Assembly (NCBI RefSeq): GCF_002245655.1
Contig: NZ_NOIH01000014.1
Span: forward strand, 1-64,000
From: Thauera propionica
GTDB taxonomy: Bacteria; Pseudomonadota; Gammaproteobacteria; Burkholderiales; Rhodocyclaceae
Reading direction: 5' to 3'
Length of the DNA stretch: 64,000 bases
The notes under the pieces are model-generated. The model did not search any database and was not told where the DNA came from. It saw nothing but the letters and a program-made list of their open reading frames with translations. Below, piece after piece: positions 1 through 64,000 of the stretch. The stretch's first letter is position 1. Each line of letters starts with the position of its first letter. Position numbers and translations under genes: made by a program.

Positions 1-45
1 TCAGTCGTCGGCGGTTCAGTCGTCGGCGGTTCAGTCGTCGGCGGC
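1..45. repeat. 15-bp tandem repeat encoding PPTTE
   Basis: Three head-to-tail copies of TCAGTCGTCGGCGGT (the third differs in its last base) start at the window edge. On the minus strand they encode the pentapeptide PPTTE in the linker of the LapA-like adhesin. The array continues beyond the window, so copy number is unknown. Confidence 0.9.
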
Positions 46-539
46 ACTGCTTCCTCGGTACCCTCGTCTGCAGTGCCGCCTTCGATTTCCTCAATCAGGT
101 TCGCCGCCTCATTCGGGAAGGCGAACGCCAGCGGGTCGACGTTCTCGACAATGCGCAGCAGACGCACGAAGTCGTTACCTTCGCCACCGCTGCCACCGCT
201 CAGGCCGGCGGCCGGATCTTCAAGCAATTCGTTGAGATCCGCACCTTCCGCCAGCGCCTGCAGCACCTCGGCCACCGAGGCGTCGGCGACGGCGGCGGCC
301 GGCGCATCGGCGCGGGCGGTCTCGACCATCTCGCCACTGAGCGCGACGGACTGGTTCTCCACCACCGAGAACAGCTCGCCATCCGCAAGGGCCAGCTCGA
401 CGCGGGCACCCGCCCCCGTCACCACCGTCTCGCCTTCATACAGGGCGTCGCCCGCCTTCAGCAGCCGCAGACTACCGTCCGCCGCACGAGCCTGAACGCT
501 TCCGCTGACTGCCACAACCGTTGCAATGATGCTGGCCAT
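1..539 (-). CDS. LapA-like RTX adhesin, N-terminal retention module (partial, runs off window)
   Basis: Reading the minus strand from an ATG at 537-539 (GGAG seven bases upstream) gives an uninterrupted frame of 179 codons that leaves the window. The start MASIIATVVAVSGSVQA and the segment DGSLRLLKAGDALYEGE are typical of the retention module of LapA-type giant adhesins. That module stalls in the outer-membrane TolC-like pore and anchors the protein to the cell surface. Residues 108-112 read DPAAG, with the di-alanine at 110-111, close to where the periplasmic protease LapG cuts LapA (TAAG, Ala108/Ala109). From about residue 166 the sequence becomes PPTTE repeats, a linker towards the repeat region outside the window. 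It lies at the end of a type I secretion gene set on the same strand, which fits its being the exported substrate. The family is seen directly; cleavage is inferred. The competing plus-strand frame (73-495) is a shadow. Confidence 0.88.
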   Translation of the reverse strand, partial: MASIIATVVAVSGSVQARAADGSLRLLKAGDALYEGETVVTGAGARVELALADGELFSVVENQSVALSGEMVETARADAPAAAVADASVAEVLQALAEGADLNELLEDPAAGLSGGSGGEGNDFVRLLRIVENVDPLAFAFPNEAANLIEEIEGGTADEGTEEAVPPTTEPPTTEPPTT

Positions 540-693
540 TTTGCGTCTCCTTGCGCTGCGGGGCGGACGGTATGCGACCGCCGCCCGCGATCTGTCGATT
601 CACGTTTTGAGGCTACGCGGGTCGCCCCCGCGGGGACATTGGACGGAGGTACGAGGGCCGTGAAACGCGTCACGCCGCACGGTCGAAACGACC

Positions 694-1038
694 TCAGATG
701 AGGTGTTCTTCGTCGTCCTCGAGCAGCCTCAGCTGGCGGTGCGCGGCACGCGCGTTCTCGCGCGCGAGCAGCTTCTGCTGCGCGGCCGGCGGAAAGTCGG
801 TGAAGCGAATCACGGAGCGATCGATGAGCAGCTCGATCAGGTCCTCGAGCACGCGCACCAGGCCGAGGTCCGTCGCGCGCAGCTCATCGTCCGCACCGAC
901 CTGCGCGAGAAAGCGGGCCAGCTCGGGCGAGGCCGGGTCGATGGCCTCCCAGGAGCTGCCCGCCGGATCGTCGGTGTCCGGTGCCTCCGCGCGCACCGCG
1001 ACGATCGCGCGATCACTTCCACGCTGAACGTAAGCCAT
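694..1038 (-). CDS. Small conserved protein of Lap-type secretion locus
   Basis: A 114-residue acidic, probably cytoplasmic protein starting MAYVQRGSDRAIVAV, without signal peptide or membrane segment. Its N-terminus and size resemble a small family sometimes mislabelled as tryptophan synthase beta-like protein in pseudomonads; I assign no function. The start lies 3 bases after the stop of the LuxR-type regulator, so it is almost certainly in the same transcript as the secretion genes, between them and the adhesin. The C-terminal half is predicted helical and ends in an acidic tail (LLEDDEEHLI). The 153 bases between it and the adhesin hold a GC-rich palindrome near 627-637 and no promoter I can call with confidence. 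Confidence 0.75.
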   Translation of the reverse strand: MAYVQRGSDRAIVAVRAEAPDTDDPAGSSWEAIDPASPELARFLAQVGADDELRATDLGLVRVLEDLIELLIDRSVIRFTDFPPAAQQKLLARENARAAHRQLRLLEDDEEHLI

Positions 1039-1041
1039 CTT

Positions 1042-1662
1042 TCAGCCCGCCAGATCAGCGTCGGCGCCATGACCGAGGCGCAGCATGAGTTGCAGGCGAT
1101 CGCGCACGCCAAGCTTGGAGAACACCATGCCGAGATGCGCCTTCACCGTGCGCTCGGCGATCCCGAGACGCTCGGCGACTTCCTTGTTCGACAGCCCGTC
1201 GGCGACGGCGCGGGCGACCTCGAGCTCGCGCGCCGACAGCGAATCCAGCTCGCTGGCCGCCGGTCGCGGCGGCAGGGCCGACGCCAGTGTGCCAAGGAGG
1301 CGGCTCATCAGCGCTTCGCCCAGCCACAGGCCGCCGTGCGCGACCACCAGCCCGACCTCACGCAGCAGGCCGGGGCTCGCCGCGATATGGCAGTAAGCGC
1401 GTGCGCCAGCGGCAAGGGCATCGCGCGCCTCGCCCACCTCGGGCACGGCAGACATCACCACCACCGCAGCCTGCGGCGCGCGCTGGCGCAGTGCGGTGAG
1501 CGTCGCGCGCCAGTCCGGCCCGGATGCGGGCAGCCACAGCACGGAGCCACTCGGCAACGCCGCCGACAGGTCGGATACGGCCAGGGTTCGCCCCTCCGGG
1601 AAGGCGCCCTGCCAGCGAGCGGTGAGTTCGCCGGGCGCGCCGGCAATCAGGTAGTTGTTCAT
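1042..1662 (-). CDS. LuxR-type regulator with degenerate receiver domain
   Basis: A 206-residue protein starting MNNYLIAGAPGEL two bases downstream of the HlyD-like adaptor gene. The C-terminal third (about 140-200) is a clear LuxR/FixJ helix-turn-helix: LSARELEVARAVADGLSNKEVAERLGIAERTVKAH is the usual family pattern. The N-terminal half has receiver-like alternation of strands and helices, but where the phospho-accepting aspartate normally sits (end of strand 3) the sequence reads VLWLPASGPDW, and the usual lysine region reads AYCHIAAS. It therefore probably does not work as an ordinary phosphorylated response regulator. Position in the operon suggests it regulates the adhesin or its secretion genes. 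A larger frame covering this region and reaching 3210 is not a gene; it merely reads through. Confidence 0.85.
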   Translation of the reverse strand: MNNYLIAGAPGELTARWQGAFPEGRTLAVSDLSAALPSGSVLWLPASGPDWRATLTALRQRAPQAAVVVMSAVPEVGEARDALAAGARAYCHIAASPGLLREVGLVVAHGGLWLGEALMSRLLGTLASALPPRPAASELDSLSARELEVARAVADGLSNKEVAERLGIAERTVKAHLGMVFSKLGVRDRLQLMLRLGHGADADLAG

Positions 1663-1664
1663 GA

Positions 1665-3047
1665 TCAGCGCTCCGTCAATGCATTGGCCTTGGCACGCAG
1701 CACAGGTTTCAGGAGGTAGGACAGGATGGTCTTCTTGCCCGTCAGCACGTCGACCTGGGCGACCATGCCCGGAATGATCGGCAGCCCCTCGCCCAGCACC
1801 GTTTCCCGGGTGCGGACGCGGACCACGTAGAAGGTGTTGCCGCGCTCGTCGGTGACGGTGTCGGCACTGATGTGCTCGACCTCCGCCTCGAGGCCGCCGT
1901 AGATCGAGAAGTCGTAGGCGGTGAATTTCACCATTGCCGTCTGTCCCGGGCGCAGGAAGGCGATATCCTGCGGCTTGATCCGCGCTTCCAGGATCAGGGC
2001 ATCGTCCAGCGGCACGATCTCGACGATCTTGTTGCCCGGCTGGACCACCCCGCCGACGGTGTTGAGCAGCAGCCGCTGCACCGTGCCACGCACCGGGGAG
2101 CGCAGTTCCGCATGCTTGACCTTGTCCTGCAGGGCGCGCGCGCCTTCCGACAAGGTGCCCAGCCGCGCCAGCGTGTCCGAAAGTTCGTTGCGCAGCTGGT
2201 TGCGCACATTGAGCTCGACTTCCTCGATCTTGCGCTGGGCCTCGTCGATGCCGGCGCGCACGCGCGAGATCTGCGCCGCGGACTGATTGCGGTCGCCGCG
2301 CAGGCGGGCCAGTTCCCGTTCGAGCCGCAGCAGCTCCACTTCGGACACGGCACCGGAATTGATCAGCGGCCGGGTCACCTGCAGTTCGCGCTCGACCAGT
2401 TGCAACGCACTGTTCGCCTGCTGGTTGCGCGCCTGCGCCTCGTTCAGTTCCTGGCGGCGCTGGTTGAGCTGCTCGCGCGCGATCGACAACTGGGCCGCCA
2501 TCTCGGCACGGCTCGATTCGTACAGCCGCCGCTCGTGCGCGACGATGTCCGGCGCCGCCAGTTCCACTTCGGGCGGCGGCGCGAACGGCGTGCCCTGCGT
2601 CAGCGCCTCGAGGCGGGCAGCCTTTGCGCGCAGTGCATGCGAGCCGGCCTGGCTCTCGCGCAGGTGCGATTCGAAGCGGGTGGAGTCGATGCGCAGCAGG
2701 AGCTGGCCGACATCGACCACATCGCCCTCGCGCACGGCGAGTTCCTCGACCACGCCGCCATCCACCGCCTGCACCACCTGGAGTTGCGAGGACGGCACGA
2801 CGCGGGCCTCGCCGCGCGTCACCTCGTCGATTGGCGCGAAGGCTGCCCACGCGATCAGTGCCAGCACCAGCACCAGACCAACGCGCAGCAGCACGCGCGC
2901 GCGCAGGGGTTCCTGCTGCAGTCGCACCCAGTCCGCGTCGTCGGCCCAATCCAGGCGTTCGGCGCGCGGTGGCAGCACGCTGCGGCGGGTCGCGTCGTGC
3001 GCGGGCACAGGGGGCGGCAGCGGCCGCATCTCGGGCGCACCCATCAC
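1665..3047 (-). CDS. lapC: HlyD-family type I secretion adaptor (LapC-like)
   Basis: A 460-residue membrane fusion protein bridging the inner-membrane ABC ATPase and an outer-membrane TolC-type channel. It has a cytoplasmic N-terminus of about 50 residues, one membrane span at about 53-71 (VLLRVGLVLVLALIAWAAF), a lipoyl-like half motif near 95-110 (VDGGVVEELAVREGDVV), a long coiled coil at about 150-320 rich in Q, R and E, and the C-terminal beta-barrel region with the family motif GLPIIPGMVAQVDVLTG. The start overlaps the stop of the ATPase gene (ATGA), so the two are translationally coupled. A matching outer-membrane channel gene (LapE) is not in the window, nor are LapD and LapG. Confidence 0.94.
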   Translation of the reverse strand: MMGAPEMRPLPPPVPAHDATRRSVLPPRAERLDWADDADWVRLQQEPLRARVLLRVGLVLVLALIAWAAFAPIDEVTRGEARVVPSSQLQVVQAVDGGVVEELAVREGDVVDVGQLLLRIDSTRFESHLRESQAGSHALRAKAARLEALTQGTPFAPPPEVELAAPDIVAHERRLYESSRAEMAAQLSIAREQLNQRRQELNEAQARNQQANSALQLVERELQVTRPLINSGAVSEVELLRLERELARLRGDRNQSAAQISRVRAGIDEAQRKIEEVELNVRNQLRNELSDTLARLGTLSEGARALQDKVKHAELRSPVRGTVQRLLLNTVGGVVQPGNKIVEIVPLDDALILEARIKPQDIAFLRPGQTAMVKFTAYDFSIYGGLEAEVEHISADTVTDERGNTFYVVRVRTRETVLGEGLPIIPGMVAQVDVLTGKKTILSYLLKPVLRAKANALTER

Positions 3048-5320
3048 GACGCCCTCCCGACCCGGCCTTGGCGCAGCGCATCCATGACCTGCTTGCGCGG
3101 CCCGTCGGCCACAACCCGGCCACCATCGATGACGATGATGCGATCGACCAGATCGAGCAGCGAATTGCGGTGCGTGACCACCACCATCGTGCGGCCGTGA
3201 ACGAATTCACCCAGCCGCTGCTTCACCTGTTCCTCACTGGTGTGGTCCATTGCCGCAGTCGGCTCGTCGAGCAGCAGGATCGACGGCGAATGCACCACCG
3301 CGCGGGCGATGCCCACCGCCTGGCGCTGGCCGCCGGAGAGCGATTCGCCGCGCTCGCCGACAGGCATGTCGAAGCCCTGTGGATGGGCATTGGCGTGCTC
3401 GAGGATGCCGCCGATGCCGGCCGCCCGCACCACGTCCTCATCCTCGGCGAAGGGTACGCCGAAGGTGATGTTGTCGCGCAGCGTGCCGTAGAACAGCGTC
3501 ACGTCCTGGCTGACGTAGCCGATCTGGCGGCGCAGCTCGGCCGGATCGAGCTGGCGCAGGTCGATGCCGTCGACCAGCACCGCGCCCTGCGTCGGCCGGT
3601 AGAGCCCGAGGATGAGCTTCTCGATCGTGCTCTTGCCCGAGCCCACGCGCCCGATGATGGCCACGTGCTCGCCGGCGCGGATGCGGAACGACACGTTGCG
3701 CAAGGCCTCGGCAGTCTGGCCGGGATAGCTGAAGGCCACGTCACGGAACTCGATGTCGCCGCGCAGGTGGCCGCGCGAGATGAAGCCGCGGCCCTCAGGC
3801 CGCTCGACCTCGCGCGCCATCATCTGGTCGAGCGAGCGCAGCGCGGTGAAGGCGTTGTGATACTGCATCAGCAGGCCGACGACCTGCCCCGCCGGCGCCA
3901 TGGCGCGCGAAGACAGCAGGTAGCAGGCGATCAGCCCGCCCATCGACAGCTTGCCGTCGGCGATCAGATACACGCCGAGCGCGATCATCGCCACACTGAC
4001 GGTCTGCTGCACGAAGGCGGCACCATTCATCGCGCTCGACGCCAGCAGGCGCAGGCGCGCGGTCGCATGGGACAGCAACGCCACGCTCTGCTCCCAACGG
4101 CGCTGGATCACCGATTCGGCGACCTGGGTCTTGACGGCCTCGAGCCCGACCAGCCCTTCGACCAGCCCGGCATTGCGGGCGGCGCTGGCGCGATAGGTGG
4201 TTTCCGCCAGCTCGCGCATGCGACGCTGCATCGTCGCCGCGTAAAGGGCCAGCAGCGTCACGCCGATCGCAAAGGGCAGGATCATCAGCGGCGCGATCCA
4301 GGCAATCACCAGCAGGAACAGCAGGGCAAAAGGGAGATCGACGAAGGCGACGACGGTGGCCGAGCCGATGAAGTCGCGCACCGACTCGAAGGCGCGCAGG
4401 TTGGCCGCGAACGAACCCGCCGAGGCCGGCCGCTCCTCCATGCGCATGCCCAGCACGCGCTCCATGATGTGGGTCGAGATGCGCACGTCGGCCCGGCTGC
4501 TGGCAAGGTCGACGAAATGCCCGCGCAGCGTGCGCAGCGCCACCTCGCCCACGAGCACGATCATCAGACCGGCAGCCAGCACCCACAGCGTCTCGAAGGC
4601 TTGGTTCGGCACCACGCGGTCATACACGTTCATGACGAACAGCGGCATCCCGATGGCGAAAAGGTTGATCAGGAAGGCCGCGACAAGTACGTCGCGGTAC
4701 AGGCTTCGGTTGGCGGCGATCTCGCTCCAGAACCAGTGCGCGCCCTTGCGCGTGGTGACTTCGGGCGCGCGTGCATCGAAGTGGACGCGCGGTCGGGCGT
4801 AGAGGGTCCGGCCGGCATAGATGGCCTCGAGTTCGGCGCGCGGCAGCTCGACGGCAGTGTCGCCCAGTTCGGGGAAGATCAGCCGCGCCCGCGCCCCATC
4901 CTCGGTCCACCCGGCCAGCACGCAGGCGCGGTTGTCACGCAGCAGCAGGATGGCCGGCAGCAGCGCGCGGTTCAGCGCGTCGAGCGACGCAGCCACCACC
5001 TGGCTGCTCATGTTCGCGCGCCGCGCGGCGCGATCGAAGAGGGACGGCGTCAGGCCGTCCGGCCCAACCGGCAGCCCGGCAAGCAGCGAATCCGCCGTTG
5101 CGGTCAGCCCATGCAGGTTAGCCAGCACGAGCAAGCATTCGAGCAGGTCGTTGGCACGGGTCTGGCGCGAGGCGCCGGCGTCGCCGGCCCCATGCACGTG
5201 CCGCACCTGCGGCGAGGGCTGCGGCGCTTCAATACATCCAACAGAATCAACAGCTTCGGGTTTGCGCACGATGAAATCGTCAAAACCATGACGCGATTCA
5301 TTATCAAACCCACGCTCCAT
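3044..5320 (-). CDS. lapB: Type I secretion ABC transporter (LapB-like)
   Basis: A 758-residue permease-ATPase for export of the adjacent adhesin. Domain order: N-terminal C39-peptidase-like domain (about 55-180), six-span ABC membrane domain (about 200-480), ATPase (about 515-750). Walker A GRVGSGKST is at 557-565, the signature LSGGQ at 661-665, Walker B ILLLDEP ending with E686, and the H-loop histidine at 717. The peptidase-like domain lacks a recognisable catalytic Cys-His arrangement, as expected for transporters that export non-cleaved RTX substrates. It is the first gene of the minus-strand set and divergent from the PilZ gene. The first 50 residues are low in conservation, so a later start is possible, though the ATG at 5318-5320 gives an intact frame. 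Confidence 0.95.
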   Translation of the reverse strand: MERGFDNESRHGFDDFIVRKPEAVDSVGCIEAPQPSPQVRHVHGAGDAGASRQTRANDLLECLLVLANLHGLTATADSLLAGLPVGPDGLTPSLFDRAARRANMSSQVVAASLDALNRALLPAILLLRDNRACVLAGWTEDGARARLIFPELGDTAVELPRAELEAIYAGRTLYARPRVHFDARAPEVTTRKGAHWFWSEIAANRSLYRDVLVAAFLINLFAIGMPLFVMNVYDRVVPNQAFETLWVLAAGLMIVLVGEVALRTLRGHFVDLASSRADVRISTHIMERVLGMRMEERPASAGSFAANLRAFESVRDFIGSATVVAFVDLPFALLFLLVIAWIAPLMILPFAIGVTLLALYAATMQRRMRELAETTYRASAARNAGLVEGLVGLEAVKTQVAESVIQRRWEQSVALLSHATARLRLLASSAMNGAAFVQQTVSVAMIALGVYLIADGKLSMGGLIACYLLSSRAMAPAGQVVGLLMQYHNAFTALRSLDQMMAREVERPEGRGFISRGHLRGDIEFRDVAFSYPGQTAEALRNVSFRIRAGEHVAIIGRVGSGKSTIEKLILGLYRPTQGAVLVDGIDLRQLDPAELRRQIGYVSQDVTLFYGTLRDNITFGVPFAEDEDVVRAAGIGGILEHANAHPQGFDMPVGERGESLSGGQRQAVGIARAVVHSPSILLLDEPTAAMDHTSEEQVKQRLGEFVHGRTMVVVTHRNSLLDLVDRIIVIDGGRVVADGPRKQVMDALRQGRVGRAS

Positions 5321-5507
5321 GATGGCGAGCGCTAAGTCACCGCAAAGCGGTACAAAGTCACCGGCCGCGGTGCTTCAGCGGGCGCGCAGGCTCGATGCGC
5401 CTGAACGGAGGACGGAATTGCGGCGCAGGCGCGCATCGCCCACAATGGATTCGTCCCGTCCGCCCCGAGCGTCTGCCCCTTCCAACCCGCTTTTGCCGGA
5501 GCCCTGC

Positions 5508-5888
5508 ATGCAAGCCGACCAGCGTCGAGCCCACGTCCGCGTCCCCTTCATCGAGGACGCCATCCTGATGCTCGAGAATGAAACCGCCACCTGCGAGCTG
5601 CACGACATCTCGCTGAAGGGGGCGCTGATTCTTGCGCCGGCCAGCCCGGATCTGCGGGTGGGCGCACCGTGCACGCTGCATATCCGCCTCGGTGACGACG
5701 ACAGCAGCGTGATCGAGATCCGCGGGCACATCGCGCGCAGCGGCGAAGACCACGCCACGCCGCTGGCCGGCATCGCGTTCGAGGATATCGATGTGGACAG
5801 CATGACCCACCTGCGCCGGCTCATGGAGTTGAACCTGGGCGACCCGGCACTGATGGAGCGCGAGCTGTCCGCCCTGCTCCACGACTGA
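5508..5888 (+). CDS. PilZ-domain c-di-GMP receptor
   Basis: A 126-residue single-domain protein, start chosen at MQADQRRAHVRVPF because the frame upstream is compositionally unlike a protein. Both c-di-GMP binding motifs are intact: RxxxR as RAHVR (7-11) and D/NxSxxG as DISLKG (33-38). A PilZ protein binds cyclic di-GMP and passes the signal to a partner. It is divergent from the Lap-type secretion genes, whose family output (LapA retention) is governed by c-di-GMP through LapD, so a role in adhesion is plausible but inferred. About 187 bases separate its start from the secretion operon; they contain a direct repeat AAGTCACCG and presumably both promoters. Confidence 0.88.
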   Translation: MQADQRRAHVRVPFIEDAILMLENETATCELHDISLKGALILAPASPDLRVGAPCTLHIRLGDDDSSVIEIRGHIARSGEDHATPLAGIAFEDIDVDSMTHLRRLMELNLGDPALMERELSALLHD

Positions 5889-5906
5889 GACGGCCCCCAA
5901 CCCGGC

Positions 5907-6542
5907 TCAGCGCGGCAGCGGGTCCTTGTATTCCTCGACCTTCATGCCGCGCATCTGGTAGCCGGCGCTGCCCATCTCGGACTCGACGCGACCGACGTTC
6001 AACACGCCATTCACCCACACCGGCGACATGTTCAAGCCCGCCGGCACGGGTTTGTCCGGAATCACGTGGATGAGCTGGTTGGCAGGCGGTGGCGGCACAT
6101 GCACGCAGGCGCCGAAATAGGGCACGAGCAGGAATTCGCGGATGGTCTTGCCATCGCTCTCGAGCGGCACGACGAAGCCGGGAATGCGCACCTGCTGGCC
6201 CGAGAAGCGATCGACCACCGGCGCACGATCCCATTCGGCACGCATGCGCGCCATCACTTCGGTGGCCCGCGGATCGTTGTCCTGCAGGGCGTCGAGATCC
6301 AGATCAGCGAAGAATTTCTGCGGGTCCCAGTCGGCCGGGATCAGGTCGTCCCAGCTGATCTCACGAAAGGCCGCCTTGCCCGCAGCCTTGCCGCCCTTCG
6401 CAGGCGCAGCGAGGCGGTCGCCGACCTTGTAGTCGCCCCCTGCCGCACCCCCGGACTGCGCGGCGGCTGACGCCGACAGGCCGACGCCAGCCACCATCAG
6501 GACGGCCACGACGACCGATTGCAAACGTCTCGAATAAACCAT
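5907..6542 (-). CDS. DUF3299 periplasmic protein of zinc-linked ABC operon
   Basis: A 211-residue exported protein: signal peptide about 1-28 (hydrophobic VVVAVLMVAGVGLSASAAAQ), then a DUF3299 domain with the characteristic IPGFVVPLE and FLLVPYFGACVHVPPPPANQ segments. The CxHxPPPPxNQ stretch is a plausible metal site. It begins one base after the stop of the FtsX-like permease, so it is the last gene of a four-gene operon: ZrgA-like (DUF2796), ABC ATPase, FtsX-like permease, DUF3299. In Vibrio a comparable zinc-repressed set (zrgABCDE) contributes to zinc acquisition; I use that parallel for function, and the biochemical role of DUF3299 itself is unknown to me. Confidence 0.85.
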   Translation of the reverse strand: MVYSRRLQSVVVAVLMVAGVGLSASAAAQSGGAAGGDYKVGDRLAAPAKGGKAAGKAAFREISWDDLIPADWDPQKFFADLDLDALQDNDPRATEVMARMRAEWDRAPVVDRFSGQQVRIPGFVVPLESDGKTIREFLLVPYFGACVHVPPPPANQLIHVIPDKPVPAGLNMSPVWVNGVLNVGRVESEMGSAGYQMRGMKVEEYKDPLPR

Positions 6543-6543
6543 C

Positions 6544-7830
6544 TCAGATCCTTATCGTCAGGCCGTCGGCCAGCGAGTAACGGTAGGCCCGCCAGGCCGG
6601 CACCAGGCTCGCCAGCAGACTGGCTGCAATCACGGCGCCCAGCAGACGCCACTCGCCTGCAGACGGCCCGCCCAGCCCAAGGTTCAAGCCCCAGGTGGCA
6701 GCCAGCCCGGGCGCCGCCAGCGCGCCCGCACCATATAGCAGACCGAGACCGAGCACGATGCCCGCCAGCGACAGAAGCACGCTCTCGAGCGCAAGCAGCG
6801 CGAACACCTGCGGCGGGCTGGCCCCGAGCGCGCGCAGGATCGCCAGTTCACGCCGGCGCTCGCCCAGGCTCGCAACCACCACGGCGACCAGGCCCGCCAG
6901 CCCCACCACGACCACCAGTGCCGACACCGCCAGCAGCGCCCGCTCGGCGACGCCGACCAGCGACCACAGCTCCTGCAGCGTGGCGCCCGGCAGGATCGCG
7001 GTCAGCGGCTCCTCGCCCATCGTGTTGATCTGGCGCTGCACGCGGAACACCGCGATGCGGCTGTCGAGACCGACCAGCGCCGCGGTCACGGACTTCGGAC
7101 TCAGGTCGAACTTGCGCACATGTTCGGGCCCGATGGCGAGGCCCGGGATCGGCGCGCCGCCATGCCAGTCGACATGGATCGCCTCGATGCCCTCGAGCCC
7201 CACCAGCACCGCCCGGTCCACCGGTGTACCGCTACGCGCCAGCACGCCGACGATGGTGAAGGGCTTGTCGGCATGGTCGGCGAAACGCGGCCCGCCCTCC
7301 CCGCCCAGGCTGCCATGGCTCAGCACGATCCGCTGGCCGACGGCGTAGCCGAAGCGCGCCGCGACCTCGGCGCCGACGACCGCCTCGAACAGCCCGTCTG
7401 GCGCAGGCGCGAACGCTTTCCCCTGCGCAAAAGCCAGCGCGCGGCCCTCGCCGTGGCGGTAGTGGCGGAAGAAATCGTCCGTCGTGCCGACCACGCGCAT
7501 GCCACGGTGCGAGTCCCCGAGCGACAGCGGCACCAGCCACTTCACCTGCGGCAGCGCCGCGACGCGCTGCATGCTCTGCCACGACACGTTGTTGCTGGCG
7601 TGACCGATGTGGAACACCGAGTACAGCAGCAGCTGCACTGCCCCACCGCGCGCGCCGACGATCAGGTCGGTGCCCGACACCGTCTGCGCAAAGCCGTCGC
7701 GCGCATCGTTGCGCACGCGCTCCACCCCGAGCAGCAGCGCGACCGACAGCGCGACCGCGACCACGGTGAGCAGCGCCGACAGACGCCGGTTGGCGATGCT
7801 GCGCAGGCTCAGGCTCAACAGCGGCGTCAT
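6544..7830 (-). CDS. FtsX/MacB-type ABC permease, Zur-linked operon
   Basis: A 428-residue permease with the MacB/FtsX layout: one N-terminal membrane span (about 15-35), a large periplasmic domain (about 40-290), and three C-terminal spans (about 295-420). The coupling motif RRRELAILRALGASPPQVFALL near 325-350 is typical for these mechanotransmission-type transporters, which move or remodel substrates in the periplasm rather than importing through a channel. Its start overlaps the end of the ATPase gene by four bases. The operon opposite the znu genes suggests a role in zinc acquisition, as proposed for the Vibrio zrg set. Confidence 0.9.
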   Translation of the reverse strand: MTPLLSLSLRSIANRRLSALLTVVAVALSVALLLGVERVRNDARDGFAQTVSGTDLIVGARGGAVQLLLYSVFHIGHASNNVSWQSMQRVAALPQVKWLVPLSLGDSHRGMRVVGTTDDFFRHYRHGEGRALAFAQGKAFAPAPDGLFEAVVGAEVAARFGYAVGQRIVLSHGSLGGEGGPRFADHADKPFTIVGVLARSGTPVDRAVLVGLEGIEAIHVDWHGGAPIPGLAIGPEHVRKFDLSPKSVTAALVGLDSRIAVFRVQRQINTMGEEPLTAILPGATLQELWSLVGVAERALLAVSALVVVVGLAGLVAVVVASLGERRRELAILRALGASPPQVFALLALESVLLSLAGIVLGLGLLYGAGALAAPGLAATWGLNLGLGGPSAGEWRLLGAVIAASLLASLVPAWRAYRYSLADGLTIRI

Positions 7831-8564
7831 GCCGCAGCCTCCCCGGAAACCGCAGCCTGGTTGATCTGCGCCAGGTCGACGATGCGGTCGAAGTGGCGCG
7901 CCAGGCGCAGGTCATGGCTGACGAAGAGCAGGGCCGCACCGGCCTCGGCGCATTCGTCGAGCAGCAGGTCGATGAAGGCCTGCTGGCGGTCGGCATCCAG
8001 CGCGGACGTCGGCTCGTCAGCGACGATCAGCCCCGGTCGGCCGATCAGGGCACGAGCAGCGGCGACACGCTGCTGCTGACCGACCGACAGTTCCGCCGCC
8101 GACCGATGCAGCACGTCGCCGAGCTCGAGCCGGCTCGCCAGACGCTGGGCTTCGGCTTCTGCCGACGTACCGCGCACGGCCAGCCGTGCGCGCCGTGCGG
8201 CGGAGAACCGGCAGGCAAGCAGGATGTTGTCGCGCGCTGACAGATAGGGCAGCAGGTTGAAGAGCTGGAAGACGAAACCCACGTGGTCGGCACGAAAACG
8301 GTCGCGTACCCCCGCCGACAACCGCGCCAGCGGCTGCCCCGCGACGCTGACCGTACCCGCCTGCGGCAGGATCACGCCGCCCACCAGCGACAGCAGCGTG
8401 GTCTTGCCGCTGCCGCTCGGGCCACGCAGGAACACGCGCTCGCCGCCGCCGACGGCAAACTGCTCGATCGCCAGGCAGTCTCGCGCCGCACCCGGCCAGC
8501 GGTAACGCATCGCTGCCACTGCGACGGCCGGCACATCTCGCCCCGCAGCCGTCTGTCGCTGCAT
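7827..8564 (-). CDS. ABC transporter ATP-binding protein, Zur-linked operon
   Basis: A 245-residue ATPase of the LolD/MacB class. Start taken at MQRQTAAGRDVP, whose ATG overlaps the stop of the upstream DUF2796 gene (TGATG); the frame extends further upstream only as a shadow of that gene. Walker A is GPSGSGKT, the signature region reads LSVGQQQR (the usual LSGGQ with V for G), Walker B LIVADEPT and H-loop SHDLRLA are present. It should energise the adjacent FtsX-like permease. The signature substitution is conservative and the enzyme is probably active. Confidence 0.9.
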   Translation of the reverse strand: MQRQTAAGRDVPAVAVAAMRYRWPGAARDCLAIEQFAVGGGERVFLRGPSGSGKTTLLSLVGGVILPQAGTVSVAGQPLARLSAGVRDRFRADHVGFVFQLFNLLPYLSARDNILLACRFSAARRARLAVRGTSAEAEAQRLASRLELGDVLHRSAAELSVGQQQRVAAARALIGRPGLIVADEPTSALDADRQQAFIDLLLDECAEAGAALLFVSHDLRLARHFDRIVDLAQINQAAVSGEAAA

Positions 8565-9127
8565 CACAGGGGCAGCTCGGCCCGATCGGCCGTCAGCACT
8601 GCCGCGCCCTGCCCGCGGGCAGTCGCCCGCTCTGTCCGGAGTTCGCGCAAGCGGGGGAACGCGCCAAACAGCCCGACGCCCAGGCTCTCCAGTGCCGCCG
8701 GACGGGCGCAATCGAAACGGTATGCCGCCACCAGTTCCGCGTGCCCGTCACCTGCCGGCGCGGCATGTGCATGGGCGTGGTCATGGCCATGATCGTGGCG
8801 CCTGCCCTGCAGCCAGGGCGAATCGAGCGCGACATCCGTCAGGCGGCAATCGGCCGCCGCGGACGGCTGGAACAGCCCGGCACCGTTGCGCAGCACCGCC
8901 TCGGCGTCGGCCATCGCCTTGCGTTCGGCCGGCGTGCGGGGCTTGTGCTCGAAGCCCACCAGGCTGTCGAGCGGGCTGGCGAACTCGACGATCAGCGCAC
9001 TGCCGTCGGCCACGACACGCAACTCGGCGACACCGTGTTCATGCGGTGCATGCGCATGCTGGGCCCGGGCGGGTGCGCTCGCGACGATTCCCGTGAGCAC
9101 GACGGCGGCAAGGACTGCAGATTTCAT
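8564..9127 (-). CDS. ZrgA-like zinc-binding periplasmic protein (DUF2796)
   Basis: A 187-residue exported protein starting MKSAVLAAVVLTGIV with a signal peptide cut near ARAQHAHA, preceded by GGGAGAAG at ribosome-binding distance. It matches DUF2796, the ZrgA family. Two histidine-rich stretches are visible: HAHAPHEHG directly after the signal peptide, and HDHGHDHAHAHAAPAGDGH in the middle, both obvious candidate zinc-holding sites. It is the first gene of the minus-strand operon and its start is about 40 bases from the palindrome shared with zur, so zinc-dependent repression is very likely. A TTG 12 bases upstream gives a longer frame that I consider unlikely. Confidence 0.9.
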   Translation of the reverse strand: MKSAVLAAVVLTGIVASAPARAQHAHAPHEHGVAELRVVADGSALIVEFASPLDSLVGFEHKPRTPAERKAMADAEAVLRNGAGLFQPSAAADCRLTDVALDSPWLQGRRHDHGHDHAHAHAAPAGDGHAELVAAYRFDCARPAALESLGVGLFGAFPRLRELRTERATARGQGAAVLTADRAELPL

Positions 9128-9167
9128 GTCTTCTCCCAAAACGGTAGCGTACTGACGATCGATTCAA

Positions 9168-9184
9168 ATGCTACAATGTTGCAT
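9168..9184. promoter_or_regulatory. Candidate Zur operator between divergent zinc operons
   Basis: The 17-mer ATGCTACAATGTTGCAT is an inverted repeat (ATGC.ACA.TGT.GCAT on both strands, with mismatch only at the paired positions 5 and 13). It lies 28 bases before the chosen zur start and about 40 bases before the ZrgA-like gene, the right place to repress both. Size and symmetry suit a Fur-family repressor, and a Zur gene starts next to it. Confidence 0.8.
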
Positions 9185-9211
9185 CAAAAGCCGGCCCACG
9201 ACCAGACTGCC

Positions 9212-9676
9212 ATGCCTGATTACGCGCCTCACAGCCATCCTCACCCGAGCGCCCGCGACCTCATTGCCGCCCACGGCGGTCGCGTTACGCGCACGCGTAT
9301 CGCGGTCATCGAGACGCTGCAGGCCGCTCAGCATCCGCTGTCGCACGACGAGATCGGCGCCGCACTGGCGGCAGCCGACATCGCTCACGACCGCGTCACG
9401 CTTTACCGCGCGCTCGACTGGCTGGTCGAGCAGGGCATCGCCCAGCGCATCGCCGGCGGCGAACGCGCATGGCGCTTCGAGATCCGCCACGACGGCGCGC
9501 ACCGCCACGCCCATTTCCACTGCGACCGCTGTGGCCAGATCCTGTGCCTCGAGGAGGTCCCAACCGAGACCAGCCCGGCACTGCCTGCGGGCTTCGAGCT
9601 GGACCGTACCGAACTGGTTCTCCATGGCGCCTGCGCCGACTGCGGACGACAGGGCGCAAAGGCCGGCACGCGATGA
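9212..9676 (+). CDS. zur: Zinc uptake regulator Zur (Fur family)
   Basis: A 154-residue repressor. The N-terminal winged helix (about 15-90) contains the recognition region HDRVTLYRALDWLVEQG. The dimerisation half contains HRHAHFHCDRCGQILCLEE and a C-terminal CADCG, which form the structural Cys4 zinc site and the regulatory His sites typical of Zur/Fur. Zur binds DNA when loaded with zinc and represses uptake genes. An ATG 36 bases upstream (9176) lies inside the operator palindrome, so I chose 9212. It leads the operon zur, His-rich peptide, znuC, znuB, znuA, and probably represses itself through the palindrome at 9168-9184. Confidence 0.93.
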   Translation: MPDYAPHSHPHPSARDLIAAHGGRVTRTRIAVIETLQAAQHPLSHDEIGAALAAADIAHDRVTLYRALDWLVEQGIAQRIAGGERAWRFEIRHDGAHRHAHFHCDRCGQILCLEEVPTETSPALPAGFELDRTELVLHGACADCGRQGAKAGTR

Positions 9677-9873
9677 CGACGCCGACCTCGCACCTGCACG
9701 AGCACGCCGGCGGCCACGATCACCCGCCGTCCCACGCGCATTCGCACTTGCCGCGGCTGGCGCGCGCCTTCCCGCCACGCAGCCTGCTCGGCCTGGGCGT
9801 GCCCGCCCGCCTCGGCCTCGCATCACTCGCCACCGGCCTGCTGTGGCTCGCCGTGCTGTGGGCGTTGAACTGA
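9673..9873 (+). CDS. Small histidine-rich membrane protein in znu operon
   Basis: A 66-residue protein whose ATG overlaps the zur stop (ATGA) and whose stop is followed at once by znuC. Eight histidines lie in the first 25 residues (HLHEHAGGHDH and HAHSH), followed by one hydrophobic segment at about 46-65 (LGLASLATGLLWLAVLWALN). This looks like a cytoplasmic or periplasmic zinc-binding tail on a single membrane anchor. I do not recognise a named family. Tight coupling on both sides and the His content argue that it is a real gene with a role in zinc handling. The longer frame from 9469 is the out-of-frame reading of zur. Confidence 0.75.
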   Translation: MTTPTSHLHEHAGGHDHPPSHAHSHLPRLARAFPPRSLLGLGVPARLGLASLATGLLWLAVLWALN

Positions 9874-9874
9874 A

Positions 9875-10714
9875 ATGCATCCCGTTCCTCCGCCGCTGAT
9901 CCGCATCGAGAACCTCACGCTGGGCTACGACCGCCACCCGGCGGTCCACCACCTGAACGGCGACATTCCCGCGGGTGCGCTGGTGGCCGTCATCGGCCCG
10001 AACGGCGCCGGCAAGTCGACCCTGCTCAAGGGGCTGGCCGGTGAGCTGCGCCCCATCGGCGGCCGCATCCTGATGCCGACGCTGCCGCCCGGCGCGCTGG
10101 CCTACCTGCCGCAGCGCGGCGAGATCGACCACAGCTTTCCGGTGTCGGTATTCGATGTCGTCGCCATGGGGCTGTGGCGCGAAGTGGGCGCCTTCGGCGG
10201 CCTGTCGCGCGCGCAGCGCCAGCGGGTGCGCGACGCGCTGGCCGCGGTGGGCCTGTCGGGCTTCGAGTCGCGGCCGATCGGCTCGCTGTCGGGCGGACAG
10301 TTGCAGCGCGCGCGCTTTGCCCGCCTGATCCTGCAGGACGCACCGCTGATCCTGCTCGACGAGCCCTTCGCCGCCATCGACAGCCGCACGGTGGACGATC
10401 TGGTGCAGCTCATCCTCGACTGGCATCGCGAGGGCCGCACCGTGCTGACCGTGGTGCACGATCTCGAGCAGGTGCGCCGCCATTTTCCCACCAGCCTGCT
10501 GCTGTCGCGCGAGCCGGTAGCCTTCGGCCCGACTGCCCAGGTGCTCACGCCCAAGATGCTGGCGCGCGCTCGCCGGCTGTCCGAGGCCTTCGACGAAGAC
10601 GCCCCCGAGTGCCACATCGAGCTGCCCGAAGGCAGCGCGCCCGCGGAATCCGAACCGCAGGTGCATCAACACGGGCACGGACACGAGCCCCCCGAACACA
10701 ACCACCGTCACTGA
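9875..10714 (+). CDS. znuC: Zinc ABC importer ATPase ZnuC
   Basis: A 279-residue ATPase of the metal-type ABC importer class. Walker A GPNGAGKST (about 43-51), signature LSGGQLQRARFARL, Walker B LILLDEPFAAID and H-loop VVHDLEQVRRHFP are all intact. The C-terminus carries an extra tail, HQHGHGHEPPEHNHRH, not needed for ATP hydrolysis and presumably able to bind zinc. It starts two bases after the His-rich small gene and is followed after 37 bases by znuB. Position between zur and znuB/znuA makes zinc the likely substrate rather than manganese. Confidence 0.94.
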   Translation: MHPVPPPLIRIENLTLGYDRHPAVHHLNGDIPAGALVAVIGPNGAGKSTLLKGLAGELRPIGGRILMPTLPPGALAYLPQRGEIDHSFPVSVFDVVAMGLWREVGAFGGLSRAQRQRVRDALAAVGLSGFESRPIGSLSGGQLQRARFARLILQDAPLILLDEPFAAIDSRTVDDLVQLILDWHREGRTVLTVVHDLEQVRRHFPTSLLLSREPVAFGPTAQVLTPKMLARARRLSEAFDEDAPECHIELPEGSAPAESEPQVHQHGHGHEPPEHNHRH

Positions 10715-10751
10715 GCGCACCGCTCCGCCGCCCATCCGAGTTGCCCACGAC

Positions 10752-11618
10752 GTGATCGAATTCCTCGTTTCCCCGTTCACCGACTTCGCCTTCATGCGCC
10801 GCGCGCTGGCCGGTTGCCTGGCGCTCGCGCTCGGCGCCACGCCGGTCGGCGTGTTCCTGCTGCTGCGCCGCATGAGCCTGATGGGCGATGCGATGAGCCA
10901 CGCCATCCTGCCTGGCGCGGCGCTGGGCTATCTCGCCTTCGGCCTGTCGCTCGGTGCGATGACGGTCGGCGGCATCGTCGCCGGCCTGGTCGTGGTACTG
11001 GCCGCCGGTCTGGTGACGCGGGCCTCGGTCCTGAAGGAAGACGCCAGCCTCGCCGCCTTCTACCTGCTGTCGCTGGCAGCGGGCGTGATGATCGTGTCGC
11101 TGCGCGGGCGCAACCTCGACCTGCTGCACGTGCTGTTCGGCTCGGTGCTGGCGCTGGACGACGGCTCGCTGCTGCTGATCGCCTCGATCGCCACCGTGAC
11201 GCTGTTCTGCCTGGCGCTGCTGTTCCGGCCGCTGGTGATGGAGTGCTTCGACCCCGCCTTCCTGCGCGGTGTCAGCCGCTGGTCGCCGGTGGCGCACTAC
11301 GGCTTCCTGATGCTCGTGGTGCTCAACCTGGTCAGTGGCTTCCATGCGCTCGGTACGCTGATGGCAGTCGGCATCATGATCCTGCCGTCGGCCGCCGCGC
11401 GCCTTTGGGCGAAGGGCCTGCCAATGCTGCTCGCGCTGGCCGTGCTGTTCGCCTTCGCCAGCGGCGTGACCGGCCTGCTGCTGTCCTTCCATGCCGACGT
11501 CCCCGCCGGGCCGGCCATCGTCCTGGTATGCGGCGTGGTCTATTTCATCTCGCTGCTCGCCGCGCCGGGCGGGCTGCTGGTGGGCCGACTGCCGGTCCGC
11601 CATCACCTCAAGTCCTGA
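10752..11618 (+). CDS. znuB: Zinc ABC importer permease ZnuB
   Basis: A 288-residue inner-membrane permease of the ABC-3 family with about eight spans. It begins with a GTG codon (MIEFLVSPFTDFAFMRRALAG). The family motif around RRMSLMGDAMSHAILPGAALGYLAFG (about 40-65) is clear. It forms the channel for zinc delivered by ZnuA, driven by ZnuC. A minus-strand frame across the same DNA and a plus-strand frame from 10814 are shadows; the latter is open through the region but only its last part (znuA) is a gene. Confidence 0.94.
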   Translation: MIEFLVSPFTDFAFMRRALAGCLALALGATPVGVFLLLRRMSLMGDAMSHAILPGAALGYLAFGLSLGAMTVGGIVAGLVVVLAAGLVTRASVLKEDASLAAFYLLSLAAGVMIVSLRGRNLDLLHVLFGSVLALDDGSLLLIASIATVTLFCLALLFRPLVMECFDPAFLRGVSRWSPVAHYGFLMLVVLNLVSGFHALGTLMAVGIMILPSAAARLWAKGLPMLLALAVLFAFASGVTGLLLSFHADVPAGPAIVLVCGVVYFISLLAAPGGLLVGRLPVRHHLKS

Positions 11619-11653
11619 TTCCCTACCCTCCCCTGTCTCCCGGAAACACTGCC

Positions 11654-12577
11654 ATGACGCACGCCCGCCCCCTGCTGCGCCGGTTCGCCGGCCTCTGCAC
11701 ACTGTTCGCCCTTTCGAGTTCGGCCGCCCTGGCCCAGACCCCGCAACTCGAGGTCACGGCCAGCTTCAGCATCCTCGGCGACCTGGTCCATCAGGTTGGC
11801 GGCGACAAGGTCCGGGTGCGCACCCTGGTCGGACCCGACGAAGATGCTCACGCTTTCCAGCCACGCCCATCGGACGCGCGCGACATCGGCGCCTCGGCGC
11901 TCGTCGTGGTCAACGGGCTCGGCTTCGACGACTGGATGACGCGGCTGGCGCGCTCCGGCGGTTACAAGGGCGAAGTGGTGATTGCCAGCAAGGGCGTGAA
12001 GACGCTCGAGATGGACGACCACGGCCACGACCACAAGCACGGGCATGCCGCCGATCCGCACGCCTGGCAGGACATCGGGAATGCGCAGCAGTACGTCGCC
12101 AACATCGCTGCAGCGCTGGCTGCCGCCGACCCCGCCAACGCGGAGACCTACCGGAACAACGCCGAACGCTACGGCGGCGAACTGAAGGCCCTCGACGCCG
12201 AAATCCGCAGCGCCTTCGCCGCGCTGCCGGCCGAGCGCCGCAAGGTCGTAAGTTCACACGACGCCTTCGCCTACTTCGGCGAGGCCTATGGCATCCGCTT
12301 CCTGTCGCCGGTGGGCGTGTCGAACAACGCCGAGCCAACCGCCAAGGGTGTCGCCCGCCTGATCGGGCAACTGAAGAAGGAGAAGATCCCGGCGGTCTTC
12401 ATCGAGAACGTCGCAGATCCGCGCCTGATCGAGCGCATCCGCGCCGAAAGCGGCACCCGCGTGGGCGGCACGCTGTATTCGGATGCCCTATCCGCTTCAG
12501 GCGGCCCGGCGCCCGATTACCTGTCGATGATGCGCGCGAACTTCAGGGCGCTGCACGAAGCGCTCGCCACCCAGTAA
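11654..12577 (+). CDS. znuA: Zinc-binding periplasmic protein ZnuA
   Basis: A 307-residue cluster A-I metal-binding protein. Signal peptide about 1-28 (FAGLCTLFALSSSAALAQ). The metal ligands are recognisable: DAHAFQP (first His), DPHAWQD (second His), SSHDAFAYFG (third His) and the C-terminal acidic residue in GTLYSDAL. Between the first two is a short charged loop DDHGHDHKHGHAAD rich in histidine, which distinguishes zinc-specific ZnuA from manganese proteins. The start is 36 bases after znuB. It captures zinc in the periplasm for ZnuBC and is the last gene of the operon; a GC-rich hairpin follows. Confidence 0.95.
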   Translation: MTHARPLLRRFAGLCTLFALSSSAALAQTPQLEVTASFSILGDLVHQVGGDKVRVRTLVGPDEDAHAFQPRPSDARDIGASALVVVNGLGFDDWMTRLARSGGYKGEVVIASKGVKTLEMDDHGHDHKHGHAADPHAWQDIGNAQQYVANIAAALAAADPANAETYRNNAERYGGELKALDAEIRSAFAALPAERRKVVSSHDAFAYFGEAYGIRFLSPVGVSNNAEPTAKGVARLIGQLKKEKIPAVFIENVADPRLIERIRAESGTRVGGTLYSDALSASGGPAPDYLSMMRANFRALHEALATQ

Positions 12578-12586
12578 GGCAGCGAC

Positions 12587-12608
12587 GGCCGGGGAATCGC
12601 CCCCGGCC
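12587..12608. terminator. GC-rich hairpin between convergent znuA and TauE/SafE genes
   Basis: The stem GGCCGGGG pairs with CCCCGGCC across a short loop, 10 bases after the znuA stop and just before the end of the opposing permease gene. There is no clear T-run, so it is only a plausible bidirectional terminator. Confidence 0.5.
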
Positions 12609-12612
12609 CGCC

Positions 12613-13419
12613 TCAGCCAAATACGCTGTGCAGCATCTTGGCGCACAGCGCCATCAGCAGGCCGGCGAAGATCTTCTTCAGCGTGGCGACAGGCAGGCGG
12701 TGCGCAAGCGACGCGCCGATCGGCGCCATCCACATGCTCACCAGCGCCACCAGTACCAGCGCAGGCACATAGACATAGCCGAGCGTGAGCGGCGGCGTGC
12801 CCGGCGCATTCCAGCCATTGACCAGGTAGCCGATCGTACCGGCAATGGCGATCGGCAAGCCGATGGCCGCCGAGGTGCCGATCGCGTTCTGCACCTTGAC
12901 GTTGCACCAGGTCATGAAGGGCACGGACAGCGAGCCGCCACCGATTGCCACCAGGGCCGACACGCCACCGATACCCAGTCCGGCGACTGTCATGCCCGCC
13001 GCACCGGGCAGGTCACGGCTGGGCTTGGGCTTGATGTTGAGCAGCATCTGGATCGACACGTAGGCCATGAACACGGCGAAGAAGATCGCCAGCGCCGCCG
13101 TATTGACCCGGGACGCGATGAAGGTCGCGCCGAACGTGCCGGCGAGGATGCCCGGCGTGATAAGGCGCACCACGTCCCAGCGCACCGCGCCATGCGCATG
13201 GTGCGCACGCAGGCTGGATACCGAGGTCAACACGATGGCGGCCATCGATGTGCCGAGCGCCATATGCACGACCTGCTCGAGCGGAAAGCCCTGCGCCAGG
13301 AACAGCGTGGTCAGCATCGGCACCATGATGCCACCGCCGCCGACGCCAAGCAGGCCGGCGAAGAAACCGACCGCCGCCCCCAATACGGGGTAGGTCAGCC
13401 ACCAGATATCGAAAGTCAT
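12613..13419 (-). CDS. TauE/SafE-family membrane permease
   Basis: A 268-residue protein of about eight spans with the duplicated TauE/SafE motif: GFFAGLLGVGGGGIMVPML near 17-35 and GIGGVSALVAIGGGSLSVP near 150-168. The family includes exporters of sulphite, sulfoacetate and related organic anions; the substrate here is unknown. Start chosen at MTFDIWWLTYPVL because the upstream frame is not protein-like. It lies between znuA (convergent) and the 6S RNA terminator, with no obvious functional link to either. Confidence 0.85.
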   Translation of the reverse strand: MTFDIWWLTYPVLGAAVGFFAGLLGVGGGGIMVPMLTTLFLAQGFPLEQVVHMALGTSMAAIVLTSVSSLRAHHAHGAVRWDVVRLITPGILAGTFGATFIASRVNTAALAIFFAVFMAYVSIQMLLNIKPKPSRDLPGAAGMTVAGLGIGGVSALVAIGGGSLSVPFMTWCNVKVQNAIGTSAAIGLPIAIAGTIGYLVNGWNAPGTPPLTLGYVYVPALVLVALVSMWMAPIGASLAHRLPVATLKKIFAGLLMALCAKMLHSVFG

Positions 13420-13530
13420 GCCCGTTGATCCATCAGTACGAAGGCGGCACGGCCGCCAAGGCGCGGGACTATTCCCGCTTCGACGCCGGAATGCAAGGCC
13501 TGGCCACGGCACACTGGCACCCCGTTAACG
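13420..13530. other. Short intergenic stretch with no feature seen
   Basis: Between the permease start and the 6S RNA terminator I see no convincing gene; small frames on both strands here extend into the 6S RNA and have no family resemblance. It probably holds the promoter of the permease gene, but no clear -35/-10 pair could be picked. Confidence 0.5.
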
Positions 13531-13565
13531 AAAAAAGCGCAACCGTACAACTGGCTGCGCTTTTG
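13531..13565 (-). terminator. Rho-independent terminator after 6S RNA
   Basis: Read on the minus strand, AAAAGCGCAGCC pairs with GGTTGCGCTTTT around a loop and is followed by a run of six T. It sits about 10 bases beyond the inferred 3' end of 6S RNA. The A-rich 5' arm also makes it usable on the plus strand. Confidence 0.85.
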
Positions 13566-13569
13566 TCTG

Positions 13570-13752
13570 GCCCCCCGCCTGTGCCGTCTCCGCCGGGCAT
13601 CCTGAACCATGGGTTCAGGGAGGTCGCATCCCTTCCGCTTCAGGATCACCCGCAGGGGGCGTTCACACCAGCGGCATCGATGGTCAGCAACCGTGTCTCT
13701 CGACTATTGGTTCAAGGAATCTACGACTTCGACGAACACTGCAGGGGATTGA
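13570..13752 (-). ncRNA. ssrS: 6S RNA
   Basis: Directly downstream of zapA on the same strand, the expected position of ssrS in beta- and gammaproteobacteria. The hallmark 3' hairpin CCTGAACC..GGTTCAGG is at 13601-13619, matching the CUUGAACC..GGUUCAAG hairpin of the E. coli RNA. The other arm carries CACGGTTGCTGAC (compare CGCGGUUGGUGAGC) and near the 5' end TGCAGTGTTCGTCG. The ends can close through CCCC (13744-13747) and GGGG (about 13571-13576). The total of about 183 nt is the normal length. 6S RNA mimics an open promoter and sequesters sigma-70 RNA polymerase in stationary phase. Ends are approximate. Confidence 0.88.
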
Positions 13753-13774
13753 TCGGTATTGCGTATTGGCACCC

Positions 13775-14077
13775 TCAGAAGAGTTTTTCCTGCTGGGCCA
13801 GCACCCCATCGAGGCGTGCTTTCATGAGTCCGATTCTACGCTTCACGCCCGGCATGTCAAACCCGTTACCACGCTGGTGCTGCAGAAACTCATGGGCGAT
13901 GTTGAGGGCGGTCATGACCGCCAGCTTCTCGCCGGATGCGTTCGACTTGGCGCCAAGTTCGCGGAACTTGTCGTCAAGATAGGCGACGGTCGCCAGCAGC
14001 TCGTCCCTCGTCTCGGGGGTGCAGGAAACGCGATACTCCTTCCCGAGCAACATTACGTCCAGATGATCCATCGACAC
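13775..14077 (-). CDS. zapA: Cell division protein ZapA
   Basis: A 100-residue protein starting MSMDHLDVMLLGKEYRVSC, which matches the ZapA N-terminal beta hairpin, followed by the coiled coil (about 45-100) with the conserved MTALNIAHEFL segment. ZapA tetramers bundle FtsZ filaments at the division ring. It follows a ZapB-like gene with a five-base gap and precedes 6S RNA, the usual synteny. The reading on the other strand is a shadow. Confidence 0.93.
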   Translation of the reverse strand: MSMDHLDVMLLGKEYRVSCTPETRDELLATVAYLDDKFRELGAKSNASGEKLAVMTALNIAHEFLQHQRGNGFDMPGVKRRIGLMKARLDGVLAQQEKLF

Positions 14078-14082
14078 GTCCT

Positions 14083-14277
14083 TCAGGCCTCCGGCAGTTT
14101 GTCGAGCAGGGCTTCGAGGCGCCCGATCGCCAGCTTGAGCTTGGCAGCAAGCTGGCGATTCTCCGCATCGAGCTGGGCAACGCGACCGTGCAGGCCGATG
14201 TTCTCGGCCTTGACGCGGTCGTGCAGGCTGATCAGTTGCTCGAGCTGGGCTTCGAGCTGGGCGAGTTCGCTATCCAT
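14083..14277 (-). CDS. ZapB-like small coiled-coil protein (TIGR02449 type)
   Basis: A 64-residue, almost wholly heptad-patterned protein (MDSELAQLEAQLEQLISLHDRV...), start chosen at the ATG at 14275-14277 just upstream of zapA. Short coiled-coil proteins of this type precede zapA in many proteobacteria and are grouped with the Z-ring stabiliser ZapB. No other domain is present. A longer start 36 bases upstream is possible but adds residues unlike the family. Confidence 0.82.
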   Translation of the reverse strand: MDSELAQLEAQLEQLISLHDRVKAENIGLHGRVAQLDAENRQLAAKLKLAIGRLEALLDKLPEA

Positions 14278-14313
14278 GGCGCCGATCGTAGACAGGGGAT
14301 TCCGGACGGTCAA

Positions 14314-16164
14314 TCAGCGCTGGACCTGGGTCACGTCGCGCACCGCGCCGGTGTCGGCCGAGGTCGTCAGCGCGGCGTAGGCCTGCAGCGCGGCCGAGAC
14401 GGCGCGCTGGCGATTCACCGGCTTCCATGCCGCACTGCCTTTTGCTTCCATCCCGGCGCGGCGCGCCGCAAGCTCGGCGTCGGCAACAGCGAGGTGGATA
14501 CGGCGGTTCGGGATGTCGATCTCGATGGTGTCGCCGTCCTCGACCAGCGCAATCGCACCACCGCAGGCCGCCTCGGGCGAGGCGTGGCCGATCGACAGGC
14601 CGGAGGTGCCACCCGAGAAACGGCCATCCGTCAGCAGCGCGCACTCCTTGCCCAGGCCGCGGCTCTTCAGGTACGAAGTCGGGTAGAGCATCTCCTGCAT
14701 GCCAGGGCCACCCTTGGGGCCTTCGTAGCGGATGATGACGACGTCGCCGGCCTGCACCTGCTCGCCGAGAATGCCTTCGACCGCATCCTCCTGGCTTTCA
14801 TAGACGCGCGCCTTGCCGGTGAACTTCCAGATGGATTCATCCACGCCGGCGGTCTTCACGATGCAGCCCTTCTCGGCGATGTTGCCGTACAGCACGGCAA
14901 GGCCGCCGTCCTGGCTGAAGGCGTGCGCCTTGTCGCGGATGATGCCTTGAGAGCGATCCATGTCGAGCTCATTCCAGCGCCGGTCCTGCGAGAACGCGAC
15001 CTGCGTCGGCACGCCGCCGGGCGCCGCGCGATAGAGGGTGAACACCGAGGTGTCGTGCGCCTGCATGATGTCCCAGCGCGACAGGGCTTCGGCCATGGTC
15101 TTGCTGTGTACGGTCGGGACGTCGCGGTTGAGCAGGCCGGCGCGATCGAGCTCGCCGAGGATGCCCATGATGCCGCCGGCGCGATGCACGTCCTCGATAT
15201 GCACGTCGGCCACGGCGGGCGCCACCTTGCACAGGCAGGGCACGCGGCGGCTGATGCGGTCGATGTCCTTCATCGTGAAGTCGACGCCGGCCTCGCGCGC
15301 CGCCGCCAGAAGGTGCAGCACGGTGTTGGTCGAGCCACCCATCGCCACGTCCAGGCTGATCGCGTTCTCGAAGGCCTTGAAGCTGGCGATCGAGCGCGGC
15401 AGCACCGAGGCGTCGTCCTTTTCGTAGTATCGGCGAGCGAGGTCGACGATGCGGCGGCCCGCTTCCTTGAACAGCTGCTCGCGGTCGGCGTGGGTCGCCA
15501 GCGTGGTGCCGTTGCCCGGCAGCGACAGGCCCAGCGCCTCGGTGAGACAGTTCATCGAGTTGGCGGTGAACATGCCCGAGCACGAACCGCAAGTCGGGCA
15601 GGCGGAACGCTCGATAGCGTCCACTTCCTCGTCCGAACAGTTCTTGTCCGCGGCCTTCACCATGGCATCAACCAGGTCGAGCGAAATGACCTTGGCCTCC
15701 CACTTGACCTTGCCCGCTTCCATAGGCCCACCCGAGACGAAGATCGCCGGAATATTGAGGCGCAGCGCGGCCATCAGCATGCCCGGGGTGATCTTGTCGC
15801 AGTTCGAGATGCACACCAGCGCATCGGCGGTGTGGGCGTTGCACATGTACTCGACGCTGTCGGCGATGAGCTCGCGCGAGGGCAGCGAATACAGCATGCC
15901 GCCGTGACCCATGGCGATGCCGTCATCGACCGCGATGGTGTTGAATTCCTTGGCGACACCGCCTGCGGCCTCGATCTCGCGCGCAACCAATTGGCCCAGA
16001 TCCTTCAAATGCACGTGACCGGGCACGAACTGGGTGAAGCTGTTGGCGATGGCGATGATCGGCTTGCTGAAGTCTTCGTCCTTCATGCCCGTGGCGCGCC
16101 ACAGGGCGCGGGCACCAGCCATGTTGCGGCCAGCGGTGGAAGTGCGGGAACGATACTGGGGCAT
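14314..16164 (-). CDS. ilvD: Dihydroxy-acid dehydratase IlvD
   Basis: A 616-residue enzyme converting 2,3-dihydroxy-isovalerate and -methylvalerate into the 2-keto acids in valine, isoleucine and leucine synthesis. Iron-sulphur cluster cysteines are seen in [13 protein letters not shown] (about 117-129) and [19 protein letters not shown] (about 190-208). The start [23 protein letters not shown] matches the long form of the family, and the C-terminal [23 protein letters not shown] is the active-site region. It is transcribed alone and divergently from the YceH-like gene. Confidence 0.97.
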
Positions 16165-16262
16165 GACGACGCTCCGGAAAAGCTGCGGGAAAGCGTGTGA
16201 TTCTAACGCGGGCGACGAAGCATGCGTATCATCCGGGCTCTCGACTTTCGCCAGGAGCCGTC

Positions 16263-16952
16263 ATGCAGGACACCCCCGTCACCGACACTGCCAGCGAACC
16301 GGGCTTCGACCTCGATGCTGCCGAGATTCGCGTGCTCGGCGTGCTGATCGAGAAATCCTTCATCACCCCCGACGCCTACCCGATGTCGGTCAATGGCATC
16401 GTCACCGGCTGCAACCAGCTTACCGCGCGCGAGCCGGTGATGAGCCTGTCCGAATCCGAAGTCCAGGCCGCGATCGACAGCCTGATCGGCCGCCGCCTCG
16501 TCGCCAAGCGCGACCAGCCCAGCGCACGCGTCGCCAAGTACGAACACCTTGTGCGCCTGCGCCATTCGCTGCCGCCCGCCGAACAGGCCGTGCTGGCGAT
16601 GCTGATGCTGCGCGGCGCGCAGACCGCCGGAGAACTGCGCCAGCGCTGCGAGCGCCTGCACCGCTTCGACGACATCGCCGCGGTGGATGCGGTGCTCGAG
16701 CATCTGGCGGAGAAATACCCGCCGCTGGCAGCCGCCCTGCCGCGCGCACCTGGCACCAAGGAAACGCGCCACGTCCATCTGCTGGGTGGCCAGGCCGCCG
16801 TCGACGAGATGGCCGACAGCCTGCAGTCCGGTGGCGGCTCGAGCGTCGGCCGCGGTCGCGTTGCGGAACTCGAGGACGAGATCCGCCGTCTGCGGGAAGA
16901 CTTCGATGCCTTGCGGCGCGAGTTCGACACCTTCCGCCAGCAGTTCGACTGA
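16263..16952 (+). CDS. YceH-like protein (DUF480, winged-helix)
   Basis: A 229-residue protein starting MQDTPVTDTASEPGFDLDAAEIRVLGVLIEKSFITPDAYP, the family signature. Two winged-helix-like domains occupy about 15-100 and 105-185 (LRGAQTAGELRQRCERLHRFDD), followed by a short coiled coil (about 198-229). The cellular role of YceH is not established. Start taken at the ATG after GCCAGGAGCCGTC (GGAG at ribosome-binding distance). A minus-strand frame over the same region is a shadow. Confidence 0.88.
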   Translation: MQDTPVTDTASEPGFDLDAAEIRVLGVLIEKSFITPDAYPMSVNGIVTGCNQLTAREPVMSLSESEVQAAIDSLIGRRLVAKRDQPSARVAKYEHLVRLRHSLPPAEQAVLAMLMLRGAQTAGELRQRCERLHRFDDIAAVDAVLEHLAEKYPPLAAALPRAPGTKETRHVHLLGGQAAVDEMADSLQSGGGSSVGRGRVAELEDEIRRLREDFDALRREFDTFRQQFD

Positions 16953-17000
16953 TCGCAAAGGGGCCTGCCATCACGGCCCCGCCCAACCCTGCCCACGCCC

Positions 17001-17783
17001 ATGCTGACCCACCCGCAATTCGACCCCATCGCCCTTTCCATCGGTCCGCTCTCGGTACGCTGGTACGGCCTCATGTACCTGATCGCCTTCGTGCTCTTCG
17101 TCGTGCTCGGGCGTCTGCATGCGCGCCGCCGCCCCGAGCTGGGCTGGAATGCGCAGATGATCGACGACCTGCTGATGTACGGCGTGCTGGGCGTGATCGT
17201 CGGCGGCCGCCTGGGCGAAGTGCTGTTCTTCCAGCCCGGCTACTACCTGCAGCATCCGGGTGAGATCCTCGCCATCTGGAAGGGCGGCATGAGCTTCCAT
17301 GGTGGCTTCCTCGGCGTACTGGCGGCGATGTGGTTGTACGGGCGGCGTCACGGCAAGGGCTTCTGGCAGGTCACCGACTTCATCGCGCCGCTGGTACCGA
17401 CCGGCCTGGCGGCGGGCCGCATCGGCAACTTCATCAACGGCGAACTGTGGGGCCGACCAGTGGAGGCGGACCTGCCGTGGTCGATGATCTTCCCTTGGGT
17501 GGACGCCTTGCCGCGCCACCCGTCGCAGCTTTACCAGGCGATGGGCGAGGGCCTGCTGCTGTTTGCGCTCCTGTGGTGGTACTCGGCCAGCCCGCGCCCC
17601 GTGCGCGCAGTGTCAGCCGTTTTCCTGATCGGCTATGGCAGCCTGCGCTTCGCCGCGGAGTTCTTCCGCACGCCAGACCCCGGCATCTTCGGCACGCTCG
17701 CGCTTGGTCTGTCCACCGCGCAATGGCTGTGCGTACCCATGGTCATCGTCGGTGCGGGCCTGCTGCTGCACAGCCGTCGCTGA
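17001..17783 (+). CDS. lgt: Prolipoprotein diacylglyceryl transferase Lgt
   Basis: A 260-residue, seven-span inner-membrane enzyme that attaches diacylglycerol to the lipobox cysteine of prolipoproteins, the first step in lipoprotein maturation. The Lgt signature [15 protein letters not shown] (about 142-156) is intact, as are the HGGFLG segment and [13 protein letters not shown]. It starts 48 bases after the YceH-like gene and is possibly co-transcribed. About 165 bases follow before the next gene, with a TATGAT at 17907-17912 as a possible -10 element. Confidence 0.97.
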
Positions 17784-17947
17784 ACCGGCTCGGCTGGCCA
17801 CGAGTCGAACCGAACGGGGAACGCCGACGGCTTCGGGGCCGTGAAGAAGGTCCTGCCATTTCCTTCCTTTCCTGCCCATTTCGGGCCCAAGACGGGCGCC
17901 CCGCGTTATGATCCGTGGAAACACGCATGACGTATGAGGGGGAACAC

Positions 17948-19330
17948 ATGACGGCCGCAGGACTGGTTTCGCGAAGCCTTTCGAGGATGCGTCAGCTGGT
18001 CGGCGGGCAGGCCAGGCGCGACGCCGAGCCGAGCACCCGCGACCTTGAGCGCATCCGCAGCCAGCTGCAGGAGTGCGCCGAAGGACGGGGCGGCGAGATC
18101 TCGACGCGACAGCGCGCCGCAAGGCTCGCCGAGACCTATCTCCGCCTCGACGATGCCGGTCGCCGCGCGGTATTGAAGATGATCGCGCTCGAGTTCGGCC
18201 CCGACCCGGCACGCGTCAACACCGCGCACAAGGCCTACCAGGCTGCCGTCGGCACCCCCGGCCAGTGGGACGCGGAGGCCCAGCTCAGGGCCGCGATGCG
18301 TTCCCGCCGGCTGCGCATCCTCACGCAGTTCAACGCCATTCCGCAGGGCGTCAAGTTCCTGGTGGACCTGCGCGCCGACCTGTTGCGCTTCGTTGCCGAC
18401 GAGCCGCTGCTCAAGCCGCTCGACCGCGAACTGGAAGCCCGTCTGTCGGCCTGGTTCGACGTCGGCTTCCTGGAGTTGCAGCGCATTACCTGGAGCTCGC
18501 CCGCCGCGCTGCTCGAGAAGCTCGTCGAGTACGAGGCGGTGCACGAGATCCGCTCGTGGGACGACCTCAAGAACCGTCTCGACTCCGACCGCCGCTGCTA
18601 CGCCTTCTTCCATCCGCGCATGCCGCTCGAGCCGCTGATCTTCGTGCAGGTCGCGTTGCTCGAGGACCTGGCCGACGACGTACAGCGGCTGCTCGACATC
18701 GAGGCTCCGCTCACCGACGCGAGCAAGGCCACGACGGCCATCTTCTATTCGATCAGCGCCACGCAGACCGGCCTGCGCGGCGTGTCCTTCGGTAACTTCC
18801 TGCTCAAGCGCGTCGTGGACGACCTGCAGCGCGACTTCCCGCGCCTCAAGACCTTCGCCACGCTGTCGCCGATTCCCGGGCTCGTGCGCTGGGCGCAGAA
18901 GAATCCTCAGGAGCTCGCCGCGGCGATCACGCCCTCCGACTGGAAGCGCCTCGCCGCAGCCGGCATCGACAGCCCGGACTCGCCACGCCTTGCCCGCATT
19001 CTCGAGGCCAGCGCGGAATGGACCGAGGACGAAGCGCTCGCACGCGCCCTGCGCGACCCGTTGCTCAAGCTGGCGGCGCGTTACCTGGTGCATGCCAGCC
19101 GCGACGGCAAGCCGGTGGATGCAGTCGCCCGCTTCCACCTCGGCAACGGCGCCCGCGTCGAACGCCTCAACTGGCTCGCCGATACCTCGGCCAAGGGCCT
19201 CGGCCAGTCATGGGGCATCATGGTCAATTACCTCTACGACCCCGACCGCATCGAGACCAACCTCGAGGCCTTCGCCAGCGAGGGCCGCATCGATGCCTCC
19301 GCCGCGGTCAAACGACAGGCGCGACGCTGA
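17948..19330 (+). CDS. Malonyl-CoA decarboxylase
   Basis: A 460-residue protein of the malonyl-CoA decarboxylase family, which converts malonyl-CoA to acetyl-CoA and CO2. The N-terminal helical domain spans about 1-175 and the acyltransferase-like catalytic domain about 180-455. Segments such as CYAFFHPRMPLEPLIFVQVAL and the C-terminal FHLGNGARVERLNWLAD plus SWGIMVNYLYD are characteristic. I chose MTAAGLVSRSL because AGGGGGA precedes it at good spacing; in-frame ATGs at 17915 and 17927 are alternatives. No malonate transporter or acyl-CoA synthetase is adjacent, so a role in fatty-acid or malonate metabolism stays open. Confidence 0.92.
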   Translation: MTAAGLVSRSLSRMRQLVGGQARRDAEPSTRDLERIRSQLQECAEGRGGEISTRQRAARLAETYLRLDDAGRRAVLKMIALEFGPDPARVNTAHKAYQAAVGTPGQWDAEAQLRAAMRSRRLRILTQFNAIPQGVKFLVDLRADLLRFVADEPLLKPLDRELEARLSAWFDVGFLELQRITWSSPAALLEKLVEYEAVHEIRSWDDLKNRLDSDRRCYAFFHPRMPLEPLIFVQVALLEDLADDVQRLLDIEAPLTDASKATTAIFYSISATQTGLRGVSFGNFLLKRVVDDLQRDFPRLKTFATLSPIPGLVRWAQKNPQELAAAITPSDWKRLAAAGIDSPDSPRLARILEASAEWTEDEALARALRDPLLKLAARYLVHASRDGKPVDAVARFHLGNGARVERLNWLADTSAKGLGQSWGIMVNYLYDPDRIETNLEAFASEGRIDASAAVKRQARR

Positions 19331-19404
19331 CACGACAACCGGCCCCATGACCCTCTCCCGCCCGCGCCCTCCACGCCAAGCCCCTGCGCGCTGAGAACCC
19401 AAGC

Positions 19405-21855
19405 ATGCGCCTTCCCTTTCACCGCGCATCGATCCGGGTCCGCCTGCTGCTGGCCAGCACGACCGTGCAGGTCGTATTGCTGAGCCTGCTGCTCGCCAAC
19501 AGTGTGCGCCTGATGAACGACGCCGCATCGGCCAGTCTCGACACGACCATCAGCCAGAACGCCAGCATGCTGCATGCGATGGCGACGGCCTACGGAGAAC
19601 AGCAGCGCTACGAGGCGCTGGAAGACGTGCTCGGCGAACTCCTGGCAGGCACGACGGAAGGCCTGGTCTACGTGCGCATCGTCGCACCGGACCAGACGCC
19701 GCTCGTCAGCGCCGGGCTACCCGACATGGCGCAGCTCCCCGCGGCGACCGAGCCGGGTACCGGATTCTTCTCGCGCCTGCGCGGTGATGGACTGGTGCAT
19801 GTGCGCCACCCCCTGCTGCTGCCGCGCAACGAAGTCGGATTCATGCAGTTCGGCGTTTCAGTGCAGACCCTCGCCGCCGCCCGGCGCGCGATCACCGAGC
19901 AGGGCCTGGTGATCGCCCTGGTCGAAATCGCGCTGACTTTCGTGCTGCTGTCGACTGTCGGCTACTTCCTCACGCGCAATCTCGGGCGCCTGCTGGCGGG
20001 CAGCCGGGCGATTGCCGACGGGCATCTCGACCACCGCGTCCCGGCGCGAGGCGACGACGAACTGGCAGTCATCGCCCGCCACTTCAACATCATGGCGTCG
20101 ACCCTGCAGCGGCGCGTCGCCGAACTGCAGGAGAGCGCCGCGCGCCTGAAGGCCAGCGAAGAACGCCATGCGCTGGCCATGCGCGGCGCCAACGACGGCC
20201 TGTGGGACTGGGACATCCCGACCGGTACAGCCTATTACTCGGACCGCTTCTGCGAGATCCTCGGCCTCGCACCGGGTACTCTGCCGAACGTGCCCCAGGC
20301 CTTTCTCGAATACATCCACCCGGACGACGTCGCCCTCTACCGCGAACGGATGGTCGCCCATCTCAAGGGCGAAAGCAGCCAGTTCATGATGGAACACCGG
20401 GTACGCCAGCCGGCCGGCGACTACCGCTGGGTACTCACCCGCGGCGTCGCGCGCCCGAACGGCAAGGCGCGCGTCGGCCGCATGGCGGGCTCCATCAGCG
20501 ACATCGACCAGCGCAAGCGGGCCGAGCAACAACTGATCCATGATGCGCTGCACGACGGGCTCACCGGCCTGCCGAACCGAGCGCTGTTCATCGAGCACGT
20601 CAACCACGCGCTTGCCCAGCGCCGCCGCGACGAAGGTTTCCAGCTGGCGGTACTGGCGATCAACGTCGAACGCTTCAGCCTCGTCAATGACAGCTACGGC
20701 CACGCGGTCGGCGACGATCTGTTGCGACGCGTGGCCAACCACATCACCTCGTTGATGCGCGAAGGCGACGTCGTCGCCCGCGTCGGCGGCGACCAGTTCG
20801 CCGTACTGCTCAACGGCCTGCAGAATTCCGCCGAAGCGCTGCGGATCGGCGAGTCGCTGATCGCGCTGCCTGCCTTCGTGGTGCGCAGCGCCGACCGCAT
20901 CCTGCATCCACGCTGCCGGATCGGCGTCGCCCTCAGCGAGGACGACGAGGATGCACAGGGGCTGCTGCGCGATGCCGACAATGCCTTGCACAAGGCCCGG
21001 CAGAGCGAATCGGCGCCGATCGAGTTCTTCCATGCCTCGATGCACGCGCAGGCCGTCCGGGCCCTGCAACTGGAGTCCGACCTGCGCTGGGCGCTCGCCC
21101 ATGGCGGACTCGCAGTGCATTACCAGCCCATCGTGTCGCTCACCACGCGCCGGACCTCCAGCTTCGAGGCGCTGGTACGCTGGCCGCACGCCACCCATGG
21201 CCTGCTGTCGCCGTCCGAGTTCATCCCGCTGGCCGAGACGCTGGACCTGATCCACGACCTCGGCATGGAGGTACTGCGCATCACCTGTGCCGACCTGCGC
21301 CGCTGGCGCGATGCCGCGCCCGACGCGCCGCCCGCGCGAGTGAGCGTCAATCTTTCTGCGCGCCAGCTGGCACGCCCGATGCTGACGACCGAGCTGCTCG
21401 CGGTCATCGACCGCCATGGCGTCGCGCACGACCAGATCCGCTTCGAGGTCACCGAAAGCCTGCTCGCACATCCGGCCGGACCAGCGATGAAGACGCTGCG
21501 CGACCTGCGCTCAGCCGGCATCGAGATCCTGATCGACGATTTCGGCACGGGTTACTCGACGCTGAGCTACCTGCACACGATGCCCTGCAACCAGGTGAAG
21601 CTGGACGGTTCCTTCGTGCGTTCGATCACCGAGGATCTCCGGTTGCGCGCGATCGTCCGCCGCAGCATCGAGCTTGCGCACGACCTCGGCATCGCCGTCG
21701 TCGCCGAATGCATCGAGGACGAACGGCAACTCGAGGTCCTGCGCGCCCTGGGCTGCGACTTCGGCCAAGGCTATCTTTTCGCGCGCGCGATGGACCGTGA
21801 CGCCGCGCAACAATGGCTGCGCGGCGAATCACCGTCGCGACAAGCTGCGCACTGA
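19405..21855 (+). CDS. HAMP-PAS-GGDEF-EAL protein with degenerate GGDEF motif
   Basis: An 816-residue inner-membrane c-di-GMP enzyme or receptor. Order: membrane span (about 10-32), periplasmic sensor (33-165), second span (168-190), HAMP (190-243), PAS (about 250-372), GGDEF (about 375-535), EAL (about 550-810). The GGDEF signature is altered to GGDQF (461-465) and the substrate-binding DxxxFKxIND motif reads NVERFSLVND, so diguanylate cyclase activity is doubtful. The EAL domain keeps FEALVRW (588-590), SVNLSARQ, EVTES and IDDFGTGYSTLSYL, so phosphodiesterase activity is likely. AECIEDE replaces the usual AEGVE. The small periplasmic protein gene follows 12 bases later. Confidence 0.93.
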   Translation: MRLPFHRASIRVRLLLASTTVQVVLLSLLLANSVRLMNDAASASLDTTISQNASMLHAMATAYGEQQRYEALEDVLGELLAGTTEGLVYVRIVAPDQTPLVSAGLPDMAQLPAATEPGTGFFSRLRGDGLVHVRHPLLLPRNEVGFMQFGVSVQTLAAARRAITEQGLVIALVEIALTFVLLSTVGYFLTRNLGRLLAGSRAIADGHLDHRVPARGDDELAVIARHFNIMASTLQRRVAELQESAARLKASEERHALAMRGANDGLWDWDIPTGTAYYSDRFCEILGLAPGTLPNVPQAFLEYIHPDDVALYRERMVAHLKGESSQFMMEHRVRQPAGDYRWVLTRGVARPNGKARVGRMAGSISDIDQRKRAEQQLIHDALHDGLTGLPNRALFIEHVNHALAQRRRDEGFQLAVLAINVERFSLVNDSYGHAVGDDLLRRVANHITSLMREGDVVARVGGDQFAVLLNGLQNSAEALRIGESLIALPAFVVRSADRILHPRCRIGVALSEDDEDAQGLLRDADNALHKARQSESAPIEFFHASMHAQAVRALQLESDLRWALAHGGLAVHYQPIVSLTTRRTSSFEALVRWPHATHGLLSPSEFIPLAETLDLIHDLGMEVLRITCADLRRWRDAAPDAPPARVSVNLSARQLARPMLTTELLAVIDRHGVAHDQIRFEVTESLLAHPAGPAMKTLRDLRSAGIEILIDDFGTGYSTLSYLHTMPCNQVKLDGSFVRSITEDLRLRAIVRRSIELAHDLGIAVVAECIEDERQLEVLRALGCDFGQGYLFARAMDRDAAQQWLRGESPSRQAAH

Positions 21856-21867
21856 AGGATGCGGCCG

Positions 21868-22317
21868 ATGCCATCCTCCTCCCGCCGCTCCGTGCTCCGG
21901 ACCTGGATCGCACGCTGCGCGGCGCTGGCGGCTCTGCTGGCGCCTGCCGTACATGCGGAGGTGATTCTCGTCACATCGGCCGATTCGAATGTGGACACGC
22001 TGAGCCGCGAGGAGGCCGAGCAGCTGTACCTCGGCCGCCGATCCTCGCTTGCCGACGGCCGCCCCCTGCTGCTGCTGGACCTGCCGCCGGGCCCGGTGCG
22101 CGATCAGTTCTACCGCCTGCTGACGGGGAAGAACCCGAGCCAGATCCGGGCTTACTGGTCGCGCATGGTCTTTACCGGCCGTGCCCTGCCGCCACGCGAA
22201 TCCGTCAGCGTCGAAGACGCCCGCCGCTTGCTGCTGGAGAACCCCGGCACGGTCGGTTATCTCCCGGACACCTTCGCGAGCGACCCAAGCCTGCACATCC
22301 TGCTCCATCTGGAGTAG
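21868..22317 (+). CDS. Small PstS-like periplasmic protein
   Basis: A 149-residue exported protein: signal peptide about 1-31 (TWIARCAALAALLAPAVHAE), then a short PBP-like domain resembling one lobe of phosphate-binding proteins (VILVTSADSNVDTLSREEAEQLYLGR, and ENPGTVGYLPD near the C-terminus). Proteins of this size are too small to be complete ABC receptors and often sit next to membrane-bound GGDEF/EAL sensors. Here the gene begins 12 bases after such a sensor, so it may present a ligand to that sensor's periplasmic domain (inference). Start at the second ATG because AAGG then has normal spacing. Confidence 0.8.
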   Translation: MPSSSRRSVLRTWIARCAALAALLAPAVHAEVILVTSADSNVDTLSREEAEQLYLGRRSSLADGRPLLLLDLPPGPVRDQFYRLLTGKNPSQIRAYWSRMVFTGRALPPRESVSVEDARRLLLENPGTVGYLPDTFASDPSLHILLHLE

Positions 22318-22372
22318 CGAACGCCTGCGCCGCGAGACGTGGTGCGATTGACGCGATCTCGCGTCCGTGATG

Positions 22373-22389
22373 TAATGCGAATCGTTCTT
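22373..22389. promoter_or_regulatory. Candidate Fur box upstream of hemP
   Basis: TAATGCGAATCGTTCTT, 17 bases ahead of the hemP start, matches the Fur consensus at TAATG, AATC and TT (about 12 of 19 positions in the extended site). Fur control of hemP is known in related bacteria. Confidence 0.65.
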
Positions 22390-22406
22390 ATTTTTGTAAT
22401 CAGATC

Positions 22407-22616
22407 ATGTCGATCAGCCCGTCCGACTCGCCCTCCTGCGCAGAACCGGTTCATGCCGGCACCTCCTCGGTGCGCACCTCGCAAGCAGGCGGGACAGGTC
22501 CGACGCTGTCGAGCGAGGCTCTGCTGGCAGGCCGCACGGCAGTGACGATCGAGCATCTGGGCGAGCGCTACGTCCTGCGCGCAACGCGCTCCGGCAAGTT
22601 GATCCTGACCAAGTGA
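22407..22616 (+). CDS. hemP: Hemin uptake protein HemP
   Basis: A 69-residue protein whose C-terminal 35 residues match HemP: SEALLAGRTAVTIEHLGERYVLRATRSGKLILTK, with the conserved LILTK end. HemP is a small cytoplasmic protein tied to haem uptake; in Burkholderia it acts as a regulator needed for haem-receptor expression. The N-terminal 30 residues are Ser/Pro/Thr-rich and variable. A Fur-like box lies just upstream. No haem receptor operon directly follows; bfd and bfr do. Confidence 0.88.
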   Translation: MSISPSDSPSCAEPVHAGTSSVRTSQAGGTGPTLSSEALLAGRTAVTIEHLGERYVLRATRSGKLILTK

Positions 22617-22660
22617 AGCGCCCGCGCGACCGGGCAGAATCCAGCAACGAGGCTTAAACT

Positions 22661-22900
22661 ATGTACGTCTGTGTGTGCAATGCCGTCACCGAACGCCACA
22701 TCGTTGCCGCCGTGCGCGAGGGCGCCACGACCCTGCGCCATTTGCGGCGGGATCTCGGCGTGACGGCCGAGTGCGGTCGTTGCGCGAAGTGCGCGCATGA
22801 CTGCCTTCGGGCGACTCTGGCCGAGCACACCAGTGAGCCCGCCGCGACACGCCCCGTGTTCGCGCGGCCTACGTTCCCGCTCGCTCTGGAGGCGATATGA
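22661..22900 (+). CDS. bfd: Bacterioferritin-associated ferredoxin Bfd
   Basis: A 79-residue protein with the BFD-type [2Fe-2S] site: [13 protein letters not shown] supplies Cys4 and Cys6, and [11 protein letters not shown] supplies the later pair. Bfd reduces ferric iron in bacterioferritin to release it. Its stop overlaps the bfr start (ATGA), an arrangement seen in many proteobacteria. The C-terminal 20 residues are not conserved. No Fur box was found immediately upstream, so transcription may come from the hemP promoter. Confidence 0.93.
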
Positions 22901-23376
22901 AAGGCGACAAGAAGGTCATCCAGTTCCTCAACAAGCAACTCACCATCGAGCTGACTGCGATCAACCAGTACTTCCTGCATGCGCGCATGTACAAGAACTG
23001 GGGCTTCACCCGCCTCGGCAAGCATGAGTACGAGGAGTCGATCGAGGAGATGAAGCATGCCGACATGCTGATCGAGCGCGTGCTGTTCCTCGAGGGCCTG
23101 CCTAACCTGCAGAACCTCGACAAGCTGCTGATCGGCGAAAACGTGCCCGAATGCATGCAGGGCGACCTCAAGCTCGAACTCGGCGGTCGCGCCAACCTGA
23201 TCGAAGCGATCGCCTACTGCGAGTCCTGTAAGGACTACGTGTCGCGCGAGCTCTTCGAGCACATCCTCGAGGACACCGAAGAACACATCGACTACCTCGA
23301 GACCCAGCTCGGCCTGATCGACAGCGTCGGCCTGCAGAACTACCTCCAGTCACAGATGGAGCCCAGCGCTTCCTGA
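22897..23376 (+). CDS. bfr: Bacterioferritin
   Basis: A 159-residue haem-containing ferritin. Ferroxidase ligands E18, E51, H54, E94, E127 and H130 fall at the expected places, and M52 (EEMKHAD) is the haem-ligating methionine, so this is the haem-binding subunit type. Twenty-four subunits form a hollow shell storing ferric iron and detoxifying it. It is translationally coupled to bfd and followed after about 40 bases by tonB. Confidence 0.96.
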
Positions 23377-23418
23377 CCCTGACCACGCGCGCCCCACCGG
23401 GCGCGCGTTCAATTGCCG

Positions 23419-24273
23419 ATGACCTCCGCTGCCCACGCGCTCCCGCCGTTGCCACTCTATCCGCCCCCCGATCCACGTAAGTACCGGCTCGAGTCCGTCG
23501 GCGCCTCCGTCCGGCTGCCGGGAGCGGGCCTGCGTCTCACCCGTGGCACCGGCACCCAGCGTGCGGGCGTGGCGGCCCTGGTCGTGTTCGCGCATCTTGC
23601 CGGTCTGGCAACGCTGGCCCATCTGGCGACGCGCCCCGTCGTGGTACCGGAACTGACGAGCATCACACTCGCACTGATTCCGGCCGAGCCCGCCGTCCAG
23701 CCGGTTTCGCCGGCGCCGGTCGACGTTCCTCCCCCACCTGCGCCACCTGAACCCAAGGTCGAGAAGGTCGAGCCGCCGAAACCTCTGCCGCCCAAGCCCG
23801 CAGCGAAACCGAAACCCCGTCCGGCGCCAACGCCGAAAGTCACGGAGTCACCGACCGCCCTGACCGAGAACACACCCGCGCCCGAGCCCGAGCCCAGCCC
23901 GCCGGCTCCCGCCGAACCTGTCGCCGCGGCACCAGCCACTCAACCCACGGCACCAGCTGCCGCCGCGCCGGCCGCGGCAGCGCCGATCACGGCGGCACGC
24001 TTCGATGCGGCCTACCTCAACAACCCGGCACCCGCCTACCCCATGCTGTCGCGCCGTCTGCGCGAGGAAGGCCAGGTCATGCTGCGCGTCCTGGTGTCGC
24101 CCGACGGCCGGCCGAACCGTATCGAACTGCGTACCAGCTCGGGTTCCGACCGCCTCGACCGCGCGGCCGAAGAGGCCGTCGCACGCTGGCGCTTCGTGCC
24201 GGCCCGCCAGGGCGACACGGCGGTCGAAGCCTGGGTGCTGGTGCCGATCGTATTCAAACTCAAAGGAAACTGA
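23419..24273 (+). CDS. tonB: TonB energy transducer
   Basis: A 284-residue protein: cytoplasmic head (about 1-50), one membrane span (about 50-70, GVAALVVFAHLAGLATLAHLA), a long Pro/Ala/Lys/Glu-rich periplasm-spanning region (about 90-190), and the TonB C-terminal domain with YPMLSRRLREEGQVMLRVLVSPDGRP and the final VARWRFVPARQGDTAVEAWVLVPIVFKLK. It transmits proton-motive force from ExbBD to outer-membrane receptors such as those at 32.5 and 42.6 kb. Start at ATG 23419; a TTG two codons upstream is also open. It is followed after 3 bases by exbB. Confidence 0.94.
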   Translation: MTSAAHALPPLPLYPPPDPRKYRLESVGASVRLPGAGLRLTRGTGTQRAGVAALVVFAHLAGLATLAHLATRPVVVPELTSITLALIPAEPAVQPVSPAPVDVPPPPAPPEPKVEKVEPPKPLPPKPAAKPKPRPAPTPKVTESPTALTENTPAPEPEPSPPAPAEPVAAAPATQPTAPAAAAPAAAAPITAARFDAAYLNNPAPAYPMLSRRLREEGQVMLRVLVSPDGRPNRIELRTSSGSDRLDRAAEEAVARWRFVPARQGDTAVEAWVLVPIVFKLKGN

Positions 24274-24276
24274 ACG

Positions 24277-25047
24277 ATGGAAACAACGCAGGCCTTCGGC
24301 CTTGCTCACCTGTGGGCGCAATCCGATGCCGTGATCCGCGCCGTCGCGCTCATGTTGCTGGTGATGTCGATCACCAGCTGGTATCTCATCATCGCCCGCG
24401 GCCTGCGCCAGTTGCGCGCACGGCGCCATGAAGGCGCGGTGGAAGCCTTCTGGACGGCACCGGACCTGGACAGTGGCCTCAAGCGTCTCAGCACCCAGGC
24501 ACCCGACTCGCCCTTCGAAGCCCTCGCACAGCAGGGTGCGGCCGCCGCACAGCACATCCGCCGCCACACCGCCAGCGAAACGCTGGGTGGCAAGCTCGAT
24601 GCCGACGAAGTCATCACACGCGCGCTGCGCAAGTCGATCGCGCTGTCGACGGCGGGCCTCGAGTCGGGCATGACGGTGCTCGCCTCGATCGGCTCCACCG
24701 CCCCCTTCGTCGGCCTGTTCGGCACGGTGTGGGGCATCTACCACGCGCTGGTCAACATCAGCGCCTCGGGCATGGCGACGCTGGACAAGGTTGCCGGCCC
24801 CGTCGGCGAAGCACTGATCATGACCGCCTTCGGCCTCTTCGTCGCAATCCCGGCCGTGCTCGCCTACAACGCCATCACGCGCGCCAATCGCGTCGAACTG
24901 TCCGAGCTGGACGCCTTCGCGCATGATCTGCACGCCTGGTTCTCGACCGGCGCCCGCATCGCACCAGTGACCGCGCAGGCAGCCAACGATCGCTCGCCCG
25001 CCAAGGTCGTGGCGCCGATCGGCGGGACGGCCAACGGAGCCGCATGA
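24277..25047 (+). CDS. exbB: Biopolymer transport protein ExbB
   Basis: A 256-residue MotA/TolQ/ExbB-family proton-channel subunit with three spans (about 20-40, 130-155, 175-200). The family segment GLESGMTVLASIGSTAPFVGLFGTVWGIYHAL is clear. Works with ExbD and TonB. Its stop overlaps the exbD start, and the 3-base gap to tonB makes one operon. Confidence 0.95.
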   Translation: METTQAFGLAHLWAQSDAVIRAVALMLLVMSITSWYLIIARGLRQLRARRHEGAVEAFWTAPDLDSGLKRLSTQAPDSPFEALAQQGAAAAQHIRRHTASETLGGKLDADEVITRALRKSIALSTAGLESGMTVLASIGSTAPFVGLFGTVWGIYHALVNISASGMATLDKVAGPVGEALIMTAFGLFVAIPAVLAYNAITRANRVELSELDAFAHDLHAWFSTGARIAPVTAQAANDRSPAKVVAPIGGTANGAA

Positions 25048-25478
25048 TGGCCTTCGGCGGCTTCAACTCCGGGGACAGCCGTCCCCTGCAAAGCGAAATC
25101 AACATGGTGCCGCTGATCGACGTCATGCTGGTGCTGCTGATCGTGTTCATGATCACTGCACCGCTGCTGACGCACTCGGTCAAGATCGACCTGCCGCAGG
25201 CCTCGAGCCAGCCCACGCAGGAGAAACCGGAAACGGTGTCGTTGTCGATCAACGGCGAAGGCAAGCTGTTCTGGAACAACGACGCCCTCGACGACGCGGC
25301 CCTGCCGGCACGCCTGAAGGCCGCCGCCGAACAGAAGCCGCAGCCGGAGCTGCACCTGCGAGCCGACCGCGAGACGCGCTACCAGAAGCTCGCCGAGGTG
25401 ATGTCGCTGGCACGCGAGGCGGGCATCGAGAAGATGGGCTTCATCACCCAGCCGAGCAGCGAGCCGGACGTCCGATAG
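25044..25478 (+). CDS. exbD: Biopolymer transport protein ExbD
   Basis: A 144-residue protein with one N-terminal span (about 20-42); within it INMVPLIDVMLVLLIVFMITAP carries the conserved membrane aspartate D25 of the proton path. The periplasmic domain follows. Last gene of tonB-exbB-exbD; a hairpin lies about 30 bases downstream before the convergent Irr-like gene. Confidence 0.95.
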   Translation: MMAFGGFNSGDSRPLQSEINMVPLIDVMLVLLIVFMITAPLLTHSVKIDLPQASSQPTQEKPETVSLSINGEGKLFWNNDALDDAALPARLKAAAEQKPQPELHLRADRETRYQKLAEVMSLAREAGIEKMGFITQPSSEPDVR

Positions 25479-25502
25479 TTCGCGGACGGAAGGAAGAAAA
25501 GG

Positions 25503-25530
25503 AACGCGGCCGCCCTTGTGGCGGCCGTTC
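25503..25530. terminator. Hairpin between convergent exbD and Irr-like gene
   Basis: CGGCCGCC (25507-25514) pairs with GGCGGCCG (25520-25527) around a five-base loop, flanked by AAGGAA and TTCTAC. It sits between two converging genes and may serve both, though the T-run is poor. Confidence 0.6.
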
Positions 25531-25547
25531 TACATCCGGCAGCGCGT

Positions 25548-25964
25548 TCAGCCGCGCTTGCCGCGCACCCGGATGATCACGTCGACCTGCTCGAGTTCGA
25601 TGCCCTCGGGCAGATGCGGCACGCCGACGACGGTGAGTTCGTCCGCCGCGACATCGCGCACTTCACCGGTATCGACGTCGTAAAGGTGGTAATGCGGGTC
25701 GGTGTTCGAATCGAACACCACCCGGTCCGGATCAACGATCAGTTCGCGTACCAAGTTCTTCTCGCGGAACAGGCGCAGCGTGTTGTAGACCGTGGCGCGG
25801 GAGGTGTCGGGCGCATTGACGCGCACCCGCTCGAGCACCTGATCGGCCGACAGATGCACCGGGCGCGCGAACAGGACGCGTGCAATCTCGATGCGCTGCT
25901 GGGTCACGGGGACGCCGACGCTGCGCAGGCAGGCAATCGCGTCTTGAGTGCTATGTAGGTTCAT
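25548..25964 (-). CDS. Irr-like Fur-family regulator
   Basis: A 138-residue Fur-family protein starting MNLHSTQDAIACLRSVGVPVTQQRIEIARVLF. The winged helix includes TSRATVYNTLRLFREKNLVREL. The metal region reads DPHYHLYDVDTGEV, and no CxxC pair of the Fur/Zur/PerR structural zinc site is present, as in Irr-type members. Irr proteins respond to haem or iron status rather than Zn/Fe binding at Cys4 sites. It is adjacent to a cytochrome c peroxidase gene whose promoter holds an Irr-type palindrome, and its own leader carries a matching half-site, so it probably controls both. PerR-like peroxide sensing is an alternative. Confidence 0.82.
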   Translation of the reverse strand: MNLHSTQDAIACLRSVGVPVTQQRIEIARVLFARPVHLSADQVLERVRVNAPDTSRATVYNTLRLFREKNLVRELIVDPDRVVFDSNTDPHYHLYDVDTGEVRDVAADELTVVGVPHLPEGIELEQVDVIIRVRGKRG

Positions 25965-26022
25965 GTCTCTCTCTGGGCCCGTCCGGGTCTTGTCTTGTCT
26001 TCGGGACGAATGCGAAGCAGCT

Positions 26023-26031
26023 TCAAGTCTA
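26023..26031. promoter_or_regulatory. Half-site of ICE-like operator in Irr-like gene leader
   Basis: On the minus strand the sequence TAGACTTGA appears about 60 bases ahead of the Irr-like start. The same nine bases form the left half and spacer of the palindrome in the cytochrome c peroxidase promoter. It suggests autoregulation, but the second half is not preserved. Confidence 0.4.
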
Positions 26032-26052
26032 CGCCCGCCATTGCGTCCGTGC

Positions 26053-26092
26053 AAAAAAGCCCGGCCCTCCTTGAGGAGTCGGCCGGGCTCTT
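26053..26092 (-). terminator. Rho-independent terminator of cytochrome c peroxidase gene
   Basis: On the minus strand, AGCCCGGCC and its complement form a nine-base stem with an inner CTCC/GGAG stem, followed by six T. It lies about 10 bases after the peroxidase stop. Confidence 0.9.
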
Positions 26093-26102
26093 ATTGCAAG
26101 GC

Positions 26103-27098
26103 TTACTGCCAGGGATTCGGCTTCGGCGTCGCGTTGGACGACGGCGGCAGGATCGGCATCACGAAGGTCGGCTGGTCGCCGGTCAGCGTCTTCAGGAAGG
26201 CGACGATGTCGGAGATCTCCTGTTCGCTGTACTTGCGACCCAGTTGCAGGCGGCCCATGAGCTCCACCGCCTGTTCCAGCGTCGCGGCTTCGCCGTCGTG
26301 GAAGTACGGGTAGGTGAGCTCCACGTTGCGCAGTGTGGGCACCTTGAAGTTCATGCGGTCTTCATCCTTGCCGGTGACGCCCGCACGGCCTTCGGCCGGG
26401 TTGTTCGTCTTGTACGGCTCGAACAGACCCATCTTCTGGAACGAGGTACCGCCGGCCGCCGGACCGTTGTGGCAGGCCACGCAGCCGCTTTCCTTGAACA
26501 GGCCATAGCCGGCGAGTTCGCGGTCGTTCAGCGCCTTGTCGTCGCCCTTCAGCCACTGGTCGAACGGCGAGTTCGGCGTGACGAGGGTTTCCTCGAAGGC
26601 GGCGATCGCCTGGGTGATCTTGTCGATGTTGATGTCGGCCGAACCGAACACCGACTTGAACTCCGCCACATAGCCCGGGATGGTACGCAGCGTGCCGACG
26701 GCGAGGTCGTGGGTGAAGGCCATCTCGCCCGGGTTGGCGATCGGGCCACCGGCCTGCTCCTTCAGGTCAGCCGCACGGCCGTCCCAGAACTGCGCCACGG
26801 CCAGGCTGGAGTTCAGCACGGTCGGCGAGTTGATCGGGCCCTGCTGCCACTTGTCGCCGATCGAGGTCTTCAGGTTGTCGCTGCCGCCCATCGACAGGTT
26901 GTGACAGGAGTTGCAGGAGATGAAGCCCGAGCGCGACAGGCGCGGATCGAAATATAGCTTCTTGCCCAGCTCGACCAGTGCCGGGTTGGTGACCTTGGCC
27001 GGCTGGATCGGCTGGATCGGTTCGTCGCGAACCGACGCGGCCCAGGCGGTGCCGGCCACGGCCAGCGCGGAAGCAATCGCAATCGCCTTCAACTTCAT
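26103..27098 (-). CDS. Di-haem cytochrome c peroxidase
   Basis: A 331-residue periplasmic enzyme reducing hydrogen peroxide with electrons from cytochrome c. Signal peptide about 1-21 (AIAIASALAVAGTAWAA). Two c-type haem sites: CNSCH (about 62-66) and CVACH (about 208-212). Methionine and histidine ligands around GEMAFTHDLAVG and the C-terminal HDGEAATLEQAVELMGRLQLGR match bacterial CcpA. An FNR-type box and an Irr-type palindrome precede it, so it is probably induced at low oxygen and tied to iron/haem status. Confidence 0.95.
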   Translation of the reverse strand: MKLKAIAIASALAVAGTAWAASVRDEPIQPIQPAKVTNPALVELGKKLYFDPRLSRSGFISCNSCHNLSMGGSDNLKTSIGDKWQQGPINSPTVLNSSLAVAQFWDGRAADLKEQAGGPIANPGEMAFTHDLAVGTLRTIPGYVAEFKSVFGSADINIDKITQAIAAFEETLVTPNSPFDQWLKGDDKALNDRELAGYGLFKESGCVACHNGPAAGGTSFQKMGLFEPYKTNNPAEGRAGVTGKDEDRMNFKVPTLRNVELTYPYFHDGEAATLEQAVELMGRLQLGRKYSEQEISDIVAFLKTLTGDQPTFVMPILPPSSNATPKPNPWQ

Positions 27099-27139
27099 GG
27101 TGTTCTCCTTGCTTGATTGAAGCCTTGTTTTGAGACTGT

Positions 27140-27156
27140 TTTAGACTTGATCTAAA
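27140..27156. promoter_or_regulatory. ICE/Irr-like palindrome in peroxidase promoter
   Basis: TTTAGACTTGATCTAAA is an inverted repeat with perfect six-base arms TTTAGA/TCTAAA and a five-base spacer. It closely resembles the Irr control element TTTAGAAnnnTTCTAAA. It sits just downstream of the inferred -10 and start point of the peroxidase gene, a repressor position. Confidence 0.7.
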
Positions 27157-27166
27157 TTTGACGCCC

Positions 27167-27208
27167 ATTAGACCCGTGCTTGCAGCCGGCTTTCTTGATC
27201 CAGATCAG
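27167..27208 (-). promoter_or_regulatory. FNR/ANR-type class II promoter of peroxidase gene
   Basis: TTGATCCAGATCAG at 27195-27208 matches the FNR consensus TTGATnnnnATCAA at 9 of 10 positions. On the minus strand a -10 element TCTAAT (27172-27167) lies at the spacing expected when the activator is centred near -41.5. ANR/FNR activation of ccpA is known in Pseudomonas. Confidence 0.75.
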
Positions 27209-27333
27209 AAGTCGTGCGTGGTCCGATCGGTGGCTTCAATACGATACAAAGGCGCGTGCAGCGAACGTCTATGCTTGGCCCACTGTCTTCCAGAGGCCAC
27301 GCGACGGCCCCTCCGACCTTTCCAAACGACACA

Positions 27334-28638
27334 ATGACCCAATCCTCTCCCAACGCCCGCCACCGCGGCTTGCGCACCGGTATCGTCCTCATCGTGCTCG
27401 GCCTGGCTGCAACCGGCGCCTGGCTGGCCTGGCCGCAGCTTGTCGGCCGCAGCGATCCACTCGCCGCCTACCAGTTCGCCACCGTGCAGCGCGGCGACGT
27501 CGAAGATCTCGTGACCGCCACCGGCACGCTGCAGCCGCGCGATTATGTCGATGTCGGCGCCCAGGTTTCCGGCCAGCTCGAGAAGATCCATGTCGAGGTC
27601 GGCAGCGAGGTGAAGGAAGGCGACCTGCTCGCCGAGATCGACCCCACGGTCTACCGCGCGAGGGTCGACGCCTCGCGCGCGCAGCTGCGCAACCTGCGCG
27701 CCTCGCTGAAGGAGCGCGAGGCGCAACTCGCCCTGGCGCACATCCAGTTGCGCCGCCAGCAAGCGCTGATGGCCGAGGACGCCACCACCAAGGAGAGCCT
27801 GCAGACCGCCGAAGCAAGCGCCAAGTCGGCCGAGGCGCAGCTCGAGGCACTCGGCGCCCAGATCGAGCAGATCGAATCCACGCTGCGCGCCGACGAGGCC
27901 AACCTGCAGTACGCCCGCATCCTGTCGCCGATGAGCGGCACCGTGGTGTCGATCACCGCCCGCCAGGGCCAGACGCTCAACACCAACCAGCAGGCGCCGG
28001 TGATCCTGCGTGTTGCCGACCTCAACACCATGACGGTGCAGACCCAGGTGTCGGAAGCCGACATCAGCCGCCTCAAGCTCGGCATGGACGCCTACTTCAC
28101 GACGCTGGGCGGTGGTGGGAAGCGCTGGCAGGGCAGACTCGAGAAGATCGAACCGACGCCGACCGTGACCAACAACGTGGTGCTCTACAACGCACTGTTC
28201 GACGTGCAGAACCCCGACGGCCTGCTGATGACGCAGATGACGGCGCAGGTCTTCTTCGTCGTCGCCCAGGCGAAGGATGCCTTGCTGGTGCCGATGGCGG
28301 CGCTGGCTCAGGGCGCCATCCGGCCCGCACCGGCGGCCGGCGGCGCCCGCACCGGCGGTGGCGCGAGCGGTTCGAACAACGGCGGCGGCGAAGCCTCTGG
28401 CGCCAGTCGCACTGGCGGTCCGCGCCCTGGCACATCGCGCGCCCCACTTTCGGGCGGCACGGTCAAGGTCCTCAACGCGGGCGGCGTGCTGGAGGAACGC
28501 AAGGTGCGCATCGGCGTATCCAACCGGGTGCAGGCCCAGGTTCTGGAAGGCCTCGAGGAAGGCGAGCGCGTCGTCGCCGGCCTTGGCAGCAGTGGCGCCG
28601 AAAGCAGCAACCGTCCGCAGATGCCGCCCAGACTATGA
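27334..28638 (+). CDS. macA: MacA-type efflux adaptor (membrane fusion protein)
   Basis: A 434-residue adaptor starting [16 protein letters not shown] with one membrane span (about 15-35). Lipoyl halves flank a helical hairpin (about 95-205), followed by beta-barrel and proximal domains. Motifs [41 protein letters not shown] and [21 protein letters not shown] are MacA-like. A Gly/Ser-rich insert with Ala and Thr (about 338-385) lies in the membrane-proximal domain and is unusual. Its stop overlaps the macB start (ATGA). Link to the downstream siderophore receptor hints at siderophore export as in PvdRT-OpmQ, but macrolide or peptide export is equally possible. Confidence 0.9.
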
Positions 28639-30623
28639 AGGCCGAACGTCTTCCACCGCTGGATTCGACCGCGTCGTCCACGCCCGCGTCGACCACCACG
28701 GCGCCGCTGATCGCACTGCAGGGCATCACGCGCAGCTTTCGCAACGGAGAGGTCGAGACCCAGGTGCTGCACGGCATAGACCTCGAGATCCACCCCGGTG
28801 AGTTCGTTGCTATCGTCGGCGCCTCCGGTTCGGGCAAGTCGACGCTGATGAACATCCTCGGCTGCCTCGACCGTCCGACCAGCGGCACCTACCGCTTCAT
28901 GGGCGAGGACGTCGCCGGCTTCGACCGTGACGCGCTTGCGCGGGTGCGGCGCGAGGCCTTCGGCTTCGTGTTCCAGAGCTACAACCTGATCGGCGGTGCC
29001 ACCGCGCGCGAGAACGTCGAGGTCCCGGCCGTGTATTCCGGCATGCCGCCCGACGAACGCCACCAGCGCGCGTCCGAACTGCTGTCGACGCTGGGGCTGG
29101 CCGAACGTGTCCACCACCGCCCCAACCAGCTCTCGGGCGGTCAGCAGCAACGCGTGTCGATCGCGCGCGCACTGATGAACGGCGGTCGCATCATCCTCGC
29201 CGACGAGCCGACCGGCGCGCTCGACAGCAAGAGCGGCGCCGAGGTCATGAAGCTGCTGCGCGAGCTGTCCGCCGCCGGCCACACCATCGTGCTGATCACG
29301 CACGAGCGCGAGGTCGCCGAGCAGGCGCAACGCATCATCGAGATCCGTGACGGCCGCATCGTCGCCGACCCCGGCCCGCGCCTGCCGCAGGCCCCTGAGC
29401 CCGACTTCGCCCCGCACATCGATCGCACCTCGCCGCTGTCGGACGTCGTCGAGGCCACCCGCACCGCGCTGCGGGCGCTGCGGGCCAACCTGTTCCGCGC
29501 CATCCTGACGCTGCTCGGCATCGTCATCGGCGTGGCCTCCGTAATCGCCATGCTCGCAATCGGTGACGGTGCCAAGCAGAAGGTCATCGACCAGGTCAGC
29601 GCGATGGGCACCAACCTGCTCACGATCCGCCCCGGGGCGCCCAATACGCGCGGGCGGGACGCGCCCGCGACGCTGGTGATCGAGGACGTGCAGGCCATCG
29701 CCGAACTGCCGAACGTGCTCGCCTCGGTCCCCGAGCAAGGGGGCACGATTACGGTGCGCACCGGCAACGTCGACCACCGCACCAGCGTCAATGCCACCTC
29801 GGCCGACTACGTCGTCGCGCGCAACTGGGCGCCCGCCGCCGGCACCTTCTTCAGCGCCGAGGACGAGGCGCGCTACGCCACGGTCGCCGTGCTCGGGCAG
29901 ACGGTGGCCCGGGCCCTGTTCCCGGCCGGTGACGGCATCGGCCAGTTCGTGCTGGTGAACAACATCCCCTTCCAGGTGGTCGGCGTGATGACACCCAAGG
30001 GCGCCACGCCCTGGGGGCAGGACCAGGACGACATCGTGTTCGTGCCCTACACCACCGGCAGCCTGCGCATCACCGGCCAGCGCTTCCTGCGCAACGTCAC
30101 GGTGGCGGTGGAGGACGTCGCGCAGATCGACGACACCCAGGCCGAGGTCACGAGCCTGCTGCTGGCACGCCACGGCGTCGAGGATTTCCAGATCCGAAAC
30201 ATGGCCTCGGTGATCGACACCGTGTCCGAGACGCAGAACACGCTCACCATCCTGCTCGGCACGGTGGCGGCGATCTCGCTGCTGGTAGGCGGCATCGGCG
30301 TCATGAACATCATGCTGGTGTCGGTGACCGAGCGCACGCGCGAGATCGGCATCCGCATGGCGACCGGCGCACGCATGAAGAACATCCTGCAGCAGTTCCT
30401 GATCGAAGCGCTGGTCGTGTCCGCCGTCGGCGGGCTGATCGGGGTGGCGGTCGGGCTGGGCAGTGCGGCGATCATCGCGCGCTTCGGCACCGCGGTGCAG
30501 TACTCGCTGACGCCAGTCGTGCTCGCCTTCAGCTGCGCCTTCCTCACCGGCCTCATCTTCGGCTACCTGCCGGCGCGCAAGGCCGCCCGGCTCGATCCCG
30601 TCGTCGCCCTGGCGTCGGAATGA
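28635..30623 (+). CDS. macB: MacB-type ABC efflux ATPase/permease
   Basis: A 662-residue fusion of an N-terminal ATPase (about 25-250) with a MacB permease (four spans: one near 288-310, three near 540-655). Walker [10 protein letters not shown], signature [15 protein letters not shown], Walker [14 protein letters not shown]-loop THERE. C-terminal motif [20 protein letters not shown] is typical. The frame is open upstream to 27180 but that part is a shadow of macA; the start [15 protein letters not shown] overlaps the macA stop. Works as a dimer with MacA and the NodT-type channel that follows. Confidence 0.94.
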
Positions 30624-32053
30624 AACAGAACGCCCCGCACATGCACTCCCTTCACGCCCACCCTCACCCTACCCACACCCCCATCGGAAAGCGCGTCGCG
30701 CTCGCCCTTCTCGCCGCAGGTGTCCTGGGCGGCTGCGCCATCACCGAGCCGGTCGTGCGCCCCGAACTCGCGCTGCCCGATCAGTGGTCCGAGGCCGCAT
30801 CCGGCACCGCAGCGAAGCTTCCTGACACCTGGTGGCAGGGCTTCGGCTCGCCGCAGCTCGACGCACTGGTCGCCGAGGCCCTGCTCGCCGCGCCCGACCT
30901 GCTGATCCAGGCCGAGCGCGTGGTACAGGCCGAACTGGCATTGCGCCAGGCCGGCGCCTCGTTGCTGCCCTCGCTGTCGCTCGCCGGCGGCAGCGGCGTG
31001 CAGAGCGCGGAAGGTGACGAATCCGGCTCGACCAGCGTCAACCTAAACGCACGCTATGAAGTCGATCTGTGGGGCCGCCTGGCCGCAAGCCGAGACGCAA
31101 GCCGCGCCAACCTCGCAGCGACGCGCTTCGACCACGACGCGGCGCGCCTGTCGATGGCGGCCAACGTTGCCACGCTGTGGTTCCAAAGCCTGGCGCTCGA
31201 GGAACGCGTCGACATCGCGCGCCAGAACCTGACGATCGCCGAACGCGTGCTGCGCGTCGTGCAGGCGCGCTACGACAACGGTGCCGCGTCGGCGCTGGAG
31301 CTCAGCCAGCAGCGCAGCACGGTGCTGAACCAGCGCAAGGCCATCGAGCCACTCGAAGTCAGCCTGCGCCAGACGCGCTCGGCGCTTGCCACCCTGCTCG
31401 GGCGCAACCCGCAAGCCGGCTTCATCGCTGGCGAACGCCTTGCCGGGCTGCAGGTGCCCGCCGTCGGCGCCGGCCTGCCGTCCGAGCTGCTGCGGCGTCG
31501 TCCCGACATCGCCGCGAGCGAAGCCGGCCTCGCCGCCGCCGCCGCCAACCTGGCCGCAGCGCGCGGGGCGCTGCTGCCCAGCATCAGCCTGTCGGCCGGC
31601 GCTGCGACCAGCAGCGCGGAGTTGCTGTCGTTGGTCGGACGCAACAGCGTGCTCTCGCTGTCGGCCTCGCTGCTGCAGACGATCTTCGACGGTGGCCGCC
31701 TCGCTGCCGACGTCGACATCCAGCGCTCACGCCAGCGCGAGCTGGTCGAGACTCACCGCCGCACCGTGCTCGCCGCGCTGAAGGAAGTCGAGGACGCACT
31801 CGCCGACAGCGCCCGCGATGCTAACCAGGAAGCAGCCCAGCGCGAGATCCTGGCCGAAGCACAGCGCAGCCTGCGCCTGGCCGAACTGCGCTACCGCGAA
31901 GGCGCCGACAGCCTGCTGACCGTGCTGGATGCACAACGCACGCTTTTCTCCGCACAGGACCAACTGGCGCAGCTGCGGCTAGCGCGGCTGACGGACGCGG
32001 TCAACCTCTACAAAGCGCTCGGTGGCGGCTGGCAGGCGCCGAGCGACGGCTAG
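30620..32053 (+). CDS. NodT/TolC-type outer-membrane efflux lipoprotein
   Basis: A 477-residue outer-membrane channel. The lipobox LGGC at about residues 34-37 ([14 protein letters not shown]) predicts lipid attachment. Then two OEP repeats (about 60-260 and 270-470); [22 protein letters not shown] and [35 protein letters not shown] are characteristic. The start overlaps the macB stop (ATGA), completing a three-gene tripartite pump. It could also serve the RND pump at 56-60 kb, which lacks its own channel gene. Confidence 0.93.
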
Positions 32054-32151
32054 CCCGAAGCGGCTGCCACGGCCGAGCACTGCCCGGTACTGATCCGGCA
32101 CACTCCTCAGCCATCCGGCCCACGCACATAGCGATGGTTTGCATGTTGTAT

Positions 32152-32169
32152 TAATGCGAACTCTTCTCA
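32152..32169. promoter_or_regulatory. Weak Fur-like box in receptor leader
   Basis: TAATGCGAACTCTTCTCA resembles betaproteobacterial Fur sites of the AATGCGAATnATTCTCA type; it shares TAATGCGAA with the site before hemP except at the last base. It lies about 350 bases ahead of the receptor start, so it would need a long leader transcript. Confidence 0.5.
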
Positions 32170-32192
32170 GTCGCGTTGACACATGCAGCTCT

Positions 32193-32210
32193 CTTACTGA
32201 GAATAGTAAG
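32193..32210. repeat. Inverted repeat CTTACT-n6-AGTAAG
   Basis: Six-base perfect arms with a six-base spacer, 24 bases after the Fur-like site. AT-rich against the local background. A possible second operator; no matching regulator identified. Confidence 0.45.
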
Positions 32211-32476
32211 CATCTGCAACAGCAGAGGTGGGATAGGTCGTCTGCGCTTCGCCACACGATCGATTTCCCGCCCTAGCCAGCCACTCCGCGACGTCGGATC
32301 AGCCAGCCAAGCCAGCCCTTCATCGCTTGACCCGGGGATCCGTACGTCCGATCACGGCGCACGCCACGAGCTGCTCGCCGTCTTCCCGCTCGACGCGGGC
32401 ACCCACGCCATGCGGCCAGCCGTGCCGGCGTGAGCCGCTCGGCGAACACGGACTCGACATCCCCGCCAGGCCAGGG

Positions 32477-32511
32477 CTGATCACCCGAACGTTCTCGCAA
32501 CCCGTGATCAG
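32477..32511 (+). repeat. Inverted repeat next to receptor ribosome-binding site
   Basis: CTGATCAC (32477-32484) and GTGATCAG (32504-32511) are perfect eight-base arms around a 19-base loop. The downstream arm abuts the purine stretch GGAAAA that precedes the receptor ATG, so the stem could restrain translation initiation. Confidence 0.5.
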
Positions 32512-32520
32512 GAAAACTCG

Positions 32521-34863
32521 ATGTCCATGAAGAACCCTCACGCCAGGCAGCCCGCATCGCTGCGCAAGCGCCCCGCCGCCATTGCCCTTGGCCTGTCGAC
32601 TGCCGTGCTGATGCCGATGGCCGCCATCGCGCAGGAGCAGAAACCCGCCGACGAATCCAAGCTGGAGACCGTTAACGTCGTCAGCACTGCGCTCGAAGCC
32701 AACCCGAATGCCGAACCGGGCGTGCCCTACAAGGCGAAATACTCGGGCGACGAGCGCCACAAGCGTGCACTGGCCGATACGGCCCAGAACATCCAGGTCC
32801 TGACCAAAGCCCAGATCGAAGACTCCGGCTACACCGACCTGCGCGAGATCCTCGACGCCCAGCCCGGCATCACTCTCGGCACCGGCGAGAACGGCAACGC
32901 CTTCGGCGATCGCTACATCATCCGCGGCCAGGAGGCCCGCAGCGACGTCTTCGTCGACGGCCTGCGCGACCCCGGCATGACCATCCGCGAAAGCTTCGCC
33001 ACCGAACAGGTCGAAATCTCCAAGGGCCCGAACTCCAGCTTCGCCGGCCGCGGCACCTCGGGCGGCGCGGTCAACTCGGTGACCAAGCAGGCCACCACCG
33101 ACTACTCCTACACCCGCCTGTCGACCGGCTTCGGCACCGACAAGCACACCCGTCTGACGCTGGACACCAACCAGGTCGTCAACGAAGACCTCGCCGTGCG
33201 TGCCAACCTGCTGTACGGCTACGAGGAAGTGCCCGACCGCGCCCCGACCGACCGCGAGCGCAAGGGCCTGGCGCTGTCCGGTTTCTGGACCCCGACCGAC
33301 GACCTCGACATCACGCTCGATTACTACGGCCTCGACGCGGACGACAACCCGGACATGGGCGGTTTCCTGGTGGGCGCCCTGCCCAATCGCAAGCCGGCCA
33401 AGAACGTCCCCGTCTATGCGCAAAAGCAGGATTTCCTCAGCTCCGACGTCGACATCTTTACCGCACGCCTGCGCTACCAGTTCGACCAGGACACGCGCAT
33501 CACCAACCTGACGCGTTTCGGTCAGGCCGACAACGGCTACGTGACGACTGGTGCCCGCTCCGGCACCTTCGGTCGCAACGACCCGAACGCTGGCGCGTCG
33601 ACGATCACCCTCAGCACCCACAACGGCTGGCAAGAAGTCGACTATTTCGTCAACCAGACCAACCTTCACCTGGACCGGGTCATCGGCGGCCTGAAGCACG
33701 AGTTCATCTTTGGTCTCGAGTACTCCAAGCACAGCGTGCTGAACGGCGTCTATAACATCACGAATTCGGGCCAGAACTGCATCACCGGCAACACCGCGAC
33801 ATCGAACAACGCCTGGTGCGCAACGGATGCGAGCGGCGCGGAGGTGAACGGCCTGAACACGCTGATGAACCGTCGCATCTCCAAAGGCGACTGGGATATC
33901 GACTGGAACGTCAAGACCGTGTCGCTGTCGGCCATGGACACGGTCGACCTGACCGACAAATGGACCGCTTTCGCCGGCCTGCGCTGGGATCGCTACGACT
34001 ACGACACGACCGCCATCTCGCGCGGTGTATCGACCGACTACGCGTACTCCGACAGCCTGTGGAACGGCCACCTCGGCCTGACCTACAAGTTCCGTCCGGA
34101 TGCCAATATCTACATCAGCTACGCCACCGCCAGCGACATCAACGGTGGCGAATCCGACGTCGGCTCCAGCTGCGGCTACGGCGGCATCTGCGTGGATAAC
34201 GCAAACGGGGTCGAGATCGCCGACAGCAAGCCGGAGAAGACCCAGAGCATCGAGCTCGGCACGAAGTGGAACCTGATGGGCGAAAAGCTGCTGCTGTCCG
34301 CCGCGCTGTTCCAGATCACCAAGTCCGACGTGATGGAATCGGCACCGAGCGGTAGCGGCTACGAGTCCACCGGCGCGCTCAACACCGGCAAGAACCGTGT
34401 GCGCGGTCTCGAACTGGCCCTGACCGGCATGATCACGCCCAAGCTGACCGGCCAGGCCGGCGTGGCCTTCATGAAGTCGAAGATCCTCGAGTCGAACGTC
34501 GCTGCGAATGAAGGCAAGGTGCTCAGCAACTTCGCCGACAACACCGCCTTCCTCCAGCTGAAGTATCAGGCGACCGACAAGTTCTCCTTCGGGGGTGCAG
34601 CCAAGTACGAAGGCAAGAAATACGCCGGTCAACCTGACTCGGCCGCCGGCTTCGACGACCAGGGCCGTTACAGCCAACCGATCCCGTCATACACCGTGCT
34701 CGACCTGTTCGCCACCTACCGCATCAACAAGAACATGGACGTGCGCCTGAACGTGGGCAACGTGACCGACAAGGACTACTACGTTGCTGGTTACCGTTCG
34801 GGTTCCTTCCTCTACAAGGGTGACGCACGCAACGCCCGCGTGACCCTGAACTATGACTTCTGA
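32521..34863 (+). CDS. TonB-dependent catecholate-type siderophore receptor (Fiu/BfrD-like)
   Basis: A 780-residue outer-membrane receptor. Signal peptide about 1-38 (ALGLSTAVLMPMAAIAQ), TonB box near ETVNVVST (about 49-56), plug domain about 70-190 with the siderophore-receptor pattern GDRYIIRGQEARSDVFVDGLRD, and a 22-strand barrel ending in RVTLNYDF, a proper terminal aromatic. It resembles Fiu/PiuA receptors for catechol-type iron chelates, and PiuC, the usual neighbour of PiuA, lies 2.5 kb downstream. The four cysteines at about 420-435 and 545-560 (GQNCITG, AWCATD, SSCGYGGICVD) may form loop disulphides. Substrate not determined. Confidence 0.92.
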   Translation: MSMKNPHARQPASLRKRPAAIALGLSTAVLMPMAAIAQEQKPADESKLETVNVVSTALEANPNAEPGVPYKAKYSGDERHKRALADTAQNIQVLTKAQIEDSGYTDLREILDAQPGITLGTGENGNAFGDRYIIRGQEARSDVFVDGLRDPGMTIRESFATEQVEISKGPNSSFAGRGTSGGAVNSVTKQATTDYSYTRLSTGFGTDKHTRLTLDTNQVVNEDLAVRANLLYGYEEVPDRAPTDRERKGLALSGFWTPTDDLDITLDYYGLDADDNPDMGGFLVGALPNRKPAKNVPVYAQKQDFLSSDVDIFTARLRYQFDQDTRITNLTRFGQADNGYVTTGARSGTFGRNDPNAGASTITLSTHNGWQEVDYFVNQTNLHLDRVIGGLKHEFIFGLEYSKHSVLNGVYNITNSGQNCITGNTATSNNAWCATDASGAEVNGLNTLMNRRISKGDWDIDWNVKTVSLSAMDTVDLTDKWTAFAGLRWDRYDYDTTAISRGVSTDYAYSDSLWNGHLGLTYKFRPDANIYISYATASDINGGESDVGSSCGYGGICVDNANGVEIADSKPEKTQSIELGTKWNLMGEKLLLSAALFQITKSDVMESAPSGSGYESTGALNTGKNRVRGLELALTGMITPKLTGQAGVAFMKSKILESNVAANEGKVLSNFADNTAFLQLKYQATDKFSFGGAAKYEGKKYAGQPDSAAGFDDQGRYSQPIPSYTVLDLFATYRINKNMDVRLNVGNVTDKDYYVAGYRSGSFLYKGDARNARVTLNYDF

Positions 34864-34879
34864 GTCGTAGCGCTTTTCC

Positions 34880-34920
34880 CGGCCGGGCCGCGCCTCAGCG
34901 TGCAGCCCGGCCGTTTTCGT
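34880..34920 (+). terminator. Rho-independent terminator after siderophore receptor
   Basis: CGGCCGGGC pairs with GCCCGGCCG and is followed by TTTTCGTTTT, 16 bases after the receptor stop. Strong stem with a good T-run. Confidence 0.92.
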
Positions 34921-34993
34921 TTTGAACACTTTTGCCTGACTGACATTCCGCACAATTGGTCGGCGAGCCGACCCTCCGAGAGACGGAGCAACC

Positions 34994-36169
34994 ATGCACG
35001 CCCAACCCACGCTTCACCTCGATCCCCCGCGTTTCAGCATCTCGCGTCGCCGCGCCCTTCAGACCCTGGCCGCCGGCACGGCAAGCATCGTCATGCCGCG
35101 ACTGGCCCAGGCCGGACCGAGCGGGACACGCGCGGTCGTTGGGGCCGCCTGGCGCGGTCCGCGCGAGACCGACCCGAACTTCGCCGGCACCCTGATCGCC
35201 GACTGGGAGGCGCGCAAGCTCGGCTTCGGCTATGCGGTGCCGCTCCCGAGCCGGCCGCACGGACTGATGGCCGAGCCCGGTGGCGGGCTGCTGGTGTGCA
35301 GTGCCCGGCCCGGCACCTGGATGCTGCGTTGCGATGCGCAGGGCAAGGTGGTGCAGCAGATCGACGTGCAGGAAGAAGGTATGTGCCGTCTGGGCGGCCA
35401 TGTCATCGCCTCGGCGGATGGCGAGCGCCTGTACACCACCGAAACCGATTTCCGAAGCGGCAAGGGCAGGATCGGCGTGCGCGACCGCCGCAGCCTGCGC
35501 AAGCTCGCCGAATGGGACACCCACGGTCTCGACCCGCACCAGCTGCTGCTCGACGCCCAGGGCCACCTGTTCGTCGCCAATGGCGGCATTCCGCGCACGC
35601 TGAGCGACAAGAAGGTCGACCTCCACCGCATGGACGCCTCGCTGGTGCGCATCGACACCGCCAACGGCGCCCTGCTCGGCCACTGGCGCATCGACGACCC
35701 GCGGCTGAGCCTGCGCCACATGGCCTGGAGCCGCCCGCCGCAGGACGGCGATGCCTTGCTCGGCATCGCGATGCAGGCCGAACACGACCTCGAGGCCGAC
35801 CGTCGTCGCGCCCCGATCCTGGCCGTGTTCGATGGCGAGCACCTGAGCGTCCCGACGCAGGAGAACGACGGCATCGGCTACGCTGGCGACATCGCCCCGG
35901 CGCTGCATGACGGCTTCGCGCTCTCCAGCCACCAGGCCGACGTCACCAACCTGTGGCACCCCGGTCTGCCCGAGAAGATGCGGCCCATCGTGCAGCTCAA
36001 GGCGTCCTATGCACTGGCCGGCTGGCACGGCCCGCAGGACGGCGGCGGCGTGCTGGTCGCCACCGCCTACGGACTGGGCCGCTGGCATCCGAGCGCACCC
36101 GCCAACCTGCTCGCGTGGCCGGAGCCGATGGCGCTCGACAATCACTGGATCCTGATCGAGGAAGCCTGA
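34994..36169 (+). CDS. DUF1513 periplasmic protein, Tat signal
   Basis: A 391-residue protein with a twin-arginine-type leader (SISRRRALQTLAAGTASIVMP, about 15-35). The rest resembles a beta-propeller: repeated PHGLMAEPGGGLLVCSARPG, GHVIASADGERLYTTETDF and LDPHQLLLDAQGHLFVANGG, as in DUF1513. In many proteobacteria DUF1513 sits at the end of an imelysin/di-haem oxidoreductase iron cluster; those partners are missing here, and it lies between a siderophore receptor and a flavin oxidase instead. Periplasmic iron handling is inferred from context only. Confidence 0.85.
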   Translation: MHAQPTLHLDPPRFSISRRRALQTLAAGTASIVMPRLAQAGPSGTRAVVGAAWRGPRETDPNFAGTLIADWEARKLGFGYAVPLPSRPHGLMAEPGGGLLVCSARPGTWMLRCDAQGKVVQQIDVQEEGMCRLGGHVIASADGERLYTTETDFRSGKGRIGVRDRRSLRKLAEWDTHGLDPHQLLLDAQGHLFVANGGIPRTLSDKKVDLHRMDASLVRIDTANGALLGHWRIDDPRLSLRHMAWSRPPQDGDALLGIAMQAEHDLEADRRRAPILAVFDGEHLSVPTQENDGIGYAGDIAPALHDGFALSSHQADVTNLWHPGLPEKMRPIVQLKASYALAGWHGPQDGGGVLVATAYGLGRWHPSAPANLLAWPEPMALDNHWILIEEA

Positions 36170-36227
36170 TCCACCGGGTACCGGAGCCTGCCGTCGGCGG
36201 CGCCCCGGTCACAGCAGGGCATATCGA

Positions 36228-37349
36228 ATGAACGACACCACAACGCCGCGCCCACCCCTGTCACGGATTCCGCCCGACGTCCTGTGCGCACAGGATTACG
36301 AAGCGCTCGCCGCGCGTTTCCTGCCGGCCCCGCACCACACCTACATCGCTGGCGGCAGCGGCTTCGAAGGCACGCTGCGCGCAAACCGCGACGCCTTTGA
36401 GCACTTGCAGATCCTGCCACGGCTGCTGCGCGACGTGACCGCCGGGCACACGCGCGTCATGCTCCTCGGCCACGAACTGCGTCATCCGATCCTGCTTGCG
36501 CCGCTCGCCTTCCAGACCCTCGCCCACCCGCAAGGCGAACTCGACACCGCACGCGCCGCCGCAGCGACCGACGCCGGCCTGGTCGTCAGCACGCTGTCGG
36601 CCTGGCCGCTCGAGGACATCGCCGCCTGCAGCCGGGGCGAAAAGTGGTTCCAGCTCTACTTCCAGCCGCTGCGCGACAGCACGCTCGACCTTGTCCGCCG
36701 CGCCGAGGCCGCAGGCTATGGCGCACTGGTCGTGACACTGGATGCGGTCGTGCAGAGTCCCAGCCTTCGCGCACAGAGGGCAGGTTTCCGCATGCCCGAC
36801 GCCGTGCGTCCGGGCAACCTCCTCCATCATGCAACGCCGCCACAAGTCGAACTCGAACGCGGCCAGAGCCTCATCTTCCAGGGCCTGATGCGGGAGGCGC
36901 CGACCTGGGATGACCTCGACTGGCTGATGCGTCACACCCGCCTGCCGGTCATCGTCAAGGGCGTGCTGCGTGCCGACGACGCGCTGGCGCTGAAGGCGGC
37001 CGGGGTTGCGGGGATCATCGTCTCCAACCATGGCGGCCGCGCCCTCGACGGCGTGCCAGCCAGCCTCGACGCGCTGCCTGCCGTGCGCGCCGCGGTCGGT
37101 GCGGACTACCCCGTCCTGCTCGACAGCGGCATCCGCGCCGGCAGCGACGTATTCAAGGCACTGGCGCTTGGCGCCGACGCGGTGCTGGTCGGGCGTCTGC
37201 AGGTCTTCGCCCTGGCCGTTGCCGGCGCGCTCGGTGTCGCCCACATGCTGAAGCTGCTGCGCGAAGAACTGGAGCTGTGCATGGCACTCGCCGGCTGCGC
37301 CACACTGCAGGAGATCACGGCGGACTGCGTCACCCACCGCCCCGCCTGA
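36228..37349 (+). CDS. FMN-dependent alpha-hydroxy-acid oxidase
   Basis: A 373-residue TIM-barrel flavoenzyme of the lactate/glycolate oxidase family. FMN and catalytic residues visible: [15 protein letters not shown] (lysine), the [19 protein letters not shown] active-site histidine/arginine segment, and [27 protein letters not shown] for phosphate binding. Usual length. It oxidises a 2-hydroxy acid, but the substrate cannot be read from sequence. It is followed 38 bases later by piuC and precedes it in what looks like a short iron-linked operon. Confidence 0.92.
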
Positions 37350-37387
37350 ACCTCAGTCCAAACCCTGTCCTGTACGCGATTCACATC

Positions 37388-38071
37388 ATGCTCATTTCAA
37401 TCGAGAAGGTCCTGACCAAGGACGAAGTCCGCCAGTTCCGCCAGCACCTCGACCAGGCGCAGTGGGAAGACGGGCTGAAGACCGCCGGCACGCTCGCCAG
37501 CCATGTCAAGCGCAACCTGCAACTGGCGAACGGCTCGGATCTGGCCATCAGCCTCGGCAACCACATCCTGCGCAAGCTCGGGAGCCACCCGGAATTCATC
37601 TCCGCCGCCCTGCCGCAGCGCATCTACCCGCCCAAGTTCAACTGCTACCGCGGCGGTGGTACCTACGGCGCCCACGTCGACAGCGCCCTGATGACGGTGC
37701 CGGGCACCGACATCACCGTGCGCACCGACGTATCGGCCACCCTGTTCCTCGCCGAGCCGGACGAGTACGAAGGCGGCGAACTGGAGATCGAAGGTCCGTT
37801 CGGCGTGCAGACGGTGAAGCTCGAGGCGGGCGACATGGTGCTCTACCCTTCGACCAGCCTGCATCGCGTCACGCCGGTCACGCGCGGCGCACGCATTGCC
37901 AGCTTCTTCTGGATCCAGAGCCTGGTGCAGGACGAAGGTGAACGCACGCTGCTGTACGACCTGGACCAGTCGATCCAGGACCTGACAGCCTCAGGCCGCC
38001 CGGACGATCCCGACCTGCTGCGCCTCACCGGCGTATATCACAACCTGCTGCGGCGCTGGGCCCGGCCCTGA
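37388..38071 (+). CDS. piuC: PKHD-type Fe(II)/2-oxoglutarate hydroxylase PiuC
   Basis: A 227-residue dioxygenase of the PiuC/YbiX family. Iron ligands H96 and D98 (AHVDSA) and H159 (SLHRVTP), and the 2-oxoglutarate-binding R169 (RGAR) are all present. PiuC genes sit beside PiuA/Fiu-type receptors and are Fur-regulated; the enzyme's substrate is not firmly known but is thought to relate to siderophore use. Start taken at [17 protein letters not shown], the family start. Confidence 0.94.
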
Positions 38072-38072
38072 A

Positions 38073-38573
38073 TCAACGCGGCGGTCGGCACAGCCGGCTG
38101 GCCGCCCAGTTCTCCAGCATCAGACGCTCGTAGGGCAGTGTTTCGCGCGCAGAGCGCGCACGTGCCGAATGAGCCAGGTAGTTCATGTCGGAGACCTGCT
38201 CGCGCCCCTGCACCACGGTCTGCCCACCCGCATCGATGAGCGCATACTCGAGTTCGATCCTCGGCCAGCTCACCTCGCGCAACACCCGCAACTCGACTGC
38301 GCTCGAGCGCGACCAATCGATGTCGCCAGCGAGATCCACCTCCCGCACCGTCACCGTCAGTCGTTCATCTTCCGCCACGCATTGCGCCATAGCCATACGC
38401 AAATGGCGTTCCAGCACGGTCAGGTTGCGGCCCCGTTCGGCATCGGATGCGCCGACGTCTGCATAACGCTCCGCATCGACGAAGCGGACCGTTACCTCGG
38501 CACTTGCGATGCCAGCAGCACAGGAAAGAAGTCCCGCTAGCATCATTGGCAAAAGCCGTCTCTCCGCATTCAT
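38073..38573 (-). CDS. DUF3016 exported protein
   Basis: A 166-residue protein with a signal peptide (about 1-26, LPMMLAGLLSCAAGIASAE) and a DUF3016 domain (VTVRFVDAERYADVGAS at its start; W.RIELEYAL and SDMNYLAHSARARS later). Function unknown. I chose the second ATG because GGAGG then stands at normal distance. Convergent with piuC with a one-base gap; about 55 bases separate it from nnrS, which ends upstream on the same strand. Confidence 0.85.
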   Translation of the reverse strand: MNAERRLLPMMLAGLLSCAAGIASAEVTVRFVDAERYADVGASDAERGRNLTVLERHLRMAMAQCVAEDERLTVTVREVDLAGDIDWSRSSAVELRVLREVSWPRIELEYALIDAGGQTVVQGREQVSDMNYLAHSARARSARETLPYERLMLENWAASRLCRPPR

Positions 38574-38630
38574 CGGCATGCCCTCCTTCTCCGCAATGCC
38601 ACCTATTGAGGAAACACGGCGCAGCGCGGC

Positions 38631-39935
38631 TCAAGCCGCGCCCGCCTCGTTCATCACTTCCTCGCAGCCCGTCCCCGAATCCGGCCGCGGGCCGACGAAC
38701 ACCGCGCCGAGGTAGCGCGCTGCAAGGCCATAGCCCAGCACCCAGGCGGCCACGCTCATCGCCTGCAGGCCGGCCACCGGCATCCCCGGAAGGCCGGCTG
38801 CCGCGCGTGCCAGCGCGGCGGCCACCAGCCCGGCCGCGGCCACCAGCACCCACGGCCGCAGATCCAGCTCATGGCCAGCGTGCGTGCGGCCGGCGATGCA
38901 CAGCACGCCGAAGATCGACACGCCCATCGCACCGGCCGTCAGCAGGTGCAGTCCCGCGCTGGGCGCCACCGGCGCGCCAAGCAAGGACAGGCCGATCAGC
39001 GCGTAGCCCGCAGCCATGAGCCAATACACCGCGTAGAGCATGAAGGCCCAGCGCGACAGCAGGGCGCGGCCGACATGCCAGTCGTTGAGCAGGTTCAGCA
39101 CCGCCGCCGCGGCCGCCAGCGCGACCCAGCCGGCAATGACCGAGCCGGGCAGCACGAACTCGACCACGGTGTACAGCGCCACGCCGAAGATGGCGAGATT
39201 GCGCCGCGGGGGGCGCGCACGATAGCCGGGCAGGTCGTCGTCCTCGCCGTGACGGCGGGTCGTGCCGCCATCACGGCGCAGGCGCTCGGCATCCAGCGCA
39301 TCGTTGACGATGCGCATCGAGATGCGGCTGAGCGCGACCACGATCAGCACCATCATCACGCCGACGCCGGCCCGCACCCAGCGCATCGGATACGCGCCGC
39401 CGAGCGCATCGGCATGGAAACCCGCCAGCGCGATCCACATCGCACCCAGCCCCCACAGGAAGGCGAGGTGGCGCCGCTCGGGGTCGCGCCACAGCCGTGG
39501 CGCGACGATCACGATCAGCGCACCTAGAAAACCCACGTTGAGCAACGCGGCCAGCACCTCCCCCGCCAACCCCAGGGTTCCCGACAACCAGAACGCCAGG
39601 CGTGCCGCCGTCCACAGCAGGACCATGCCGATTGCGATGCGACGACCGAAGGCGGGCGTGGCGGTGAACTCGGGCACCGCCGTCAGCAGGAAACCCGCCA
39701 CCGCCGCGAGCCCGAAGCCGAACATCAGCTCATGCGCGTGCCATACGACCGGGCCGCCGGGCACGGCCGGCACACCCAGCCCCGCAGCGAGAAAGCCCTG
39801 CCACATCAGCAGCAGGAGCACCGCATACACGGCGGTGGCGAGGAAGAAGGGGCGGAAGCCGCACATGAACAGCGGCCGTGCCGCCAGCCGGTCGAACAGC
39901 CGGCCGAACGGTTCGTGGTCGATGGGATGAGACAT
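38631..39935 (-). CDS. nnrS: NnrS family haem/copper membrane protein
   Basis: A 434-residue protein of about twelve spans. N-terminal CGFRPFFLATAVYAVLLLL and VVWHAHELMFGFGLAAVAGFLLTAVPE are the NnrS signature, with histidines for haem. NnrS relieves damage from nitric oxide and is under FNR/NNR control in denitrifiers. Here it is the last gene of an operon with a TonB receptor and an ABC importer whose promoter carries an FNR box, in agreement with that. A 13-base gap separates it from the ABC ATPase gene. Confidence 0.94.
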   Translation of the reverse strand: MSHPIDHEPFGRLFDRLAARPLFMCGFRPFFLATAVYAVLLLLMWQGFLAAGLGVPAVPGGPVVWHAHELMFGFGLAAVAGFLLTAVPEFTATPAFGRRIAIGMVLLWTAARLAFWLSGTLGLAGEVLAALLNVGFLGALIVIVAPRLWRDPERRHLAFLWGLGAMWIALAGFHADALGGAYPMRWVRAGVGVMMVLIVVALSRISMRIVNDALDAERLRRDGGTTRRHGEDDDLPGYRARPPRRNLAIFGVALYTVVEFVLPGSVIAGWVALAAAAAVLNLLNDWHVGRALLSRWAFMLYAVYWLMAAGYALIGLSLLGAPVAPSAGLHLLTAGAMGVSIFGVLCIAGRTHAGHELDLRPWVLVAAAGLVAAALARAAAGLPGMPVAGLQAMSVAAWVLGYGLAARYLGAVFVGPRPDSGTGCEEVMNEAGAA

Positions 39936-39948
39936 GGCTTTGTGCTCC

Positions 39949-40811
<863 letters not shown>

Positions 40812-40815
<4 letters not shown>

Positions 40816-41603
40816 GCGCCCTGCTCCCGCCAGCGCTCCACCTCGCGCTTGACCGGCTCCAGCACCAGGTACTCGACGGCCAGCAGCAGGCCGACCACCG
40901 CCGCAATCCAGGCCATCGTGGCCGCCGTGTCGAGATGCGAGCGCGACACGGCCAGCGCCGCGCCCACGCCGTCCTGGGTGGCGAGCAACTCCGCCATCAC
41001 CACCACCTTCCAGGCCGTGCCGAGCGCAGCGATCCAGGCGGGGAACAGGTAGGACACCACGTGCGGCAGATAGACATCGAGGAACATCATGCGGCGCGGC
41101 AGGCGAAAGGCCTCGGCCATGCCGCGCAGCTGGTTGTCGAGCGTGCGCGTGCCCTGCAGCGCGCCGATGAAGATCACCGGAAAGGCGGCGACGAACACGG
41201 TGAACACCGGCGTGCCGTCGCTGGCGCCGAACCACAGCATCGCCAGCACCAGCCAGGCGATCGGCGGCGTGCCCATCAGCACGGTCACGAGCGGGCGCGA
41301 CATCATCGACGCGGTCATCGACAGCCCCGCAACAAGACCAAGCACGCTGCCGGCCAGCACCGACAGGGCATAGCCCGAGAGCGCGCGGCGTGCGGTGGCG
41401 GCGAGTTCCGGCCAGGCGGCGCCGCTGTCGATCAGGCCCCACAGCGTGGCGAAGGCCGAGCGCGGGTCGGGCATCACCAGCGGGCCGTAAACCAGACTGA
41501 CCGCCTCCCAGGCGGCCAGCAGCAGGAACAGGCTGGCGATCGCACCCCAGCCGCTCCACAGGTAGGCGGGCAAACCAGCCAGCCAGGCACGCAACAGACT
41601 CAT
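40812..41603 (-). CDS. ABC importer permease (SsuC/TauC type)
   Basis: A 263-residue permease with six spans and the binding-protein-dependent transport motif EAFRLPRRMMFLDVYLPHVVSYLF (EAA loop, about 160-185). Start MSLLRAWLAGLPAYLWSG overlaps the stop of the binding-protein gene. The longer frame reaching 41957 is not coding upstream of this ATG. Same family as sulfonate, nitrate and thiamine-precursor importers, so substrate is not defined by homology. Confidence 0.92.
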
Positions 41604-42631
41604 GGCTTCGCGGCTCCGCCATAGAAGCCATCGTCGGGCAGCTTGCCGCCGACCAGCGCCGGATTCTTCTTCACCAGCTGGCCGAACATGAACTCGAGCT
41701 CGGCGCGCGCGGCCTGCACCGGCACCGCCTCCATCTGGCTGACCGCGATCGAGTCGGCCACCGCCTCGGGCGTCAGCAGGTCGATGCGGGCGGCGACGCC
41801 GCGGCCACAGGCCTCCGCGTTGGCGCGGCACCAGGCCAGCGAGCGGGCATATTCGGCCTCGATGCGTGCAACCACGTCCGGACGCTCGCGCAACGCCCCC
41901 ATCACCGCGATGCCGGCCTGCGGAATGCGGGTGGCGCGCGCGAACACCCGGCCCCATTCCTGCTGCAGGTCAACGCTGCGATGCAGCTCCGGCGCAATGA
42001 CGCTGATCGGGAAGGAGCCCGTCTTGCGCAGCGCCATCGACACCGCCGGCTCGGCCAGCAGCGCGTGGTCGACGCGGCGCATCACCAGCAACTGCATCGC
42101 GTCGATCGGGCTGGCGACGTAGCGCAGGCTCAGGTCCTTGCGGACGTCCATGCCCTGCTGCTCGGCGAGCAACTGGAACACGATGTCGGGCATGTCGCCG
42201 CGGAAGGGCATCGCCAGCTCCTTGCCGCGCAGGTCGGCAAGCGACTTGAGCGCCGGGTCGCGCGACACCAGCCACAGCACGCCCCAGGTCGACACGTTGA
42301 GCATCCGCAGCTTTGCGCCGCGGTTGTAGAGGTTGGCGGCGACGTTGGTCGGCATCGCCAGAATGTCGGCGCGGCCGTCGAGCGCCATGACGCGCAACTG
42401 ATCGGGGTCGCGCCAGGGCACGAACTCGACAACCTCGGCAACGTCGGCCAGCGCACCGGAGTCGACCATGTGGATCAGCGGATTCGACACCGCCGCCGAA
42501 GGACCGGCAAGCGTCAGCCTGGGCAGCTTCTGCGCGTCGGCGGTGCCGGTCACGACCAGGAATGCGAGCACCACGCACGCGTGCAGCAGGAACCGGCTCC
42601 AGCCGGGCAAGGGTGGGCGTGGTGCCTGCAT
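41600..42631 (-). CDS. ABC importer substrate-binding protein (NMT1/SsuA-like)
   Basis: A 343-residue periplasmic protein: signal peptide about 1-33 (FLLHACVVLAFLVVTGTADAQ) and a two-lobe NMT1/SsuA-type fold (LTLAGPSAAVSNPLIHMVDSGAL; ILAMPTNVAANLYNRGAKLRML; GKELAMPFRGDMPDIVFQLL). It starts one base after the stop of the TonB receptor gene, so receptor and importer form one uptake route across both membranes. Two cysteines near 268-275 (WCRANAEACG) may pair. Ligand unknown; see the finding on this operon. Confidence 0.9.
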   Translation of the reverse strand: MQAPRPPLPGWSRFLLHACVVLAFLVVTGTADAQKLPRLTLAGPSAAVSNPLIHMVDSGALADVAEVVEFVPWRDPDQLRVMALDGRADILAMPTNVAANLYNRGAKLRMLNVSTWGVLWLVSRDPALKSLADLRGKELAMPFRGDMPDIVFQLLAEQQGMDVRKDLSLRYVASPIDAMQLLVMRRVDHALLAEPAVSMALRKTGSFPISVIAPELHRSVDLQQEWGRVFARATRIPQAGIAVMGALRERPDVVARIEAEYARSLAWCRANAEACGRGVAARIDLLTPEAVADSIAVSQMEAVPVQAARAELEFMFGQLVKKNPALVGGKLPDDGFYGGAAKP

Positions 42632-42632
42632 G

Positions 42633-44693
42633 TCAGAAACTCCCGGAAAGGCTCAAGGTGATGCCGCGGCCCGGCGCCGCCAGCTCCTGGCCCGAGACGC
42701 CGTCGGTCAGGTGCTCGTGGTAGCGCTTGTCGGCCAGGTTGTGCAGGCCGACTGCCAGCGTGGCCGCGTCGAAGGCGCCGACCGCGCCGAAACGCCAGCC
42801 CAGCTCGGCGTCGGCGGTGACGAAGCCGGAGGTCGCGTCCTCGGTGCCATTGGAGAACTTCGTCGCGATGCGATCCTGCTCGGCAACCGCGCGCAACTGC
42901 GCGCGCCAGTAGAAGCCGCGCTCGGCCGGCTGGCCGATGCCCAGTGTCAGCTCGGGTGCCGGCATCTGGTACAGCGGCTCGTCGTCCTGATGGTTCTTGC
43001 CACGCAACCAGGTGAAGCCGGCATCGGCGACGTAGGCGCCCACTGGCGCGCTGAGACTGCCTTCGACGCCGTAGATCGTGACCTTGTCGAGGTTCTCGGT
43101 GCGCTTGAGCGGCAGTCCCGTGCCCGGATGGGACGCACCGGTGATGCGTCCGGCGATGTAGTCGTCAATCCGCGTGTAGAAGGCCGCCAGCTGGTAGTTC
43201 AGCCCGGCACCTGCGCCCTTGAGGCCGAGTTCGAAGCTGGTCGAGACTTCCGGGTCGAGTTGCGGGTTGCCGACGTGGTAGTAGCCGTCGCCACGCGCCG
43301 AATCCTCGAAGCGCTCACGCATGTCCGCGGCGCGGTAGGCGCGGCCGACGTTGGCGTAGGCGTTGAGGTTGTCGGTGAGGGGATGGACCGCCCCGAGCGA
43401 CCACGACAGGTTGTTGTCCGTGCTGTCCAGGCCGGTCGTCTGGGCCGACGGCCCCGTCCCCTTCTGCGCCGCGTCACCGCTGACGCGGTCGTAGCGCAGT
43501 CCGGCAACGATGCGGGTGGCGCCAAGCGCGAACTCGTCCTGCACGAACACGCCCACCGCCTCGATCTCGCCATCCGAGAACGGATCGTTGCGCACGTTGT
43601 TGTTGAAGAACGGCGCGTTGTTGTCCATGTAGCGCTCGGGATCGCCCTTCATGCGCCAGGTTTCGGCCCCGACCGTCAGCAGATGATCCGAGCCGACCGG
43701 GAACACGTACTTGGCGCGCGCGCCGTCGGTCGTGAAGGAGACGTCGTTGCGCACGTAGTCGCGACCGAGGTTTTCGCCGCGGGCACGGATCTGGCGGAAC
43801 ACTTCCTGGCGATAGATCTCGGCCGACAACTGCCCTTCGCCGAGCTTCGCATCGACGCCCAGTTCGTAGAGCTCGCGGCGCTGCTCGGGCGAATGGATGG
43901 TCGCCACGCCGAGCGGACGCGGAATGCCCGCGCCGGTGCGGGCCGAGCCCGGATACCACACGTCCTCGTCCTCATGACGCTGCAGATTCAGACGCAGGCT
44001 GACATCGTCGGTCAGGCGATGACGATACTTGGCCAGCAGGGTGTCGGACTGGTAGCCAGTCCGGTCCTCGCGCCCGTCGGGGCTGCGGTAGTCATCCACG
44101 TCGCGCCCGGCCACACCCAGCACCAGCGCGTGATCGGCGTTCGAACGCTGCACCAGCAGCGCACCGGCCACGCCCTTGTCGACACTGCTGAAGCGCACGC
44201 CGGCACGGCCGCCCATGCACTCCTCCGCGGTAAAGGCGGCCTCGGGCGTGAGCAGGTTGACGACCCCGCCCATCGCACCGCTGCCATGCAGCACCGAGCC
44301 CGGCCCCTTGACGACCTCGACACGGTCGAGCAGCCCGAGATCCATGAAGGACGCGATCGCCCCCTGAGGCTGGGCCGAGTTCACACGCAGGCCATCGACC
44401 ATGACGACGACGCTTTCCTTCTTGAGGCCGCGCAGCACCGGGTTCTGTCCCCAGGCACCGTCGGACTGGGTCGCCAGCCCCGGCTTGCCTCGCAACAGAT
44501 CACCGACGACCGTGGCGCCCGCCGTGGCCGGACGCAGGACCTCGATCGCCTGAGGTGTCTCCTGCACGTCGGCGGCGTAGCCTTTGGCGGTCACAACCTG
44601 CTCGCCGAGCACGGTTTCACCTGCGGCGAGCAGGGATGGTGCGAAAGAGACACCCAGCAGTGCCAACGCCATTGCGCGCATGCGCAGTTCCAT
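42633..44693 (-). CDS. TonB-dependent outer-membrane receptor in NnrS/ABC operon
   Basis: A 686-residue receptor. Start MELRMRAMALALLGVSF with GGAG at correct spacing; an ATG four codons upstream and a frame to 44789 are alternatives. Signal peptide to about residue 23, TonB box GEQVVTAKG, plug with VVMVDGLRVNSAQPQG and VEVVKGPGSVLHGSGAMGGVVN, barrel ending LSLSGSF. Overall layout resembles haem/copper-type receptors rather than ferric-siderophore ones. It is the first gene of an operon with an ABC importer and nnrS, behind an FNR box and a Fur-like box, so a metal or metal chelate needed under denitrifying conditions is likely (inference). Confidence 0.9.
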   Translation of the reverse strand: MELRMRAMALALLGVSFAPSLLAAGETVLGEQVVTAKGYAADVQETPQAIEVLRPATAGATVVGDLLRGKPGLATQSDGAWGQNPVLRGLKKESVVVMVDGLRVNSAQPQGAIASFMDLGLLDRVEVVKGPGSVLHGSGAMGGVVNLLTPEAAFTAEECMGGRAGVRFSSVDKGVAGALLVQRSNADHALVLGVAGRDVDDYRSPDGREDRTGYQSDTLLAKYRHRLTDDVSLRLNLQRHEDEDVWYPGSARTGAGIPRPLGVATIHSPEQRRELYELGVDAKLGEGQLSAEIYRQEVFRQIRARGENLGRDYVRNDVSFTTDGARAKYVFPVGSDHLLTVGAETWRMKGDPERYMDNNAPFFNNNVRNDPFSDGEIEAVGVFVQDEFALGATRIVAGLRYDRVSGDAAQKGTGPSAQTTGLDSTDNNLSWSLGAVHPLTDNLNAYANVGRAYRAADMRERFEDSARGDGYYHVGNPQLDPEVSTSFELGLKGAGAGLNYQLAAFYTRIDDYIAGRITGASHPGTGLPLKRTENLDKVTIYGVEGSLSAPVGAYVADAGFTWLRGKNHQDDEPLYQMPAPELTLGIGQPAERGFYWRAQLRAVAEQDRIATKFSNGTEDATSGFVTADAELGWRFGAVGAFDAATLAVGLHNLADKRYHEHLTDGVSGQELAAPGRGITLSLSGSF

Positions 44694-44767
44694 GAACAAC
44701 TCCATCGAGTAGTCGAGCTGGCTGGCGACGGCTGGCTTGCCCGGGATGATTCGGATCAGGTGGGACA

Positions 44768-44809
44768 ACTTTACTTGAACGCGAATCATTCCTATTTGAT
44801 TTCAATCAA
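44768..44809 (-). promoter_or_regulatory. FNR/DNR class II promoter with overlapping Fur-like site
   Basis: TTGATTTCAATCAA at 44796-44809 is a perfect FNR-family box. Reading the minus strand, a -10 element TAAAGT (44773-44768) follows at the exact class II spacing. Between them lies GGAATGATTCGCGTTC, which matches about 10 of 19 Fur positions including AATGATT. This suggests activation at low oxygen or by NO, and repression by iron-loaded Fur, of the TonB/ABC/nnrS operon. Confidence 0.8.
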
Positions 44810-44834
44810 ATCTGCATGCGCTCGCTTGCCGAAA

Positions 44835-44897
44835 TCACTTCTTGAATCTCGGGCAGCCCTTGCAGGGCTTGTCCTTCTTGCAGCACTTCTTGCTCAT
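44835..44897 (-). CDS. 20-residue cysteine- and lysine-rich peptide
   Basis: A very short frame encodes MSKKCCKKDK followed by PCKGCPRFKK, then TGA. GGAG stands six bases before the ATG, the best-spaced ribosome-binding site in this operon. Cysteines at 5, 6, 12 and 15 (CC-x5-C-x2-C) plus nine lysines suggest a metal- or cluster-binding peptide that also contacts RNA or membranes. It lies 40 bases after the second small helical protein and so probably ends the Fur-controlled S4-paralog operon. I cannot name a family with certainty. An in-frame ATG four codons upstream (44909) is possible. Conservation in relatives would settle whether it is translated. Confidence 0.65.
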   Translation of the reverse strand: MSKKCCKKDKPCKGCPRFKK

Positions 44898-44937
44898 CAG
44901 GATCTCCATAACGGTCCCGCCCCAGGCCGGAACCGTC

Positions 44938-45237
44938 TCAGTGCGAAACGCGCGAGGCTTCAACCGCTGGCTGTTCGCTCAGCAAGGCATACGCACGCCA
45001 GTCCTCCACGAGGCTGGACGCGCACTCGCGCACCTCGGCGGCAATGCGCTGATCGGCGCCGATCACCTGCAGATGATCGACAATGGCCCGTGCAAGCGCG
45101 GGGGACTGCCGCGCCGGAAAGCGCGACAGCAGCTGAAGCACGGCAGCCAGCGCCAGCTCGGGTCGCGTACCGTAGTGCGGCGCCGACTCGCGCGAGGCAC
45201 TGAAGTCCTGGCCGCAGCAGGGAGGCAGGCCGCTCAC
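44938..45237 (-). CDS. Small helical protein downstream of S4 paralog
   Basis: A 99-residue protein starting at a GTG that overlaps the S4 stop (GTGA). Predicted almost all-helical: PELALAAVLQLLSRFP, SPALARAIVDHLQVIG, QRIAAEVRECASSLVEDWRA. N-terminal CCGQ. No family recognised. Its helix pattern lines up with that of the 99-residue protein on the other side of the S4 gene, suggesting they are distant copies. Translational coupling to the S4 paralog supports reality; the plus-strand frame 44842-45252 over the same DNA is judged a shadow. Confidence 0.65.
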   Translation of the reverse strand: MSGLPPCCGQDFSASRESAPHYGTRPELALAAVLQLLSRFPARQSPALARAIVDHLQVIGADQRIAAEVRECASSLVEDWRAYALLSEQPAVEASRVSH

Positions 45238-45845
45238 AGCCGCACCGCGTAGTATTCGACGACCTGCTGGACGTCGACCGGGAACGGGACCTCGTCGGGC
45301 GACGGTGTGCGCGTGACGCTGGCAGCGATGGCTGCTTCATCGAAGCTGAGCCACTCCGGACGCGTCAGTGCAGGCTCGCCGATCGTCTCGACGACGAAGG
45401 GAATTCGGCGGCCACGCTCGGTGAGCTGGATGCGGTCGCCCGGCTTGATGCGGATCGAGGGGATATTCACCGAGCGGCCGTTGAGCAGCACGTGCTTGTG
45501 GCGCACGAGCTGGCGCGCCGCCACCGCAGTGGGGGCGAAACCGGCGCGGAACACGAAGTTGTCGAGGCGACGCTCGAGCAGTTCGAGCAGCTTGTCGCCG
45601 GTCGGTCCACGGTCGCGCTTGGCCTCGCGGAACAGGCGCTGGATCTGCTTTTCGCCGAGGCCATAGTTGAAGCGCAGCTTCTGCTTCTCGATCAACTGCA
45701 CGCCAAAACCCGACTTGCGTTTCGGGCGCTGGCCGTGCTGGCCCGGCGGGTAGTTGCGCTCACCGAGGGGCTTGCGCGACAGGCCGGGCAGTTCGGTGCC
45801 GAGCGCACGCATCACTTTCAGACGGGGGCCGGTGTAACGGGACAA
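45234..45845 (-). CDS. Cysteine-free ribosomal protein S4 paralog
   Basis: A 203-residue S4. It begins at a TTG (MSRYTGPRLKVMRALG) preceded by GGAG six bases away. NYPPGQHGQRPKRKSGFGVQLIEKQKLRFNYGL and the S4 RNA-binding domain ERRLDNFVFRAGFAPTAVAARQLVRHKHVLLNGRSVNIPS are clear. S4 binds 16S rRNA early in small-subunit assembly and can repress its own operon. It contains no cysteine, its N-terminus differs from the usual betaproteobacterial form and looks more like cyanobacterial S4, and it is not in a ribosomal-protein operon, so it is probably a second copy. Placed behind a Fur-type palindrome. Confidence 0.88.
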   Translation of the reverse strand: MSRYTGPRLKVMRALGTELPGLSRKPLGERNYPPGQHGQRPKRKSGFGVQLIEKQKLRFNYGLGEKQIQRLFREAKRDRGPTGDKLLELLERRLDNFVFRAGFAPTAVAARQLVRHKHVLLNGRSVNIPSIRIKPGDRIQLTERGRRIPFVVETIGEPALTRPEWLSFDEAAIAASVTRTPSPDEVPFPVDVQQVVEYYAVRL

Positions 45846-45860
45846 GATGATCTCCTTCGA

Positions 45861-46160
45861 TCAGTTCGGGAATGAAGCGGTTGAAACGCAGCCGCGCGAA
45901 GAGCGCGAGCGAAGCCGACTCGAAGTCGAGGCATCGCCGACTGCGTTCGCGCCGCCGAGATGTCGCGGATGGGATATCGCCTGGTCGAGTTGTTCGCACG
46001 ATGTCATCAGCTCCTGATCCAGGGTGCTGGCGTCAAGGCAACGCAGCAGCAAGCCCGCCTGGTGCGCAGCACGGGGACAGCCGGTATCGAGGTAGCGCGA
46101 AACGTGCATCAGCACGCCGGCCAGCAGACGGGTCTGCTCGAGGGTCGAGTCCGTTGCCAT
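45861..46160 (-). CDS. Small helical protein upstream of S4 paralog
   Basis: A 99-residue protein starting MATDSTLEQTRLLAGVLMHVSRYLDTGC with two to three helices (about 5-22, 28-45, 48-62). The last 35 residues are low-complexity Ser/Arg and may not fold. No family recognised. It is the first gene after the palindrome at 46177-46193, and its stop overlaps the ribosome-binding region of the S4 gene. The helix spacing resembles the 99-residue protein after S4. Confidence 0.65.
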   Translation of the reverse strand: MATDSTLEQTRLLAGVLMHVSRYLDTGCPRAAHQAGLLLRCLDASTLDQELMTSCEQLDQAISHPRHLGGANAVGDASTSSRLRSRSSRGCVSTASFPN

Positions 46161-46176
46161 GGAACACCTCTCTTAG

Positions 46177-46193
46177 TTGCGAATGATTCGCAA
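46177..46193. promoter_or_regulatory. Fur-type perfect palindrome before S4-paralog operon
   Basis: TTGCGAATGATTCGCAA is a perfect 8-1-8 palindrome 17 bases ahead of the first small gene. GAATGATTC is the core of many betaproteobacterial Fur sites, and the operon lies back to back with feoB, which has its own Fur box. Confidence 0.75.
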
Positions 46194-46301
46194 TATCATC
46201 GATGCACCGTAGCTTGTCAACAAGTCACGAAGAATCGAGCCCCGCCGTCGCTGCCCGCCGACGCACCAAATGCCGGTGCGGGCCCGGACCGAGCGCGAGA
46301 C

Positions 46302-46342
46302 TTGAGATAGATCAGGAAATAAAAAATGAGATCCATTATCAT
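46302..46342 (+). promoter_or_regulatory. feoB promoter: degenerate FNR box and Fur box
   Basis: TTGAGATAGATCAG (46302-46315) matches the FNR consensus at 8 of 10 positions. A -10 element TATCAT (46337-46342) lies within one base of class II spacing. A strong Fur box, AAAAATGAGATCCATTATC (46322-46340), matches 14 of 19 consensus positions and overlaps the -10. FNR activation and Fur repression of feo are known in E. coli. Confidence 0.8.
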
Positions 46343-46380
46343 TAACGAATTGGCAATACCGGGGCATCGCCTTCAGCACC

Positions 46381-48342
46381 ATGAATCACGCCGTCTCGCT
46401 CGCTTCTCCATCCGGCGCCCTGCGCACCCTCGCCCTCGTCGGCCATCCCAATGTCGGCAAGTCGGTGCTGTTTCACCGCCTCACCGGCACCTACGTCACG
46501 GTGTCGAACTACCCTGGCACCACGGTCGAGGTATCGCGTGCCGCGCCGCGCTTCGACCGCGAGGCCTCGCTGCTGGACACCCCGGGCGTGCTGGCCCTGC
46601 CCTCGCGCAGCGACGACGAGCGCGCCACCATGCGCGCGCTCCTCAATGAGGACATGCGCACGCTGATCCAGGTCGGCGACGCCAAGAACCTGCGCCGCAC
46701 GCTGAACCTGACCGCCCTGCTCGCCGAACTGGGCGTGCCGATGGTGATGGCACTGAACATGACCGACGAGGCCAAGGCCCGCGGCGTGCATGTCGACGCC
46801 GCCGCACTGGGCGAGACCCTCGGTGTGCCGGTCGTCGCCACGGTCGCCACCGGCGGCGAAGGCGTCGCCGCGCTGACCGACGCCCTGCCGCACGCCGCCG
46901 TGCCCGCCCCGTTGCTGCGCTACGACCCGGTGCTCGAGCGCGACATCGTGCGCATCGAACAGCTGATCCTCGGCACCTGCCCGCATCCGCGCCTGGCCGC
47001 GCGCGGGCTGGCCATCCTCGCCATCGGCCGCGACCCCGAGGTCGAGGCCTGGCTGGCCGCGCAGCCCGGTAGCGAGCCGCTGCGCGCGACGCTTGCCGAA
47101 CTCACCGCCGCCATCGGCCGCGACTCGCTGCCCGCACGCCTCGCGCGCGAGCGCGGCGGCGCGGCCGAGGCGCTCGCGCGCACCGTCACCCAGCAGGCTG
47201 GCGGCAAGGACCGCACGCTGTCGATGCTGCTCGGCCGCGTCGCTGTGCACCGCCTGTGGGGCTGGCCGATGCTGCTCGGCGTGCTCTATCTCGTCTATCT
47301 CTTCGTCGGCGACTTTGGCGCCAGCACCCTGGTCGGGTTGCTCGAAGAAGACTTCTTCGGCGAGGTGCTGAATCCGGCGGTCACTGACTTCGTACACAGC
47401 CACATCTCCACGCCCTGGCTCGCCGACCTCTTCGTCGGCGAGTACGGCCTGTGGACGATGGGCATGACCTACGCGCTGGCGCTGATCCTGCCGATCGTCA
47501 CCACCTTCTTCCTCGCCTTCGGCGTGCTGGAGGACTCCGGCTACTTCTCGCGCCTGTCCGTGATCGCCAACCGTCTGTTCGCCGCCATCGGGCTGAACGG
47601 CCGTGCGGTGCTGCCGATGGTGCTGGGCCTGGGCTGCGTGACCATGGCCACGCTCACCACCCGCATCCTGCACACCCCGCGCGAACGCCTCATCACCATT
47701 TACCTGATGGCACTGGCGATTCCCTGCTCGGCGCAGCTGGGCGTGGTGCTCGGCCTGCTGGGCGGCATCTCCTTCGGTGCCACGGTGATCTGGGTCGCGG
47801 CGATCGTCCTGGTGCTGCTGTTCACCGGCTGGCTGGCGAGCAAGGTCGTGCCCGGCCGGCGCGTGCCGCTGATCACCGAGCTGCCGCCGATGCGCATGCC
47901 GGTGCTGGGCAACGTGCTGAAGAAGACCGGCGGGCGGCTCAAGTGGTACCTGATCGAGGTCATCCCGCTGTTCCTGATCGGTACGCTGATCATGTTCGTG
48001 CTCGACCGCAGCGGCGCGCTGCCGTGGATCATCGAGGCCGGCAAGCCGCTGGTGGTGGGCTGGCTCGGCCTGCCGCCCGAGGCCAGCGCCGCGTTCGTGA
48101 TGGGCTTCCTGCGCCGCGACTTCGGCGCCAGCGGCCTGTTCGCGCTGCAGGGCGAGCTGTCGATGGTGCAGGCGGTGGTCGGCATGGTCACGATCACCCT
48201 GTTCGTGCCCTGCATCGCCAGCCTGATGATGATCGTCAAGGAACAGGGGATGAAGGTCGCCGCGCTGATGCTGGCGATGATCATCCCCACCGCCTTCCTC
48301 GTTGGCGGTCTGCTCAACCACGGCCTGCGGCTGTTCTTCTGA
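46381..48342 (+). CDS. feoB: Ferrous iron transporter FeoB
   Basis: A 653-residue protein: N-terminal G domain (about 15-180) with G1 GHPNVGKS (21-28), G2/switch NYPGTTVEV, G3 DTPG and G4 NMTD; then the membrane domain with two inverted FeoB gate repeats (GVLEDSGYFSRLSVIANR; LGCVTMATLTTRIL; FMGFLRRDFGASGLF). Shorter than E. coli FeoB (773). It imports ferrous iron at low oxygen. The gene comes before feoA, the reverse of the classic order, and no FeoC is present. Ribosome-binding site is weak. Confidence 0.96.
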   Translation: MNHAVSLASPSGALRTLALVGHPNVGKSVLFHRLTGTYVTVSNYPGTTVEVSRAAPRFDREASLLDTPGVLALPSRSDDERATMRALLNEDMRTLIQVGDAKNLRRTLNLTALLAELGVPMVMALNMTDEAKARGVHVDAAALGETLGVPVVATVATGGEGVAALTDALPHAAVPAPLLRYDPVLERDIVRIEQLILGTCPHPRLAARGLAILAIGRDPEVEAWLAAQPGSEPLRATLAELTAAIGRDSLPARLARERGGAAEALARTVTQQAGGKDRTLSMLLGRVAVHRLWGWPMLLGVLYLVYLFVGDFGASTLVGLLEEDFFGEVLNPAVTDFVHSHISTPWLADLFVGEYGLWTMGMTYALALILPIVTTFFLAFGVLEDSGYFSRLSVIANRLFAAIGLNGRAVLPMVLGLGCVTMATLTTRILHTPRERLITIYLMALAIPCSAQLGVVLGLLGGISFGATVIWVAAIVLVLLFTGWLASKVVPGRRVPLITELPPMRMPVLGNVLKKTGGRLKWYLIEVIPLFLIGTLIMFVLDRSGALPWIIEAGKPLVVGWLGLPPEASAAFVMGFLRRDFGASGLFALQGELSMVQAVVGMVTITLFVPCIASLMMIVKEQGMKVAALMLAMIIPTAFLVGGLLNHGLRLFF

Positions 48343-48355
48343 AGGAGCCCGACGC

Positions 48356-48610
48356 ATGAACGCCAACCGCACGCCCACGCACGAACGCATCCGCCTCACC
48401 GGCACGCCGGTCGGCCGCATGGTCCGCATCACCGACTTCGGCGACGAGATCGATCCGCTGCAGCGCGAGCAGCTGCACGCCTACGGCCTGTCGGCCGCGC
48501 ACGCGGTCAAGGTGCTGCAGCAGACGCCGATGACGGTGCTGCTGTGTGAACACGTCGAACTCGCCATCGAACACGAAGTCGCCCGCCACCTGTGGGTGGC
48601 GATGGCCTGA
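48356..48610 (+). CDS. feoA: FeoA-like protein
   Basis: An 84-residue SH3-like protein of the FeoA family (RLTGTPVGRMVRITDFG; LHAYGLSAAHAVKVLQQTPMTVLLCEHVELAIEHEVARHLWV). FeoA supports FeoB transport. Start MNANRTPTHERIRL, with AAGGAG nine bases upstream. It follows feoB after 13 bases. The frame upstream of this ATG belongs to feoB read in another frame. Confidence 0.88.
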   Translation: MNANRTPTHERIRLTGTPVGRMVRITDFGDEIDPLQREQLHAYGLSAAHAVKVLQQTPMTVLLCEHVELAIEHEVARHLWVAMA

Positions 48611-48621
48611 GGCCCGGGCTC

Positions 48622-49335
<714 letters not shown>

Positions 49336-49352
49336 TCCCCGTCCCCGAATGG

Positions 49353-50912
49353 TCAGGCGATCGCGGCGTGCAGGGCCTCCAGCAGGCGGTCCTGCGAGAA
49401 CGGCTTGTCGAGCATCGGCAGGCCGAAATCCTCGCGGTCGGTATCGACCTTGTCCGCATAGCCGCTCATCAGCACCACCGGCAGCTCGGGCCGGAAACGG
49501 CGCACGAAGCGCGCCAACGCACGCCCGTCCATGCCGCCCGGCATCACGATGTCCGACAGCACGAGCGCGATCGCAGGGATATTCTCGACCATGTCGGCCG
49601 CCTCGTGGCCACTTTCGGCCTCGAGCACCGCGCAGCCGAGCGCCGACAGCTGCTTGCGCACCACGTCGCGCACCTTGTCGTCGTCCTCGACCAGCAGCAC
49701 CAGGCGCCCGGCAAGCGTGTCCGCCGCCAGGGTCGCCACATTCCCGGCCGGCTCGGGCCGCAGCTGAGCCGCACGCGGCGCACAGGGCAGCAGCAGCGAC
49801 ACCGTGGTGCCCACCGCCTGCCGGCTGCGAATGCGCACCCCGCCACCCGACTGCTTGATGAAGCCGTACACCATGGCCATGCCCAGTCCGCTGCCGAGGC
49901 CGAACTTCTTGGTGGTGAAGAAGGGCTCGAACACGTGCGTCAGGGTCGCACTGTCCATGCCGGTGCCGTTGTCGCTCACCGCGATCTGCACGTAACAGGC
50001 CGGCGGCAGCTCGAGATCGGCGGCGGCGGCGCCTTCTATGCAATCGAGCGAGCACTCGATGCGCAGCTCGCCGCCATTGGGCATGGCATCGCGCGCATTG
50101 AGCGCGAGGTTGAGCAGTGCGCTCTCGAGCTGGTTGGGGTCGACCAGCGCATGCAGCTCGACGTCGCGCGACGCGGTGGTGATGGTGATCGAATTGGGCA
50201 GCGAACGCCGGATAAGCCGCGCCATGCCCAGCACCAGTTCGTTGACCTCGACCACCTCCGGCACGATCGGCTGCTGGCGCGAGAAGGCGAGCAGCCGCCG
50301 CACCAGCCCCGCTCCGCCCTCCGCGGCGGCCAGCGCCGGGTCGACGTACTCGGCCACGACCGGTGCCAGTTCAGGATGCGCGCCGAGCGCCTCGGCCAGC
50401 CCCTGCAGGTTGCCGATCACCACCGTCAGCATGTTGTTGAAGTCGTGCGCAAGCCCACCGGTCAGCTGCCCGATCGCCTCCATCTTCAGGGCCTGCGCCA
50501 GCGCGCTCTGCGTGCGCCGCTGCTCGGTGATGTCCACCGCATGGACGTAGCAGCCCACCACCTCGCCTTCGGGGCTGAAATCCGGCACCAGCGTGCTGCG
50601 CGCATACAGCGTCTCGCCGCCGCGGCTGGGCATGCTGTACTCGTAGCTGACCTCCTCGCCAGCCAGCGCGCGCCGTACCTTGTCCTCGACCTGGTCGAAC
50701 ACGTGGCGGCCGATGACCTCGAGGATGCTGCGGTCCTTCATGCACTCGCTGGTCGTTCCGAACCACTGCGCGTAGCGCTTGTTGCCGTAGCGGAACACCC
50801 AGTCGTGGTCGAAATAGCCGACGTGCGCGGGGATGGTGTCGGTGATCTGGCGCAAGCGCACTTCGCTGTGGCTCAAGGCCTTGCCGCCCCTCGATCCCTG
50901 CCCCGAACTCAT
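49353..50912 (-). CDS. PAS hybrid sensor histidine kinase
   Basis: A 519-residue soluble kinase, no membrane span. PAS domain about 20-135 (IPAHVGYFDHDWVFRYGNKRYAQWFG; PEGEVVGCYVHAVDITEQ), phospho-accepting histidine in GGLAHDFNNMLTVVIGN (about 155-171), ATPase domain about 260-385 (NLALNARDAMPNGG, SDNGTGMD, GSGLGMAMVYGFI), and a C-terminal receiver about 400-515 with LVLSDIVMPGGMDG. So it is a hybrid kinase whose PAS domain senses an internal signal. Start at MSSGQGSRGG; an ATG 33 bases upstream is an alternative. Divergent from the acyl-CoA synthetase it may regulate (inference). Confidence 0.92.
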   Translation of the reverse strand: MSSGQGSRGGKALSHSEVRLRQITDTIPAHVGYFDHDWVFRYGNKRYAQWFGTTSECMKDRSILEVIGRHVFDQVEDKVRRALAGEEVSYEYSMPSRGGETLYARSTLVPDFSPEGEVVGCYVHAVDITEQRRTQSALAQALKMEAIGQLTGGLAHDFNNMLTVVIGNLQGLAEALGAHPELAPVVAEYVDPALAAAEGGAGLVRRLLAFSRQQPIVPEVVEVNELVLGMARLIRRSLPNSITITTASRDVELHALVDPNQLESALLNLALNARDAMPNGGELRIECSLDCIEGAAAADLELPPACYVQIAVSDNGTGMDSATLTHVFEPFFTTKKFGLGSGLGMAMVYGFIKQSGGGVRIRSRQAVGTTVSLLLPCAPRAAQLRPEPAGNVATLAADTLAGRLVLLVEDDDKVRDVVRKQLSALGCAVLEAESGHEAADMVENIPAIALVLSDIVMPGGMDGRALARFVRRFRPELPVVLMSGYADKVDTDREDFGLPMLDKPFSQDRLLEALHAAIA

Positions 50913-51121
50913 GCCTGCCCGCTCCTGCCCCGACGGGGAAAACATGTCATTCTAGTGAGCGCCCCGGCACGGGCAAGGGCTCGACAAGATTCAGTACATT
51001 CCGACGAAATTGCGGACAAGATTTTTTGCCATCCTCACGCGCGGAGGGAGAATGGACGTCGGGATCCGCGCAGTTCATCCCCGACCGATAACCCGTTTCT
51101 AAAGATGGGAGTGGAGAAAGA

Positions 51122-52759
51122 ATGTCGAATGCGTACGCTCAAGGACTGGACAAGAATCCGGCCAACTACGTCCCGCTGTCGCCGCTGAGCTTCATCGAGC
51201 GCTCGGCGATGGTGTACCCCAACCGCACCAGTGTCGTGCATGGCACGCGCAGCTACACCTGGAGCGAAACCTATACCCGCTGCCGCCGCTTGGCGAGCGC
51301 ACTGGTCGCGCATGGTGTTCAGCGCGGCGACACCGTGGCGGTGATGCTGCCCAACGTGCCGGCGATGTTCGAAGCCCACTTCGGCGTGCCGATGACCGGC
51401 GCCGTGCTCAACACGCTGAACACCCGCCTCGACGCCGAGGCCATCGCCTTCATGCTGCAGCACGGCGAGGCCAAGGTGCTGATCACCGACCCCGAGTTCG
51501 CCGGCGTGGTGCGCGGCGCGCTCGACCTGCTCGAAGGCAACAAGCCGCTGGTCATCGATGCGCTCGACGACGAGTACCCGGGCACCGAGCGCGTGGGCAC
51601 GCTGCTGTACGAAGACTTCATCGCCGGCGGCAACCCCGACTACGTGTGGAGCCTGCCCGCCGACGAGTGGGACGCGATCGCGCTCAACTACACCTCCGGC
51701 ACCACCGGCAACCCGAAGGGCGTGGTCTACCACCACCGCGGGGCCTACCTGAATGCCGCCTCCAACATCATCAGCTGGGGCATGCCGCAGCACGCCGTGT
51801 ATCTGTGGACGCTGCCGATGTTCCACTGCAACGGCTGGTGCTTCCCGTGGACGATGGCAGCCAACGCCGGCGTCAACGTCTGCCTGCGCAAGGTCGACCC
51901 GGCGCTGATCTTCGAGCTGATCCGCCGCCACAAGGTCAGCCACATGTGCGGCGCGCCGATCGTCTACGGCATGCTGATCAACGCCCCCGACCCGCTGCGC
52001 GCGGGCATCGAGCACAGCGTCGCCGGCCTCATCGCCGGTGCCGCCCCCCCGGCCGCCATCATCGAAGGTGCCGAGCGCATCGGCTTCGACATCACCCACG
52101 TCTATGGCCTGACCGAAACCTACGGCCCGGCCTCGGTCTGCGCCAAGCACCCCGAGTGGAACGAGCTGCCCATCGACCGCCGCGCCGAGCGCAACGGCCG
52201 GCAGGGCGTGCGTTACCACATGCAGGAAGCGATCACCGTGCTCGACCCGATGACGATGGAGCCGGTGCCTGCCGACGGCGAGACCATGGGCGAGATCATG
52301 TTCCGCGGCAACCTTGTCATGAAGGGCTACCTGAAGAACGAGAAGGCCACGCAGGAAGCCTTTGCCGGCGGCTGGTTCCACACCGGCGACCTGGCCGTCC
52401 TGCATCCCGACGGCTACGTCAAGATCAAGGACCGTTCCAAGGACGTCATCATCTCCGGCGGCGAGAACATCTCCTCGCTGGAAGTCGAGGAAGTCCTGTA
52501 CCGCCACCCGGCGGTGCTGACGGCCGCGGTCGTCGCCAGGCCCGACGCCAAGTGGGGCGAGGTGCCGGCGGCCTACATCGAGGTCAAGGAAGGCGCCGGC
52601 GTCACGGCCGACGACATCATCGCCCACTGCCGCGAGCACCTGGCGCGCTTCAAGGTGCCCAAGCACATCGAGTTCTGCGTGCTGCCCAAGACCTCGACCG
52701 GCAAGATCCAGAAGTTCGCCCTGCGCGAGATGGCCAAGTCGGCCTCGGCGATCGAGTAA
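51122..52759 (+). CDS. Acyl-CoA synthetase (AMP-forming)
   Basis: A 545-residue ANL-superfamily ligase activating a carboxylic acid to its CoA ester. P-loop motif [18 protein letters not shown] (about 187-204), adenylate motif GLTETYGP, hinge/ATP motifs [36 protein letters not shown], and the catalytic lysine in TSTGKIQKF (about 525-533). The layout is the medium-chain/branched fatty acid type, close to AMP-dependent synthetases used for isocaproate or dimethylacrylate-like acids, so the acid is not fixed. It starts after GTGGAGAAAGA and follows a 176-base gap with the divergent kinase gene. Confidence 0.92.
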
Positions 52760-52781
52760 TTCCCTAGCACGTCCCTTTCCG

Positions 52782-52840
52782 AGCCGTTCCCGGCCTGACC
52801 GGCCCGCTGTCGCAAGACGCGGGCCGGCGGGACGGCTTTT
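52782..52840 (+). terminator. Long-stem terminator between acyl-CoA synthetase and permease
   Basis: An outer stem, AGCCGTTCCCG with CGGGACGGCT (one bulged base), encloses an inner stem CCGGCCCGC/GCGGGCCGG; a T-run of four follows. It lies about 22 bases after the synthetase stop. The permease start is 34 bases further, so it may only attenuate. Confidence 0.75.
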
Positions 52841-52873
52841 GCCCAAAACAAACAACAACACCCGGAGTTCAAC

Positions 52874-54289
52874 ATGGCTATCCAACGCCAACACGGTGCC
52901 GAGCACCCGTACTGGCCGCTTGGCCCCTTCAAGGTCCGCCTGCCCTTCATCCACTACCGCTGGGAGTACCCGGAGATGGTGCAGGGCCTGTTCATGTTCG
53001 TGGTCGGCCTGGCCATGATCCCGCTGCTGCAGAAATACCTGGGCATGCCCTACGAGGCGGCGCTGGCGTTCTGCGTCATTGCCGGCATCGGCTACATGCT
53101 GCCGGCGCTGCTGGGCGTGCCGCTGGTGCCCGGCTGGATCACGCCAGCGATCCCGGTGGTCATCCTCTTCCTGCAGGGGTTCGAGCCCGGCCCCGACGCC
53201 GTGCGCGCAATGTTCGCGCTGCAAATCATGGTGTTCGTGATCTTCCTGTTCCTGGGCATCACCGGCCTGGGCAACAAGCTGGTCACCGTCATCCCCAACT
53301 CGCTCAAGAGCGGCATCATCATCGGCGCGGGCATCGCGGCGATGATGGGCGAACTGAAGGCCGGCGGTCGCATCGACAGCACGCCGGTGTCGCTGCTGCT
53401 CGGTTCGATCGTGTCCGCCTACATCCTGTTCTCGCTGTCCTTCAAGCACATCGTCGAGACCAACAAGCTCGCCAAGACGATCTCCAACTTCGGCATGATC
53501 CCCGGCCTGTTCGTGGCGATCCTCGTCGGTTGGGCTGTCGGTGAATATCCGCTGCCGGACATCCAGTGGGGCATCACCCAGCCCGACTTCAAGGGCATGA
53601 CCGAGTACCTGATCTTCGCTGTCGGCGTGCCCAGCCTGGACATGTTCCTGCTCGCCATCCCCACCGCGATCATCGCCTACGTGATCGCCTTCGGCGACAT
53701 CCTGGTCGGCTTCACGCTGTGCAAGCGCGTCGACCACCTGCGCCAGGACGAGCAGATCGAACTCGACGTCACCCGCGTTCACCTGGTCACCGCGCTGCGT
53801 AACGGCATCCACGCCTTCTTCGCGCCCTGGCCCGGCCTGGCCGGCCCGCTGTGGACCGCCGCCCACGCCACCGTGGCCGAACGCTACGCGCTGGGCCGCA
53901 AGTCGATGGACTCGATCTACTCCGGCGGCGGCACCTTCTGGATCACCGGCTTCATCGCGCTCTTCATCCTGCCGCTGGTGTCCTTCTTCAAGCCGGTGCT
54001 GCCGATCGCGCTGTCGCTCACGCTCGTGCTGACGGCCTACATCTGCATCATGGTGGGCATGGAAGAACTGAAGAGCTCGACCGAGCGCGGCGTGGCCGGC
54101 ATCGTCGCGGTGACGCTGGCGATGCCCGATCCGAAGGCGACGGTGTACGCGGTAGTCATCGGCCTCGTGCTGTACTGGCTGATCGAGCGCCCGAACGCCG
54201 CTGCACGTGCCAAGCAGGACCTGTCGATCATCGGCGACAACACCGCCGACATCGAAGCGGGCGACGAGCACGGCGTAGCCCGGAAGTAA
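52874..54289 (+). CDS. NCS2-like membrane permease of unknown substrate
   Basis: A 471-residue inner-membrane protein of about 12-14 spans starting MAIQRQHGAEHPYWPLGPFKVRLPFIHY. It resembles uncharacterised nucleobase-cation-symport-2/solute-carrier 23-type permeases (NSLKSGIIIGAGIAAMMGELKAGG, PTAIIAYVIAFGDILVGF). Close neighbour of an acyl-CoA synthetase and a sensor kinase, so it may import the acid that the synthetase activates (inference). CGGAGTT precedes the start. Confidence 0.8.
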   Translation: MAIQRQHGAEHPYWPLGPFKVRLPFIHYRWEYPEMVQGLFMFVVGLAMIPLLQKYLGMPYEAALAFCVIAGIGYMLPALLGVPLVPGWITPAIPVVILFLQGFEPGPDAVRAMFALQIMVFVIFLFLGITGLGNKLVTVIPNSLKSGIIIGAGIAAMMGELKAGGRIDSTPVSLLLGSIVSAYILFSLSFKHIVETNKLAKTISNFGMIPGLFVAILVGWAVGEYPLPDIQWGITQPDFKGMTEYLIFAVGVPSLDMFLLAIPTAIIAYVIAFGDILVGFTLCKRVDHLRQDEQIELDVTRVHLVTALRNGIHAFFAPWPGLAGPLWTAAHATVAERYALGRKSMDSIYSGGGTFWITGFIALFILPLVSFFKPVLPIALSLTLVLTAYICIMVGMEELKSSTERGVAGIVAVTLAMPDPKATVYAVVIGLVLYWLIERPNAAARAKQDLSIIGDNTADIEAGDEHGVARK

Positions 54290-54334
54290 GCGCGCCAGCG
54301 GGGCTCCGGCCCCGATGCGCATCGCAAGAGCCGC

Positions 54335-54384
54335 GAAAGGGGCTGGTGCCGGTAGCGAGCGCTACCAGCCCAGCCCCTTTCTCA
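54335..54384. terminator. Strong inverted repeat between permease and azlD
   Basis: GAAAGGGGCTG pairs with CAGCCCCTTTC around an inner stem GGTAGC/GCTACC. It lies between converging genes; the azlD stop codon is within it. No strong T-run, but the long stem probably blocks transcription from both sides. Confidence 0.65.
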
Positions 54385-54688
54385 TCAGCAACAGCAAGCC
54401 CATGCCAAGCAGGAAGGGCAACCAGGGATTGCGCCAGCGCAGCGCCACGGCGATGACGACCAGGCCGGCGGCCAACTTGGGGTTGAAGGGCGACACCTCG
54501 CCGCCATCGATCAGCAGGTCGGGTACCACCAGCGCGGACAGCGCCGCTGCCGGCGCGTAGCGCAGCGCGCGCTGCAGGGCCGGCGGCAGGCGCCCCTTCT
54601 CACCGAGCAGGATGAAGCTGCCGCGGGTCAGGACCGTGGTCGACCCGATCGCCAGCAGCGTGAGCCACAACCAGATGCCTTCGCTCAT
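54362..54688 (-). CDS. azlD: Branched-chain amino acid export subunit AzlD
   Basis: A 108-residue membrane protein with four spans (MSEGIWLWLTLLAIGSTTVLTRGSFILLG, RYAPAAALSALVVPDLL). AzlC and AzlD form an exporter of branched-chain amino acids and analogues. Start overlaps the azlC stop (ATGA). A longer frame upstream is a shadow of azlC. Confidence 0.9.
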   Translation of the reverse strand: MSEGIWLWLTLLAIGSTTVLTRGSFILLGEKGRLPPALQRALRYAPAAALSALVVPDLLIDGGEVSPFNPKLAAGLVVIAVALRWRNPWLPFLLGMGLLLLMRKGLGW

Positions 54689-55389
54689 CGCGGCGCCCTC
54701 CCGGACAGCGCCCGCTCCGCCAGGAACCCCGCGCCAATCCCGAGCGCGATGCCGACAATCAGGCCCATGCGCAGCGGCAGATCCCTCAGCAGTACCGCCC
54801 CCAGACCGCCCACCAGCGCCGCCAGCCACATCGGCCGCTCGCGCAGCATCGGGATCACCATTACCGTCAGCGCGATCGTGGTCATGAACTCGAGCGACCA
54901 GTCGCGCGGCATCACGCTGGCACCGAGCACGCCCACCAGCGTGCAGCACTGCCAAACCAGCCAGCAGTAAACCGACGGCGCGATGTAGTAACCCCAGCGC
55001 CAGTGCGGATCATCCGCCTTGATGAGCTTGTCTGCGCCCACGGCGAACAGGCCATCGACCAGCAGGTAGCTCGAGGCCAGTCGGCGCATCAGGGGATGGC
55101 CGTGAAAGACCGGTGCGAGCGCCGCGCTGAAGATGACGAAGCGCAGGTTCAGCACCATCGCGGTAGCGAAGATCAGCCACAGCGGTGCGCCGCTGGCGAT
55201 GAGCGGCAGCGTGCCCAGTTGCGCGGTGCCGGCATAGACCAGCACGTTCATGCCCATGGCCTCGAGCGGCGACAGGCCGATCGAGCGCATCGCGATGCCG
55301 GTCACCATGGCCCAGGGCACGAGCCCGACCGACAGCGGCAGGAAGTCGCGCAGCCCCTCGCGGGCGCCGCGCCGAAAAGCGGATTCCAT
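54685..55389 (-). CDS. azlC: Branched-chain amino acid exporter AzlC
   Basis: A 234-residue membrane protein (six to seven spans) matching AzlC: FLPLSVGLVPWAMVTGIAM, NVLVYAGTAQLGTLPLIASGAPLWLIFATAMVLNLRF. Start MESAFRRGAREGLRDF; an ATG ten codons upstream (55419) is possible. Works with AzlD. Confidence 0.9.
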   Translation of the reverse strand: MESAFRRGAREGLRDFLPLSVGLVPWAMVTGIAMRSIGLSPLEAMGMNVLVYAGTAQLGTLPLIASGAPLWLIFATAMVLNLRFVIFSAALAPVFHGHPLMRRLASSYLLVDGLFAVGADKLIKADDPHWRWGYYIAPSVYCWLVWQCCTLVGVLGASVMPRDWSLEFMTTIALTVMVIPMLRERPMWLAALVGGLGAVLLRDLPLRMGLIVGIALGIGAGFLAERALSGRAPR

Positions 55390-55466
55390 TCGGATGAGAT
55401 CGCAAAAGCGACCAAGCATAGCAGCCGGAATGGAAAAGATTCAGCTTCCCGGACCGTGCGACTGCA

Positions 55467-56042
55467 TCAGAAGCCCAACGACTCGCCGGCACCCAGCAAG
55501 GTCGCCACGCCCAGCACGGCAAAGATCACCGCCGCGATGCCGTGCACCAGGCGCACCGGCATGCGCTGCGCGATGCGGTCGCCCAGCAGTACCGCCGGCA
55601 CGTTGGCGATCATCATGCCCAGCGTCGTCCCCGCCACCACCGCCACCAGGGCCTGATACTGCGCCGCCAGCGCCACCGTGGCGATCTGCGTCTTGTCGCC
55701 CATCTCGGCGAGGAAGAAGGCCACCACCGTGGCACCGAACACCCCCAGGCGCGGCAGGCGGGCTTCGTCTTCGTCGAGCTTGTCGGGAATCAGCGTCCAT
55801 ACCGCCATCGCGAGGAAGGACAGGCCCAGCACCCAGCGCAGGGTCTGCGGCCCCATCAGCGTGGTCAGCCAGGTGCCCACCGCGCCGGCAAACGCATGGT
55901 TGGCCAGCGTCGCGACCAGGATGCCGGCGACGATCGGCCAGGGACGGCGGAACTTGGCCGCGAGGATGAAGGCGAGCAGCTGGGTCTTGTCGCCGATCTC
56001 GGCGAGCGCGACGATGCTGGTGGAGATGAGAAAGGCGTCCAT
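55467..56042 (-). CDS. GDT1/TMEM165-family (UPF0016) cation transporter
   Basis: A 191-residue protein of six spans, built from two halves each with the hallmark ExGD(K)T motif: VALAEIGDKTQLLAFILA (about 14-22) and FLAEMGDKTQIATVALA (about 111-119). Family members export manganese (or calcium) and protect against Mn overload. The 107 bases upstream contain a stem GGGAGC/GCTCCC near 56060-56085, but I could not recognise the Mn-sensing yybP-ykoY riboswitch. Confidence 0.9.
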   Translation of the reverse strand: MDAFLISTSIVALAEIGDKTQLLAFILAAKFRRPWPIVAGILVATLANHAFAGAVGTWLTTLMGPQTLRWVLGLSFLAMAVWTLIPDKLDEDEARLPRLGVFGATVVAFFLAEMGDKTQIATVALAAQYQALVAVVAGTTLGMMIANVPAVLLGDRIAQRMPVRLVHGIAAVIFAVLGVATLLGAGESLGF

Positions 56043-56149
56043 GTCCGGGCGAACTCTACGGGGGAGCGCAGTCTACCCTGCTCCCGTCCTGCCTGCTGCA
56101 CCGCACACCCGCGATCGCCCGCTTGCCCAGCAGCCGGGGCACGTCCCAC

Positions 56150-59100
56150 TCAGACCTTGCCGCGCTGCATCGCCATGCGATAGACGAGCGGAATCGCGAA
56201 CAGCGTCAGCAGGGTCGAAAAACCGAGTCCCCACACGATGCTGGCCGCCACCGGCCCCCACATCAGCGACTTGCCCCCGAGACCCACTGCCAGCGAGAAC
56301 AGGCCGCCGATCGTGGTCGTCGAGGTGATCAGGATGGGCACCACGCGCCGCCGCGCCGCGTAGATGATCGCGTGCTGCACGCTCATGCCGGCCTCGCGGC
56401 GCTCGTTGGCGGCGTCGATCAGCACGATGGCCGAATTCACCGCGATGCCGGTCAGCGCGATCACGCCGTACAGCGTGTACAGTGACAAGGGGTTGCCCGA
56501 CACCAGCAGGCCGAGCACGACCCCGGTGAAGGCCAGCGGCACCGTCACCAGGATCATCACCGGCTGCCAGTAGCTGCGGAACTGCGCCGCCAGGATCAGG
56601 TAGATCAGTCCGACGCCAAGCGCGAACAGGCGGCTCATCGCATCCAGGCTTTCATAGATGTCTTCGAGCTCCCCCGAGAAATCCAGCGCCACGTCGGGGA
56701 AGCGCGGCTGCAGTTCGACCCAGGCGGCCTTCAGGCGCTCGTTCGCCGCCACCGTGTCGATCGCCTCGCGATCAAGGTCGGCCTCGACGGTGATCGCGCG
56801 GGTGAGCTGGTAGTGGCGGATGTAGCCTTTCGACAGTCGCAGCTCGTAATCAACCAGCTCGCCCAGCGCCACACTGTGTCCGCCGACCGCGAGCGGCACG
56901 CGGCGCTGCAGCAGCTCGGTCACATCGACGAAGGCCTCGGGCCGCGCACGCACCACCACCTCGATCTTCTCGCCCGCATCGCGGGTGGTGGCGACGACCT
57001 CGCCTTCGCCATACAGGCGCAGCAGGCGCGAGACCTCGTGCGGCCCCACCCCGGCGCGGGCGAGTTTCTCGCGGTTGAGGAGCAGCCGCATCTCGTTGCG
57101 GCCGGGCACATCGTCGTCGGTGATGTCCTTCGCACCCGGCAGCTTCGCCACCTCGGCCAACAGGGCGTCGGCAGCGGCCCGCAGCTGCGGGTAATCGTCG
57201 GACTTGACCTTGATGCTGATCGGCTTGGCTGTCGGGGGGCCACCCTTCATCTCGAGGAAGGACAGGCGCGCCTCGCCGTCCAGCGCCTCGATCTGCGGGC
57301 GCAGCGCGGCGATGATCTCGCCCGTGTCGCGCCCGTCGTCCTCGCGCGGCAGCAGCGACACCAGCACCTGCGCATACTGGTCGCCATAGACCGGCTCGGT
57401 GTCGGTAAACTTGAGGCCCGCATAAGCGGTCACGGCACGCACCTCGGCTGCCGGCAACTCGCGCTGCACCACCCGCGCCGCACGCTCGGCCTCGGCCAGC
57501 GAACGCTCCAGGGTCACGCCAGCCGGCATGTCGACGTTGACGTAGAACAGGCGCATCGAGTCAAAGGCGAAGAACTCCATCCTCACCAGGCCGCTGGCAA
57601 TCGCGCCGCCGGCGGCCGCCATCACCAGCACGAGTGCTGCCAGGCCGGTCTTGGGCCGACGCATCACACCGACCAGCAGCCGCGCGTACTTCACCCGTAC
57701 CGCATGGGTGAAGCGTTCGCGCCAGGGCTGGAAGCGGCTGCGGCGGCTGTCTAGCCCGAGCGTCAGGATGTGCGTGGGCATGATCCAGTAGGCCTCGAGC
57801 AGGCTCACCAGCAGGCCGACCGTGACCACGAAGGGCACGATGAACATGAAGTCGCCAAGGATGCCGGGCAGCAGCATCAGCGGCAGGAAGGCCGCGATCG
57901 TCGTCAAGACCGACGCCAGCACCGGCAGCCCGACCTCGCCAATGCCGTTGACGACCGCCTCGCGCGCGGGCTCGCCGCGCTGCAGACGGTAGTAGATGCT
58001 CTCGACGATCACCACCGCGTCATCCACCAGCATGCCGAGCGCGATCACGACGCCAAGCAGCACGGTAAGGTTGAGCGTGGTTCCAATCACGCCCACCGCG
58101 ATGAAGGTGCCCGCCAGCGCGAAGGGCACGCCCAGGCCGACCAGCAGGGCGAGGCGCGAGCCGAGAAAGATCCAGCACATGCCGAGCACCGCGAACAGCC
58201 CGAACAGCGCATTCGATTCCATGATCGAGATCGCGTTGCGCGTGGCGTGGGTCTGGTCATCCACCAGGGTAAGTCGCACGCCCTGCGGGCCGAGCAGCAC
58301 GTTGCGCGCATCGGCGAAAGCCTGCAGGCGCTCGACCAGTTGCAGCGTATTGGTGCGTGCCTGCTTGGTGATCGACAGCATCACCGCATGCTCGCCGTTG
58401 TAGCTGACGAGCTGTGCCGGGCGCTCGTGCCCGCGCGAAACGGCCGCCACCTCGTCGAGCGCCACGCGTCCCTGCGACGTGACGATGGCCGCCTGTGCCA
58501 GTTGCTCGGGGTCGGGCGTCTTGCCCTCGAGCCGTGCCAGCCATTCGCGGTCCTGCACGCGGATGCGTCCGGCCAGTGTGTTGCGGAACCAGGCGCCGAC
58601 GCCGTCGGACAACGCGATCGGCGACACGCCGGCCGCCTCGAGCCTCGCCGGGTCGAAATCCACGTGCAGTTCGGGATCGTCGAAGCCGGCAGCGATGACC
58701 TCGTCGACCCCTGCCAGCCCCTCGAGATCCTTCTTCAATGCAAAAGCCTGCGCCCGCAGCATCTCGCCCGCCGCGCCGTGGAGTACCAGCACCGCGGTCG
58801 GAAAACCGTTGGAGCTGGTGATCTCCAGCACCTCGGGGTCGGTCGCATCGGCCGGCAGCTCGGCCGAGGCCTTGTTCTGGATCTCGCGTCGCAGGTCATT
58901 CACGCGCTTGTCGAACTCGCGCTCGGACAGCTCCTCGAAGCGCACCAGGATGGAGGACACGTTCTCGCGACTGGACGAGGAAACGAAGCGGATGTCCTTG
59001 ACCTGCTTGATCGCATCCTCGAGCGGCCCGGTCAGCTCGCGCTCGACATCCTCGGCCGAGGCGCCGGGCAGCGTGGTGATGATGCTGACCCAGTTGAAGT

Positions 59101-59224
59101 TGATCTCGGGGTCCTGCGCGCGCGGCAGGGTGAGATAGGTGACGATGCCGCCCAGCAGCACGAGCAGGAAGGCGATGTTGGCGAGCGGGTGATTGTCGAT
59201 CAGCCGCCCGTAGAACCCTCTCAT
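56150..59224 (-). CDS. RND efflux pump inner-membrane transporter
   Basis: A 1024-residue RND transporter with twelve spans and two large periplasmic loops. The proton-relay motif in span 4 is GMLVDDAVVIVESI (two adjacent aspartates), and the N-terminus IDNHPLANIAFLLVLLGGIVTYLTLPRAQDPE is typical of the hydrophobe/NFE-like class. C-terminal AVNSAIVLIDAANERREAG and RVVPILITSTTTIGGL are conserved. Exported substrate unknown. Start overlaps the adaptor stop. No own outer-membrane channel gene is adjacent. Confidence 0.94.
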   Translation of the reverse strand: MRGFYGRLIDNHPLANIAFLLVLLGGIVTYLTLPRAQDPEINFNWVSIITTLPGASAEDVERELTGPLEDAIKQVKDIRFVSSSSRENVSSILVRFEELSEREFDKRVNDLRREIQNKASAELPADATDPEVLEITSSNGFPTAVLVLHGAAGEMLRAQAFALKKDLEGLAGVDEVIAAGFDDPELHVDFDPARLEAAGVSPIALSDGVGAWFRNTLAGRIRVQDREWLARLEGKTPDPEQLAQAAIVTSQGRVALDEVAAVSRGHERPAQLVSYNGEHAVMLSITKQARTNTLQLVERLQAFADARNVLLGPQGVRLTLVDDQTHATRNAISIMESNALFGLFAVLGMCWIFLGSRLALLVGLGVPFALAGTFIAVGVIGTTLNLTVLLGVVIALGMLVDDAVVIVESIYYRLQRGEPAREAVVNGIGEVGLPVLASVLTTIAAFLPLMLLPGILGDFMFIVPFVVTVGLLVSLLEAYWIMPTHILTLGLDSRRSRFQPWRERFTHAVRVKYARLLVGVMRRPKTGLAALVLVMAAAGGAIASGLVRMEFFAFDSMRLFYVNVDMPAGVTLERSLAEAERAARVVQRELPAAEVRAVTAYAGLKFTDTEPVYGDQYAQVLVSLLPREDDGRDTGEIIAALRPQIEALDGEARLSFLEMKGGPPTAKPISIKVKSDDYPQLRAAADALLAEVAKLPGAKDITDDDVPGRNEMRLLLNREKLARAGVGPHEVSRLLRLYGEGEVVATTRDAGEKIEVVVRARPEAFVDVTELLQRRVPLAVGGHSVALGELVDYELRLSKGYIRHYQLTRAITVEADLDREAIDTVAANERLKAAWVELQPRFPDVALDFSGELEDIYESLDAMSRLFALGVGLIYLILAAQFRSYWQPVMILVTVPLAFTGVVLGLLVSGNPLSLYTLYGVIALTGIAVNSAIVLIDAANERREAGMSVQHAIIYAARRRVVPILITSTTTIGGLFSLAVGLGGKSLMWGPVAASIVWGLGFSTLLTLFAIPLVYRMAMQRGKV

Positions 59225-60195
59225 TGCGCCCCCTGCAACGGCAGGTTGAAGCGTCCCTGGTCGACGATGCGCGTAGCCGGCGGCCAGTCGACCGTCACCG
59301 GCCGGCCGGCCTGCGCCTGTGGCAGCACGACAAAGACGGCTGCGCCGTCACGCTCCACCCAGGCGCCCAACGCACCGTCGCGCTGCTGCAAGTAGGTGGG
59401 CGGCAACTGCGGCGCGGTGCTGCGCCAGCGCAGTTCGCCCCCCAGCCCCGGCGGCAGCGGCTGCGCGGAATCGAGGATCACTTCGCGCGCCTGCCCGGCG
59501 GCATCCAGCAAGGGCGAGATCCGCCGCAGGCGCACGACATGGGTCGCCCCCCCCGCGACCAGGCTCAGACGCTCGGCGCCCTGCAGGCTGTCGACCTGCC
59601 CGGCCGGCACGCGGGCGCGGATCTCGGCATCGGCACTGGCGGCCAGGACGACGAGCGGCGTGCCGGCGACGGCCAGGTCCCCTACCGCCGCGCTGCGTTC
59701 GCGCACCACACCGTCGTAGGGTGCGCGGATCACACAGCGCGCCAGTGCGAGCTCGGCACTGGCCAGTGCAGCCTGAGCCGCATCGCGTTCGGCCATGAGC
59801 ACGCCCAGCTCGGTCTCACGGATGCGCAAGCCATCGGCGCTGATGAAGCCCCGCCCGGATAGCGACCGCGCCTGGTCGAGCTGCGCACGCGCCAGCCGGA
59901 TGCGATTGTCGACCAGGCTCAGCTGGGCGCGGGCACGCTGCACCTCGAGGCGATAGCTGGCGTCGTCGAGGCGCACGAGTTCCTCGCCGCGCCGCACCCG
60001 CTCGCCCTCGCGCACCGGCATGGCGAGGATGCGCGCACCGACCTCGGCCGCCAGGCGCGCCTCGTCGCGGGCCACCACGGTAGCCAGGGCGCGAAATTCG
60101 GGATAGACGGCCACCTCGGACAGCGGACGCGTGGTCCATTGCGCCGCGGCGGACGCCAGCGGCCACAGGGAAAGCAGCAGAAGAAGTGTTCGCAT
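59221..60195 (-). CDS. RND pump periplasmic adaptor
   Basis: A 324-residue adaptor, shorter than MacA/AcrA. Signal peptide about 1-21 (LLLLLSLWPLASAAAQ), lipoyl half VARDEARLAAEVGARILAMPVREGERVRRGEELVRLD, short coiled coil about 80-150, second lipoyl half VIRAPYDGVVRERSAAVGDLAVAGTPL, and beta-barrel. I chose the ATG at 60195; an in-frame GTG four codons upstream is possible. Overlaps the transporter gene by four bases. Confidence 0.92.
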   Translation of the reverse strand: MRTLLLLLSLWPLASAAAQWTTRPLSEVAVYPEFRALATVVARDEARLAAEVGARILAMPVREGERVRRGEELVRLDDASYRLEVQRARAQLSLVDNRIRLARAQLDQARSLSGRGFISADGLRIRETELGVLMAERDAAQAALASAELALARCVIRAPYDGVVRERSAAVGDLAVAGTPLVVLAASADAEIRARVPAGQVDSLQGAERLSLVAGGATHVVRLRRISPLLDAAGQAREVILDSAQPLPPGLGGELRWRSTAPQLPPTYLQQRDGALGAWVERDGAAVFVVLPQAQAGRPVTVDWPPATRIVDQGRFNLPLQGAQ

Positions 60196-60246
60196 GGTGT
60201 GGCTCACAGTGTTCGTTCACCGGCACCGGATGCAGCGCGGCGGCGC

Positions 60247-61161
60247 TCAGTTCTCGTCGATGACGTGAAACGCGAGTGTGGGCGCGGTGAAGTCGTCTGG
60301 CTGTGCGCCGAGCCCGATTTCACCCTCGCCGTAAAGGGTACAGCTATCCCGCCTCAGAAACACCGGGGCAGGCGAGCTCGCAAAACGCACCCAGCTGCCA
60401 TTGCTGCTGAAGTCGGTCAGAACGCATTGACCACCGGTCCATTCGATGCGGGCATGGCGACGCGAGACGCGCTGGTCGTCAACCGAGAAGCCGACGCCTT
60501 CGCCGCGGCCGATGATCAGCGGACCGTCGTTGGGGTGAAGCTCGAGATGCTGGTCGAGACGATGGATGTCCAGGCGCTGCACGGCACGCGGACCGTCGAC
60601 CAGCTGCTGCAGGTCGAGCATGGACGTGATGGTGGTCTCGGCCGTACGTGCCCAGTCGATGCGCCACACGCGCATCGGTTCGGCCTTGCCCTTGATCGTG
60701 ATGCGGTCGAGACTCTGGCAGGCCAGGCGCTGCGCTTCGGCCAGGCAGGCGAAGACCGATTCGCCGATCAGCGTCTCGCCCGCCTGGGCGCGATCGCTGA
60801 GGCGAGCCGCCACGTTGACCGCATCGCCATAGCAGTCGCCGTCGTGCTCGACGATCGGGCCGCGCTCGATGCCGGTCTTGATGCCGAGCGCCCCACCACG
60901 CGGCAGGGTCTGCGCCTGTTCCTTGAGGACGTCCTGCATGCGGGCGGCGGCCTCGACCGCCGCGATGGTGTCGTCGAACAGCACGAGCACGCCATCGCCC
61001 AGGCATTTAACGAGCTGGCCGCCGGCCTGGACGAGATGGCGACCGAGCGTGTGCGTGCAACGGGTGACGATGCGGGTCGCGACCACGTTGCCTGCCGTCT
61101 CGAAAAGACCGGTACTACCCGTCAGGTCGGCAAATACCACGGTCCTTACCGATTGCTTCAC
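60247..61161 (-). CDS. Adenylate/guanylate cyclase domain fused to FHA domain
   Basis: A 304-residue cytoplasmic protein starting at GTG with GGGGAGA upstream. The class III cyclase domain is about 1-165: TVVFADLTGSTGLFE (first metal Asp) and KCLGDGVLVLFDD (second Asp), then YGDAVNVAARLSDRAQAGETLIGE. The FHA domain occupies about 205-290 (LIIGRGEGVGFSVDDQRVSRRHARIEW; DFSSNGSWVRF), a phosphothreonine-binding fold. So a nucleotide cyclase may be steered by a Ser/Thr kinase; no kinase is in the window. Whether cAMP or cGMP is made is not clear. Confidence 0.9.
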   Translation of the reverse strand: MKQSVRTVVFADLTGSTGLFETAGNVVATRIVTRCTHTLGRHLVQAGGQLVKCLGDGVLVLFDDTIAAVEAAARMQDVLKEQAQTLPRGGALGIKTGIERGPIVEHDGDCYGDAVNVAARLSDRAQAGETLIGESVFACLAEAQRLACQSLDRITIKGKAEPMRVWRIDWARTAETTITSMLDLQQLVDGPRAVQRLDIHRLDQHLELHPNDGPLIIGRGEGVGFSVDDQRVSRRHARIEWTGGQCVLTDFSSNGSWVRFASSPAPVFLRRDSCTLYGEGEIGLGAQPDDFTAPTLAFHVIDEN

Positions 61162-61379
61162 ACGTCTCCCCGCTATGGATCTCGGAGCCTTCGCGCAGCG
61201 CACGCCCTCGCAAGGGTGCGCGACAGCCTGCCGCGGAGGCTAAGGAAGCACCGATGCTAGCATCAAGACTCTTGATCGTCATCGGCTCGCTGGATGCGAG
61301 CCGTGCCATCGCCGCCAAACCGCATGAAAATGCCAGATTCAGCAGACAAACAGACGATCAGCGGGCAGTAGACGGGTAG

Positions 61380-62273
61380 TCAGGCGACGCCGATCTGGCG
61401 CAGGGCATCGGCGAGCAGGGGCGCGACGCTGACGGCATTGCTCGGGTGCGCGATGCAGTCGGTGCTCCACACCTGGCCGACCCCGGCGGCCTGCAGCTTC
61501 GCGATCGCATCGCCGGCGAACAACGCATGGGTGACGGCCACATCGACCGAGGCCGCACCCGCCGTCTGCAGCAAGCGGGTTGCGCCGACGAGCGTATGGC
61601 CGGAACTGGCCACGTCGTCGAGCAGCACCACCGCGCGGCCCGACACGTCCAGCCCCTCGGGCAGCAGGATGTCCACATCGCGGTCGCCGTGGCGAACCTT
61701 GGTGCACACCGCATGCGCGAAGCCGTGGCGCGCAGCGGCTGCGGCCACCCACTGCGCAGACTCGGCATCCGGCCCGAGCAGCATGGCGCCGGGGCGTGCC
61801 TGCGCCACGATGTCCGCCAGCAGCGGCGCGCCCGACAGGGCGATGGCGTGCGGCACGGGAACGGCTTCGGCCAGCGTATCCACGCGGTGCAGGTGCGGAT
61901 CGACCGTGACCACGCCGTCGAACAGGCCGGCGAGGAACTCGCCCACGATGCGCTGGCTGACGGCCTCGCCCGGGTGGAACTCGGTGTCCTGGCGCATGTA
62001 GGCCATGTAGGGCGAGACCAGCGTCAGGTGCTCCGCGCCCAACCGTCCCGCAGTACGCGCGACCAGCAGCAGCTCGAGCAGCTTCTCGTTCGGCCGGTGC
62101 AGGCTGCGATAGACGACGACCTGGCCGGGCAGGCGCTCGGGCAGGCGCAGGCGCAGTTCGTCATCGGGGAAACGGTGGCGCTCGATCAGCGCACATTCCA
62201 GACCGGCAGCCCGGGCCAGGCGCCCGGCCTCGAGCGTCTCGTCCTCGAAATGCAGCAACAGCGCTTTCATCAA
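61380..62273 (-). CDS. Ribose-phosphate pyrophosphokinase-like (PRPP synthetase) protein
   Basis: A 297-residue protein of the PRPP synthetase family, shorter than Prs (about 315). [25 protein letters not shown] matches the ATP-binding loop [28 protein letters not shown] holds the catalytic HxH equivalent. The PRPP loop [21 protein letters not shown] is intact in pattern. The flexible-loop KRR segment is replaced by [11 protein letters not shown]. Start overlaps the phosphorylase stop (ATGA), so the two act in one pathway, probably salvage of AMP-derived ribose phosphate. It may be a divergent Prs using ribose-1,5-bisphosphate-related substrates (inference). Confidence 0.85.
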
Positions 62274-63856
62274 AACTCCACGAACAGGTGCGGCAGCTCG
62301 TCTGCCGCACCGATGGCATAGCCCGACGAGCGCACCGCGGCCTGGCGGGCGAACTCGAGGTCGGACGGATAGTCGGCATGGACGCGGTAGAGCACATCGC
62401 CGCGCGCCACGGTATCGCCCAGCTTGCGCAGCAGGTCGACACCGGCGCCCTGCACCTTGGGCGCGCCAGCGACGCGCGCGATGCGGGCCAGTTGATGGTT
62501 GTCGATGCCGATGACGACACCATCGGCATCGGCCATCACCTCGAAGCTCAGACGGGCCAGCTGCGGGGCGTTGTGGTCGAACGGCTTGCCACCCTGCGCG
62601 CGGATGATCGCGTCCATTTTGGCCAGCGCGCGGCCCGAGTCGAGGATGTCGCGCGCGATACCGAAGCCGTCGCCGCCACGCACGTCCGGGTCGAACTCAA
62701 GCATGCGGCCCGCCAGGCGCAGCGCCTTCTGGCGCAGGTCGTTGGGCGCGCGCGGATCGTTCTCCAGCACCCGCATCACGTCGCGCGCCTCGAGCACCGG
62801 ACCGATGCCGCTGCCGATCGGCTGGCGCCCGTCGGTGATGACGACGTCGATCGTCAGGTTCATGCGCCCGGCGACGAACTCGAACAGTTTGCGCAGGCGC
62901 TGCGCCTCCGGCATCGAGCGCACCTTGGCGGTGGGGCCGACGGGAATGTCGAGCAGCAGGTGGGTGGAACCGGCGGCCACCTTCTTCGACAGGATGGAGG
63001 CCACCATCTGGCCCGGCGAGTCGATCGACAGCGGACGCTCGACCGAGATCAGCACATCGTCGGCCGGCGACAGCGCCGCCGTGCCGCCCCAGGCCAGGCA
63101 ACCACGGTGCTCGCGGACGATGTCCGACAGGTGCGCCATCGGCAGCTCGACATTGGCGAGCACCTCCATGGTGTCGGCGGTACCCGCAGGCGAGGTGATC
63201 GCGCGCGAAGATGTCTTGGGACACAACATGCCGTGCGCGGCGACGATGGGCACCACCAGCATCGAGGTCCGGTTGCCGGGGATGCCGCCGATGCAGTGCT
63301 TGTCCACCACGGGTCGTTCGTGCCAGTCGAGGCGCTGCCCGACTGCGGCCATCGCCTCGGTCAGGAAGTACACCTCCTCGCGGTCGAGTTCGCCCTGGTT
63401 CGACGCGACGACAAAGGCGGTCAGCTCGATCTTGGAATAACGGTGCTCGGCGATGTCGCGCACGATGGCGCGGAAGTCGTCGCGATCGAGGCGCTCACCG
63501 GCGATCTTGCGGTGCAGGGCGGGGATTGAGGTCGGCGGCTCGGCCTGCGCGACCTTGGCCGGGTGGCCGTTCTCCACACCGAGCTGCGCGAAGGCGTCCA
63601 AACTCAGCCCGATCTCGTTGCAACGGACGATGCGCGGATCGTCGACCACGTTCAGCGTGGCGAGCACGCGCCGACCGTTCGCCTGCACCTCGACCTTGGC
63701 CAGCGCCTGAAAGCCTTCGGCGCGGTAGATGGCGCAGTCGCGGTGCAGGTAGGCGACGTTCTCGCGGTAGGTGTCGATCGCGACGCGGCGCAGCGCGAGC
63801 GGGAAGGTCTGCTCGTTGCGGACAGCTTCGGCGGGCGTCGAGTCGGGGGTATCCAT
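62270..63856 (-). CDS. AMP/thymidine phosphorylase family protein (type 2)
   Basis: A 528-residue member of the type 2 thymidine phosphorylase/AMP phosphorylase group. N-terminal extension about 1-110, then the helical domain ([15 protein letters not shown]), phosphate-binding [31 protein letters not shown], and the [26 protein letters not shown] nucleoside site; C-terminal [37 protein letters not shown]. In archaea this enzyme splits AMP into adenine and ribose-1,5-bisphosphate; bacterial members are poorly tested. Start [18 protein letters not shown]. Coupled to the PRPP-synthetase-like gene, behind a possible sigma-54 promoter. Confidence 0.88.
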
Positions 63857-63909
63857 GGCTCGAAGGGTACTCTTGCGCCCCCGTGGATTGAAGGCGGAAA
63901 TCGCTGCCG

Positions 63910-63924
63910 GCGAGAAACATGCCA
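63910..63924 (-). promoter_or_regulatory. Possible sigma-54 promoter of phosphorylase operon
   Basis: On the minus strand TGGCATGTTTCTCGC places GG and GC ten bases apart, as in the -24/-12 consensus TGGCACGnnnnTTGC (two mismatches). The start point would be about 40 bases before the phosphorylase ATG. No enhancer site was identified in the remaining sequence. Confidence 0.5.
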
Positions 63925-64000
63925 CGCTCCGCGAGCTTCCAAATCCGCTAAAGTCACCCCGAAAGCCGTCGTTATTAAATATATTAATATTGTCGGTAGC

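What the first reader, a model, noticed from the sequence alone, without database searches (positions are those of the whole stretch)
44835..46193. Fur-controlled operon of two small helical proteins, a cysteine-free S4 paralog and a 20-residue Cys/Lys-rich peptide
Seen directly: a perfect palindrome TTGCGAATGATTCGCAA, then four minus-strand genes with tight coupling (stop/ribosome-site overlap, GTGA overlap, 40-base gap). The S4 has no cysteine, a TTG start and an N-terminus unlike the usual betaproteobacterial form. The two 99-residue proteins on its flanks have matching helix spacing. The last frame encodes a peptide with cysteines at 5, 6, 12 and 15 and nine lysines, with an ideal GGAG site. 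Known: zinc-free ribosomal protein copies are Zur-controlled in many bacteria; an iron-linked S4 copy is not something I know. Inference: an iron-starvation ribosome remodelling or RNA-binding module, with the peptide binding metal.
Basis: partly seen in the sequence, partly recalled or inferred. Interest (0 to 1): 0.9.

Follow-up and report, generated by a model that had tools for sequence, protein, structure and literature searches.

The report
Iron-controlled spare ribosomal protein S4
This bacterium carries a spare copy of a core ribosome protein that lacks the metal-binding cysteines of its main copy and sits behind what looks like an iron switch, which suggests that cells swap an iron-sulfur part of the ribosome for an iron-free one when iron runs out.

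Summary
A promoter overlapping a Fur-type palindrome (46177-46193) precedes ORF1, a cysteine-free S4, ORF3 and a 20-residue peptide. The genome's other S4, in the alpha operon, has the four-cysteine (C+) site that holds [4Fe-4S] in T. thermophilus (literature). The spare is a C-(IV) S4, a known subtype whose paralogs had no Zur site in a 2009 survey.

New here: the spare is Fur-linked. A box lies upstream in 13 of 13 carriers of the genus and, counting weak and distant ones, in 16 of 29 other betaproteobacterial loci, often beside feoB, hemP-tonB-exbBD or TonB receptors. Of 17 carriers in 399 order genomes, 13 have C+ as main S4, 4 no other S4 found, 0 the cysteine-poor C-(I). In the Methylobacillus group it is the only S4 found, and the box lies after it. 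ORF1 and ORF3 belong to one new small helical family found near the regulated copy. The peptide is conserved but is not tied to S4.

Most likely: Fur-controlled, iron-sparing replacement of an Fe-S ribosomal protein. Expression, cluster in this clade and incorporation are untested.

The parts
46177..46193 (.). Fur-type palindrome TTGCGAATGATTCGCAA, proposed operator of the S4 operon
   Evidence: a box of 14/15 or more is upstream in 13 of 13 genus loci with the S4 copy
46192..46220 (-). sigma-70-like promoter (TTGACA - 17 - GATATT) overlapping the Fur palindrome
   Evidence: consensus match only; 1 found, 0.2 expected
45861..46160 (-). ORF1, 99 aa, small helical protein (group A), detected in 11 of 13 genus S4 loci
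45234..45845 (-). cysteine-free C-(IV) ribosomal protein S4 paralog, 203 aa, TTG start
   Evidence: TIGR01017 231.6 bits, cut-off 177.2
44938..45237 (-). ORF3, 99 aa, small helical protein (group B), GTG start overlapping the S4 stop, detected in 13 of 13 genus S4 loci
44835..44897 (-). 20-aa Cys/Lys-rich peptide MSKKCCKKDKPCKGCPRFKK; accessory, not tied to S4
46327..46341 (.). second Fur-type site (14 of 15), in the intergenic region on the side of divergent feoB
46381..48342 (+). FeoB, ferrous iron transporter (context)
   Evidence: TIGR00437 363.7 bits, cut-off 315.65
42633..44789 (-). TonB-dependent receptor, haemin-receptor-like but below the TIGR01785 cut-off (context; probable true start near 44690, by eye)

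Best explanation
An iron-starvation operon that makes a metal-free copy of ribosomal protein S4. With iron, Fur binds the palindrome over the -10 element and silences it, and ribosomes are built with the alpha-operon S4, whose four cysteines probably hold a [4Fe-4S] cluster. Without iron, Fur leaves and the cysteine-free C-(IV) S4 is made and takes the S4 place in new 30S subunits, so ribosome assembly no longer needs an Fe-S cluster. The small helical proteins made from the same mRNA probably help the regulated copy: delivery, exchange, or dealing with cluster-free main S4. Shown here: two S4 genes, the C+ motif of one and no cysteine in the other, the box, its overlap with a promoter-like site, conservation, and that this S4 clade can serve as the only S4 found in a genome. 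Inferred: Fur binding, the cluster in this clade, incorporation into ribosomes, and the helical proteins' role. The peptide is an iron-regulon neighbour, not a core part.
For: (1) Main S4 (rpsM-rpsK-rpsD-rpoA-rplQ) has C-x2-C-x13-C-x4-C aligned position by position with T. thermophilus S4, which binds an Fe-S cluster (passages of PMC10450194; PMC11791143). (2) Fur box >=14/15 within 700 bp upstream: 13 of 13 genus loci against 2 of 415 windows elsewhere in the same loci; 11 of 29 other beta loci against 23 of 770. Two more have one at -1186, and three, N. europaea included, a weak 13/15 just before the first small gene. (3) Where ORF1 was not detected (L042, L045) the box sits directly before S4, at -95 and -114. 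(4) Iron-uptake neighbours in many loci: feoB, hemP, tonB-exbB-exbD, TonB receptors. (5) Of 377 order genomes with a main S4 found, 13 of 194 with C+ and 0 of 183 with C-(I)-like carry the copy (p = 2e-4, not corrected for kinship); of 14 named carriers 12 have C+ by score, 0 C-(I). (6) In 3 of 3 Methylobacillus-group loci this S4 is the only one found, the alpha operon has no rpsD, no box or helical gene lies upstream, and a Fur box lies 738-808 bases after the S4 start, before p79-tonB-exbBD; these sequences nest among Fur-boxed copies (98/96). (7) S4 dN/dS 0.05-0.11. (8) A Fur above its NCBIfam cut-off is in the genome.
Against: No expression, binding, metal or ribosome data. The cluster is known only from T. 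thermophilus; beta C+ S4 could hold zinc. 13 of 29 other-beta loci have no box that I counted (L052, L116, L117, L122, L124, L127, L132, L133, L136, L139, L141, L144, L145): L124 has a 13/15 at 165 bases before its first gene, L139 is cut at 285 bases, some may end longer operons. The three 13/15 boxes are weak alone: 7, 5 and 14 of 60 shuffles reach 13. The 7 Myxococcales/Deltaproteobacteria loci show no helical gene and one of 7 a marginal box, so iron control is not general for C-(IV) S4. Only 13 of 29 genus genomes have the copy. C+ and C-(I) are clades and the Methylobacillus case is one event, so independent evidence is thin. A term search in the text of a paper on the N. europaea Fur homolog found no use of 'ribosomal'.
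Confidence: 0.62

Rival explanations
1. The S4 copy works off the ribosome under iron starvation, as an RNA-binding regulator (for example of the alpha-operon leader or of rRNA transcription), with the helical proteins as partners.
For: S4 proteins are known regulators (recalled: alpha-operon autoregulation and antitermination in E. coli); it is probably co-transcribed with uncharacterised helical proteins that were not found where S4 is the sole copy.
Against: The same clade supplies the only S4 found in the Methylobacillus group; S4 is conserved at dN/dS 0.05-0.11 and passes the TIGR01017 equivalog cut-off.
Confidence: 0.15
2. The main C+ S4 carries zinc in these bacteria, and the spare S4 is a general metal-limitation or transferred copy that fell under Fur through its neighbours.
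For: Chen et al. 2009 treat C+ S4 as zinc-binding; metal-free copies of other r-proteins are Zur-controlled (quotes this).
Against: Fur-type boxes recur at the copy in several families; Chen et al. found no Zur site at the S4 paralogs of 26 genomes, N. europaea among them; the Thermus site holds [4Fe-4S].
Confidence: 0.13
3. The helical proteins are the working part of the haem/iron-uptake operon and S4 is a passenger under weak use.
For: Helical genes were detected in 25 of 29 other-beta loci, next to hemP or tonB in several.
Against: S4 is far better conserved than the helical proteins; S4 with a Fur box but no detected helical gene occurs (L128, from a genome 78% complete).
Confidence: 0.06
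4. The box is not used by Fur; the operon is constitutive or answers another Fur-family protein.
For: Three Fur-family genes in the genome, two of them in the window; no binding data.
Against: Box type, promoter overlap, conservation and iron-uptake neighbours.
Confidence: 0.08

Closest known systems
C-(IV) ribosomal protein S4 paralogs (Chen, Roberts, Luthey-Schulten 2009, PMC3087516)
   Same: Same subtype: no cysteines, Leu15 and Gly21 signatures, outside the alpha operon beside a C+ copy; N. europaea and Methylobacillus flagellatus are in that paper.
   Different: The paper found no regulator for these copies (no Zur site). Fur-type boxes, iron-uptake linkage, the helical family and the box placed after S4 in sole-copy genomes are new here.
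Zur-controlled zinc-free paralogs of L31, L36, L33, S14, S18
   Same: Metal-regulated swap of a cysteine-bearing ribosomal protein for a cysteine-free copy.
   Different: Fur-type instead of Zur operator, iron (probably Fe-S) instead of zinc, S4 instead of the Zn-ribbon proteins.
Fur-controlled iron-sparing replacements (e.g. flavodoxin for ferredoxin; recalled)
   Same: Iron-free protein made under iron starvation in place of an Fe-S protein.
   Different: Acts on the ribosome instead of metabolism.
hemP-tonB-exbB-exbD haem-uptake operons
   Same: The paralog sits before such genes in several Methylophilaceae and Methylophilaceae-like genomes.
   Different: A ribosomal protein and a helical protein family as members; the listings of two paper searches pairing hemP or the Fur regulon with S4 showed no such report.

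Membership tests
Bacterial ribosomal protein uS4 (TIGR01017 / PF00163 + PF01479) | Score above the curated cut-off over the whole protein | tested here: met
   TIGR01017 231.6 bits against 177.2; PF00163 78.5 against 23; PF01479 67 against 22.8
Bacterial ribosomal protein uS4 (TIGR01017 / PF00163 + PF01479) | Incorporated in the 30S subunit | not testable with these tools
   Indirect only: the clade gives the only S4 found in 3 Methylobacillus-group genomes
C-(IV) S4 (Chen 2009) | No zinc-site cysteines, no seven-residue indel, Leu/Phe at 15 and Gly/Pro at 21 | tested here: met
   Zero cysteines; L15, G21 read from the translation; N-terminus shorter than the C+ copy before PGQHG, the indel itself not mapped column by column; groups with cyanobacterial and delta C-(IV), away from C+ and C-(I)
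Metal-regulated ribosomal protein paralog (Zur type) | Zur operator upstream | tested here: inconclusive
   No Zur scan was run here; the operator found is of Fur type, and the 2009 survey found no Zur site at S4 paralogs
Metal-regulated ribosomal protein paralog (Zur type) | Second, cysteine-bearing copy in the same genome | tested here: met
   C+ S4 in the alpha operon
Fur regulon | Fur-type operator at the promoter, conserved in relatives | tested here: met
   13 of 13 genus loci; overlaps the only promoter-like site found. Home-made score, no binding
Fur regulon | Fur binding and derepression without iron | not testable with these tools
   No expression or binding data
Fe-S C+ S4 (main copy) | C-x2-C-x13-C-x4-C aligned with T. 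thermophilus S4 | tested here: met
Fe-S C+ S4 (main copy) | [4Fe-4S] cluster bound | not testable with these tools
   Known for T. thermophilus only
Known families for ORF1/ORF3 | Match to a Pfam or NCBIfam model | tested here: not met
   31 members of A5 (ORF3 family) scanned: no family matched more than 2 members; best E 0.0028 in Pfam and 0.0049 in NCBIfam, one member each. Of the ORF1 family only ORF1 itself was scanned: none in Pfam, one at 0.13 in NCBIfam

The most novel reading that the evidence does not exclude
Bacteria can run an iron-sparing ribosome: Fur switches the [4Fe-4S] ribosomal protein uS4 for a cysteine-free paralog when iron is scarce, with a dedicated, apparently undescribed family of small helical proteins that serves only the regulated copy. 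Where the paralog won outright (Methylobacillus), its upstream Fur control and its helper were lost together.
Probability: 0.5. Interest if true: 0.9.

Novelty: new variant of a known kind. Interest (0 to 1): 0.82.

Why it matters
Swapping metal-bearing ribosomal proteins for metal-free copies is known for zinc and Zur. An iron and Fur counterpart would show that the ribosome is part of the iron budget, would explain why C+ S4 has a cysteine-free twin in betaproteobacteria whose regulator a 2009 survey could not find, and would be genetic evidence that C+ S4 carries an Fe-S cluster in ordinary mesophiles. It can be tested in harmless laboratory bacteria.

Tried and rejected
Zur control: not favoured; the operator is of Fur type, and the published Zur search at S4 paralogs was negative. 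No Zur scan was run here.

Peptide as core member of the S4 module: rejected, (G012) and the genome comparison. Outside the genus only one weak match in the 399 order genomes (G343, after a catalase-like frame).

Chance palindrome: as a bare palindrome it would be chance; the case rests on box type, position and conservation.

Known fold for ORF3: Foldseek against the PDB gave no match at E <= 0.001. Weak echoes of UPF0253/YaeP (NCBIfam 0.016 and Pfam 0.043, one member of 31 each; 5h1n, which I recall as a YaeP structure, at E 3.5) were not taken as kinship. ORF1's model was not searched.

Paper searches (held open-access library; listings only unless said). In these listings I saw no paper describing a Fur-controlled S4 copy; the holding is incomplete and long lists were shown in part. 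Seen: PMC3087516 outline, passages and sections 7, 8, 12; passages of PMC10450194, PMC11791143, PMC3050691, PMC9973013.

Full report
What is in the window. On the minus strand, reading from 46220 down, there is a sigma-70-like promoter (TTGACA, 17 bases, GATATT) whose -10 element overlaps the palindrome TTGCGAATGATTCGCAA (46177-46193). Then come ORF1 (45861-46160), an S4 with a TTG start (45234-45845), ORF3 (44938-45237, its GTG overlapping the S4 stop) and a 20-residue peptide (44835-44897). Upstream and divergent is feoB (TIGR00437 above its cut-off) with a second Fur-type site at 46327-46341; downstream is a haemin-receptor-like TonB-dependent receptor. As a bare palindrome the site is within chance (3 in the window, 1-6 in 20 simulations), but as a Fur-type 15-mer it is one of 5 sites scoring 14 or more in 64 kb, with 0-1 in 6 simulations. 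The 15-position score is home-made from a recalled consensus.

The two S4 proteins. The genome has two S4/rpsD-like proteins at E <= 1e-10, among 11 S4-domain matches. The other lies in rpsM-rpsK-rpsD-rpoA-rplQ and carries C-x2-C-x13-C-x4-C, aligned residue by residue with T. thermophilus S4. In T. thermophilus that site holds a [4Fe-4S] cluster (passages in PMC10450194, and PMC11791143). The window S4 has no cysteine, 48% identity to the main copy over residues 27-200, and the C-(IV) signatures of Chen et al. 2009 (sections 7, 8, 12 read). That paper lists C+/C-(IV) pairs in N. europaea, three deltaproteobacteria and a few others, finds C-(IV) alone in Methylobacillus flagellatus, suggests transfer from cyanobacteria for the proteobacterial ones, and found no Zur site at the S4 paralogs of 26 genomes.

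Distribution. 13 of 29 genus genomes (own included) have the paralog, and 17 of 399 sampled genomes of the order (own included, E <= 1e-55). In a sample of 369 genomes of the class, besides the own genome, 3 genomes of one family match at E <= 1e-50; there it is the only S4 found (one PF00163 match in each), with no box of 14/15 within 1400 bases upstream, though one has a 13/15. Main S4 N-termini of the order fall into two score classes with a wide gap: 194 strong (C+), 183 weak (C-(I)-like), 22 not found (one of the weak, G370, belongs to a family that is otherwise strong). Of the 17 carriers, 13 are C+, 2 have no other S4 found, 2 are incomplete genomes (78% and 64%) with none found, 0 are C-(I). 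13 of 194 against 0 of 183 gives p = 2e-4, but the classes are clades, so this counts few independent events. Of 14 named carriers 12 have C+ by score; the other two are Methylobacillus glycogenes and one MAG. One of the 14, Azospira, seems to be a genome already in the order sample. The score classes were checked by reading cysteines in 44 rows: 40 C+ and 4 not.

Iron link. Fur boxes of 14/15 or more lie within 700 bases upstream of S4 in 13 of 13 genus loci, against 2 of 415 windows of the same size elsewhere in these loci. In other betaproteobacteria it is 11 of 29 against 23 of 770. Two more loci, near-duplicates, have one at -1186. Three (Azonexus, N. europaea, Methylophilaceae) have 13/15 within 85 bases of the first small gene, weak alone since 7, 5 and 14 of 60 shuffles reach 13. 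That makes 16 of 29; I counted none in the other 13, of which L124 has a 13/15 farther off and L139 is cut short. Several of the 29 are near-duplicates (L122 and L136 share one contig length, L052 and L133, L121 and L125, L054 and L135). Neighbours are iron-uptake genes in many loci: feoB, hemP, tonB-exbB-exbD, TonB receptors (Pfam); L128, L132 and L133 showed none of the reference genes. In L042 and L045, where ORF1 was not detected, the box is directly before S4. The 7 Myxococcales/Deltaproteobacteria loci showed none of the reference genes and one marginal box.

The natural experiment. In G060, G108 and Methylobacillus glycogenes the alpha operon runs rpsM-rpsK-rpoA-rplQ without rpsD, and the C-(IV) S4 is the only one found. 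The three are close relatives, so this is one event. They nest among Fur-boxed copies, beside G152, G227 and N. europaea (98/96 for the three; 99/94 for the set of six); deeper forks of the C-(IV) tree are unresolved. There is no Fur box within 700 bases upstream and no helical gene found; a box lies 738-808 bases after the S4 start, between S4 and p79-tonB-exbBD. So this clade can be the only S4, and here the sole S4 is not behind the box.

The small helical proteins. ORF1 (group A) and ORF3 (group B) families are distantly homologous (hhalign Prob 86, E 4.8e-6 over 55 columns). Group A or B genes were found near S4 in 25 of 29 other-beta loci (not L052, L128, L132, L133), 0 of 3 sole-copy loci and 0 of 7 Myxococcales/delta loci. 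AlphaFold2 gives a three-helix bundle for ORF3 (pLDDT 79, pTM 0.61) and three helices with a low-confidence tail for ORF1 (pLDDT 70, pTM 0.51). No family matched well, and ORF3's model had no fold match. Their absence where S4 is the sole copy suggests that they serve the regulated situation, not S4 function as such. That is an inference.

The peptide. MSKKCCKKDKPCKGCPRFKK is conserved (15 of 20 positions in 5 variants), with dN/dS 0.10-0.23. It is in 13 of 29 genus genomes, 11 of which also have the S4; 2 S4 carriers (G001, G023) lack it. In G020 it lies about 18 kb from the S4 on the same contig. In G012 it follows its own Fur-type box (15 of 17 positions as the window palindrome) and precedes a TonB receptor, without S4. 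I treat it as an iron-regulon neighbour.

Verdict. What is shown is genetic architecture and its conservation. What is not shown is Fur binding, induction, the cluster in this clade and ribosome incorporation.

Noticed in passing
window 22376, 32155, 32198: Other Fur-type 15-mers scoring 14-15 of 15 in the window; genes there not examined.
   Followed up: no
window 25587-25916 (-) and 9275-9565 (+): Two further Fur-family genes lie in the same window; the one at 9275 belongs to a Zur-like frame, by eye.
   Followed up: partly
L123:p79 (+1034 from S4), L119, L120, L053, L118, L134: A 79-80 aa protein with a CxxC, no Pfam match, between hemP or S4 and tonB-exbBD.
   Followed up: partly
A5 rows, C-termini: Most group B helical proteins end in His, or in Gln, just before the stop; unexplained.
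   Followed up: no
L115 (G343), minus strand near 1550: A longer peptide of the KKCC..D.PCK.CP type follows a catalase-like reading frame (read by eye).
   Followed up: partly
L127, L141 upstream of S4: S4 with its helical gene lies after a frame that looks like the end of a DUF2149-type protein (by eye; name recalled), so a Fur box could sit far upstream.
   Followed up: no
L051 +885, L129 +1005, L141 +787: A long protein of one family follows S4 in three loci; resemblance to DUF2325 proteins is recalled, not tested.
   Followed up: no
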